Source: a virus
DNA: 37,004 bases
IMG/VR virus record: IMGVR_UViG_3300037502_002054
Location: 1 to 37,004 of that record
Strand: one strand, 5' to 3'
Position numbers and translations under genes: made by a program. The notes below the pieces were generated by a model, which was given only the letters and a program-made list of their open reading frames with translations, was not told the DNA's origin and ran no database searches. Shown piece after piece: positions 1-37,004 of this stretch (position 1 is its first letter; every line of letters begins with the position of its first letter).

Positions 1-545
1 TCAATTGCTTTTTTCACTGTTGCCTCATCTTTCGCCCAAGATTTTACATTGATGCAATCGGCATCTGCAAACGGGTTGGCCTTTTCTTTGCTAACGTCAG
101 GCAGTTGCTGGCTGATGTCGAACAAGGTGTTGACCAATTCTTGCTGCGAATCGGGTAAGGTCAAGAAATCAATCACTACTGGGGCTGCTTGCGCCTGTGC
201 CTTTTCTTGCCCGATAGCGTTTGCCACTTCATCTGCCGTGGCGAATTCAGTACCGCCAAGGCCAAACGCTGCCAAGGCCCTACCGATTGCCGATGTTTCA
301 GCATTTTCAAGGGCAGATGTTTTGTTAATGCTGGATGCCTTGCGATATTCTTCAGCGTGGCCAGTTGCTACCAACCGCCCTTCGGGGTTGAAGATGTTGG
401 CTTTCATCACTACGCATTCGGCATCTCTTGTCAGCACCTCAGTTGTTAATGAATAATCAGGGCATGCCGCCTTGAACTTTTGCACACGCAGGGCCACTGT
501 TTCGTACTCCCTGCCGTGAATGTTTACTTTGCCGTTGTTTTTCAT
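1..545 (-). CDS. ssDNA-annealing recombination protein, cut by left edge
   Basis: The reading frame starts with ATG at 545 and runs off the window, giving 181 visible codons (MKNNGKVNIHGREYETVALR at the start). The block with SSINKTSALENAETSAIGRA followed by LAAFGLGGTEFATADEVANA matches the conserved core of Rad52/Erf-like single-strand annealing proteins of Bacteroidota phages. Such proteins pair with an exonuclease to recombine phage DNA. If base 1 joins base 37004, the next gene is indeed a YqaJ-type exonuclease. Across that junction the frame stays open for 43 more codons to a TAA at 36872-36874, which would give about 225 aa and a 134-base overlap with the exonuclease. The family call is good; the exact C-terminus is uncertain. 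Confidence 0.75.
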   Translation of the reverse strand, partial: MKNNGKVNIHGREYETVALRVQKFKAACPDYSLTTEVLTRDAECVVMKANIFNPEGRLVATGHAEEYRKASSINKTSALENAETSAIGRALAAFGLGGTEFATADEVANAIGQEKAQAQAAPVVIDFLTLPDSQQELVNTLFDISQQLPDVSKEKANPFADADCINVKSWAKDEATVKKAI

Positions 546-550
546 AGGTT

Positions 551-736
551 TTATTTGTAAAAGGTGATTAAATTAGAAAGAACGATTTTTGCTTGGCGCA
601 TTACCATTTCGCTGGGTATCAACGGCGGCTGCGACCTGAATGTGGCGAATAGTATCGGCCTACCTTTGTCGGGCTTGCCGATAATTTGGATTTTGCTGCC
701 GCCAACAAGTGGCGATTCGATTAGGGTTATTTTCAT
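551..736 (-). CDS. small hypothetical protein, 61 aa
   Basis: This short ORF begins at ATG 736 and stops five bases before the annealing-protein start at 545, so the two are probably translated from one message. The protein (MKITLIESPLVGG...) is rich in beta-type residues, basic overall, and shows no signal peptide or membrane segment. I do not recognise the family. Its position directly before the recombination genes suggests an early accessory role, but that is only inference. The overlapping plus-strand ORF is taken as its shadow because every flanking gene is on the minus strand. Confidence 0.55.
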   Translation of the reverse strand: MKITLIESPLVGGSKIQIIGKPDKGRPILFATFRSQPPLIPSEMVMRQAKIVLSNLITFYK

Positions 737-791
737 GCTGCTATTAGTTTGATTAGTGTCATATTTTATATTACATTTTATAGGCCAAAAA

Positions 792-811
792 AGCCCTACC
801 GAAGTAGGGCT
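792..811 (-). terminator. UUCG-capped intrinsic terminator
   Basis: On the minus strand AGCCCTAC, loop TTCG, GTAGGGCT is followed by a run of six T (786-791). The stem is a perfect 8 bp with the very stable cUUCGg cap. It lies just after the 831-1277 gene and should end or attenuate that transcript before the annealing-protein operon. Confidence 0.85.
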
Positions 812-830
812 TGCTTTTCAGCTTCTTTAT

Positions 831-1277
831 TTAGTTGTCAAGATATTTTCTAAAGGCCTGAATTATGTCTATAAACAAATTAGCCATCCTTGTTTCATGG
901 TTAATCATTTTCAACAAAAATTCTTCAGCGTTTAGGTCGTTTTTGGTTTCTGCATTAGAATCAATCTTAACGCTTTTTTCTTTTTGTTTAGGCTTTCTTT
1001 TGTAATTCTTGTTTAATGTTTTTTTGTATTGATAATAATCTGCTGCCGAATTAACAATAAGTTCGTTTTCTTTTTTCTGGTCCATTTCTACCCAATGGTC
1101 ACAATTGCCTATTCTTTCAATAAGCCCTTGTTTTTGCATGATTCTAATTAAGGTATCTCCAACTTGGGCAGCCCTTGCTATTTCTTTTCTTGATAAACAA
1201 GTTGGCAAATGCTTTTGAGATTGCGTCAAAGTTTTGATGACTTGAATCCTTTCGTTTAACGGTTTTTTGTTTTTCAT
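831..1277 (-). CDS. putative winged-helix DNA-binding protein
   Basis: The 148-aa protein has a probable helix-turn-helix near residues 25-60 (LSRKEIARAAQVGDTLIRIM, then a QGLIERIG wing). A lysine-rich linker around residues 88-103 (KRKPKQKEK) follows, then a helical C-terminal half. It is driven by the module promoter at 1315-1342 and closed by the UUCG terminator at 792-811, so it can be expressed on its own. As the most regulator-like product of the five repeated promoter modules, it is a candidate for the factor that binds the AAGTGTTAAA elements; this link is inference. The name of the HTH family is not certain. Confidence 0.65.
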   Translation of the reverse strand: MKNKKPLNERIQVIKTLTQSQKHLPTCLSRKEIARAAQVGDTLIRIMQKQGLIERIGNCDHWVEMDQKKENELIVNSAADYYQYKKTLNKNYKRKPKQKEKSVKIDSNAETKNDLNAEEFLLKMINHETRMANLFIDIIQAFRKYLDN

Positions 1278-1314
1278 TGTTTTGTGTTTTTAATGGTTAA
1301 TGAAATTTGTACTG

Positions 1315-1370
1315 CAAACCTAATAGTTATTTCAACACGAAATCAACAACAAGTGTTAAAAAGTGTTAAA
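1315..1370 (-). promoter_or_regulatory. module promoter A with tandem 10-bp operator
   Basis: Read on the minus strand, the -7 box TAGGTTTG is at 1315-1322 and the extended upstream box TTTCGTGTTGA is at 1332-1342. Two exact head-to-tail copies of AAGTGTTAAA (plus-strand sense) lie at 1351-1360 and 1361-1370. TAnnTTTG is the established Bacteroidota -7 consensus. The module drives the HTH gene 831-1277. Confidence 0.75.
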
Positions 1371-1377
1371 ACAAAAA

Positions 1378-1394
1378 AGCCCCGATGTGGGGCT
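1378..1394 (-). terminator. intrinsic terminator after holin gene
   Basis: On the minus strand AGCCCC, a five-base loop, then GGGGCT is followed by TTTTTTG. It ends the transcript from the capsid and holin side and abuts the operator of module A. Confidence 0.8.
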
Positions 1395-1441
1395 TCGTAG
1401 TATTAAAATCAGGTTTACCCTGACAAATGCGATATAAAGGC

Positions 1442-1864
1442 TTATTCTTTGATTTTCGATACAATCCCCTTGCCCTTGCGAATAATGTCATATAACCGCT
1501 TTAAAAGCGTTGTGCCAGTCATTTTCTCGATATTCTCATCTATGCTTTTAAACTCAATCCCGATTAACGCAACGCCTACCGCCTTGGTCAGTACAAAAGA
1601 TGTGTTCACAAACTGGCCAAGAAGGTCTCCAACAATGAAAACGTCCATAACAAAGAAGGTTAGAACTACGCTTTGGTACATCACCATCTTCCAAACCACT
1701 CGGCTCAGTTTTTTGCTTTCGATTTTCTCACCCGTTTTATGGGCAGCCATCATGCCAAGTAAGGTGTCAAGGGTAATGAATGCGCCAACGGCAATCATGA
1801 TGCCAGCAACTGGTGCAAAAAATGCAAGTATTGATGCTGAAATGTATGCAAAGGTAGATTTCAT
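1442..1864 (-). CDS. phage holin (holin_4 / toxin-secretion type)
   Basis: The 140-aa protein has hydrophobic segments at about residues 7-35, 57-85 and 88-107, separated by short charged turns such as AHKTGEKIESKKLSR. The layout, the length and the tail with MTGTTLLKRLYDIIRKGKG fit the phage holin family exemplified by phage_holin_4. It would form membrane lesions that let the endolysin (25215-25634) reach peptidoglycan. Unusually the holin is about 23 kb away from the amidase, next to the capsid genes. It follows gene 1866-2876 after one base, so it is expressed with the late virion genes, and a terminator lies directly downstream. Confidence 0.75.
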   Translation of the reverse strand: MKSTFAYISASILAFFAPVAGIMIAVGAFITLDTLLGMMAAHKTGEKIESKKLSRVVWKMVMYQSVVLTFFVMDVFIVGDLLGQFVNTSFVLTKAVGVALIGIEFKSIDENIEKMTGTTLLKRLYDIIRKGKGIVSKIKE

Positions 1865-1865
1865 T

Positions 1866-2876
1866 TTAAGGGATATTTACACGGTTTACAACCATTGGGG
1901 TGCAAGTGTAGCACCTGTCGTTTGGTAACCGCAAATTAGCCAACAAGGTCTGCATTTCGGTGTTGTAATACTGCACGTAAAGGCTGCGCTTTTCGTTAGC
2001 ATCTTCTTTGTTGATCGTGGTTACGTTGTTTAGGCGGTCGCTGAACAAGATTTCATCCATTAATTCAACACCTGAAGCATACAACATGGCCCGGCGAAGC
2101 CGATTTGAAAACTGGCACATCCAAGTTGAATCATCGCATTCAATAGAATAGTTTAACGATACGCCGTGCGTGTAACCAATCCCCACTAAATTAGTATCAG
2201 TCAAAGAACCTGTTTTGCTTGTTTCAACGGCCCTTGTAAACAACAAGTCGCTGAACCTTGACCGCCGTCCTTTCGTGCAGCTTGCACAGGCGGTTGGGTT
2301 TATCCAAGTGTCAAATGCGGCAGATAAGCCAGCATCAACCGCAACCATTAAATGCAAATCTTGGCCGTTGGTTGGGTAGCTTTTATTTATCAGCACCTCG
2401 GTAATCTGCCCAGCAACTGAAGTGAATGGTATTGTGTCGATTATCGTGCCCTGAATAATATCAATCACGTAGATGTTGTCGGTAACCGCCCCGGCAAAGA
2501 ATATAGAAACGCTGTTTAGGTTGAATTTAAGATATGGGTAATCGCTGACCAATATCTCAACCCCAGCATATTTGCCAACCTTGGCGGCATCGTTTACCTT
2601 GTTTTCATCAAAGTACCCGATTGTGCCTTTGTCAACCACCGAATTGAATCTGCCCTTGATGTCCATAAATGAACGAAAGTCGCTGACAATTTTGTCCCCG
2701 GCACGTTCAACGGCCGCATTCATTACATCGTAGCCGCTGGATTGTTGGGCATCACTAACGTAGTCGGCTTGGTACAAATCAAAGCCGGGCAGCGTTGCCA
2801 ATGACACCTTGTTGCTGGGTGTTGACGTGCAGCCATCGGGCACGAAAATCAAATCGGTTAGACAGGTTGTTGGCAT
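1866..2876 (-). CDS. putative virion structural protein, 336 aa
   Basis: I do not recognise a named domain. The protein follows the capsid gene and precedes the holin, a place where Bacteroidota phages often carry a structural or neck protein. The N-terminal part includes a TLPGFDL motif and a helical stretch; the rest is beta-rich. Cysteine pairs occur late in the chain (ACASC near residue 198 and CYTC near residue 323) and could bind metal or form a disulfide. No signal peptide or transmembrane segment is visible. The minus-strand ATG at 2876 is the only well placed start. Confidence 0.6.
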   Translation of the reverse strand: MPTTCLTDLIFVPDGCTSTPSNKVSLATLPGFDLYQADYVSDAQQSSGYDVMNAAVERAGDKIVSDFRSFMDIKGRFNSVVDKGTIGYFDENKVNDAAKVGKYAGVEILVSDYPYLKFNLNSVSIFFAGAVTDNIYVIDIIQGTIIDTIPFTSVAGQITEVLINKSYPTNGQDLHLMVAVDAGLSAAFDTWINPTACASCTKGRRSRFSDLLFTRAVETSKTGSLTDTNLVGIGYTHGVSLNYSIECDDSTWMCQFSNRLRRAMLYASGVELMDEILFSDRLNNVTTINKEDANEKRSLYVQYYNTEMQTLLANLRLPNDRCYTCTPMVVNRVNIP

Positions 2877-2885
2877 AATGAAAAA

Positions 2886-2951
2886 TTATCGACCACCACA
2901 ATTGCAGCCTCCTGGCCGTGATGTCGGTTTTGGTTTTGGTTTGTATTTCAT
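2886..2951 (-). CDS. candidate 21-aa Lys/Pro/Cys/Gly microprotein
   Basis: A tiny ORF reads MKYKPKPKPTSRPGGCNCGG plus a final R. It begins 13 bases after the capsid-gene terminator and ends 9 bases before the 1866-2876 gene. The composition is strongly biased: KPKPKP, then a GGCNCGG tail that could hold a metal. The biased composition and the tight fit between genes support it, but at this length chance cannot be excluded. Confidence 0.4.
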   Translation of the reverse strand: MKYKPKPKPTSRPGGCNCGGR

Positions 2952-2964
2952 AGGCTAAAAATAA

Positions 2965-2982
2965 GGGGGGATTGCTCCCCCC
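2965..2982 (-). terminator. terminator downstream of capsid gene
   Basis: Six G, a six-base loop and six C form a perfect stem. On the minus strand it is followed by TTATTTTTA, so it can end or attenuate the major capsid transcript, as often seen after the most abundant virion gene. Confidence 0.75.
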
Positions 2983-3005
2983 GTTATTTGTGAATTGCAG
3001 GCAGA

Positions 3006-4073
3006 TTAAACTCCTACGAATTTCAAGATGCCGTTAACACCTTCCAAGCGGTCACCAGCTTGGTACATGTCAGCAGGCAAGAAGATGAAGTCGTGGTTTA
3101 ACGCAACCTCAAAATTCCACACCTTGCTGTCTGCACCGTTGCAAGTGTACTCAGCACGGTAGTCGAAAGTTAATGGCAGGTTAGGATCAGGATGCTGAAG
3201 CGTACCTTGAACAAGCGTGCTGTCGTTCATCTCAAGGATGCCTTTGAATTCGTTAAACGAAATCATTTGAACAGCACCGGGGATGATTGAATAAGCAGCA
3301 GTTGGGGCTGTGTCATTTAACTGAATTCTGCGGTCGTAACCGTATGTGATGCCAGCTTGTTGTGCATACAATCCGGTTGACAAACCTCCATCAGTAAATG
3401 CAGGGGGAGCAGCAGCGTTTAACGCTTTGATGTACTTCCACCAAGTTTCGCCGCCGAAAACGTAAGGCATGCCGTTAAATTCGTTAGCCATGTTCTCGAA
3501 AGCAATTACTTCGGTAGCATCGTAGTTGGGCCCTCCAGCACTCAAAACGGTATCAGCGTTCTTGCTGGTGCTTGTGCCGGGCGCAAGTCCATTATCAACG
3601 TCAGAAGCGAAGTTACCGCTGTTGGCGATGATTTGGATGGCAGCGTTTGTGGCTACTTTGCGGGCCAAAACGTCCATCATTTTGAACACCTCTTTGGCGA
3701 TGTAGTTGCTGTCGGCTTCGCAACGTTCTTCAAGTTCGGATGCAGTCAGTTTGAAACCAACGTGGTAACCGTCAGAAGGGGTAAGCGAATACAAAACCGA
3801 AGTTTCGCCGTCGTTAGACCAAGTACCGCAGGTTACACGACCGCCGTCTTGCACCATTGATTCAAGAAAACGCTGGCCGTAAACTACCTCAACTGTTTTG
3901 CGACCGTGGTCACGAAAGTTAAGTTGGTTTTGGATAACGTCTGAGCGGTTAGGCGCAGATAAGATAAAAGAAAGCAAAGGCAAAGGCTCGGCTTTCAAGT
4001 TGTCAACCCCAAAGGAGTCGAACAGGGATAGCTGCACATTAGGGCAAGCTATAAATGAAGATAATGCTGACAT
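3006..4073 (-). CDS. major capsid protein
   Basis: The 355-aa product has no residue-level motif that proves the call. Its size, its place after the scaffold gene (interrupted by a small-gene cassette), its own promoter with a structured leader, and its own terminator all fit the major head subunit. The N-terminal third has the extended, polar character of HK97-type capsid proteins (for example NRSDVIQNQLNFRDHGRKTV). A long helix-rich segment follows at residues 110-145 (LTASELEERCEADSNYIAKE), and the C-terminus is beta-rich (YTCNGADSKVWNFEVALNHD). No other ORF in the genome is a better candidate. Confidence 0.7.
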   Translation of the reverse strand: MSALSSFIACPNVQLSLFDSFGVDNLKAEPLPLLSFILSAPNRSDVIQNQLNFRDHGRKTVEVVYGQRFLESMVQDGGRVTCGTWSNDGETSVLYSLTPSDGYHVGFKLTASELEERCEADSNYIAKEVFKMMDVLARKVATNAAIQIIANSGNFASDVDNGLAPGTSTSKNADTVLSAGGPNYDATEVIAFENMANEFNGMPYVFGGETWWKYIKALNAAAPPAFTDGGLSTGLYAQQAGITYGYDRRIQLNDTAPTAAYSIIPGAVQMISFNEFKGILEMNDSTLVQGTLQHPDPNLPLTFDYRAEYTCNGADSKVWNFEVALNHDFIFLPADMYQAGDRLEGVNGILKFVGV

Positions 4074-4118
4074 TGTATTTGTTTTTTAATTGTCAATTTG
4101 TTTATGCTGCCTATTTTT

Positions 4119-4185
4119 TCGGGGGCAACGTCACCCGACAATGCGCCATTTTGGTTCGGCAGCGCAGCCGACTTACACAAATTTA
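4119..4185 (-). promoter_or_regulatory. capsid-gene promoter and 5' leader hairpins
   Basis: On the minus strand the -7 box TAAATTTG lies at 4178-4185, so transcription should begin near 4172. The first transcribed bases then fold into TCGGC, loop TGCGCT, GCCGA (4156-4171). A second stem pairs TCGGG with CCCGA (4119-4123 with 4134-4138). The leader to the capsid ATG is about 100 bases. No clear -33 box was found. Confidence 0.5.
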
Positions 4186-4230
4186 CCAACAATGTGGCAA
4201 ATGCATTGTTTTTTTTACCAATTTTGCTAC

Positions 4231-4518
4231 ATGGATAACGAAATACCACAACCAAGCAAGCCCGTCATCACGTTTTTTGACCAATACGGGGGCAGAAATT
4301 GCCCTGACGGCGAACCGACCAGCAACTATCAATGTGCACCAAGGGCACATCACAACAGCATCAAGGCTGCATACAGCAAGCGCATCGAATTTGCTGTTGA
4401 AATGTACGATGAACTGCGGCGGCACGGCATGAATCGGTATCAGGCAGCCACCGAAGCTGCAACGGCCTACGATATTAACGAAGATAAGTTGCTGCGGATT
4501 GCCCGAAAAACGCTATAA
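4231..4518 (+). CDS. plus-strand hypothetical protein, 95 aa
   Basis: This is one of only four plus-strand genes. I chose ATG 4231 (MDNEIPQPSKPVITFFDQYG) because the open frame upstream has low-complexity, Cys-rich, non-protein-like sequence. The C-terminal half is helical and looks like a small DNA-binding or terminase-small-subunit-like HTH (MNRYQAATEAATAYDINEDK), but I cannot assign a family. It is divergent from the capsid gene and is followed after 18 bases by a 40-aa plus-strand gene. No clear promoter of the host type was found in front of it. Confidence 0.6.
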   Translation: MDNEIPQPSKPVITFFDQYGGRNCPDGEPTSNYQCAPRAHHNSIKAAYSKRIEFAVEMYDELRRHGMNRYQAATEAATAYDINEDKLLRIARKTL

Positions 4519-4536
4519 TGGGGGAAAACTACCGCC

Positions 4537-4659
4537 ATGCCGTTCAAAAGTGAAGCCCAGCGTAAATTCTTGTATGCAACCAACCCAAAATTGGCTGCAG
4601 AATTTGAAAAGAAAACCCCGAAGGGCATGAAGTTGCCTAAAAAATCGCCTAAGAAGTAG
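4537..4659 (+). CDS. 40-aa basic protein of the MPFKSEAQR family
   Basis: The ORF starts MPFKSEAQRKFLYATNPKLA and ends in a lysine-rich tail (KKSPKK). Very short proteins that begin MPFKSxxQRRFL are widespread in phages and are usually left as hypothetical; the match to that start is clear by eye. It lies 18 bases after gene 4231-4518 on the same strand. Its last 11 bases overlap the end of the minus-strand gene 4649-4834, so the two genes converge. Function is unknown; the charge suggests nucleic-acid or head association. Confidence 0.7.
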   Translation: MPFKSEAQRKFLYATNPKLAAEFEKKTPKGMKLPKKSPKK

Positions 4660-4834
4660 GGGTTATATTGCCATCTACGTCAAGAAAGCGGTCAATTGTG
4701 TTGATGTGAAAGCCTGCGGTAAGTAGCATGCCCCGTAATGACTGAATAATATCCTCAATGCCAGCATCGTTTGGCAGTTCGGTTGATACTTCAATATCGT
4801 AGCTTCTAATTGTAATTTTCATGTTGTCGTGCAT
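4649..4834 (-). CDS. small conserved phage protein, 61 aa
   Basis: The protein reads MHDNMKITIRSYDIEVSTEL at the start; an alternative ATG at 4822 would give the more family-like MKITIRSYDIE start. A beta strand, then LPNDAGIEDIIQSLRGMLLT and a final helix, resemble small acidic phage proteins seen in Bacteroidota phages, whose role is unknown. It has its own promoter (TAACTTTG at 4851-4858) under an array of palindromes, so its expression seems to be specially controlled. Its 3' end overlaps the convergent plus-strand gene by 11 bases. Confidence 0.65.
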   Translation of the reverse strand: MHDNMKITIRSYDIEVSTELPNDAGIEDIIQSLRGMLLTAGFHINTIDRFLDVDGNITPTS

Positions 4835-4850
4835 GGCAAAATCTTTTAAT

Positions 4851-5001
4851 CAAAGTTACAAACTTTTGCCAGTATTTACGCTTACTGGCAATTTTAAGTC
4901 CCTCACCAATGGTGAGATAATTCGCCAAAAGGTAAAGAATAATTGACCTTTGGCGAAATATACCCTATCGGTGATTAGTTCACATCTATTGGTTTGGTAT
5001 A
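4851..5001 (-). promoter_or_regulatory. promoter with an array of palindromes
   Basis: The -7 box TAACTTTG is at 4851-4858 on the minus strand. Four different dyads follow in a row: GCCAGTA/TACTGGC (4868-4889), CTCACCA-A-TGGTGAG (4902-4916), TTCGCCAAA-AGGT/ACCTTTGGCGAA with one bulge (4921-4957), and TATACC/GGTATA (4959-5001). The direct repeat ATATACCC occurs at 4958-4965 and 4999-5006. The first dyad covers the usual RNA-polymerase contact region. No ORF lies here. Confidence 0.55.
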
Positions 5002-5022
5002 TACCCGATTGGGCATAAAAAA

Positions 5023-5042
5023 AGCCCCACCGAAGTAGGGCT
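5023..5042 (-). terminator. UUCG-capped terminator
   Basis: The minus-strand RNA AGCCCUAC-UUCG-GUGGGGCU followed by seven U pairs fully using one U-G wobble. On the plus strand the same position is a C-A mismatch, which fixes the direction. It ends the 5073-5404 cassette. Confidence 0.85.
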
Positions 5043-5072
5043 GTTGGGCCTATGCATTAGTTATAGGTAAGG

Positions 5073-5243
5073 CTAAGGAAGCGACTCCCAAGACATATCA
5101 TTGTAATTAATTCCTTTTTCGTAACCGATTTGGACTTTCTTTTTTTCAAGTCGTTCTTGATGGTCAACATCGGGGTCATTTGAAATTGAAAGCAAGTAAA
5201 GGACTGCTCCTGTAACGTGATTGTAAAGTCTATAATGTGTCAT
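5073..5243 (-). CDS. small hypothetical protein, 56 aa
   Basis: An ATG at 5243 opens a 56-codon frame (MTHYRLYNHVTGAVLYLLSI ... NYNDMSWESLP) that ends at a TAG 31 bases before a UUCG terminator. The sequence reads as real protein: an N-terminal beta hairpin, then a charged helix DPDVDHQERLEKKKVQ. I do not recognise the family. It is the second gene of a cassette driven by the module promoter at 5409-5454. Confidence 0.6.
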   Translation of the reverse strand: MTHYRLYNHVTGAVLYLLSISNDPDVDHQERLEKKKVQIGYEKGINYNDMSWESLP

Positions 5244-5248
5244 TTTGA

Positions 5249-5404
5249 TTAAAATTTGTAGAAGCCCAGCCGATAACAGCCATTTTGCGTAATGGCAGGT
5301 TCAGTGGTAACTTCAAGGTTTGTAATTCTATTTAACATCTGTGCTTGTTTGAAAATTTGTGCTTCTAATCTGCCACTGACAGCAAGCGGCAAACCGTTAT
5401 TCAC
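5249..5404 (-). CDS. candidate small protein with GTG start, 51 aa
   Basis: The open frame encodes NNGLPLAVSGRLEAQIFKQA followed by QMLNRITNLEVTTEPAITQN and GCYRLGFYKF, and ends five bases before the next gene. The only ATG (5338) would give 29 aa and discard a protein-like N-terminal half. A GTG at 5402-5404 lies about five bases beyond the -7 box TATGTTTG (5409-5416), so translation would be nearly leaderless. A TTG at 5419 is another option. The ORF is likely real because of its composition and tight spacing, but the start is unsettled. Confidence 0.45.
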   Translation of the reverse strand: MNNGLPLAVSGRLEAQIFKQAQMLNRITNLEVTTEPAITQNGCYRLGFYKF

Positions 5405-5408
5405 ACCC

Positions 5409-5454
5409 CAAACATACAAACTATTTCAATGCGAAAATGTTAATAAGTGTTAAA
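5409..5454 (-). promoter_or_regulatory. module promoter B
   Basis: The -7 box TATGTTTG is at 5409-5416 and the upstream box ATTTTCGCATTGA at 5426-5438 on the minus strand. One full AAGTGTTAAA and a decayed partner (TTAAT) lie at 5440-5454. It drives the two small genes 5249-5404 and 5073-5243. Confidence 0.75.
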
Positions 5455-5460
5455 AGAAAA

Positions 5461-5480
5461 AGCCCCACCGAAGTAGGGCT
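5461..5480 (-). terminator. UUCG-capped terminator after scaffold gene
   Basis: The minus-strand RNA is AGCCCUAC-UUCG-GUGGGGCU, with one wobble pair, followed by UUUUUC. It lies between the scaffold gene and promoter module B. Confidence 0.8.
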
Positions 5481-5514
5481 GTTTAATCAGTTCAGGCTTT
5501 TCAAATGCCCAAGT

Positions 5515-5590
5515 AAAATCACATTATAGTGTATTTTATTGGTCTGTATGTTTTGAAACGCAAGACGAAACGGGCAAAATCACATTATAG
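5515..5590. repeat. pair of 15-bp direct repeats
   Basis: AAAATCACATTATAG occurs at 5515-5529 and 5576-5590, 61 bp apart, each followed by TGT or CGT. The core is nearly palindromic (CAC-ATTATA-GTG). Both copies are in the untranslated tail of the scaffold transcript. Confidence 0.7.
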
Positions 5591-5604
5591 CGTGAATCCG
5601 CCGC

Positions 5605-6414
5605 TTAGATTTTGATACCTTGGGCACGTGCCTTCGCCAGCCATGCCTCCTTGGCTGCGGCAACTGCCGGATTCATTTCTTTGCCGTTCACCGTTGTAGT
5701 GGTATTCGGTTTTCCGTTTGCACCTTGGCCGCCGTTGTTCAGCTTGTAACGCTTGGTTTCTTTCAAGGTCTTTTCAAACAACTGTTCAGCTGTTAATTGC
5801 GAAGTCGTGCCGCCTGTAACGATGTTGCCCTCCATATCATAAACAAGCAACTTGCCATTCTCCTTGCGAAAATCGTACTTGCCTTGAATTTGCGTCAGCC
5901 AAACACCTTGTTTAACAATGGCATCAGCGTCATCAACCCAGTTGCTCGCATCAAATAAGCGTGTAACCTCGGCCTCGGTTTGGGCCTTTTCAAGTTGCTT
6001 AACCGCATCGGACTTGGCATTTTCAACAGCGGCCAGTAGTTCAGCTTCTTTGGCCTTTGCGGCCTCGGTCATTTCACGAAGTTGGTCACGTTCTTTTTTG
6101 ATTTGCTCAATATCAGGCTGCGACTTGCCAGCTTCGATGGCTGCGGCCAACTGCTCGTTTAACGATTGCATCTTGGCTGGGACAAGTTCAACAAGTTCAT
6201 CGAATGACTTGCCTTTGCCCTCATCACCAATCAGGGCCTTTAGCTTGTTCTCAGCCGTGCCCCGTGCTTTGCCGAAAGTAGCATTGATTTCTTTCAGGTG
6301 GGTTTCACGGTCGATAAAGCGTTCGCCAAGGGCGGTGCGGATCGTGTCCTCATTCGCATCTTCGGGTACTTGGATGCCTGTTAGTTTTTCAAAGATTTCC
6401 TTATTGATTTCCAT
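5605..6414 (-). CDS. capsid scaffolding protein
   Basis: The 269-aa acidic protein is dominated by a coiled coil from about residue 75 to 150 (QLAAAIEAGKSQPDIEQIKK, then ERDQLREMTEAAKAKEAELL). A Gly/Asn/Thr-rich stretch (NNGGQGANGKPNTTTT) and a basic helical tail follow (VAAAKEAWLAKARAQGIKI). This layout matches phage GP20-type scaffolds, which guide capsid assembly and leave before DNA packaging. Its position between portal and capsid genes agrees. It overlaps the preceding gene 6401-6799 by 14 bases and is followed by a terminator about 125 bases downstream. Confidence 0.75.
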   Translation of the reverse strand: MEINKEIFEKLTGIQVPEDANEDTIRTALGERFIDRETHLKEINATFGKARGTAENKLKALIGDEGKGKSFDELVELVPAKMQSLNEQLAAAIEAGKSQPDIEQIKKERDQLREMTEAAKAKEAELLAAVENAKSDAVKQLEKAQTEAEVTRLFDASNWVDDADAIVKQGVWLTQIQGKYDFRKENGKLLVYDMEGNIVTGGTTSQLTAEQLFEKTLKETKRYKLNNGGQGANGKPNTTTTVNGKEMNPAVAAAKEAWLAKARAQGIKI

Positions 6415-6799
6415 CGGTTGTTGTTTTAGTGGTTCTTGTTTTTTTACTACCTTCTAACTGCGCTTGCAGTTCGGCAATTTTCGCCTGAAGTTCGGCCTCC
6501 TTGCGTTCGGCATCGGTTAAGCGGTTTTCAAGCGAAGTCATTAGCTGGCTTTGTTGCTCAACTTGGTCAATGAACTTGCGGTCAATGTTGTAGCCGTTGA
6601 AGTTTTTGGCCTCCCAATCTTCAACCAACATGTACCCCAATGCGCCGAACTTGGCTTTCATTTCGGCGATTTTCGGCCATGCCCTTTTTGGGACTTCAAG
6701 TTTTCTGCCGAAGTTGGCAGGTTTGCCGGGATTGTGCGTCCTTTCGGCTTGGTGTTTAGCTACCCTAATAAAGGTGTAGCTTTCTCGAATTTGCGTCAT
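6401..6799 (-). CDS. hypothetical protein with C-terminal coiled coil, 132 aa
   Basis: Residues 1-60 form a basic domain with motifs such as NPGKPANFGRKLEVPKRAWP. From about residue 78 a heptad-like helix runs to the end (SLENRLTDAERKEAELQAKI), finishing in a Lys/Thr-rich tail. It lies between portal and scaffold, 15 bases after the portal stop, and overlaps the scaffold start by 14 bases. A head-assembly accessory role is plausible from this context. I do not recognise the family. Confidence 0.65.
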   Translation of the reverse strand: MTQIRESYTFIRVAKHQAERTHNPGKPANFGRKLEVPKRAWPKIAEMKAKFGALGYMLVEDWEAKNFNGYNIDRKFIDQVEQQSQLMTSLENRLTDAERKEAELQAKIAELQAQLEGSKKTRTTKTTTDGNQ

Positions 6800-6814
6800 A
6801 TTTTAGCATTTTGT

Positions 6815-8806
6815 TTATGCTAAGGTAAGACCTTCCTGCGAATTGGGCAACTCAGGTGTGCCCAACTCTCTACGTGCTTGTTCTTCGCTTATGCCATACA
6901 TTCTTGTTACGAATGCAACAGCGGCATCTAAATCATAAACACCCGATGCAACTGCCTTGGCGATTTCGATAAAGCCAGTCAATCCACCTACGGTTTTGCT
7001 TAGTTCTGTGCCGCCAAGCATGGCCTGACCATCGATTTGTTTCGGCATAAACGGCTCGGCAATTGTGGTCGCAATCCCAAGAACGATTTCACGTTGCTGG
7101 GCTGTTTCAAGTTCATCAAAGTTTTCGTTCTCATCGTATGCCTGATTCAAGATAGTCACGAAACTATTGTGCAGAATAACCTCGGCCTCGGTTGCCGTGC
7201 TGCCAAGCATGCCCCTAACGGTCAGGTCATCTTTTGACCAAAGCCTGTCAAGTTTGATTTGCAACTTAATCATCTTCTCAACCTTCGGTGATGCGTTGAA
7301 TCTTGTGCCGACATATTGGTAAAGCAAAGATGCGACTGCGCTGTCCGGTAGTGATTGTTCTTTGGCCGTCCCGATTTCGCTGGTGATATCCTCGTAGCTT
7401 CTGAAGTTGAAAGAAGTAGGTACTTGAATGCTTGGCTTTTCAAAGGCAGCACCATAACGCATCCAGCCAATGGCCTCGATTGCCATATCCATCAACGCAA
7501 ATAATTCACGTGCAAACTGCACCATAAACGTCTGCCATTCTTCTTTCTCAATTTGCTTGCCTGTTGCCGTTGCTGAATTGGCTTGCTCAGGCTCGAAGAA
7601 CATACCAAACGCTGACCGCCGCCTTGCTTCAATTTGGTCGCTGGTGTACTTTAGAATTTCGCTTGGCGGCGCAGCAAACTGAACCGGCGGTGACATAGCC
7701 AACTGGTTTGTTTCGCCCATTCGGGTTGTGGCCGCTACCTCGTATATCCCCGTTGGGCTGTGGTTTAAGTTTTTGCCTGTGCCATTACATTTGCCGCAAG
7801 TAGAATAGCCATTGGATTCGTTGTTCCAAACCTGACCGCCATCGCAGCCAGCGGCATCGCACCTATCAACAACGGCAATGATAATCGGGAAAGCCAGCCG
7901 ATAGGTTGACATCATTAGGTTGCTTTCCAACCGAATGACCGTGTTCAGGTGCGGGATTGCATCGGCAAAGGCTGACCGATACAAAACCTCACCATCCTTC
8001 ATCTCAGGCTTGCCGCCAAGTTTCCATGCTGGCAAATAGCCCCAGCCGTGCCGAAATACTTCAACCACTTCAAAGGTCAGGTTGCCTTTGGCATCTTTGC
8101 CGTTTACATAGCCTTCGTAAATAGATAGCTTATCCACATATTTAAAGCCCATTTTATCACCATCCTTGCCGTTCCAAAGTAGCGCATATTCCCCAGCCTT
8201 GTACCCAGCAATGTACTTTTCTTCGTAAATTTTAGCTACTGGCGAAACCAACTCCGACTGGTCAACCACTTCGTATTCATTGCCTTCTTCATCAATAGCC
8301 GTTTTCATCGGCAAATACTCAGGGCAAACCAACAGCAATTGGTTAGGGTAGTTTATCTTTCGTTCACGTACAATGTCAAAAAAGTAGGCTTCGATTGAAT
8401 AGTATTCAGGGTAAAGGCCGTAAAAATACTCCTTCTGCTCATCATTGGCCCACTCAATAGAATAGTTTTGGCTGTTTGCAACGGCCTTGGTTCGGTTCAA
8501 TGCCCGATTCCATTCGGTGTTCGTAGTAGGTTCGTACAGCCCCTTTTGATATTCCCATTCTTCGGGCTGCTGGTTAGGTGCTTTTGACCGCAGGATTTCG
8601 TATGGGAACTGGTTTGCTTCAGCGTGTACACAAACTGCATTGTGTTCACGAATCGTGAACGGGTATATTTCTGTGAACTCAGGTAGGCTTTCGTAGTATG
8701 CCTCGGTTTGAAAGGTCTTGTCGTACTTAGACGGCATCCCAACGATGTTTCGCTTTTTACGAATTTGCTTGGCTGCGTGGTCAATTAGGGCGAAGATGTC
8801 TGCCAT
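6815..8806 (-). CDS. portal protein with zinc-ribbon-like insert
   Basis: At 663 aa this has portal-type organisation: a long alpha/beta body, a TYRLAFPIIIAV stretch, then a helical stem and clip region (EEWQTFMVQFARELFALMDM) and a helical C-terminus. The portal is the dodecameric channel at the capsid vertex used for packaging and tail joining. A CX4C-X15-CX2C pattern near residues 316-340 (CDAAGC ... CGKC, followed by NGTG) resembles one DnaJ-type zinc-binding repeat. It lies upstream of scaffold and capsid, as usual. The portal call rests on length, region and body plan rather than a decisive motif. Confidence 0.75.
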   Translation of the reverse strand: MADIFALIDHAAKQIRKKRNIVGMPSKYDKTFQTEAYYESLPEFTEIYPFTIREHNAVCVHAEANQFPYEILRSKAPNQQPEEWEYQKGLYEPTTNTEWNRALNRTKAVANSQNYSIEWANDEQKEYFYGLYPEYYSIEAYFFDIVRERKINYPNQLLLVCPEYLPMKTAIDEEGNEYEVVDQSELVSPVAKIYEEKYIAGYKAGEYALLWNGKDGDKMGFKYVDKLSIYEGYVNGKDAKGNLTFEVVEVFRHGWGYLPAWKLGGKPEMKDGEVLYRSAFADAIPHLNTVIRLESNLMMSTYRLAFPIIIAVVDRCDAAGCDGGQVWNNESNGYSTCGKCNGTGKNLNHSPTGIYEVAATTRMGETNQLAMSPPVQFAAPPSEILKYTSDQIEARRRSAFGMFFEPEQANSATATGKQIEKEEWQTFMVQFARELFALMDMAIEAIGWMRYGAAFEKPSIQVPTSFNFRSYEDITSEIGTAKEQSLPDSAVASLLYQYVGTRFNASPKVEKMIKLQIKLDRLWSKDDLTVRGMLGSTATEAEVILHNSFVTILNQAYDENENFDELETAQQREIVLGIATTIAEPFMPKQIDGQAMLGGTELSKTVGGLTGFIEIAKAVASGVYDLDAAVAFVTRMYGISEEQARRELGTPELPNSQEGLTLA

Positions 8807-8836
8807 GTGGCTTGTTTTTTGATAAAAATACGCAAT

Positions 8837-10594
8837 CTAAACTATATGCTTCAAAAGTTCTTTTAATGGTAGCTGAATGACCGCATCGGTGTAGTCGTGA
8901 TGGCCAGCCAAAATCAGGCAATTGCCATCGGCATCAATCTCCAAATGGCTTGGGAATGTCACGAAATCCAGCATCGGCTTGCGCCAAGTGTGGGGTGCTG
9001 GGGGTATGTCCTTGCCGTTCACAAAGGTAGCTTTCCAAAGCGGTGTTCTGCTCCATCGCAAAGCCTTAAATGGCGGCTTGGCCTCCAACTCCATAAGCCC
9101 AGCCCAGTATAAATTGATAGCGTTCACCCTTTGCCGCACGTGAAAGATGGTGTAAAGTTTGCCGCCATGCTCAACCAATTGCGTGCCGCCTCTAATATGC
9201 CCCCGTGTCAAGGTCGGTATTTCGGTTTGGTATTCAGCAACAGGCTGGCCAAGGTCATACTCAACAACGTGGCCAGGCCCGTACAAAACGTGCAACCGCC
9301 CATCGTAAACAAACGGTGACCAGTTCTTTTCTCGGCCATCATGGTCTTTCGGCCTGCTTGCTGGCGGTTTCATCTGCCAACATTCGGCAGTATCGATATA
9401 CCCAAAGTACATCTTGCCGCCATCGGTGAAAACTAAGGCTGGCCGCCCGTTAAATTCAAAGCATCGGGGATCTTCGGCATGCCCGTTTTCGGTCTTGAAC
9501 TTCAGCAGCTGCGGTGTTGAAAGGTTGCCGTCTGCCCAATCCATTACTGCCAATTTTCGGTCTTGAAAAAACCTTGGTTTGTCAAGCCGAACAACATACT
9601 TGCCCTGAACAATTGACCCGTTGAAAGCGTTAGTGAATGGCTTTGGTGCAGCCTTGCCGTAGGGTAACAACTGCATCTCAGGTGTCAATGCTGGCACAAT
9701 AGCATCGTAATGAATTTTACGCACATCAGCCGCTGGCTTTTTGGTCGGCTTGCTTACCGCAAACTTGGCCTTCATCAGGTGATGCGATTTGCTGGCATTT
9801 GAACTGCCGTAAAGTTGTTTCTCAACATAGGCTACAATCCTATCGTACATATCATAAGTGTATCGGGCTTCGGTGCTATACTGCCCATAGCACCCAACGA
9901 AGTAATGGCTTTTACGCAATTCGCCAATATCGGGCCGCTTGGCCTTGAATTGAACTGGCAGCATCCCAAGGTCAGCGTTTATTTGCGTTTGCGCCAATGC
10001 CACATTGAAAGCCAATTCATCGGGGAAACTATGCCCCCAATGTTTGGTTGCCAAATGTTCACGGTAATTATCCTTTGCATGCGCCCAAAACTGCGCCGCC
10101 TTTTCGGTCTTGCGCCAGTAGATGAACGAAGAATTTATCTCAGGTATTTCGCCTTCGCTTGGCAGATTGTATTCGGCCTTCACATCGGGCAACGGCAACC
10201 AAAGGCACGGCCACTTGTCGGCAGTTAGCGGTGACTTTGAAACCACTTGCGTAGCAATATCGAAGCCAGCGCAAGCCTGCCATAGGGTCTGCAGTTCTTG
10301 TACAGCCACGCCATCAATATCAATGTACATCGTTTCATCGTATGGCGAATAAAGGTCTAAATGAAGTTTAAATTTGCCGGGCGCAATTCGGCCAGTCGCA
10401 TCGTTCAAGTGTTCATTGTTAATCGAAACAACCTTGTCGATATACTTGCGTTCACGTTCAGGCAGAAGGTTAATATCGCCAACAATTGAAATGGGCATAT
10501 CAGGTGAAAAATGCGCCAGCGAATTCACCATGTTTTTCGCCCATTGGCCGTAGCTTGAATTGCCTGATAAGAATATAAGGTAGCCTTTTTTCAT
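8837..10594 (-). CDS. glycosyltransferase fused to GH130-like beta-propeller
   Basis: The 585-aa protein has two parts. Residues 1-260 look like a GT8-type glycosyltransferase: KGYLIFLSGNSSYGQWAKNM start, a DxD metal-binding motif in MYIDIDGVAV (D92, D94), then INSSFIYWR and FPDELAFNVAL. Residues 290-585 look like the five-bladed propeller of GH130/GH43-like enzymes, with EDPRCFEFNGRPALVF (from 374), EKNWSPFVYDGRLHVLYGPG (from 422) and RGGTQLVEHGGKLYTIFHV. The product may add and trim or bind sugars on the virion or host surface; the substrate is unknown. It stands between a terminator and the portal gene, with a weak TACCTTTA box just before its ATG. Confidence 0.75.
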   Translation of the reverse strand: MKKGYLIFLSGNSSYGQWAKNMVNSLAHFSPDMPISIVGDINLLPERERKYIDKVVSINNEHLNDATGRIAPGKFKLHLDLYSPYDETMYIDIDGVAVQELQTLWQACAGFDIATQVVSKSPLTADKWPCLWLPLPDVKAEYNLPSEGEIPEINSSFIYWRKTEKAAQFWAHAKDNYREHLATKHWGHSFPDELAFNVALAQTQINADLGMLPVQFKAKRPDIGELRKSHYFVGCYGQYSTEARYTYDMYDRIVAYVEKQLYGSSNASKSHHLMKAKFAVSKPTKKPAADVRKIHYDAIVPALTPEMQLLPYGKAAPKPFTNAFNGSIVQGKYVVRLDKPRFFQDRKLAVMDWADGNLSTPQLLKFKTENGHAEDPRCFEFNGRPALVFTDGGKMYFGYIDTAECWQMKPPASRPKDHDGREKNWSPFVYDGRLHVLYGPGHVVEYDLGQPVAEYQTEIPTLTRGHIRGGTQLVEHGGKLYTIFHVRQRVNAINLYWAGLMELEAKPPFKALRWSRTPLWKATFVNGKDIPPAPHTWRKPMLDFVTFPSHLEIDADGNCLILAGHHDYTDAVIQLPLKELLKHIV

Positions 10595-10613
10595 GGCTTA
10601 AAGGTAAAGAAAA

Positions 10614-10631
10614 AGCCCCATCGCTGGGGCT
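10614..10631 (-). terminator. intrinsic terminator
   Basis: The minus strand reads AGCCCCA, loop GCGA, TGGGGCT, then TTTTTC. The 7-bp stem is perfect with a GNRA-type loop. It ends the cassette 11166 to 10704. Confidence 0.85.
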
Positions 10632-10703
10632 GATTCGGGTTCTAAAAAAGGTAAAGTTGTTGGTTTACTTTTCATCCTTTTTGTAAAGGTGTGGGTTGAC
10701 TCC

Positions 10704-10886
10704 CTAAAGCCCGCCATTATCCAAAATCCATGTTAATTTATCGACCATAAATTGCGCTTCTGAACGCTTGCCGTCCCAATAAGCGTGCTGTGCATCAACT
10801 TCTTTATTTAAGTCACGGTTGTACTCAAATGATGCTGCCCTAAGCTCCATTTCTTTGATTAACTCTTTCAGTACTTCTTCTTCCAT
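10704..10886 (-). CDS. small helical hypothetical protein, 60 aa
   Basis: I chose ATG 10886 (MEEEVLKELIKEMELRAASF), four bases after the stop of the preceding gene. The earlier in-frame ATG at 10922 would overlap that gene. The protein is almost wholly helical and strongly charged, with a central DAQHAYWDGKRSEAQFMVDK segment. No family is recognised. It is the second gene of the cassette driven by module promoter C, closed by a strong terminator. Confidence 0.6.
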   Translation of the reverse strand: MEEEVLKELIKEMELRAASFEYNRDLNKEVDAQHAYWDGKRSEAQFMVDKLTWILDNGGL

Positions 10887-10890
10887 TTTA

Positions 10891-11166
10891 TTAAGCGTTT
10901 TGTTGGTTAAAAGCATCAACATAGTCCTTCAAATGCACCAAGTCCACAATCGGGATTCGGTCAAAAATATGCCCGCTTTCGGGTTCAATCACCAGCAATT
11001 CACAAAGCCGTGTAGTTTGCTGCCAGTCAAGCATCAGCGTTGGCGTAAGCATCTTTGTGAAGATTGTGTACGGGTAGCCGTGCATTTTTTCAAACACTTC
11101 ATCGTGCCCGTCTTCGGCGGTAAAGCCAAGGGCCATGATGTCGCAGTAGTTAATTTGTTGTTGCAT
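10891..11166 (-). CDS. conserved Bacteroidota-phage small protein, 91 aa
   Basis: The protein begins MQQQINYCDIMALGFTAEDG and contains YPYTIFTKMLTPTLMLDWQQ and TTRLCELLVI, ending with LVHLKDYVDAF. This NYCDIM...GF...LDWxxTTRLCEL pattern is familiar from small uncharacterised proteins of Bacteroidota phages and prophages. The role is unknown. It is the first gene after module promoter C, with a predicted leader of about 12 bases, and precedes the 60-aa gene by four bases. Confidence 0.7.
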   Translation of the reverse strand: MQQQINYCDIMALGFTAEDGHDEVFEKMHGYPYTIFTKMLTPTLMLDWQQTTRLCELLVIEPESGHIFDRIPIVDLVHLKDYVDAFNQQNA

Positions 11167-11182
11167 AGGTTATTTGTTTTGG

Positions 11183-11229
11183 CAAACCTACAAAGAATAT
11201 CAATGCGAAAATCTTAATAAGTGTTAAAA
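11183..11229 (-). promoter_or_regulatory. module promoter C
   Basis: On the minus strand the -7 box TAGGTTTG is at 11183-11190 and the upstream box ATTTTCGCATTGA at 11200-11212. One AAGTGTTAAA and a decayed partner are at 11214-11229. Its sequence is nearly identical to module B upstream of the spacer. Confidence 0.8.
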
Positions 11230-11235
11230 CAAAAA

Positions 11236-11253
11236 AGCCCCACCGAAGGGGCT
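11236..11253 (-). terminator. intrinsic terminator
   Basis: The minus strand reads AGCCCC, loop TTCGGT, GGGGCT, then TTTTTTG. It ends the 11275-11481 transcript directly upstream of module promoter C. Confidence 0.85.
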
Positions 11254-11274
11254 GTTTAACTTTGATTTGTTTTA

Positions 11275-11481
11275 TTAAATTGATACTATTCTGTACCCAA
11301 AGTGCTGTACAAAAGTATCGAATGTGTTTCTACCCATTCTTTGTAAAATATTGTTTTTAAACCAAAGATACTTTTCTGTGCATCTTTCTATTTCAACTTG
11401 AACGGGCTGATTCATTTTTTCTGGGGACAAATTTACCCTTATTTCTACTATTGAACCCTTTTTTAAATCTGAAGCTTTCAT
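11275..11481 (-). CDS. small hypothetical protein, 68 aa
   Basis: The protein reads MKASDLKKGSIVEIRVNLSP and ends with FDTFVQHFGYRIVSI. The beta-rich pattern with GSIVEIRV suggests a small barrel, but no family can be named. It forms a single-gene unit: module promoter D upstream (11513-11588) and the terminator at 11236-11253 downstream. This unit follows the probable tail-tube gene and is unrelated to it in character. Confidence 0.6.
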   Translation of the reverse strand: MKASDLKKGSIVEIRVNLSPEKMNQPVQVEIERCTEKYLWFKNNILQRMGRNTFDTFVQHFGYRIVSI

Positions 11482-11512
11482 AATTGTGTGTGTTTGTGTT
11501 TGTTTCTTGATA

Positions 11513-11588
11513 CAATATTAATCCTTTTTTCAATACGAAAATCAGGCACACAAAATTACCCCCACTATTTTAACACTTTTTAACACTT
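11513..11588 (-). promoter_or_regulatory. module promoter D, operator inverted
   Basis: On the minus strand the -7 box is TAATATTG (11513-11520) and the upstream box ATTTTCGTATTGA (11530-11542). Two head-to-tail 10-mers TTTAACACTT (plus-strand sense) lie at 11569-11578 and 11579-11588. They have the opposite orientation to those in modules A-C and sit about 20 bp farther upstream. It drives gene 11275-11481. Confidence 0.75.
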
Positions 11589-11600
11589 GGCAACAAAAAA

Positions 11601-11618
11601 GCCCCACCGAAGCAGGGC
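11601..11618 (-). terminator. UUCG-capped terminator
   Basis: The minus-strand RNA GCCCUGC-UUCG-GUGGGGC pairs through two wobble positions and is followed by UUUUUUG. It lies 26 bases after the stop of gene 11645-12175. Confidence 0.8.
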
Positions 11619-11644
11619 CCTTTTGATAACCATGAAAACAACGC

Positions 11645-12175
11645 TTATTCAAAGATGCCTACAGGGGCATTGTAAAGAACTGGGAATTCATTGGGGGCAG
11701 ATTGCCAACCGAAGGTAACAATGTACTGTTGAACATCGTTCTCATCAGCCTTGGCTGGTTTTGCGATGCAACGAACTGGCTGCTCAACTACACGAATTTC
11801 GTCCTCTTCGTAGTAAAACCAAGCCAATTTGTATTTGCCGATCGTGTTCAAAGTTTCGTAGAAAGAATCGTTGCTGCTATCTACGTTCGCATCCATCACC
11901 GACAAAGTGTGGTTGAACTTGGTCAAGATGTCGGGCGTACCTCTCCGTGGGTTGCTGATAGTAACCTCCTCAGCTTCGGGGTAATTGGCCTTAATCTCTT
12001 TGATAATGGCAACATCACCAGCGGCGATTGCGGCAGTCCACTCGGCAGCATCGGTGTAGTCAAGAAAGGTGTAATCGTTGTCAATTACAGCAACGGCAGA
12101 TATGCCCGTTAGCCTGTTTACTTCGCATACGTTTTCGCTGTAAACTGGCAGGTTGTCAAAACAAGAATAACTCAT
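11645..12175 (-). CDS. putative virion protein, candidate tail tube
   Basis: The 176-aa acidic protein starts MSYSCFDNLPVYSENVCEVN and is mainly beta-structured (VAVIDNDYTFLDYTDAAEWT; YKLAWFYYEEDEIRVVEQPV). Its length, its single-gene transcription unit with its own TAACTTTG promoter and nearby terminator, and the lack of any other obvious tube gene make it a candidate major tail protein. That role is inference, since no diagnostic motif is visible. A scaffold-like or head decoration role is possible. Confidence 0.5.
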   Translation of the reverse strand: MSYSCFDNLPVYSENVCEVNRLTGISAVAVIDNDYTFLDYTDAAEWTAAIAAGDVAIIKEIKANYPEAEEVTISNPRRGTPDILTKFNHTLSVMDANVDSSNDSFYETLNTIGKYKLAWFYYEEDEIRVVEQPVRCIAKPAKADENDVQQYIVTFGWQSAPNEFPVLYNAPVGIFE

Positions 12176-12196
12176 AGTTTTTTATTTAAAGTTTAT

Positions 12197-12204
12197 CAAA
12201 GTTA
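12197..12204 (-). promoter_or_regulatory. promoter of gene 11645-12175
   Basis: TAACTTTG on the minus strand is a full match to the TAnnTTTG -7 consensus. The predicted start near 12192 leaves a leader of about 17 bases. No extended module box or AAGTGTTAAA element is present, so this promoter belongs to a different class. Confidence 0.6.
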
Positions 12205-12231
12205 AGAACGCATACCCATACTTTCGTGTAA

Positions 12232-12261
12232 TTGTCGTTATAATGCTAACTTTGTCGTTAT
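12232..12261 (+). promoter_or_regulatory. promoter and operator of plus-strand HTH gene
   Basis: The plus-strand -7 box TAACTTTG is at 12247-12254. Exact 10-bp repeats TTGTCGTTAT lie at 12232-12241 and 12252-12261, 20 bp or two helical turns apart, flanking and overlapping the box. The start codon at 12260 lies inside the second copy, so the message is nearly leaderless. This is a natural site for autorepression by the HTH product. Confidence 0.6.
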
Positions 12262-12619
12262 GGACATGAGCCATTTGTCGCTTGCTGAACTTTTTGACCT
12301 TAAATCTGCGGTGAATAAGGCTATAAATCACCGCATTTCATCCGCTGCCGATGACTTTATTTGGCAACTTTGCGCCCATTACGGTGTTGATTTGAGCCAA
12401 TTCAAGCAAGCAAGTAGGCGGCAGTATGCAGATATTAAGCGCATCGCATCGTATTACTTCGTGTCGATGAAAGGTTTAAGCCAATCCGAAGCGGCAGAAA
12501 TAATCGGCATCAGTAGGGTAACCGTTGCCCAGCACGTGGCGAAGGTGCAGCACTACAAACGTTCAATCCCCGGCAAATGGTTTGCCATCTTTAATACAAT
12601 TCAATCAGTAACAAAATGA
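12260..12619 (+). CDS. HTH DNA-binding protein, DnaA-domain-IV-like
   Basis: The 119-aa protein starts MDMSHLSLAELFDLKSAVNK; a second ATG at 12266 is possible. The C-terminal half has DIKRIASYYFVSMKGLSQSE followed by AAEIIGISRVTVAQHVAKVQ. That resembles the DnaA C-terminal HTH or a sigma-region-4-like HTH. It overlaps the next plus-strand gene by four bases (ATGA), so both are co-translated. The 10-bp direct repeats around its promoter make self-regulation likely, though this is inferred. It stands divergent from gene 11645-12175. Confidence 0.7.
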   Translation: MDMSHLSLAELFDLKSAVNKAINHRISSAADDFIWQLCAHYGVDLSQFKQASRRQYADIKRIASYYFVSMKGLSQSEAAEIIGISRVTVAQHVAKVQHYKRSIPGKWFAIFNTIQSVTK

Positions 12620-13293
12620 AACCCGTAGCAGTAACAATAGGTGTTGGCGATTACCTGAAATACGCTGAAAAATCGGCAGCGTTAGTCCGCAAACATATGG
12701 GCCTTGAAACCCGAATAATAACCGATGAACACCTTGGCCATGCCTTGCGTTTGAAAGAACATTCGCATAGCATATACACCTTGAAGTTTAGCATCTTTGA
12801 CATCTTTCCCGACCTTGATTTGGTCATGTACCACGACTGCGATTGGCGGCCTGTTCGCAACTTCAATTTGGCAGATTATTTGCCCGATTTCAAGGATATT
12901 TACTTTTGCCTTGATCGGGATAATGACCATACCAAGGGCCTTGAACAGCAATACAAACTAAAGCCATCAACCTATTTCAATGCTGGCTGGTTTGTGGCGA
13001 ATCGCAAGCATAAGGCAATATTTGACTATTGCAAAAAGAACTACCACCGCTATGAAAACAAATGGGGTGACCAATGTATTCTTAACCAAGTGTTGAAAAA
13101 TGTTGTAACGCTGGCCGATAAGCGGCTAAACGTAATGGATTTGAACACCGACATAAAGAATAAAGATGTGCTTGGCTTTCATTCATCAGGCAGTTTTTTC
13201 GTTCAAAATCCTGAACACAGCAATTATTCTTTTTACATGGGTGAATCGAAATGCCCAATAACTAAAAAGGCTATTTCAACCAATTTACTTTAA
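12616..13293 (+). CDS. GT8-like glycosyltransferase
   Basis: The 225-aa enzyme carries a DxD-type metal and nucleotide-sugar motif in LVMYHDCDWRPVRN, then STYFNAGWFVANRKHKAIFD and WGDQCILNQVL. These match the GT8 layout, in which retaining enzymes move a sugar from UDP- or other activated donors. The late FHSSGSFF element resembles the GT8 His-containing motif near the donor phosphate. It is the second gene of the plus-strand HTH operon and its last 23 bases overlap the convergent gene 13271-13816. The target may be the virion or the host surface; the substrate cannot be read. Confidence 0.75.
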   Translation: MKPVAVTIGVGDYLKYAEKSAALVRKHMGLETRIITDEHLGHALRLKEHSHSIYTLKFSIFDIFPDLDLVMYHDCDWRPVRNFNLADYLPDFKDIYFCLDRDNDHTKGLEQQYKLKPSTYFNAGWFVANRKHKAIFDYCKKNYHRYENKWGDQCILNQVLKNVVTLADKRLNVMDLNTDIKNKDVLGFHSSGSFFVQNPEHSNYSFYMGESKCPITKKAISTNLL

Positions 13294-13816
13294 TGCCAAA
13301 CTCTCGGCAAGCCTTCACCATCATTTCGGTGTGCCTGCGCTGATAGTCCATTTTTGAACCGGGCAGCATGCCGGGCAATGTGCCGTTTGTTTGGTTGCAT
13401 CCAATTAGCGTTATTTCTTTCGCCCCCTGCATCAGCACGTAGCAAATTGCAAGGTGCAGAATAGTCCAAAATTGAAAGTATTTTCTATTGCGCTTTTTTA
13501 TGGCATCTTCAACCATTCTTTTGACTACGTGATATGGCTGGTCTTTTGATGTTTCAATATGGCCATGCCTTATGCGAATTGCTGGATGCATAATTTGAAT
13601 ATCCTTGCAAAATGGGGTGTCGGGTATTATTACATTTGTGGTGTAGCCGTTTTCGTAAATGCTTTCAAGTGGCTTTTTATGGCCTGTCATGGCATACTTC
13701 GTGCCGTACAAATACGATGCATCATTCAGGCCAATGCTATTCACGTTTTGCCAGTCGGCCAACCCTTTGTATTCTAAGCCCCTTGGGTGTTTGCCAATGA
13801 TATACCAATGGCTCAT
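13271..13816 (-). CDS. DUF115/MptE-like protein, probable glycan-related
   Basis: The 181-aa protein starts MSHWYIIGKHPRGLEYKGLA and holds ILHLAICYVLMQGAKEITLI followed by GCNQTNG. That combination resembles the Rossmann-type DUF115 (flagellin-glycosylation / MptE-like) fold, where a helix precedes the GAKEIxLxGCD strand. The chain is shorter than typical members. It overlaps the minor head gene by four bases (ATGA) and converges by 23 bases with the GT8-like gene, so the two glycan genes may share one pathway. The family assignment is tentative. Confidence 0.5.
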   Translation of the reverse strand: MSHWYIIGKHPRGLEYKGLADWQNVNSIGLNDASYLYGTKYAMTGHKKPLESIYENGYTTNVIIPDTPFCKDIQIMHPAIRIRHGHIETSKDQPYHVVKRMVEDAIKKRNRKYFQFWTILHLAICYVLMQGAKEITLIGCNQTNGTLPGMLPGSKMDYQRRHTEMMVKACREFGIKVNWLK

Positions 13817-14700
13817 TCTTCTTTAGGCGTATAAAAGCCTTCTGCTATTGCCCGATTTAGTACATCTTCAGGTACATCTTCGGTAGCAACTGGGATAATT
13901 TGGTGGCCGCAGTTGTAACCGCCACGATAGGCGAAGATGGTGCTGGCATCCGTGCCCCTGTTTTTGCCGTCCCAATCCAAACTTGCCCATTCTTGGATTT
14001 CACGTTTATGGTAGATTTTGTTGTTACGGGTTTTGCAGAAACTTCGTGTGCCCTTGACATCAACCCCTATGTACTCGTAAAACTCAAACCCGTAATCTTC
14101 GCTAACTTGCCGAATGTACTGGGCGTTTGATATGCTGTAAAAGTCGTAAGCGTTCTGTTTTGCATACCGCTCCATTCGGCCAGCGAATTCAGGTGTACCC
14201 TCAATGTTGTTTCTGATGTTGCGAATCACTTGCTGAAAGTTTTCGCCAGTTGATATGCTGGTATTCAATATCTGCTTAAACGATTCAACCGAATCATTAA
14301 CCGCAGCGTTTGCAAGTAAATCGAATACCGTGGTCTTTGCGTTGGATAAGATAGCGCCAGCCGTTGCACTTTGCACAAATGCTTCTTTGGTTATTATGCC
14401 CATTAGCTTGCCTGTATCTTCAGCCGTTGCATCGATGCTACCAACAAAATCACGAATTGCCTTGCTGTAATCGTTGTTCATGTAGGCCGCCTTCATCTTC
14501 TGCACCAATGCCTGAATCTTGTTGAAATTGCCTTGGCTCACCAAAAGATTGCCAGCGTCATCGGTTGCCAGCGTTGCTATCTCGCTAACTATTTGTGCAA
14601 ACGCTTCACGCTGCGCCTTCTTAACCCCCCGAAAAAAGGCATCAGGCGCATCTTCCATCGACTGCGCTATCTTCTTTATTAGCCTTTCTTTGGCGGTCAT
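13813..14700 (-). CDS. minor head protein (Mu F-like)
   Basis: The 295-aa protein is largely helical at the N-terminus, with an Ala-rich region. The C-terminal third contains GVDVKGTRSFCKTRNNKIYH, WASLDWDGKNRGTD and AYRGGYNCGHQIIPV. The last element matches the RGGYNCRH signature of the phage head-morphogenesis family (SPP1 gp7 / Mu gpF). Members link portal and capsid or escort DNA. Its start overlaps the stop of the tail gene upstream as TAATG. Unusually it lies among tail and glycan genes, about 5 kb from the portal. Confidence 0.8.
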   Translation of the reverse strand: MTAKERLIKKIAQSMEDAPDAFFRGVKKAQREAFAQIVSEIATLATDDAGNLLVSQGNFNKIQALVQKMKAAYMNNDYSKAIRDFVGSIDATAEDTGKLMGIITKEAFVQSATAGAILSNAKTTVFDLLANAAVNDSVESFKQILNTSISTGENFQQVIRNIRNNIEGTPEFAGRMERYAKQNAYDFYSISNAQYIRQVSEDYGFEFYEYIGVDVKGTRSFCKTRNNKIYHKREIQEWASLDWDGKNRGTDASTIFAYRGGYNCGHQIIPVATEDVPEDVLNRAIAEGFYTPKEE

Positions 14701-16448
14701 TATAACGGATTCACGATAAAGCGTTGGTCACGTTTGGCAACCTCAACCGTGCAAGGTGCGATTTCGGCATCGTCTGAGTAGTCAGGTTCGTATTCGCCAA
14801 TCTTCACATACTGCACTCCGTTAATGTAGAAATTGCGGTGCATCAACCCGACCGCCACCGACTGGTGAACCGCTGGCCAAACCGCATCAATTGCAAGTTC
14901 TTCTACCTTTCTGCCGTTGCTAAAGAACGACCGCTGGTAAGAATCTACACCCTTGCGTTCTTCGTGCGCTATGCTGGTGATTTTGCCGTTCAGCAATCTG
15001 CCGTCAAGGTACATCGTGTTGGTGTAGCCTGTGGTGTAAACGTGGCCAAAGGCGTTTGTATCATTATCCCACTCCAATTTCATTTCGCAGTTGATAGGCT
15101 TTACGTGGTAGCACTCGCTGCAAGCAAACACATCAGGTTGAAAATCCTGTATCTTGTACCGCAAGGTAGCGCATAGCGTTACGTTGTTGTTATGGGCTTT
15201 GATAATGATTCGCTTGGGCCCGGCATTCATGCCGAAGTTCGATACCGTGAATATATGCACCCCGTTACTGCCGTGCGGCATCGAACAGACCTCAGAAGAC
15301 AGGTCGGTGTTTTGAATGCAGACCTGAACATTGCCGTTGCCGTGTCCTGATATGGTAAGTTCAAATTGCACGTTGGTTACAATGGCATCGATGTCGCAGC
15401 CGATTTCTTCGGCATAGGCGAAATCCCCTTGCATGCTGCCGTCAAAACATACGTTGCTGCCGTCAAGTGAAATGCCAGCGGCTATTTCGGTGTTCCAGTT
15501 GCCGACCTCCCCAATCTTTTGGTAAACTGCGCATTCGTAATTGTCAGACAGGCAAACCGTATTATCGCAGCCGACGGGCAAATCAATGCACTTTTCGATG
15601 ATGCCTTGGTTTAACGCTGCCCCTGTGTAGGTAAATTCAGTCCACTCACCGCCATTGATGCTGTATGCATAGTTCTTGCGAACGATAAATGCTTCGCTTT
15701 CGCATAGGCATAAACACCCAGTAAACGGCACGGTAGATGTTGAAACTATTTCAAGGTAGCTGGTGTTAATTGGCTCCCTGAAGTACCAATCAAACGTGCC
15801 GGGCGATTCGATGTTAATGCTGTCAAGCGTCAAACCAAATGCCGATTGAATTTGAATCCTGCCCTGCGCATAACTGCACAAACTAAACGTGCCACGATAT
15901 AAATTAGTGGCTGCCAATGATGGGAATTTAAGGCTTAACTGCCCTTCAAATGCTGTAAAACAAATGCTGTGGTCTGTAAGTACACTAATGCTGCCAATGT
16001 CAGGTAGCGTATTTAAAACATGGGCATAAATCGCATACCCCTGCCCAGCAGAAAAGGCATTGGTTAATGTCGGTGTGCCTACCAATGTTAAGGTAGTAGC
16101 AGCTACACCGCCAGTATTTACTGCAAAGGTATCCCCAGTTATTGTATTGCGCACCAACATACCAACGATAATGCCGTTCACAACAAAGTTGCCGCCAGTA
16201 TCAACTAAGGTAGTAGGACTGCCGCCCGTTGCCGTCCCAGTTTTTATCGGCAAACAAGTAAGCAAGTTATTGCCTATTTCGCCAGCCTTGAATTGAAAGC
16301 AAAACGGCTCACCTTCTTCCCAAGGTAGGCACATTGGCGAACCGAAGAAGTCGCATAGCTGGTCTATTTGTTCGTTGTATGAAAGCTCACCCTCCCCGTA
16401 GAAGATTGGGCTGCTGTATGGTATTGGTTGGGGTGTACGTATCGGCAT
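14700..16448 (-). CDS. large tail protein, cysteine-rich
   Basis: The 582-aa protein begins MPIRTPQPIPYSSPIFYGEG and is almost entirely beta-structured. Many cysteines occur in pairs or clusters (GCLCLCES, CDNTVCLSDNYEC, ACSECYHV), which is odd for a cytoplasmic phage product and may reflect disulfides or metal sites in the mature tail. Following the tape measure and a distal tail protein, it is probably part of the tail tip or baseplate. No named domain is recognised. It overlaps the minor head gene by one base. Confidence 0.65.
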   Translation of the reverse strand: MPIRTPQPIPYSSPIFYGEGELSYNEQIDQLCDFFGSPMCLPWEEGEPFCFQFKAGEIGNNLLTCLPIKTGTATGGSPTTLVDTGGNFVVNGIIVGMLVRNTITGDTFAVNTGGVAATTLTLVGTPTLTNAFSAGQGYAIYAHVLNTLPDIGSISVLTDHSICFTAFEGQLSLKFPSLAATNLYRGTFSLCSYAQGRIQIQSAFGLTLDSINIESPGTFDWYFREPINTSYLEIVSTSTVPFTGCLCLCESEAFIVRKNYAYSINGGEWTEFTYTGAALNQGIIEKCIDLPVGCDNTVCLSDNYECAVYQKIGEVGNWNTEIAAGISLDGSNVCFDGSMQGDFAYAEEIGCDIDAIVTNVQFELTISGHGNGNVQVCIQNTDLSSEVCSMPHGSNGVHIFTVSNFGMNAGPKRIIIKAHNNNVTLCATLRYKIQDFQPDVFACSECYHVKPINCEMKLEWDNDTNAFGHVYTTGYTNTMYLDGRLLNGKITSIAHEERKGVDSYQRSFFSNGRKVEELAIDAVWPAVHQSVAVGLMHRNFYINGVQYVKIGEYEPDYSDDAEIAPCTVEVAKRDQRFIVNPL

Positions 16449-16465
16449 ATCACAAAGGTATTAAA

Positions 16466-18748
16466 TTAACCGCCATCACCTTCTTCAGGTTCGGGTGTAA
16501 TTGGGTTGCCGGGGTCAACATCGGGCTGCTCAGGTGCGGCCAATCTGCCCCTTGTTTCGCCCTCCGTAACACCTGAAATTATGTTTCGGTTGAAATCGTA
16601 AAGGTTCATTGACCTACTCTCCCCGTCATCAGTAACTTGGTAAAGTAGTTTTTGGTAGGGGTTGGCCTTAATTGTCTTCCACAAATCGGCATCGATATTC
16701 GCTTTCAATTGGTTTGTAAGCATAAATGAACCGCCCTTTTCGGCAGTTAATATTGTGCCGCCTTCACCCTCTAATGAATTACCCGAAATTGACCACCTCG
16801 TATCTTCGCTAAAATACACCTTGTAATATTCGTTAAGTGTTGACATATTGCGAAATTGAACTTGAAAAACATCGCCAACATCAGCGTTAAATGTGGCAAA
16901 TGTTAATTCAAAATCTTTATATGCAACTGGGCCAGATTGGTCGAACTCTAAATCAATGCTTGTTTTCTTAATCGTTTTTTTCCCTGTCAAACTAACATCC
17001 CATTGCGCTACAACAAACCCAAACTTATAGTAAGATAAATCTGTTAGTGAAATTAAATATGGCAAGGTGTACTCAATATAAATAGAACCCTTTATCTTGA
17101 AAGTGTATAGCGCTGGCACTTGGCAAACCCATGTTGAATTTGTACTCACATACCCAGTACTTGGATCGCTGCCGTTTACCGTTACATCGGGAAACCCAGC
17201 AGTAAGGGCCATGTAGTTTATATTGTCGGGGGCCACCAAGTCGTCAAACACAGGGCCCGCAAGCGTCAGATTTGAAGCCCAATCACCAATAGGACTGCCA
17301 CTAAAATAATCGTAGGTCAAGTACATATTTTTAAGCGGCACAACCCCGTTTTGGTCGTAAAGATTGTACTTGGCAAAAGGCAGAAATGCTATGTCAGGCA
17401 CATAGTAAGCATTGAAATACTGCTGGCCAAAACTTGCATATTGGCTGGCGGCATTGCCCGGCAAACCTTCAGCATTGGCTATCATTACATTGTAGTTGCT
17501 TATGCTGTTGTTGAACACATTGAATATCGGCGGTGTGCCAACAGAACTAAGTACGGGTGTGCTTACATTGCCGGGTGCATTCTTGTAAAAGCACGAAATC
17601 AAAAAAGCATCTTCATCGTAGCTATCATCAAAATCGGGATTGCCGGGGGTGTTTAAAAACCGCATGCACATCACGTAATAGATAAGGTTGGTGTGTGTAA
17701 TCAAAACACTACACCGCAAATCCCATTCGCTATCTACGTTTGAATTGTACTGAAAATAATAGTCCTCTTGCCATTGAAAAATAAAGGGTGTTTTGGGAAC
17801 CCAGTTCCAGTTGGTCATTACCAATGCCGCCGCCTGAACCGAACTTGGTGTATCGAAATCCTCCCTCGTTTCCGAACTGCCAACAATGGCAGAAGCATAC
17901 AGCATCGAAGTGTCTATGCTCTCAGTTACCCCAGCATCAACATCGAATAGGTTAATGCTTTGCGACTGCCGAAAGTAATCAATAGGCTCAACCCGAATTC
18001 GCCATTGGCCTACGTTGTATTCTTCAACGGCGAATGCCAAGTTGTATAGTTTCGACAAGTCCCCAAATAACTCATTCCACGAAACTACCGGGCCGATATC
18101 AATAGCATCACCTCTCAACTGACGACCGCTTAAAATATGGGCCGTTTCTTGGCCAACAACAGGGGTTAAATAATTCGATACAAAGCCAATCTGCCCATCA
18201 CTCATGGCAGCAACAAGATACTTTAAAGCATCGTAAGCCGTCATTGACTTGCGGCCAAACCCAGGTATAACGATTGGCACAGGCAGATTCATAAATCTTA
18301 TTTCTTGAACATCGGTAATGGCAACCGCAGAACTAATGTCTTCGCCCAACTTGCTATCAGGTGCGCCAAGGCTAAACCCAATGTTTACGTTATTGCGGAT
18401 CTTGGCGAAGAATCCCCTATCAACGATTTGGCACGATACGGTCTTTTCGTATAGGTTAAACTCGCAATCACTTGTAAATATCAACCCATTAACAACCGCT
18501 TCAAATGCGCCTGAATGTGGGTTATAAGCCACGATGTTCAACGGCACAGGGGTGTCGTAGTCATCACGAAACCGCTGCTGCAAAAATCGGTAGGTGTCCC
18601 CAGTAAAGGTTATCTCACCTTCAAAGTCGAACAGCAAGCCACGGGCCTCTTCATCCCAATAGATGCGTTCTTTGATGTCTTCAACACCCATAGCATCGCC
18701 AGTTACGTTGATGCTGTTAAGCGTTACTATTGCGGTATTACCTTCCAC
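16466..18748 (-). CDS. distal tail / baseplate hub-type protein
   Basis: The 760-aa protein appears to start at GTG 18748 (EGNTAIVTLNSINVTGDAMG), overlapping the tape-measure stop by 11 bases; no nearby ATG fits. The N-terminal 180 residues carry strands typical of tail-hub domains (LLFDFEGEITFTGDTYRFLQ; EFNLYEKTVSCQIVDRGFF). The middle is a long beta-rich receptor-facing part, and the end is Pro/Glu-rich. Its place directly after the tape measure supports a tail-tip role; no enzymatic motif was seen. Confidence 0.7.
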   Translation of the reverse strand: MEGNTAIVTLNSINVTGDAMGVEDIKERIYWDEEARGLLFDFEGEITFTGDTYRFLQQRFRDDYDTPVPLNIVAYNPHSGAFEAVVNGLIFTSDCEFNLYEKTVSCQIVDRGFFAKIRNNVNIGFSLGAPDSKLGEDISSAVAITDVQEIRFMNLPVPIVIPGFGRKSMTAYDALKYLVAAMSDGQIGFVSNYLTPVVGQETAHILSGRQLRGDAIDIGPVVSWNELFGDLSKLYNLAFAVEEYNVGQWRIRVEPIDYFRQSQSINLFDVDAGVTESIDTSMLYASAIVGSSETREDFDTPSSVQAAALVMTNWNWVPKTPFIFQWQEDYYFQYNSNVDSEWDLRCSVLITHTNLIYYVMCMRFLNTPGNPDFDDSYDEDAFLISCFYKNAPGNVSTPVLSSVGTPPIFNVFNNSISNYNVMIANAEGLPGNAASQYASFGQQYFNAYYVPDIAFLPFAKYNLYDQNGVVPLKNMYLTYDYFSGSPIGDWASNLTLAGPVFDDLVAPDNINYMALTAGFPDVTVNGSDPSTGYVSTNSTWVCQVPALYTFKIKGSIYIEYTLPYLISLTDLSYYKFGFVVAQWDVSLTGKKTIKKTSIDLEFDQSGPVAYKDFELTFATFNADVGDVFQVQFRNMSTLNEYYKVYFSEDTRWSISGNSLEGEGGTILTAEKGGSFMLTNQLKANIDADLWKTIKANPYQKLLYQVTDDGESRSMNLYDFNRNIISGVTEGETRGRLAAPEQPDVDPGNPITPEPEEGDGG

Positions 18749-21700
18749 CTCTTATTTTTTTGCGGTTAATTTTCATGGTTTCAAAGCCAGTCCTATTGAC
18801 TGCCGTTTGTTCTTTTATTGCCCGGTAAAGTCGGTAGTCATCGAAGTTACTTGACATCTGCAAGGCCATTGATGCCGCCAATCGGTCGGCAAAATCTTCT
18901 TCTGCCTGTTTTTGCTGCTCCATTAACGCTGGCCGAACAAAGTTGTTGTTGATATACCCGTCAAGGTTGCCGTCAATCCACGATTTAGCAAGGCCCGGGT
19001 ATTGTAGATTGTTTCGTGTTGGGATAATTGCCTCACCTTCGTGTGCCATTACTGGGATGGTGTCCTTCCCCTTTGGGTTACCTCCCCTTTGAAGGTAGGC
19101 CGTACCATCGTAGAAACTTGGCTTTGGGACTTCGGCAGTCAGTAGTTGTTGTGTTTGTGCGAATGCACTCACAACCGCCCCAACCATTGCGGCAATATAG
19201 CCAGCCAATGCAAACGGTGCACCGGGCCCAGTTGCGCTGGCAGCTTGCACAGCCCCAGCAATGGCGGCAGCAAGGGCAGTAGCCATTTGGATTTGAACCC
19301 CAACAACGGCTAAGGCTTTGGTGTATTCTGCGCCCTCACCACTCATCTGTGCAAATGCGCTAACCATTTGGCCAAAATTGCTTGACAATGTAGATAGGCC
19401 GTCCGATAGTGATATGTATGTTTGTTTCTGCGTTTCCTTTTCAACCTCAACCCTTTTGGCCGCATATTTCTTTTTGATTTCAAGAATTATTTGTTCTGAA
19501 TATTCAGTAGCCTCAACCTTTGCGATTTCGTTTTCTTCTTGTATTGCAAGTTCACGCAGTTTGCGTTCTTTTTCGTTTTTAATTCCAAGCAGTTCGTTCT
19601 CTTGTTTGCGTTGCCACAATTCAAGGTAAGCAGAATACTTTCGGTCTTCGGCCTCTTTTGCACCTTCTTCTGATTGCAATCCTTGTTCTTCAAGAAAACG
19701 CTGGTAGTCCTCTTCGGCCTTTTTTAACTTTTCGTTCTGCGCTTGCTGCCTTGTTAGTTCTAACTGGTTATACTTGTCCTCAATCTTGGCCTTTAGTTGC
19801 CCCTTCTGTTCTGCGCTGAACTCTGCCGCCTCAATCGAAGCAAGGTCGTTTTGCTTTTGGATTTCAAGTTGCTTTCGCCCCCTTTCATCTTCATCAGCAA
19901 TCATCATCAAAGTAAGTTCATCGGCCAGCGACATCATTTCTTTGTTGAACTGGGCCTGAATTTCTTTTAATTTCTTGGCACGTTCTTCGGATATTCTTTC
20001 TTGTTCGCCTCCATCACCGCCTTCATCACCTTCACCTCCTGAAACACCTGAAGAAACTGCCCCTTGAAACATGCTCCACTTTGCTTTTGTTTCTTCAACC
20101 TTTTGTCCGAATTTAGAAAGCGTACCCGATAAGAAACTGAATCCTGAATTTGACTTGTTTGCCATTACAGAATTCTTGTTCATCGAAGTATTGAAAGCAT
20201 CGGTTTCGGCCTTTATTCGTTGCGTCTGCTGTGTTGTTTGGTCATAAGCATATTGCAATTCGGCAAGGTCACCAACACCGCCACGAAGAAGATTCTTTGC
20301 CCTTGCAAATGCTGGGAAAGCCCCCGTTTTTTGGTATTCGATATACTCCTGAACCGACTTGCGAACTTCATCGTAACTCATGCCAGTTTCTTGAACCAGC
20401 CTATCTTCTTCGGCAGTTATTTTCGCCTTTAATTCAATTTGCTTTTGTGCCGCTGCCGTTGCTGCCGCTTCAAGGCCAATCTTTTTAATACGGTTATCAT
20501 ATTGTGCATTAGCACTTGCCATTGCAGTAGCAAGTTGATTGTTTAAATCGAAGGTGTCCTTTAGGTCGGCAATGCCTTGTGGCGAAAGTTCGTTAAACCT
20601 TTGAAGCAGCCTTGCCCGTTCTTCGCTGCCGGGATTAGTTTTGGCTAATGCCTCGCCAACCAAGTTAAGTTCGGCTTGTTCTTTGCGAAGGTTTTCGGTT
20701 GCCTTATATGCTATCTCATCAAGTTCCCTTTGGGCTTCGTTCACCCCATTCAGCATATCCAAAATATCAGGGCCGTATGCAACCAATGCCGCTGCTGCGG
20801 TAGCCAATAAGCCGAATGGGTTTGACATTACCGCCTTGCTCAATCCTTGAACACCGCCTGTCGTAGCCTTTAACATGCCAGTCAGCCCACCCATATCTTT
20901 GATAAGGCTGCCTAACTTAAACGCACCAAACGCTGTTGCTGCAAAACCAATGGCCTTGGCAAACGACATCACATCTTCAGCGTCAAGGTCGCCCAAGAAT
21001 TCGTTTAAAGAAGTCAATGCCGAATTAAATGTGGGCAGCAACTTTTGGCCTACCTCTGTTTGAAGGTCTTTAAATGTGGCCTCCAATATCCGCTGTTGGT
21101 TAGCAACACCATCCGAAGTCCTTGCAAAATCACCTTGGGCATCTGCCGTTTGTTTCAATATAACCGCATTGGCAGCCAATACCTTTTGCTGTGGTGTTAA
21201 TGCCCCTTTGGTTGTTTCAATAAGGCCCATTGCCAATGCCTCCTGTTTCAAAGTGGCTTCATCCATTAACACCCCAAACCTACGAATCGGCTCGGCCTCG
21301 CCCCTCAACGCTGCACCCAATGCCAATGCTGCTTCTTCAGGTGTTGTATTTCCGAATGATGCAAGGTCGGCAGATAATGCCACAAGGTCGGTGCTGAACT
21401 TGCTCAAATCCTGCCCGGTCAATCCAGCCGATTTGCCGAATACACCGAATGAAGCCGCAGCATCAATGGCCTGTTGTTTAGATTGACCGAACTGCTTGGC
21501 TGAATTACTGGCAAAGTCCTCAACGGCCTTACTTGCATCCCCAAATATCTGTTGGCTTTTGCTTAATGTTTCGTTAAGGTCGGATGCCGCATCAATGGTT
21601 TGTTTGGTAAACCGAATAATCTCACGGGCAGCGAAGGCCGCGGCTATCTGTTGACCAAGGTTTTTGATGGTGTCTTTTAGGCCGTTTGCGTTTTTGCCTA

Positions 21701-21845
21701 CGTCATCAAGGGCCTTTCCGGTATTCTTACCAGCGTCCTTGGCGGCAGTTTCGACATTGCCTAACCTACTTTTTAAGTCGTCTAATTCCTTTTTTAGCTT
21801 GGTTGTTTCCGCTTGAAACTCCAGCACTATTTTGTCGATTGCCAT
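18738..21845 (-). CDS. tail tape measure protein
   Basis: At 1035 aa this is the longest gene. The start MAIDKIVLEFQAETTKLKKE leads into coiled coil, then the tape-measure core (SNSAKQFGQSKQQAIDAAAS; SADLASFGNTTPEEAALALG; AALRGEAEPIRRFGVLMDEA). Hydrophobic Ala/Gly-rich stretches follow near residues 290-360. A highly charged central helix (about 610-790) and a hydrophobic segment near residues 850-900 (QIQMATALAAAIAGAVQAAS) come next. Such proteins set tail length and enter the host envelope. The chaperone frameshift product overlaps its start by 80 bases, as expected. Confidence 0.92.
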   Translation of the reverse strand: MAIDKIVLEFQAETTKLKKELDDLKSRLGNVETAAKDAGKNTGKALDDVGKNANGLKDTIKNLGQQIAAAFAAREIIRFTKQTIDAASDLNETLSKSQQIFGDASKAVEDFASNSAKQFGQSKQQAIDAAASFGVFGKSAGLTGQDLSKFSTDLVALSADLASFGNTTPEEAALALGAALRGEAEPIRRFGVLMDEATLKQEALAMGLIETTKGALTPQQKVLAANAVILKQTADAQGDFARTSDGVANQQRILEATFKDLQTEVGQKLLPTFNSALTSLNEFLGDLDAEDVMSFAKAIGFAATAFGAFKLGSLIKDMGGLTGMLKATTGGVQGLSKAVMSNPFGLLATAAAALVAYGPDILDMLNGVNEAQRELDEIAYKATENLRKEQAELNLVGEALAKTNPGSEERARLLQRFNELSPQGIADLKDTFDLNNQLATAMASANAQYDNRIKKIGLEAAATAAAQKQIELKAKITAEEDRLVQETGMSYDEVRKSVQEYIEYQKTGAFPAFARAKNLLRGGVGDLAELQYAYDQTTQQTQRIKAETDAFNTSMNKNSVMANKSNSGFSFLSGTLSKFGQKVEETKAKWSMFQGAVSSGVSGGEGDEGGDGGEQERISEERAKKLKEIQAQFNKEMMSLADELTLMMIADEDERGRKQLEIQKQNDLASIEAAEFSAEQKGQLKAKIEDKYNQLELTRQQAQNEKLKKAEEDYQRFLEEQGLQSEEGAKEAEDRKYSAYLELWQRKQENELLGIKNEKERKLRELAIQEENEIAKVEATEYSEQIILEIKKKYAAKRVEVEKETQKQTYISLSDGLSTLSSNFGQMVSAFAQMSGEGAEYTKALAVVGVQIQMATALAAAIAGAVQAASATGPGAPFALAGYIAAMVGAVVSAFAQTQQLLTAEVPKPSFYDGTAYLQRGGNPKGKDTIPVMAHEGEAIIPTRNNLQYPGLAKSWIDGNLDGYINNNFVRPALMEQQKQAEEDFADRLAASMALQMSSNFDDYRLYRAIKEQTAVNRTGFETMKINRKKIRGGR

Positions 21846-22622
21846 CGGCTTCTTTTGTTTTAAGTTTTAACAAGCGTACAAAATCGTTAATCGTGCCTGT
21901 GGCCATCAAATCAACGAACTGCGAATGCTCGCCATTACACAAAAATAAGCAATCGGCATCGAAATCGCTTAACCAATTGAAGACCTTATCTCTCCAAGAA
22001 TCGACTTTAAGATGTCCTTCTTTTTTGCTTGAAACTGGTCGCTGGCTTGCCATAGCTGCTGCCATACGTCTGCCAGTTGCTCGGCATTGGGCAAGAACTC
22101 GTTCATTCCAGCGGACAAAAAAAAATCGTGGTTTACGAATTCACGCTTAAACAACCTCAGTTTCTCGGCCTGAATGGTTTCGTTAATTTCAAACGGGTTT
22201 TCATCATCACGGATCAGGTTCAACGCTGCAAGTTCAACAATCAAATCGGTATGCAACCCCAGTTCTTTGTGCCTACTTTCGGCTTCTTGAATTGCCCATA
22301 AGCATTGTTGAAGTCCTTTACCCCTATCCTTTCGGCTTTGCCCTTCAATCGCAGCAACCACGCTTTCACGGGCAATTGCCAAAATGCTGGTCAGTTCATC
22401 GGATGTTAACCGATTATCCAACTGAATTAAGACAGCCTGAATTTCTTTGTAACGCACCAACGGCACGTCACCGCTATCCCGAAACTTGTAGTATTTGTGG
22501 CCATCGATATCCACCATGAATTCGCAGCCTGCTTTCCAGTTCTTGGCATCAGGTTTCAAGGCCACCAACACCGCATCGGGGTAGTGTTTAACCAGCCACT
22601 TCGTTAATCTACTTACGACCAT
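21766..22622 (-). CDS. tail assembly chaperone GT-type fusion by -1 frameshift
   Basis: The chaperone ORF (start 22622) contains A AAA AAG in the proper phase: GCA AAA AAG at codons 199-201 (plus-strand 22020-22026). Slipping back one base leads into an open frame with EGHLKVDSWRDKVFNWLSDF and then DADCLFLCNGEHSQFVDLMA, ending at 21766. The fused product would be about 285 aa. The arrangement is that of lambda G/GT: a short product in excess and a minor extended form, placed directly before and overlapping the tape measure gene. The downstream frame's own ATG at 22065 lies deep inside the first ORF, which also favours frameshifting. Confidence 0.8.
21969..22622 (-). CDS. tail assembly chaperone, short (G-type) product
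   Basis: This 217-aa protein starts at ATG 22622 (MVVSRLTKWLVKHYPDAVLV); the longer frame upstream would overlap the membrane-protein gene more. It is largely helical and acidic, with KYYKFRDSGDVPLVRYKEIQ and LTSDELTSILAIARESVVAA. It sits directly before the tape measure, and its tail carries a slippery heptamer. Tail assembly chaperones coat the tape measure during tube polymerisation. Unframed translation stops at TAA 21969-21971. Confidence 0.75.
   Translation of the reverse strand: MVVSRLTKWLVKHYPDAVLVALKPDAKNWKAGCEFMVDIDGHKYYKFRDSGDVPLVRYKEIQAVLIQLDNRLTSDELTSILAIARESVVAAIEGQSRKDRGKGLQQCLWAIQEAESRHKELGLHTDLIVELAALNLIRDDENPFEINETIQAEKLRLFKREFVNHDFFLSAGMNEFLPNAEQLADVWQQLWQASDQFQAKKKDILKSILGEIRSSIG
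22020..22026 (-). promoter_or_regulatory. -1 programmed frameshift slippery heptamer
   Basis: The minus strand reads A-AAA-AAG with the first A as third base of a GCA codon, the classic X-XXY-YYZ phase used by bacterial -1 frameshift sites. I saw no strong stem-loop within the next 30 bases, so any stimulator would be weak or of another kind. Confidence 0.75.
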
Positions 22623-22909
22623 TTGGCAATTTTTAGAATGATACCGTTTAACCCAGCAAGGCAGAACACGAAGATAGGCCATCCGATAGCGGTCAGCGCA
22701 TCAACGGGCTGGTTGGCGATAATCACGTCACCCCAGTAGGCAATCGTGCCGTAAACGGATGCCATGCAAGTAGGGCAGTCAATTACGGGTTTGGCCAATT
22801 CGGGAAACTGCGAAATGAATCGCCAGCGAAGGTCATCTAATATCATACCCTCGGCAGATGAAAGCCACAGGCCGAAGATGAAAAGCGAAGTTAAAAGAAG
22901 TGTTGTCAT
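22613..22909 (-). CDS. small membrane protein with CPTC motif, 98 aa
   Basis: Hydrophobic segments lie at about residues 2-20 (TTLLLTSLFIFGLWLSSAEG) and 70-92 (DALTAIGWPIFVFCLAGLNG), with a further weakly hydrophobic region between. The central CPTCMASVYG recalls the CxxC-x-W/Y-G pattern of small DUF1360-like membrane proteins. It overlaps the chaperone start by 10 bases. The location in the tail operon suggests a late product, perhaps related to lysis or superinfection exclusion; this is speculative. Confidence 0.65.
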   Translation of the reverse strand: MTTLLLTSLFIFGLWLSSAEGMILDDLRWRFISQFPELAKPVIDCPTCMASVYGTIAYWGDVIIANQPVDALTAIGWPIFVFCLAGLNGIILKIAKWS

Positions 22910-22912
22910 GGG

Positions 22913-23164
22913 TTATTGGTTAAAGGTTTCGTTGTACTGCTTTGCTTCATCTAGGTACGATACGATGTGTTTGGTGTCGTGGTGGTTTATTTCTCCCATC
23001 TCTCCAGCTTTAAGAACGTCTTCTTTTGTGTACCCCATCTGCTCCTTCTCCATTTCTTTGGCTTGTTTGATTATTTCTCTTAACAAAAAATAATCAGTAA
23101 TTCTTTTATGTAGAACTTGGTACTCTATAAACTCTACCGCCGTTTGTTGTTTGTTGTTGTTCAT
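22913..23164 (-). CDS. small conserved phage protein, 83 aa
   Basis: The sequence MNNNKQQTAVEFIEYQVLHK, then REIIKQAKEMEKEQMGYTKE, shows the QTAVExL...QAKEMEKEQ pattern that recurs in Bacteroidota phage and prophage small proteins. The whole chain is helical and charged. Function unknown. It is three bases upstream of the membrane-protein gene and 13 bases after gene 23178-23552. Finding this usually early type of gene within a late operon is mildly unusual. Confidence 0.65.
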   Translation of the reverse strand: MNNNKQQTAVEFIEYQVLHKRITDYFLLREIIKQAKEMEKEQMGYTKEDVLKAGEMGEINHHDTKHIVSYLDEAKQYNETFNQ

Positions 23165-23177
23165 GGTTTGTTGTTGT

Positions 23178-23552
23178 TTATTGTGGTTGAATCATTTGCG
23201 TAGAAGGTGCTGCCGTGTCGCTGCGCCAAAAGGTAAGAAGAAAGCCATCGTATGCCCCGTCAATTGGTACGAAGTTCGCCACATCATCACCGTCTGCCAC
23301 AACGAATAGCGTATATGTTGTGGTGTTGTTGAAGAACAACGGGTTAACCGTCAAATCAATGGTAAGCATGCCACTAACGCTGCTCACTATATCATACTTT
23401 AACACCTTTTTTGAACCGTTATGAACGATAAATACGTCATAAGCGGTGCTTGGATTGGCAGTACCGATTTCAAGGTCGGCAGCCAATTGGCAGTTCGTAG
23501 GTGCAGACAACACCTTGGCTGGTGTTAAATCTTGGGGGCAGATAGGGTTCAT
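23178..23552 (-). CDS. hypothetical beta-rich protein, 124 aa
   Basis: I use ATG 23552 (MNPICPQDLTPAKVLSAPTN), which overlaps the stop of the spanin-like gene as ATGA; the longer open frame upstream reads poorly and lies inside that gene. The chain looks like a small beta sandwich (TAYDVFIVHNGSKKVLKYDI; TTYTLFVVADGDDVANFVPI). A virion or receptor-associated role is possible from its place between lysis and tail genes. The family is not recognised. Confidence 0.6.
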   Translation of the reverse strand: MNPICPQDLTPAKVLSAPTNCQLAADLEIGTANPSTAYDVFIVHNGSKKVLKYDIVSSVSGMLTIDLTVNPLFFNNTTTYTLFVVADGDDVANFVPIDGAYDGFLLTFWRSDTAAPSTQMIQPQ

Positions 23553-24127
23553 TGTGCTTTGCTGAATTTGTTCAAATATACAGAAGAATCGGCAAAACAT
23601 GGCGATGAAATTTTTACATAAGCATCTTTCTTGCCAAGTATCGCACTCCACAACTTGGCACCAAACCATTTGCCGGGCCTTTCCCAATAACCCACCACGT
23701 TCAATTCGTAGTCGGTTTGAATGGTCACAACTGCTGACTTTTCGGGATGCACGGTTGCGGCAAATTTCATGCACATGGTGTCAAGTTTGAATGATTGGAT
23801 TGGGCATGGCAATGTTTCGATGTGCCACCTATCAACCTCTACCTCAAAGCTATCAATCTTGGTGCGCCACTTTGTGCGATACACGAATTCAACCCTACCA
23901 CCTTTAATGTTCAGGCTGTCCAGTAGCCGCTTGTTTTCGGCTTGTAATTGCTGGTTAGTCAATGTCAATGTTCGGGCGGTTGCCGATGCTGTCTGCTGAA
24001 TTGCATCGTAATTGCTGGCATGCCGTTCGGCTTCGGCCTTATAGTTACATGACTGCTTACCCAAGATGAAAGCGGCAATCAGGGCAATGATGCCCCAATG
24101 CCGCAGAATAAACCCAGTCCAGTTCAT
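23549..24127 (-). CDS. membrane-anchored coiled-coil protein, spanin-like
   Basis: Residues 5-23 (GFILRHWGIIALIAAFILGK) form one N-terminal transmembrane anchor. A coiled-coil region to about residue 75 (TARTLTLTNQQLQAENKRLL) and a beta-rich periplasmic domain with several cysteines follow. The shape is that of an inner-membrane spanin or Rz-like factor, which disrupts the outer membrane at lysis. It overlaps the phosphoesterase gene by four bases and lies about 1.1 kb downstream of the amidase, which supports a lysis role. No o-spanin lipoprotein was found. Bacteroidota phages have similar uncharacterised proteins. Confidence 0.55.
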   Translation of the reverse strand: MNWTGFILRHWGIIALIAAFILGKQSCNYKAEAERHASNYDAIQQTASATARTLTLTNQQLQAENKRLLDSLNIKGGRVEFVYRTKWRTKIDSFEVEVDRWHIETLPCPIQSFKLDTMCMKFAATVHPEKSAVVTIQTDYELNVVGYWERPGKWFGAKLWSAILGKKDAYVKISSPCFADSSVYLNKFSKAQ

Positions 24128-25158
24128 CGTACCTTGCGATTGTCAATCCTAAAATTCTCAACGCTGAAGCTGCCGTCTTCTTCGATTTCGACAATGGCCG
24201 CACCGTGATTCCACTTGGTGAAAGCGAATGGCCGATATGCTGGGCGCAAATCGCAAAGGCAACCCGTAGAAAAGCAAGCAACTCCTTTGCCGTTTAGGTC
24301 GCTTTCGTGATGCTCAGATGTTTGATGGTTGTGGCCAGCCAAGGTCGAAGCCTTGCCACGTAAGAACAACCCACGTGCTGGGTTTACCGGGCTAAAGATG
24401 CTATCCCCAAATTCGTGGCCATGTATTACGTTTAGTTTGCCGAACTTGGCTACCTGTTTGCTGTCGATTAACTCAATTTCAAATTCATCCAAGCCAAGGG
24501 CTTTCTTTAATTGCAAGCCGTCAAGGCCGTGCAGTTCAGGTGCGTTCTGCAAGATGTAACGTTCCCACCTGTCCTCATGGTTGCCCAACTTGTAATATAC
24601 ATCAACGCCAAGGTTTGAAATGCCCTCAAAGAAGTTTCTTGCCATGCCGACCTCAACAACGGCAGAAGTAATGGCGGGATCCTTCTCCCAACGGCTAATC
24701 TTGGCGAAGTCGATTACATCACCATTCAGGTAAATCCCGTCAATGCCTGATTTGAAGCCGTAATCAATTGCCGTTTCTAATGCCTCCAAAGAATGGTAAG
24801 GTATGTGAATGTCGGATAAGACCAAAACCTTGCGGTGATGTTTTGGCAAATGCCAGTCGGGCTTGCTGGTAGTTTCGCCACGCTGAATGAAATTTGCCAT
24901 ATATTCGCTGGGCTTCATTTCATCTCTAATAAACTCAGGGCGAAGTGTGCCCGATTTTTTCGCCCACTGTCTATTAAAATCTCCTACAGTTCCAATGCGA
25001 TACCTAATCGCCCTCCTTACACCGTCAATTTCTTTGTCGTTTTGCTCAAACAAGCCCGGGTTTTCGGCCACGATTTTTCTTGCTAATGTTCGGGCAAAGA
25101 ATCCCGGTTGTTGTTCATTAAGGTAAGCCTCAATGATTTCAATCTTTTGTTTACTCAT
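24124..25158 (-). CDS. metallophosphoesterase with N-terminal helical domain
   Basis: The calcineurin-like set of metal ligands is complete and in order: VLVLSDIHIPYH, LNGDVIDF, LGNHEDRWE, VIHGHEFG and AGHNHQT. About 100 helical residues come first and may bind nucleic acid or be structural. Enzymes of this kind hydrolyse phosphodiesters or phosphomonoesters; the substrate is unknown. The longest open frame would start at a TTG (25182) inside the promoter -7 box, so ATG 25158 or 25167 is preferred. The promoter is flanked by an inverted repeat. The gene overlaps the spanin-like gene by four bases. Confidence 0.85.
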   Translation of the reverse strand: MSKQKIEIIEAYLNEQQPGFFARTLARKIVAENPGLFEQNDKEIDGVRRAIRYRIGTVGDFNRQWAKKSGTLRPEFIRDEMKPSEYMANFIQRGETTSKPDWHLPKHHRKVLVLSDIHIPYHSLEALETAIDYGFKSGIDGIYLNGDVIDFAKISRWEKDPAITSAVVEVGMARNFFEGISNLGVDVYYKLGNHEDRWERYILQNAPELHGLDGLQLKKALGLDEFEIELIDSKQVAKFGKLNVIHGHEFGDSIFSPVNPARGLFLRGKASTLAGHNHQTSEHHESDLNGKGVACFSTGCLCDLRPAYRPFAFTKWNHGAAIVEIEEDGSFSVENFRIDNRKVR

Positions 25159-25171
25159 GGTTTCCATTTTT

Positions 25172-25210
25172 GGTTTAGCCAAATGTAGTTAAAATACAAT
25201 AGGCTAAACC
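25172..25210 (-). promoter_or_regulatory. promoter enclosed in a 9-bp inverted repeat
   Basis: The minus-strand -7 box TACATTTG lies at 25180-25187. Perfect arms GGTTTAGCC (25172-25180) and GGCTAAACC (25202-25210) bracket it with a 21-bp spacer. This could be an operator over the phosphoesterase promoter, or a hairpin after the amidase gene; a T run follows on the plus strand only. Confidence 0.55.
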
Positions 25211-25214
25211 TTTT

Positions 25215-25634
25215 TTAAGATTTCTTAACGGTTGCCCACCATTTACGTGCATCGAAACAAGGGCAGGCTTTGGCAACATTCGGGAAGTCCCGATGGCCCA
25301 ATACCTCAGCATTGGGGAATTGTTTCGCAAGTTTGTTCACAAGTTCGGCCATTGCCTTGCGCTGTTCTTTCGTGCGGTTGTCCTTCGGCTTGCCATTCTC
25401 ATCAATGCCACCAATGTAACTGATGTTGATGCTATCATGGTTGTGCCCTTTCACCCCGTTGCTGGGTTTGGTGATTGGCCAGTTCTCAACTATTTTGCCG
25501 TCCCGTTCAATGATAAAATGATAGCCCGGCGAACGCCAGTTTAACACCTTTTTGTGGTAGCGGTTGATACTATCTGCCGTTGCCGTTACTGCGCTGGCGG
25601 TCGTGTGTAAAACAATGTGGTTAATTGGTCGCAT
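25215..25634 (-). CDS. endolysin, N-acetylmuramoyl-L-alanine amidase
   Basis: The 139-aa protein is a single amidase_2/PGRP domain of T7-lysozyme type. Zinc ligands are apparent as H10 (NHIVLHTT), H114 (GHRDF) and C124 (ACPCFD). The INISYIGGIDENG element resembles the family IGGID motif. It cleaves the bond between lactoyl-muramate and L-alanine in peptidoglycan. I start at ATG 25634 (MRPINHIVLH) because the longer frame would need a TTG. No signal peptide is present, so release depends on the holin, which is encoded far away at 1442-1864. It overlaps the preceding gene by 14 bases. Confidence 0.92.
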   Translation of the reverse strand: MRPINHIVLHTTASAVTATADSINRYHKKVLNWRSPGYHFIIERDGKIVENWPITKPSNGVKGHNHDSINISYIGGIDENGKPKDNRTKEQRKAMAELVNKLAKQFPNAEVLGHRDFPNVAKACPCFDARKWWATVKKS

Positions 25635-25893
25635 CTTCAAATGAGTTTACTGGTGTAGGGGCAACCCAAGGTATCAACGGCAAGTCCTTTACCCAAGCAA
25701 ATTCTTCGTTCACCGTTTGGTCGATTTCTTCAATCGAAATCACCCAGTTTGGGGGTTCGTTGCCGTCTTGGATTGGGTTAAAATAACTGTCGGGTGCGTA
25801 CAACTGCCCGACAAGTTTGTCCTTTTGTTCGATTGTCAGCAAGCCTACGAATTCGGTTTCTTGCCCTAATGGTATTTCGCTTCTTGTTATCAT
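25621..25893 (-). CDS. small hypothetical protein before endolysin, 90 aa
   Basis: The acidic protein (MITRSEIPLGQETEFVGLLT ... EEFAWVKDLPLIPWV) has a Trp/Pro-rich second half and no membrane segment. It overlaps both neighbours: four bases with the receptor-binding candidate and 14 bases with the amidase. Position suggests a small tail-fibre accessory or chaperone. No family is recognised. Confidence 0.6.
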   Translation of the reverse strand: MITRSEIPLGQETEFVGLLTIEQKDKLVGQLYAPDSYFNPIQDGNEPPNWVISIEEIDQTVNEEFAWVKDLPLIPWVAPTPVNSFEDATN

Positions 25894-26690
25894 ACTTGGC
25901 GGCCTAATGTTGTTTGAAAAGCCTGTACGGCGGTGTAGAAGTTGAAGGCTTCGGTGTCAGTTAATCCATCACCTATTGATGCAAATGCAACTTCTTTGCT
26001 TGAAAAATATACCGGGTTTTGATTCACGTTTGATGCACCAATAAATATTGGAATGTTTATGCCTGACATTGAACCGCCATTATTGGTGTTCGTAGTTCCA
26101 ATTTGCAAATTATTTTTAAATGCTTTGTGAATTATTGCGCTTGTTCTTGTTGAAACATAAAATCCTCTTGAATCAAAGTTTGCAGCCTGAACCCTTGCTG
26201 TAACCCAGTTTAAATAATTGTCGCTTGAAAAATTGTTTAAAAATCTTGCATACATTGCAAATCTATCCGGTGTAACAATACCAATTTCAACTTGCGAGCC
26301 ATTCACATCTGTTCTTGAATAATAAGACATGTGAGTGTCATTTTCTGTTAAAACAGGATTTGGCGATAAGAATGTTATTGCGTACGCATTTGTGCCGTTT
26401 GGCAATGCGCCTGTTGCTGAGTGCGTCCACCCGCCTGAAAAAACTAACCTAAATGCTGCGTTTGTGTTCGCAGGGTTTATAAGGTTAAATTTATGCGTGG
26501 TGGCTGTGCCGCCAACAAAAGGGTAAATAGCCTTCATTTTCCCCCAAATGCCATAATTAACCAAATCCGAATATAATGTGTTGATGGCAGATGTTATTGT
26601 CGCATCGGTAATTCCCGTAGCTATAAGAAATGCTTGTGGTGGCGTAATGGGTATTTCCCCAGCCATCATTTGTAACCTCAACCGCCTCAT
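25890..26690 (-). CDS. putative receptor-binding / LamG-like tail protein
   Basis: ATG 26690 overlaps the preceding stop as TAATG, so I use it rather than the longer frame; the product (MRRLRLQMMAGEIPITPPQA) is 266 aa. The region GWTHSATGALPNGTNAYAIT followed by TENDTHMSYYSRTDVNGSQV looks like the concanavalin-like adhesive domain common in Bacteroidota phage tail proteins. The chain is beta-rich throughout. With the fibre-like gene upstream it probably forms the host-recognition device. Enzymatic residues were not seen. Confidence 0.6.
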   Translation of the reverse strand: MRRLRLQMMAGEIPITPPQAFLIATGITDATITSAINTLYSDLVNYGIWGKMKAIYPFVGGTATTHKFNLINPANTNAAFRLVFSGGWTHSATGALPNGTNAYAITFLSPNPVLTENDTHMSYYSRTDVNGSQVEIGIVTPDRFAMYARFLNNFSSDNYLNWVTARVQAANFDSRGFYVSTRTSAIIHKAFKNNLQIGTTNTNNGGSMSGINIPIFIGASNVNQNPVYFSSKEVAFASIGDGLTDTEAFNFYTAVQAFQTTLGRQV

Positions 26691-27607
26691 TAAACCGCTG
26701 GTGTTATGATGTACCCAACATTTGTTCCCCCCATCCAAAAGAACACAATCAGGTTCACTTTGGTAAGGTCGTAGTTAATCGGCCCGAACTTTACCGCTGT
26801 GCCGCCCGTTACCACAATCACAGGTGCAACCGTATCATCGTGGTAAACGATTTGGTCGATACCCCGTACAGCATTGGTCAGGCTAACCGCTATGTTGCCC
26901 GTTGCTGGTGCGGCATAAGTCCCGTATTCTTTTGGGGTGTCAAGCGTTATTGATGTGCCCGTAGTAGTGGCAACCGTGTTCTGTTTGCCAGCTAATGCAG
27001 TATCCACGTAACCTTTATTCGCCGCATCACTTGAAGCCGATGGGCTTGAAAGAACCGTAATCGGGTTGTTGCCCATGTTTATTGGGCCAGTCATTGTACC
27101 GCCAGACAAACTTAATTTGGCAGCAAGGCCAGTATCAACGTAGCCCTTGGTAGCCGCATCAGTGTTGTTGGTAGGTGTGCCAAGATTCTCAACCATTTGG
27201 CCGCCCATATCAATATCACCCGACATCGTGCCGCCTGAAGTATCTAACTTGCCGCCCAAGGCATTATCCACATAGTCCTTTGTAGCCGCATCGTCAGGCG
27301 CAGAAGGTGCAGCAAGGTTTTGAAGTTCGTTGCCGCCCATATCTAAGTCCCCCGTCATCGTGTCCCCTGACTTCTGCACAGCCGTACCCACTTGGCTTAA
27401 TGCATTGTTTGCCGTTGCAAGGGCATTGTTTGCGTTCGTGTCGGCAGATGCCGCCGTGCTTGCTGCGCTGTTTGCTACCGCCAAGGTCGAAGCCATTAGC
27501 AATTGCTTGGTCGTTTTCTTTGATACCCCAGCCTGCACAACGTACAGCAGGTCTGCATCGTTGCTGGTAGTCGCAGCGGTTAGTTGTGTAACTTTTTGAT
27601 TCGCCAT
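26690..27607 (-). CDS. tail-fibre-like protein with three repeats
   Basis: The 305-aa protein starts MANQKVTQLTAATTSNDADL, a common fibre N-terminus. An Ala/Asn-rich coiled region (residues 40-78) follows. Then come three repeats of about 43 residues at roughly 80-121, 123-164 and 168-209, each of the form SGGTMTGxIxMGGNxIxNL then DAATKGYVD. Such repeats occur in trimeric fibres and bind other fibre parts or sugars. The C-terminus is beta-rich. It overlaps the gene before and after it by one base. Confidence 0.8.
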   Translation of the reverse strand: MANQKVTQLTAATTSNDADLLYVVQAGVSKKTTKQLLMASTLAVANSAASTAASADTNANNALATANNALSQVGTAVQKSGDTMTGDLDMGGNELQNLAAPSAPDDAATKDYVDNALGGKLDTSGGTMSGDIDMGGQMVENLGTPTNNTDAATKGYVDTGLAAKLSLSGGTMTGPINMGNNPITVLSSPSASSDAANKGYVDTALAGKQNTVATTTGTSITLDTPKEYGTYAAPATGNIAVSLTNAVRGIDQIVYHDDTVAPVIVVTGGTAVKFGPINYDLTKVNLIVFFWMGGTNVGYIITPAV

Positions 27608-28254
27608 TAGATTTCGATAAAGTCGTTTGTTTCAGTTAAAATAAAATCACCGCTTTCAAGCAGCAGAAGGTCGGCAATGCCGGGACAAGATGCGCCCACG
27701 ATGCAATTCAAATCGCCCGTAATGGTTAAATCCACCTCCAACATAGCGGCCGCCATATCCAGCGGCAACCGAAGGTCGATGTTGTCAAATACCCCCTCCA
27801 GCGTTTCTGCCCCGTACTGCCGATTGGTGACAACAGTTTTGATTCTGTCAAGGCCAAGGGTTGCCCGTAGGCTTGGGATATTGTCAACGGTAATGGCCTT
27901 TTGAAGGGCCAGCAATATGTACTGTTCAAGGTACTGGGTATCATTCTGCCAAGTGCTGCGTGTACCAATCCAATGAAACTTCAGGGGGATGGTAATCTGC
28001 ACCCGTTCTTTGTTTGCCCTGACACGATCCAGCAGTTCAATATCTTCTGCCCCGTTCTTCAACCAAAAAGACATGCCGGTCCGCCAGTCAAACCTTGTGA
28101 TGTAGTCAAGGTTGCCTTTGCCATCGTAAACAACTGGGAAAGTACGCAGGTTGCCGTCCTTGCCCGTTTCTTCAACAAGTTGGCAAAGCGGCCGTGCAAC
28201 TGCCGAAACATTGGGCAGCCGTGCGTTCAAATAAGATAGAATGTCGCTTATCAT
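27607..28254 (-). CDS. putative tail completion / connector protein, 215 aa
   Basis: The protein (MISDILSYLNARLPNVSAVA ... ETNDFIEI) has a mixed alpha/beta character with FDWRTGMSFWLKNGAEDIEL and HWIGTRSTWQNDTQYLEQYI. Its position next to a gp10-like protein and after the terminase suggests the head-tail connector or tail terminator. I cannot name a family. It overlaps the previous gene by four bases and the fibre gene by one. Confidence 0.55.
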   Translation of the reverse strand: MISDILSYLNARLPNVSAVARPLCQLVEETGKDGNLRTFPVVYDGKGNLDYITRFDWRTGMSFWLKNGAEDIELLDRVRANKERVQITIPLKFHWIGTRSTWQNDTQYLEQYILLALQKAITVDNIPSLRATLGLDRIKTVVTNRQYGAETLEGVFDNIDLRLPLDMAAAMLEVDLTITGDLNCIVGASCPGIADLLLLESGDFILTETNDFIEI

Positions 28255-28754
28255 TTAAACAAATCTACGACAATTTGTTCAGCCCTATCGGTGAATTCTT
28301 TGCGTTCAGCATCCGAAAACTTAAAAGCGTGACCATATTTGTCTAAAAGCGCATCAACTTTGCCCTTCGGGTTGCCAGCGTTGTAGGTCATCCCTGTCGC
28401 TATAACAAAGCCTGTGTCGCTAATTCGCAGTTCAGGGTTTACGATGGATTGCAGATACATTTGGCTAAATAGGCGAAACAACACCATCTTGCCCCTGCCC
28501 AATGCACGTTTGAATTCTTTGTAGCCACCTTCGTATGTGCCTGCTGCCGATGCTACGGGTGATTGGTTTCGGCTAATGCTTATTGGCTTGGTGCTGTACT
28601 CAGGCTTAATGGGGCCGCCCCCAGCGTCTAAACCTTCTTGAAATACCCGTTTAAACTGCTTACGGCCTATCTGCGAAGACAAGCCAACAAACCGCTTGCC
28701 GTTGATTGCCCGTTCTGCCTTGTTCAGTTTGGCTATGTAATCTTTCGTAGTCAT
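28251..28754 (-). CDS. virion morphogenesis / HK97 gp10-like protein
   Basis: The 167-aa basic protein has two helices at the start (YIAKLNKAERAINGKRFVGL), a Gly/Ser-rich region and AAGTYEGGYKEFKRALGRGK, followed by beta strands and a final helix. The profile is like phage tail-completion proteins that join head and tail. It overlaps the neighbouring gene on each side by four bases. The family call is tentative and based on profile and place. Confidence 0.5.
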   Translation of the reverse strand: MTTKDYIAKLNKAERAINGKRFVGLSSQIGRKQFKRVFQEGLDAGGGPIKPEYSTKPISISRNQSPVASAAGTYEGGYKEFKRALGRGKMVLFRLFSQMYLQSIVNPELRISDTGFVIATGMTYNAGNPKGKVDALLDKYGHAFKFSDAERKEFTDRAEQIVVDLFK

Positions 28755-28978
28755 TTACCCGTGATGCGCTTGATTTCGGATTCGACTTCGCTTAAAAGTT
28801 CGTATCGGTAGTAGCTATCAACCCCGTCCACGTGCTTAACGCCGTACTTCAGCTTGTCGCTGCCGTCATAGCAAATGGTGACTACAATCGCCGGGCTTTC
28901 AGGGTCAATCTTAGCGAAGACAATATCGCCGGGCCATAGGTCGTTGACTTCAAGTAATTGGTTTACGTGGTCTTGCAT
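28751..28978 (-). CDS. small hypothetical protein, 75 aa
   Basis: ATG 28978 gives MQDHVNQLLEVNDLWPGDIV and lies two bases after the preceding stop; the longer frame would overlap that gene by 64 bases. WPGDIVFAKIDPESPAIVVT suggests a small beta barrel of the KOW or SH3 kind. Function is not known; it is in the connector-gene string after the terminase. Confidence 0.6.
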   Translation of the reverse strand: MQDHVNQLLEVNDLWPGDIVFAKIDPESPAIVVTICYDGSDKLKYGVKHVDGVDSYYRYELLSEVESEIKRITGK

Positions 28979-28980
28979 GG

Positions 28981-29253
28981 TTATAGTTTTATTTTGCCAA
29001 AGAATGGTTTGTCGCTTACCGACTTGTTGCCACGGCAAGACCAAAGTTCACGTGCCCAATAGTTCGCACTACCTTTGCCGCCACCTTCTATACCTTGTGA
29101 CCTTGCGCAGTAGCTATCCCCTGCTGACGTGCCGGGTTTAATTCGGTAGCCGCTTGCCCCGAAATGCACGGGCGGGTTATCGCCGCATTGCGCTTTGTAC
29201 TTTTTGCCCTTGCGGTCGGAGGGCCCGATGTTGCATCCTTTGTATTCTGCCAT
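28981..29253 (-). CDS. small phage protein with VHFGASGY motif, 90 aa
   Basis: The protein reads MAEYKGCNIGPSDRKGKKYK, then NPPVHFGASGYRIKPGTSAG. That resembles a family of short proteins in phages and large viruses with the motif KYxxxxGxxxVHFGxxGYxxY, often near structural genes. The DUF number is not certain. The C-terminal ANYWARELWSCRGNKSV is also like that family's R-rich end. It starts a group of connector genes downstream of terminase. Confidence 0.6.
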   Translation of the reverse strand: MAEYKGCNIGPSDRKGKKYKAQCGDNPPVHFGASGYRIKPGTSAGDSYCARSQGIEGGGKGSANYWARELWSCRGNKSVSDKPFFGKIKL

Positions 29254-29309
29254 AGCCTAAATTTATGCAATCGGTTTGAAAGTGATGGCTTTTTTACTTG
29301 ACACAACTT

Positions 29310-29353
29310 GTCATTAAAGGTGCAAACACCACTTGTTTCGCCCCTTAAATGAC
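29310..29353. other. long hairpin between terminase and next gene
   Basis: Read on the minus strand GTCATTTAAGG pairs with CCTTTAATGAC at 10 of 11 positions, with an inner AAACA/TGTTT stem. A second dyad TGACA-CAACT-TGTCA (29299-29313) adjoins it. There is no U tract immediately after, so it is not a standard terminator. Confidence 0.5.
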
Positions 29354-29356
29354 CAC

Positions 29357-30676
29357 TTACCTAAAAATAAACTGCTTGTTGTTGGCGTGCAAATCGTACC
29401 TTAAGCAGTCCAAGGCATCGGCACGTTTATCAACCTTCGCCCGGCTGCCTTTATCAACACCGCCATCAGGTAACGCTTTAACAAATTCGCAGTCCCTTAT
29501 CAAAACCTTGCACTTGGGGTTAATCAATATTTCATCATAGTTTGAAAAGATGCTATTGCATAACCGCCGTGATTCTTGGTGGGGTGGGTTTGACCGTGGC
29601 ACAAGTAGGTTGTTGGTGCTGATGCGCATCCTGTCTACAATCTCCGACCACATATTTTGCCCGACCTTGGCGATGACCGACTGCTGCCGTCCGCTGGCAT
29701 CACCCGTCACAAAGTACAACCTGTTCTGCACTTGTGCAGGTGTTCGCCTGAAGATTTCTTCAACCATTGCTTCAATGAACGTCTTGCCTTGGATATGGTC
29801 GGCGGTAAGCGTTATTTCATCGAAGTAGTGAATGAACTGTTTACCGTCTTGGTGTCTGCCACGATGCGCTAAGATAGCGGTGAATGGGTTGTTGTTGAAG
29901 TCGATGCTGACGTACACTGGCATGCTGGTGTCGTAGGTGGCCTTAGCCCCAACGTGCTTTTGCCTGTCAAATGAATAAAGCCAGTTCAGTCCCGACATCG
30001 TAACCCGATTCGCCAGCACTTCACGCTTAAAGGTCAGGCTGTCGTAGGTCTTTTCTAACTGTTCGATATAGCCTTCAGGCAGGTTCGCCCTGTTGTCGTA
30101 CGTTGTGCCGATCGTGTGAGCAATCTGCTTTTCGCCCCATATCAGTTCATCGATGTCGGGGTTGTCCATCGGTGGGGTCATTGTCCAAAGCGTTCTGGGA
30201 AACTTCGCACCTGACATACGTCCCATGACGATATTCAGGCTATCAATGGCCGCATCTTGCACCTCATCCCCCCAACACCAACCAAGTTCTATACCCCGTA
30301 TCATGGTTTCGATGCTGAACGTAATCACTTGCGCCCCGTTCATAAACGACCACACCCCGTTGTGCTTTTCAAACTTCGACTTATAACCGAAGTACCTTTC
30401 AGGGTCTTTATTGGCCACATAGTGTTCGCCTTTAAAAAGCCCGTATGCTTCAAGCACGCCAATGAATTCGGATAGCGTTGCCGTGTTTAACTGGCTAACC
30501 GTATTTGAAAAGATGCCGCCCTTTATTTCTGGCTGATGAATGATGTTGTGTAATGCCCAATGCGCCCCCGTTATGGTCTTGCCTGACCGAATGCCGCCGA
30601 CATAAGCATACAGCCGTTCGGTTTCGCTGGCGGTTAGTGTTTGGTGCTGCTTCGGGTTAAGGTTATACTTCTTCAT
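29357..30676 (-). CDS. terminase large subunit
   Basis: The 439-aa motor has an ATPase P-loop GGIRSGKT (residues 27-34) and Walker B with catalytic Glu in WCWGDEVQ (D137, E138). The C-terminal RNase-H-like nuclease shows acidic residues in VSIDFN (D259), VTGDASG (D326) and DKRADALD (D420/D423). It cuts concatemers and pumps DNA into the prohead through the portal. It overlaps the small subunit by 14 bases. Size is in the usual range. Confidence 0.95.
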   Translation of the reverse strand: MKKYNLNPKQHQTLTASETERLYAYVGGIRSGKTITGAHWALHNIIHQPEIKGGIFSNTVSQLNTATLSEFIGVLEAYGLFKGEHYVANKDPERYFGYKSKFEKHNGVWSFMNGAQVITFSIETMIRGIELGWCWGDEVQDAAIDSLNIVMGRMSGAKFPRTLWTMTPPMDNPDIDELIWGEKQIAHTIGTTYDNRANLPEGYIEQLEKTYDSLTFKREVLANRVTMSGLNWLYSFDRQKHVGAKATYDTSMPVYVSIDFNNNPFTAILAHRGRHQDGKQFIHYFDEITLTADHIQGKTFIEAMVEEIFRRTPAQVQNRLYFVTGDASGRQQSVIAKVGQNMWSEIVDRMRISTNNLLVPRSNPPHQESRRLCNSIFSNYDEILINPKCKVLIRDCEFVKALPDGGVDKGSRAKVDKRADALDCLRYDLHANNKQFIFR

Positions 30677-31025
30677 CGTTTTTCACGATGTTGAAGGTAA
30701 AGTTACTTGGCCACTTGACGTTCTCACGCTTTTCTTCGTGCTGCCTGTTATACCCCCGTGCCTTGCCTTTGCTGTTCAGGTAGAAGATTATGGCGGTTGT
30801 GTCCCCCTTGTTGATGCGGTCAATTAGCTTGTTTTCGACAAAGTCAAGTTGAATTTCGCTTATTTCGTTTACTTGCCGCTTGTATTCTTCATCGTTCTTC
30901 AACCAGTCATAGTGGCAATCCCTTGAAATATTGGCCGCCTTGCAAGCGGTTGTAACAATGCCAAGCGACTTTTCAAGGGCCTCCAGTAGCAGTTTTTTTC
31001 TATTGTCGGTTTTGTTGTTTGGCAT
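30663..31025 (-). CDS. terminase small subunit
   Basis: The 120-aa protein has an N-terminal HTH (LGIVTTACKAANISRDCHYD, then WLKNDEEYKRQV) of the type in phBC6A51-like small terminases. A helical oligomerisation part (LIDRINKGDTTAIIFYLNSK) and the GKARGYNRQ linker follow. It recognises packaging sites on phage DNA and loads the large subunit. It directly precedes and overlaps the large subunit gene, the standard order. Confidence 0.88.
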   Translation of the reverse strand: MPNNKTDNRKKLLLEALEKSLGIVTTACKAANISRDCHYDWLKNDEEYKRQVNEISEIQLDFVENKLIDRINKGDTTAIIFYLNSKGKARGYNRQHEEKRENVKWPSNFTFNIVKNDEEV

Positions 31026-31026
31026 G

Positions 31027-31518
31027 TTACTTCATTGAAACATTAAACCCTCGGCTTTTTAGTTCATCGAAAAGGTCTTCCAAGGTGATTACATCGGCCT
31101 CCACAATCAAGCTGTTTGCGTCTTGTTCTTCTTCATCGTTGGGCAGTTCAGCATCAAAGCCGGGTATATCCAATCCCCACCTTGTCAATTCTTCAGCATC
31201 CCATTCGTTGGCCAAGTTTTCCCAATCCCATTCGCCATAGCCAACATTATCCTTAATCACAAATTCATCCTTTTGCGCATCGGTCAATCCTTCGGCAACC
31301 ACAATCGGCACTTCTTTCCACTTCAGTTCTTGCATGGCCTTAAGCCGCATGTTGCCCCCTAAAACGGTCATTGTTTCATCGACCACTAAAGGACGAATAG
31401 TAGCCATTTCAGGAAACTCCACAAGCGACGCAACCAGCTTTTTGAATTTTTCATCCCGTATAAATCTTGGGTTACGGCTGTTTCCCTTCACCGAACCGAT
31501 TGGTACAAGTTTAACCAT
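31027..31518 (-). CDS. ParB/Srx-type N-terminal domain protein
   Basis: The 163-aa protein contains the ParB N-terminal fold: LVPIGSVKGNSRNPRFIRDE, a LRPL-like IRPLVVDETMTV strand pair, and GGNMRLKAMQEL, which corresponds to the GxxRxxA box that contacts nucleotide. No C-terminal HTH or methyltransferase is fused; an acidic helical tail closes the chain. Phages often place such proteins before terminase, but their role is not well established. It overlaps the VRR-NUC gene by 8 bases. Confidence 0.8.
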   Translation of the reverse strand: MVKLVPIGSVKGNSRNPRFIRDEKFKKLVASLVEFPEMATIRPLVVDETMTVLGGNMRLKAMQELKWKEVPIVVAEGLTDAQKDEFVIKDNVGYGEWDWENLANEWDAEELTRWGLDIPGFDAELPNDEEEQDANSLIVEADVITLEDLFDELKSRGFNVSMK

Positions 31519-31855
31519 TTTTCACAATTTCGTTAATTAAATTTGCGAAGCTGTCAAGGGTGCGCACGATGTAGTACCGCCCCCCGTTCGCTTTCAGCAT
31601 CTTTTCAAATTCTTTCTGCTCATCACTTTGTCGGCCATTACCCATTTTCAGTTCGATGCCGTGTAACGTGCCTTTGTAGAAAAACAGTAAATCCGATACC
31701 CCAGCGACAACGCCCATGCCTTTTAGTACCGCCCCGTTTGATGCGTTGATTGCCCTGCCGTTGGTGTGCCAAAGGTTTCGGTACAGGTCAGGATAATACT
31801 GCCTGAAGAAACGCACACAGGCCAATTGCAAAAGATGTTCACCGACTTTGGGCAT
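31511..31855 (-). CDS. VRR-NUC domain nuclease
   Basis: At 114 aa this is a stand-alone VRR-NUC (PD-(D/E)XK-like) domain. Visible core residues are E6, the D of GVSDLLFF and the E-x-K of GIELKMGNG, followed by QSDEQKEFEKMLKANGGRYY. Such phage proteins are viewed as structure-specific or Holliday-junction-like nucleases used in replication or packaging. It lies between the loader gene group and terminase. Confidence 0.9.
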   Translation of the reverse strand: MPKVGEHLLQLACVRFFRQYYPDLYRNLWHTNGRAINASNGAVLKGMGVVAGVSDLLFFYKGTLHGIELKMGNGRQSDEQKEFEKMLKANGGRYYIVRTLDSFANLINEIVKNG

Positions 31856-31864
31856 AAGGCAAAT

Positions 31865-32080
31865 TTAGGCCAATAGTTTCATGTGTGCAAGTGTAACCAT
31901 GTGCAAGCGTTCAAAGTATGGCAGAAAAGCCCTTTTGCCAGCGTTGTATTTCAAAATTGCGATATGCGATTTGGTAAACATGCCAAGGTCATTGATGCGT
32001 TCACCCCCTATGTTGATTTCGGGTTGCGGTTTGCTAAAGTCAATACCTTGCCAGTAGGCTTCGATTTCGGTGATGTTCAT
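31865..32080 (-). CDS. small protein, resembles DUF6965
   Basis: The 71-aa protein reads MNITEIEAYWQGIDFSKPQP, then FTKSHIAILKYNAGKRAFLP and a helical end. The pattern (start with MxxxEIExYW, then FxxSHIAILKxNxG...PYxxRL) matches my memory of DUF6965, a small family in Bacteroidota and their phages with unknown function. It overlaps the helicase-loader gene by four bases, so it is in the replication operon. Confidence 0.7.
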   Translation of the reverse strand: MNITEIEAYWQGIDFSKPQPEINIGGERINDLGMFTKSHIAILKYNAGKRAFLPYFERLHMVTLAHMKLLA

Positions 32081-32853
32081 TGCGGCGGTGTATATTTACC
32101 CCAAAAAGCATTGCGCATTTCATCGGCCTTGCTTGGCGGCGCTTCAACTACCCGATTGGCAATGATGCCCAACTTTTCGTAAATCTCAGCACGAAGATGG
32201 TCAGGGCATGGCACACCCTCATCTTCGGGTTCGGCTGGCAAAACCACCTTTGGCCATTCGGCAAGCGGCATCACTTCGACCTCCCCCCGAAGGTCATCAC
32301 CCGGCATGATAATCGTTTCCCATTTTTTGAACCGGGACATAAGCCTTGCATCAGGCTGGCCGTCCGTCCCGAATCGTGCCAATATTTGGGACAAAGTGTT
32401 GTTTGAAATTATGCCAGTAATAAACTTGCTATCCATTCGGCTTTCGATTATGTCGTACAGGATCGTGTTCTGCCGACCAAACGCACCGACCGCTTCATCT
32501 GCCCCGACATCGTCAAGTATCAAATGCCCGTACTTGGTTTTGTGAATAAACGCCAAGATGAATTCATCAGGGTTTTTCATCGCCGCATACTCACGAAACA
32601 GATGCCGCATGTTGTAGAAAGTAAACTGCTTTTCGGGTTGGGCCGCTAAAAATAACCGTGTGTAGATTGTCTTGCCTGTGCCCGTATCACCCGTCAAGAA
32701 AAACGATTTGTTGGTGTCAAATGCGGTGCAAAGCTTACGCACGGCGGCGGCACGTTCTTTGGTTAAAACCATTTTGTTGGGTTGAAATACGATGTTTGCC
32801 AGTTCAATTGCACGGCGGTCAAGGGTTGTTTCGGTTAATGTGTAGGTTTTCAT
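32077..32853 (-). CDS. DnaC-like AAA+ helicase loader
   Basis: The 258-aa ATPase has Walker A GDTGTGKT (55-62), Walker B HLILDDVG (110-117), and a sensor region GIISNNTLSQ (147-156) before an R-finger-like RLMSRFKKWE. This is the DnaC/IstB-type order. It would load the host replicative helicase, since no phage DnaB was found here. It lies just after the replication-initiation gene and four bases overlap with the next gene. Confidence 0.85.
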   Translation of the reverse strand: MKTYTLTETTLDRRAIELANIVFQPNKMVLTKERAAAVRKLCTAFDTNKSFFLTGDTGTGKTIYTRLFLAAQPEKQFTFYNMRHLFREYAAMKNPDEFILAFIHKTKYGHLILDDVGADEAVGAFGRQNTILYDIIESRMDSKFITGIISNNTLSQILARFGTDGQPDARLMSRFKKWETIIMPGDDLRGEVEVMPLAEWPKVVLPAEPEDEGVPCPDHLRAEIYEKLGIIANRVVEAPPSKADEMRNAFWGKYTPPQ

Positions 32854-32872
32854 TGTGCAAATGTATTAAAAA

Positions 32873-33673
32873 TTAAAACGGCATATCAGGTGAAGGGTTG
32901 GCCAAGGCTTCTAAACGCTTGGTGCTGCGTTCTGCTGCTGCTATCGTTGCTGGATCCAGCCAAGGTTTACCTGCCGGCAGGCTTGTTGATGTGCCTTTGG
33001 CTTGCTTTTCTTTTCTGCCGTATAGCTGGGCCCAGTTCTTTTCTGCTGCGCTCATAATTGCGGTGTACATTTCGGCAACCGTATGCCCTTCAATTTCTTT
33101 TTTTGAAATCAGCATACTTTGCTTGGTAATGACCTTCTTTTTTTTCAGCCACAGCATCGTTACTTCACGAAGGTTTTCATCGGTTTTGAAATCACCAAGC
33201 AAATCATTGCAAAAATCTTCACGGGTGTATGTGTTTACACTCTTATTACCTTCTTTAATTATTTCTTTATTACCTTCTTTATTATATATGCCCTGTGATG
33301 TGCCCTGTGATGTGCCCTCTGTTATGCCCTTTGATGTGCCCTTTGTTTGCCCTTTGGTCGTTTCTAAACCTTGGTAAACCCCCCAATTTACAAGTGTTAC
33401 AAGCGAAAATTTACCGTGCCCTTTCCAAACGATTTCGCCACTATCTTCAAGAATTTCAATTGCCCTTCTAACTTGCTTTTTTGTCAGGCCGCATTGGTCA
33501 CCAAATTTCTCATAACTGGTAACGAATTGGCCAGCCTGAACGGTTAGCTTTCCGAACTTTGATTGCATGAAATTTGCCGAAAGTAGGCAATGAATAAAGG
33601 CAGATTTTACAGGCAAATCATGATACCATGCCCAATCTTTTATCTTACGATGAAGTTGAATGTATCCGCACAT
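32873..33673 (-). CDS. replication initiation protein (replisome-organiser type)
   Basis: ATG 33673 (MCGYIQLHRKIKDWAWYHDL) is the natural start: members of this family begin with a GYIxLxRKIxDWxWY-type motif, and the longer frame upstream reads as noise. The N-terminal 110 residues are a winged helix (YEKFGDQCGLTKKQVRRAIE; VTLVNWGVYQ). A Gly/Thr/Ser/Lys linker encoded by 11-12 bp repeats follows, then a helical DnaD-like C-terminal domain. It precedes a DnaC-like loader, the expected partner. The repeats probably double as origin sites. Length after start correction is 266 aa. Confidence 0.8.
   Translation of the reverse strand: MCGYIQLHRKIKDWAWYHDLPVKSAFIHCLLSANFMQSKFGKLTVQAGQFVTSYEKFGDQCGLTKKQVRRAIEILEDSGEIVWKGHGKFSLVTLVNWGVYQGLETTKGQTKGTSKGITEGTSQGTSQGIYNKEGNKEIIKEGNKSVNTYTREDFCNDLLGDFKTDENLREVTMLWLKKKKVITKQSMLISKKEIEGHTVAEMYTAIMSAAEKNWAQLYGRKEKQAKGTSTSLPAGKPWLDPATIAAAERSTKRLEALANPSPDMPF
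33241..33358. repeat. candidate replication origin: iterons plus AT-rich block
   Basis: Six copies of GCCC-centred units (consensus TGTGCCCTNTGA on the plus strand) lie at 33287-33358, at spacings of 12 bp except one of 11. They border a very AT-rich 46-bp block (33241-33286) that holds two copies of ATTACCTTCTTTA. Iterons plus an AT-rich unwinding element inside the initiator gene is the lambda O / ori layout. Function is inferred. Confidence 0.55.
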
Positions 33674-33815
33674 AGCGTTAAAATTAGTAATGCCATGCCC
33701 CGAAGTCGCAAAATCCGGTAGCAATTGGGAACCATCCCTCGGAAATCGCAGCCAACGGCAGCATGGCAATTTTTGTTAATCTATTCATTTGGCATTTGGC
33801 TTGCTACGGCCTCAT

Positions 33816-33823
33816 CAAATATA
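33816..33823 (-). promoter_or_regulatory. promoter of the replication operon
   Basis: TATATTTG on the minus strand fits the -7 consensus, preceded by GATTCTTTG as in modules B and C. The predicted leader to ATG 33673 is about 140 bases long, unusually long for this genome. It contains a 34-codon ORF (33684-33788) that may be chance. Confidence 0.55.
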
Positions 33824-33834
33824 CAAAGAATCCG

Positions 33835-34635
33835 TCAAATATCGCACCATTCAGCACCTACTTTTATGGCCGATACCATTCTCAGCATGTACTCAAACGC
33901 ATCATGAAACGGCATTGCATTGGCGTTGGCAACCACTTCGTTTACCATGCCTTCAATTGCCAACCAACGGTCATCTTCTTGGTAGCCGATGCTCCATTTT
34001 TTACTGCTGTAAATTAGCATAAAGTCGCTGTCGCTTAGAAAAGAATACCAAGCCACATCTTGCTGGGGTTCGCCACCGAATTTTGACAATTCAAGGCTGT
34101 ATTCATTGTCCAAAGGTGTGCATAGTGGCCACATATCTTGGCCGATTACTGTTGTGCCGTTTCTAATGCCTTGTTCGTGCCTTTCGATGTCAGCCCCGTA
34201 TGGGTAGCTTTTGATAGCGTAGTCGAAGGCTACAATGGCAACGTGGTCTGGATAGTTTGAAACAAAGTCCACAAGGCCCTTGCCGTTCATTTGCATGGCC
34301 ATCATAACTTGCATCTTTTCTTGGTTGTAGGCGATGCCGATTTCGATTAGTGATTTTTTGTTTTTTGGGGCATAGTATTTTTGCCGCCATGCCAATAAAT
34401 ACTTAACGCTGCTGGCATCAAAGAAATGCCCCCTTGCTGTTCTGTACCCTGCTTCATTTAGCTTAAAAGAAATGGCCGCCAATGTCATGCTGGGGACATC
34501 AATGCTTTCAAGGAAATCAATGGCAGCTCGTCGGCTGTCATCTTTCTTAATTTTAGCAATTCGCTTGTCAAAGGCTGCCTTTCGGGCTTTAATCAAATGT
34601 TCTGTTTGCCGTTGGCTTATTGTTCTTTTGCTCAT
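33835..34635 (-). CDS. hypothetical protein with recombinase-like helical segment
   Basis: The 266-aa protein starts MSKRTISQRQTEHLIKARKA and is very basic for the first 60 residues. Residues 50-75 (MTLAAISFKLNEAGYRTARG, then HFFDASSVKYLL) closely recall the LNxxGyrTxxGxxFxxxSVxxIL segment of the recombinase domain found in serine recombinases. No catalytic domain is fused. The remaining 190 residues are not recognised. It may bind DNA; it is the third gene of the operon from module promoter E, just before the replication genes. Confidence 0.65.
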   Translation of the reverse strand: MSKRTISQRQTEHLIKARKAAFDKRIAKIKKDDSRRAAIDFLESIDVPSMTLAAISFKLNEAGYRTARGHFFDASSVKYLLAWRQKYYAPKNKKSLIEIGIAYNQEKMQVMMAMQMNGKGLVDFVSNYPDHVAIVAFDYAIKSYPYGADIERHEQGIRNGTTVIGQDMWPLCTPLDNEYSLELSKFGGEPQQDVAWYSFLSDSDFMLIYSSKKWSIGYQEDDRWLAIEGMVNEVVANANAMPFHDAFEYMLRMVSAIKVGAEWCDI

Positions 34636-34652
34636 GGTGTGTGTATTAAAGG

Positions 34653-34883
34653 TTAAAGGTTAGTAGGTTTTGACCAGTTAATTCGGTAGCTTGAATTGTT
34701 GTGCTTTTCGATTTCAAAGCCGTTGGTTATCAGCTTTTGAACATCTTCATCAGCAATCGGGTTAAATACCCAGCAGTGAAATTCGCCCTGCTTAGCTTTT
34801 TCAAGGCACATGGCTTCGATTTCGGCCATGGTAATTCTTGGCTTGCTGGTGGCCAAGTTGTAAAGGTGATTTGCGTAGATCAT
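34653..34883 (-). CDS. small hypothetical protein, 76 aa
   Basis: The protein reads MIYANHLYNLATSKPRITMA, with FHCWVFNPIADEDVQKLITN and GFEIEKHNNSSYRINWSKP. The mixed alpha/beta pattern with NGFEI...YRINW resembles small phage proteins of unknown role. It lies 18 bases after gene 34902-35081 and 17 bases before gene 33835-34635, in the operon from module promoter E. Confidence 0.6.
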   Translation of the reverse strand: MIYANHLYNLATSKPRITMAEIEAMCLEKAKQGEFHCWVFNPIADEDVQKLITNGFEIEKHNNSSYRINWSKPTNL

Positions 34884-34901
34884 GGTGTTTGTGTTTATGG
34901 G

Positions 34902-35081
34902 TTAAAGGTTATGATAAGTGTATTCTTTGTTAAATTCTTTTTGCAATTCTTCTATTTTGTTTTTTGCAGCTTTGGTTTCTTCTCTTAAAAAATCAGCATC
35001 AATTTCTTTGGTGTTTTTAAGCATTTCTATCCTTTTTTGCTCTTTGATAATTTGGCTGTGTAGTGTTTCTAACTTTGTCAT
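34902..35081 (-). CDS. small coiled-coil protein, 59 aa
   Basis: The ATG at 35081 opens MTKLETLHSQIIKEQKRIEM, then LKNTKEIDADFLREETKAAK and NKIEELQKEFNKEYTYHNL. It is a single long charged helix, likely to dimerise as a coiled coil. It is the first gene after module promoter E, with a leader of about 18 bases. No function can be assigned. Confidence 0.6.
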   Translation of the reverse strand: MTKLETLHSQIIKEQKRIEMLKNTKEIDADFLREETKAAKNKIEELQKEFNKEYTYHNL

Positions 35082-35103
35082 TGCTTTGTGAATTAGTGTA
35101 CAG

Positions 35104-35179
35104 CAAACCTAAAAAGAATATCAATACGAAAATCAGATCTACTAAAATACACCCAGCATTTTAACACTTTTTAACACTT
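35104..35179 (-). promoter_or_regulatory. module promoter E, operator inverted
   Basis: The minus-strand -7 box TAGGTTTG is at 35104-35111 and the upstream box ATTTTCGTATTGA at 35121-35133. Two TTTAACACTT 10-mers (plus-strand sense) are at 35160-35169 and 35170-35179, in the same inverted orientation and spacing as in module D. It drives genes from 35081 leftward. Confidence 0.8.
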
Positions 35180-35196
35180 GGGCATAAAAAGAAAAA

Positions 35197-35218
35197 GCCC
35201 CAACCTTTCGGCAGGGGC
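35197..35218 (-). terminator. GAAA-capped terminator after ssb
   Basis: On the minus strand GCCCC-TG-CC, loop GAAA, GG-TT-GGGGC is followed by TTTTTCTTTTT. It lies 24 bases after the SSB stop and ends the recombination operon. Confidence 0.85.
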
Positions 35219-35241
35219 AATTTCACACCTAACACACTATC

Positions 35242-35607
35242 TTAGAATGGCAGGTTCTCGCCATCGGTTTGCAGTTCAGGTAAACGGCCACCGCCAGTTT
35301 CGGTACGCAAGCCGCCAAGCAGTTCGACTTGGTTCACCAGCACCTTGATGTCGTTGCCGATCTTGTCGTTGCCTTCTTTGTCTTTGTAAACGTCAAGAAC
35401 AGGTCGGCCGCTAATGTACACCTGCGTGCCTTTGCTCAAGAATTTAGCAACCCCAGCAGGCTTGCCGTCCCGACCGAACAAGGTGCAGCGAAACCATTGC
35501 GTTTCTTCGCCTTTGCCAACCGCTACAGAAAAGGTAGTGATGTCTTTGTTTTTGCCGACCAGTTCAGCGTCTTTGCCGATTCTGCCGATTAATTGTAGTT
35601 GTAACAT
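35242..35607 (-). CDS. ssb: single-stranded DNA-binding protein
   Basis: The 121-aa protein has the OB-fold pattern of bacterial SSB: LQLQLIGRIGKDAELVGKNK, TTFSVAVGKGEETQWFRCTL, FLSKGTQVYISGRPVLDVYK, and a final strand VNQVELLGG. It ends in an acidic tip DGENLPF, the conserved protein-docking tail. It coats ssDNA during phage replication and recombination. It is the last gene of the operon with the exonuclease, four bases after gene 35611-35919, and is followed by a strong terminator. Confidence 0.92.
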   Translation of the reverse strand: MLQLQLIGRIGKDAELVGKNKDITTFSVAVGKGEETQWFRCTLFGRDGKPAGVAKFLSKGTQVYISGRPVLDVYKDKEGNDKIGNDIKVLVNQVELLGGLRTETGGGRLPELQTDGENLPF

Positions 35608-35610
35608 GGT

Positions 35611-35919
35611 TTATTTGGTTTTGATTAGTTTCTTACGTTGAATTGCTTTGCTTACGATATGCTGGCCGATTTCTTTGCCATCCATCGACAGCCAAGACAG
35701 CAGATGTTTTAGGTCGGCTGCCCGGTTGGCGCACGTGCCGATTATCAGTTCGCCCTTCTGCCCGTTTTGGGTAATGGCAATCGAAGCGGTTGCCGTTTCT
35801 TTGTCGGGATATGACCTGACAATAATCGGTACATCTAAGTAGGTTGGCCGAATCATTTGGGCCCAACTGCCGTCCTTGATTTGTTCAAAGCCAAGCTGTT
35901 CTAATTGCTCTTTTCTCAT
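35611..35919 (-). CDS. hypothetical protein before ssb, 102 aa
   Basis: The protein starts MRKEQLEQLGFEQIKDGSWA and continues with beta strands (YLDVPIIVRSYPDKETATAS) and a basic end (AIQRKKLIKTK). It has no known motif. It lies between the DnaA-like gene (10 bases) and ssb (3 bases), so a role in replication or recombination is plausible by context only. Confidence 0.6.
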   Translation of the reverse strand: MRKEQLEQLGFEQIKDGSWAQMIRPTYLDVPIIVRSYPDKETATASIAITQNGQKGELIIGTCANRAADLKHLLSWLSMDGKEIGQHIVSKAIQRKKLIKTK

Positions 35920-35929
35920 GGTTTGTGTG

Positions 35930-36400
35930 TTAGTTGTAATTAATTGACGTGAAGATAGGTGTATTTTTATTCATTTCCAATTCTTGCATGACCATTTTTA
36001 TATGCTCGCAAAATTCAATGCAGCGCATGTAGTATTGCGGGTCGGCCAAGATAGAATCCTGCACAAACTTGATGCTGTGCATGACCGTTGCATGCTCACA
36101 ATTCAGCATTTTGCCAATGTCTTGAAGGCTCATTGATGTAGCACAGCGCATCGCAAACCTCATGGCATGCTTGAAGTGTTTTACTTCCCTAAACCTTCGC
36201 TTGCTGTATGCGGCTTCGTAAGGCAACCCCCAGTAATCGGCAGCGGCTTTGATGACCGCCCGTTGATGTTCGGTGCGCAAATGCATCTTAAAGAATTCAT
36301 CGTTTCGGCTGTTGATTATCCGGTCGATTTCGGTGCGAATCTTCAACAAGCTATCGTTGTCCTGTTTCAAAAGATAGCGTTCAAATTGTCGTTCAGTCAT
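35930..36400 (-). CDS. DnaA domain IV-like DNA-binding protein
   Basis: The 156-aa protein has a coiled N-terminal region and a C-terminal HTH: HFKHAMRFAMRCATSMSLQD, then IGKMLNCEHATVMHSIKFVQ. The last part matches the DnaA signature with HxTVxHxxxxI, which recognises DnaA boxes in the host protein. No AAA+ domain is present. It could bind a phage origin or compete for host DnaA sites. It overlaps the exonuclease stop by four bases. Confidence 0.8.
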   Translation of the reverse strand: MTERQFERYLLKQDNDSLLKIRTEIDRIINSRNDEFFKMHLRTEHQRAVIKAAADYWGLPYEAAYSKRRFREVKHFKHAMRFAMRCATSMSLQDIGKMLNCEHATVMHSIKFVQDSILADPQYYMRCIEFCEHIKMVMQELEMNKNTPIFTSINYN

Positions 36401-37004
36401 TGTAATTGTGGTAAAAGTTCAACTTCGATAATGTTTCGGCACATTTGTACCCGTTCGTAGATAGCCTGAATGGTTGCCTCGTCATAGTAAATATCAAACA
36501 CCTTCAACCGATATTTGGCTGGGATATTTGTCAGGTCAAGTTGTATGCCGCCAAGTTCTTCAGGTGTCGGCATTAAAACGTACACCAACTGGGCCCGTTT
36601 AAGGCCCAACAGGTGCATGTACCCCTGAAGCTGATACCAATATCCTTTCGGTGGGTTTCGTTCCCACATTGGGAAGGTAAACACGTCCCAAGGGCATTTA
36701 ATGTCAACAACCGTGTTGCCGTGAATAACGTCAGGTGTGCCAGTTAAGAATTCGTTTTCAAAGAAGGTTTCGTTTTTCTCAGGCATAAACCAGTTAAGGT
36801 GCTGGCCAGCGAATTCAATGGCTTCATCTTCTACCATTCGGCCCTTCTCCATAGGGCGGCTGTCAATCTGCTTACGCACCCCGTAGATTTGTTCGATAAT
36901 CCAATCTTGTAGGTACGAATAGCATGTTGCACCTGCGGTGTCCTTCCCCCTGCCATTGGCCATAATTTGACCAATGGCGCTGCATCTGATTTTGAAATCT
37001 TGCA
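36397..37004 (-). CDS. YqaJ-type exonuclease, start at window edge
   Basis: The visible frame begins QDFKIRCSAIGQIMANGRGK, a typical start for phage YqaJ/lambda-exo-like nucleases (PD-(D/E)XK). An ATG at 36963 is internal. Catalytic elements are the E of MVEDEAIE, GTPDVI and VDIKCPWD, then a Y-x-x-QLQGYM helix. The nuclease digests one strand of DNA ends for the annealing protein. The first base of its ATG would be base 1 if the genome is circular, giving 202 aa. It overlaps the DnaA-like gene by four bases. Confidence 0.9.
   Translation of the reverse strand, partial: QDFKIRCSAIGQIMANGRGKDTAGATCYSYLQDWIIEQIYGVRKQIDSRPMEKGRMVEDEAIEFAGQHLNWFMPEKNETFFENEFLTGTPDVIHGNTVVDIKCPWDVFTFPMWERNPPKGYWYQLQGYMHLLGLKRAQLVYVLMPTPEELGGIQLDLTNIPAKYRLKVFDIYYDEATIQAIYERVQMCRNIIEVELLPQLQ

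Follow-up and report, generated by a model that had tools for sequence, protein, structure and literature searches.

The PhoP box of Bacillus consists of TTAACA repeats, and the sites of OmpR/PhoB-family regulators are direct repeats. The phage modules described here likewise contained tandem TTAAC half-sites about one helical turn apart, located close to or upstream of the −33/−35 region, but their period was 10 bp instead of 11 bp and both orientations were used. In mycobacteriophages, many near-identical sites are dispersed by small genes, such as the stoperators of L5 and the start-associated sequences of cluster K. Many near-identical control sites were also dispersed beside small genes in the present phage, where, in contrast, a promoter was combined with a phased upstream site matching the rule found in host chromosomes. 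Furthermore, the control of phage genes by host PhoB through TTAA-type boxes has been described in cyanophages, for instance for pstS of P-SSM2 and in the Synechococcus phage S-PM2d, both under host PhoBR, and binding was shown for some of the boxes (PMC10976474). Phage promoters with TTAA-containing boxes for a host two-component system are also predicted in our case. The cyanophage boxes are degenerate and irregularly placed, whereas the element reported here was near-invariant, held in fixed helical phase, and present several times in each presumed Bacteroidota phage. Little is known about the activator sites of Bacteroidota, and a literature search, which misses most subscription journals, found no phased GTTAA/TTAAC sites, no Pho box, and no RprY site described in this phylum.

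The window, which was the whole stretch of DNA analyzed, was the 37,004-base IMG/VR virus record IMGVR_UViG_3300037502_002054, a phage contig. It was related through the portal protein to 22 viral contigs, 18 of them at 85–98% identity and four (G019–G022) at about 45%. No phage record in INPHARED was similar in DNA or portal protein, and the whole module gave short, low-scoring matches only in the same collection. The portal search in chromosomes was limited to Chitinophagales, in which the relatives were weak (best E-value 1.6e-24). The promoter type and these weak portal matches point to a member of Bacteroidota as the probable host, perhaps from the order Chitinophagales. The gene order (the 1–545 gene, then the exonuclease, the DnaA-like protein, and SSB) spanned the window ends (1–545 and 36397–37004), which suggests that the ends meet and that the contig is a circularly permuted, near-complete genome. 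In the structural region, a metallophosphoesterase gene (24124–25182; PHROG 221, 1.7e-41) adjoined the amidase/endolysin gene.

A preliminary description of the window had listed five minus-strand modules in the order terminator, AAGTGTTAAA element(s), box, −7 box, and small gene, and all five were present. Each was composed of a GC-rich terminator, one or two copies of AAGTGTTAAA, a box close to ATTTTCGTATTGA, 9 nt, a −7 box, and a small gene, with all features on the minus strand. At site 1, the intrinsic terminator of the upstream operon (1376–1396) was followed by the putative activator element TTTAACACTTTTTAACACTT (1351–1370) in reverse orientation, with the spacing TTAAC-N32-TA of the −7 box, then by the −33 region box GATTTCGTGTTGA (1332–1344) and the −7 box TAGGTTTG (1315–1322). 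The first gene behind it (831–1277) encoded 148 aa and appeared winged-helix-like by eye, without a confident Pfam match. At site 2, the terminator (5461–5480) preceded the element TTTAACACTTATTAACATTT (5435–5454), also in reverse orientation with TTAAC-N22-TA, which was overlapped by the box ATTTTCGCATTGA (5426–5438); the −7 box TATGTTTG (5409–5416) and two small ORFs of 56 aa each as listed (5073–5419) came next. With its listed TTG start at 5419, the first ORF would overlap this −7 box, so its true start lies further in. Site 3 contained a terminator (11236–11253), the element TTTAACACTTATTAAGATTT (11209–11228) in reverse orientation with a degenerate second half and N22 to the TA, the box ATTTTCGCATTGA (11200–11212), the −7 box TAGGTTTG (11183–11190), and two small genes of 91 and 72 aa (10704–11166).

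At sites 4 and 5, the element was AAGTGTTAAAAAGTGTTAAA in forward orientation with GTTAA-N49-TA (11569–11588 and 35160–35179, respectively), and the box was ATTTTCGTATTGA (11530–11542 and 35121–35133). The site 4 terminator was a stem-loop (11598–11618), and that of site 5, read from the sequence, was located downstream of the SSB gene (35197–35219). The −7 boxes were TAATATTG (11513–11520) at site 4 and TAGGTTTG (35104–35111) at site 5. A small gene of 68 aa (11275–11481) followed site 4, while site 5 was followed by a gene of 59 aa, which was not found in the relatives, then one of 76 aa (34653–35081), and then the replication genes. The 76-aa gene stood directly behind this module in many relatives.

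The exact AAGTGTTAAA occurred eight times in the window, compared with a mean of 0.17 and a maximum of 2 in 200 dinucleotide shuffles, and the exact TTTTCGyATTGA occurred four times, compared with a shuffle mean of 0.015 and a maximum of 1 (dinucleotide shuffles). On the coding strand, the repeat pair was TTTAACACTT-TTTAACACTT at sites 1–3 and, with inverted orientation, AAGTGTTAAA-AAGTGTTAAA at sites 4 and 5. A 10-bp direct repeat was present at all five sites, one half being degenerate at sites 2 and 3. The site 1 box, ATTTCGTGTTGA, had two mismatches to the consensus given earlier, and good boxes in the window alone numbered four. The −7 sequence TAnnTTTG was exact at sites 1, 2, 3, and 5, as had been claimed, but not at site 4, which had TAATATTG. 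Moreover, the gap between the box and the −7 box, previously given as 9–10 bp, measured exactly 9 bp in each of the 40 distinct module types that were collected.

Several other features were observed in the window. Between a structural gene and the site 2 terminator, the near-identical pair CACTATAATGTGATTTT / CGCTATAATGTGATTTT was located on the minus strand at 5515–5600. Palindromes that were perfect or nearly so (TTGCCAGTA...TACTGGCAA, CTCACCAATGGTGAG, and TTCGCCAAAAGG...CCTTTGGCGAA) were clustered at 4860–4980, upstream of a gene of 61 aa. The intergenic region from which the plus-strand HTH gene and a conserved gene of the minus strand diverge (12176–12259) contained TAACTTTG −7 boxes without the GTTAA repeat. 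The structural genes seem to have promoters of another class.

The promoters of the Bacteroidota primary sigma factor possess a −7 box, TAnnTTTG, at −12 to −5 (PMC9723704). This box is common to the phage modules, which differ in the long phage-specific box in the −33 region (ATTTTsGTATTGA) and in the upstream tandem element. The long box had been described as far longer than the usual −33 TTTG of Bacteroidota promoters, and in host genomes it was rare: 299 genomes gave 13 matches, compared with 1 for the control, and when one mismatch was allowed, 27 matches against 8 controls were found in 30 other genomes among the matches listed. A role of this box in host promoters at large was therefore rejected. 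The TTTT/TTTsG of the phage box was placed about 15–17 nt before the TA, which would equal the lower limit of the usual TTTG/TTG distance or fall short of it. The expected conservation of the box in related phages was observed in the close relatives but not in the four distant ones; these had no long box, yet in them the repeat still stood N22, N27, or N32 from the −7 box. The conserved control element therefore seems to be the repeat and not the box.

The element-to-box distances in the window and its close relatives were 4/5, 15, or 26 nt in the forward orientation and −4 or 6 nt in the reverse orientation. Measured to the TA of the −7 box, the spacing was GTTAA-N27/28, N38, or N49 forward and TTAAC-N22 or N32 reverse. 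Spacers of equal length could be unrelated in sequence, and the site 4 locus differed among the relatives by exactly 11 nt in length. When the gap was left free in a scan of all IMG/VR contigs, only gaps of 7, 8, 18, and 29 were found forward (allowed range 1–31), and only gaps of 6 or 16 were found reverse (allowed range 0–28), the one exception in these scans being a clear chance match within a coding sequence. These gaps are equivalent to the spacings given above. The steps of 10–11 bases correspond to one helical turn, suggesting that the element acts from a single helix face, like the site of an activator that touches RNA polymerase. The element kept a fixed helical phase to the promoter, as do the sites of the OmpR/PhoB family.

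UP elements are rich in A+T, keep a helical phase, and can act from several turns, and the repeat has the same three properties. It could accordingly be UP-like, contacted by the alpha subunit of RNA polymerase through its C-terminal domain and independent of an activator. However, the G and C positions were near-invariant in both halves of the repeat, and many host sites preceded two-component and phosphate genes, and this reading is considered improbable. Another possibility is that the repeat is a stoperator-like repressor operator, so that the regulon is silenced instead of activated. In mycobacteriophage L5, dispersed stoperator copies are located next to terminators and promoters; several dispersed copies adjoined terminators and promoters here, and the element overlapped the box at the reverse N22 spacing. 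Nevertheless, sites whose centers are about 60–70 bp ahead of the start are poorly placed to block the polymerase, and simple repression does not need whole-turn phasing, which makes an operator very improbable. No integrase or repressor family was found in the scan of most window ORFs, among which many small ORFs were without a known family.

The modules were kept in the related contigs with quantized spacing, in agreement with the earlier proposal of a dispersed, selected regulon. A total of 64 modules were counted in the window and 18 close relatives, and the first genes behind them formed 28 families, mostly of very short proteins. Several of the module genes of the window were absent from nearly all relatives. 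These results indicated that the control module stays the same whereas the gene that follows it varies. The 28 families and the small genes missing from most relatives would also be consistent with a module kept mainly as a recombination linker for swapping small genes. However, neither whole-turn spacing through changes of the spacer nor a match to the host promoter rule is needed for a linker, and we regard linkage as the main function as most improbable; it can be a by-product of activation through a host regulator, the explanation preferred here. The 20-base element was matched in 22 of the 22 relatives at three or fewer mismatches, and some weak matches in the four distant relatives were in unrelated context. 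In two further viral contigs (L126 and L150), exact AAGTGTTAAA pairs were located behind terminators and upstream of TTGACA-like promoters, a different promoter type. These pairs may reflect a similar site that serves an unrelated purpose.

The exact element gave 47 stretches in a genome collection of 84,980 species, mostly in Bacteroidota and some of them before sensor kinases. For the forward orientation, GTTAA-N5/6-GTTAA followed by TAnnTTTG at 13–43 was searched in 199 Chitinophagales genomes, a range exceeded by the N49 of two of the five window sites. Exact duplicates were removed from the host matches, and orthologous sites were included. Among the matches listed, the distance was 26–29 in 62 and 37–38 in 23 of 140 distinct forward matches. 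For tandem TTAAC in the reverse orientation, 49 of the 145 matches listed were at 21–23 and 42 were at 32–33; these peaks were sharp, with almost nothing between them in the same set. The reverse peaks at 22 and 32 had been predicted from the phage ahead of the reverse search and were borne out. The best periods in Chitinophagales were about 11.0 forward and 9.9 reverse, the same steps as in the phage. The same peaks were found in Flavobacteriales, and the distribution in a gammaproteobacterial family was flat (p = 0.20). In addition, about 14/22 downstream families were in phase, compared with 7/31 expected (p about 4e-5), for 30 forward loci grouped by eye. The period of the repeat itself was 10 bp in the phage compared with 11 at many host sites.

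Membrane sensor kinases were encoded directly downstream of many host sites, and coordinate comparison showed that, in a number of genomes, these kinases were followed by OmpR-type regulators. The other genes behind host sites included an OmpR/PhoB-type regulator gene, the PhoX phosphatase, the PHO4 phosphate transporter, MoxR ATPases, and TonB-dependent receptors. One set of reverse host loci was hand-picked among the in-phase matches and represents kinds of targets, not frequencies. Of the roughly 21 PhoB-like genes that were readable, a minority had a clear tandem site, which was exact in three and degenerate in a few. The auto-control of two-component operons, together with the phosphate genes, points to OmpR/PhoB-family response regulators.

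Recognition by a phage-encoded factor had been suggested in the preliminary description, but the 831–1277 product was found in one of the 22 relatives, compared with repeat matches in all 22, and it was therefore rejected as the regulator. Two other small, conserved DNA-binding proteins of the phage might bind the repeat and time the phage promoters, namely an orphan DnaA domain-IV-like protein (35930–36400, minus strand; Pfam Bac_DnaA_C, 3.5e-11) and a small sigma-4/HTH-like protein (12260–12619, plus strand), which opens the only plus-strand gene pair. Both were present in close relatives wherever the contig covered the locus, and the recognition-helix motif of the DnaA-like protein was kept between two phage groups. 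Moreover, TTTAACAC and the DnaA box, TTATCCACA, have TT...CAC in common. However, both proteins were undetected in G019–G022, which keep the element and its phase, and the same architecture was carried by host chromosomes without the phage; such a regulator is therefore unlikely. DnaA boxes as the element itself gave no match, the canonical DnaA boxes of the window being located elsewhere. The N-termini of the DnaA-like and HTH proteins looked alike by eye, and a glycosyltransferase-8 gene followed the HTH gene on the plus strand.

The explanation preferred here is that the phage has probably captured the sites of a host OmpR/PhoB-family response regulator, giving insulated, activator-dependent promoters. 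It draws on comparison of the module anatomy, its conservation, the quantized spacing, the rule in host chromosomes, and the kinds of genes behind host sites. Since the spacing rules of the modules match those in the chromosomes of likely hosts, a host stress or nutrient sensor would most likely switch the phage genes on. The terminator would shield each module from the upstream operon, and the tandem 10-bp repeat (core GTTAA/TTAAC) is the putative binding site of the host regulator, which would bind a fixed helix face and recruit the host RNA polymerase with the primary sigma factor at TAnnTTTG. If only the helix face matters, the site may move one or two turns upstream (N27, N38, and N49) or flip (N22 and N32). 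The phage would have copied this host architecture to several places, where it would drive small accessory genes that are quickly exchanged, as well as the replication/recombination operons, while the host regulator is active. We infer that a response regulator binds and activates at these sites and that one regulator could serve both orientations. OmpR/PhoB-type activators do not usually read one site in both orientations, and the two orientations may represent two or more regulators. Candidate inducing signals would be a shortage of phosphate, acting through a PhoB-like regulator, or envelope stress, acting through an RprY-like regulator.

It is possible, and is put forward tentatively, that tandem GTTAA/TTAAC at whole-turn distances from TAnnTTTG is an activator architecture which is widespread in Bacteroidota, has so far gone undescribed, and is shared by several response regulators, and that it serves this phage lineage as a portable promoter cassette placing dozens of interchangeable accessory genes under host stress/phosphate sensing. 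If so, a simple spacing rule would find the targets of response regulators in any Bacteroidota genome or phage. The sensing of phosphate or envelope stress by these phages, so far shown for cyanophages, would become testable, and the accessory genes of the phages would be tied to the physiology of the host.
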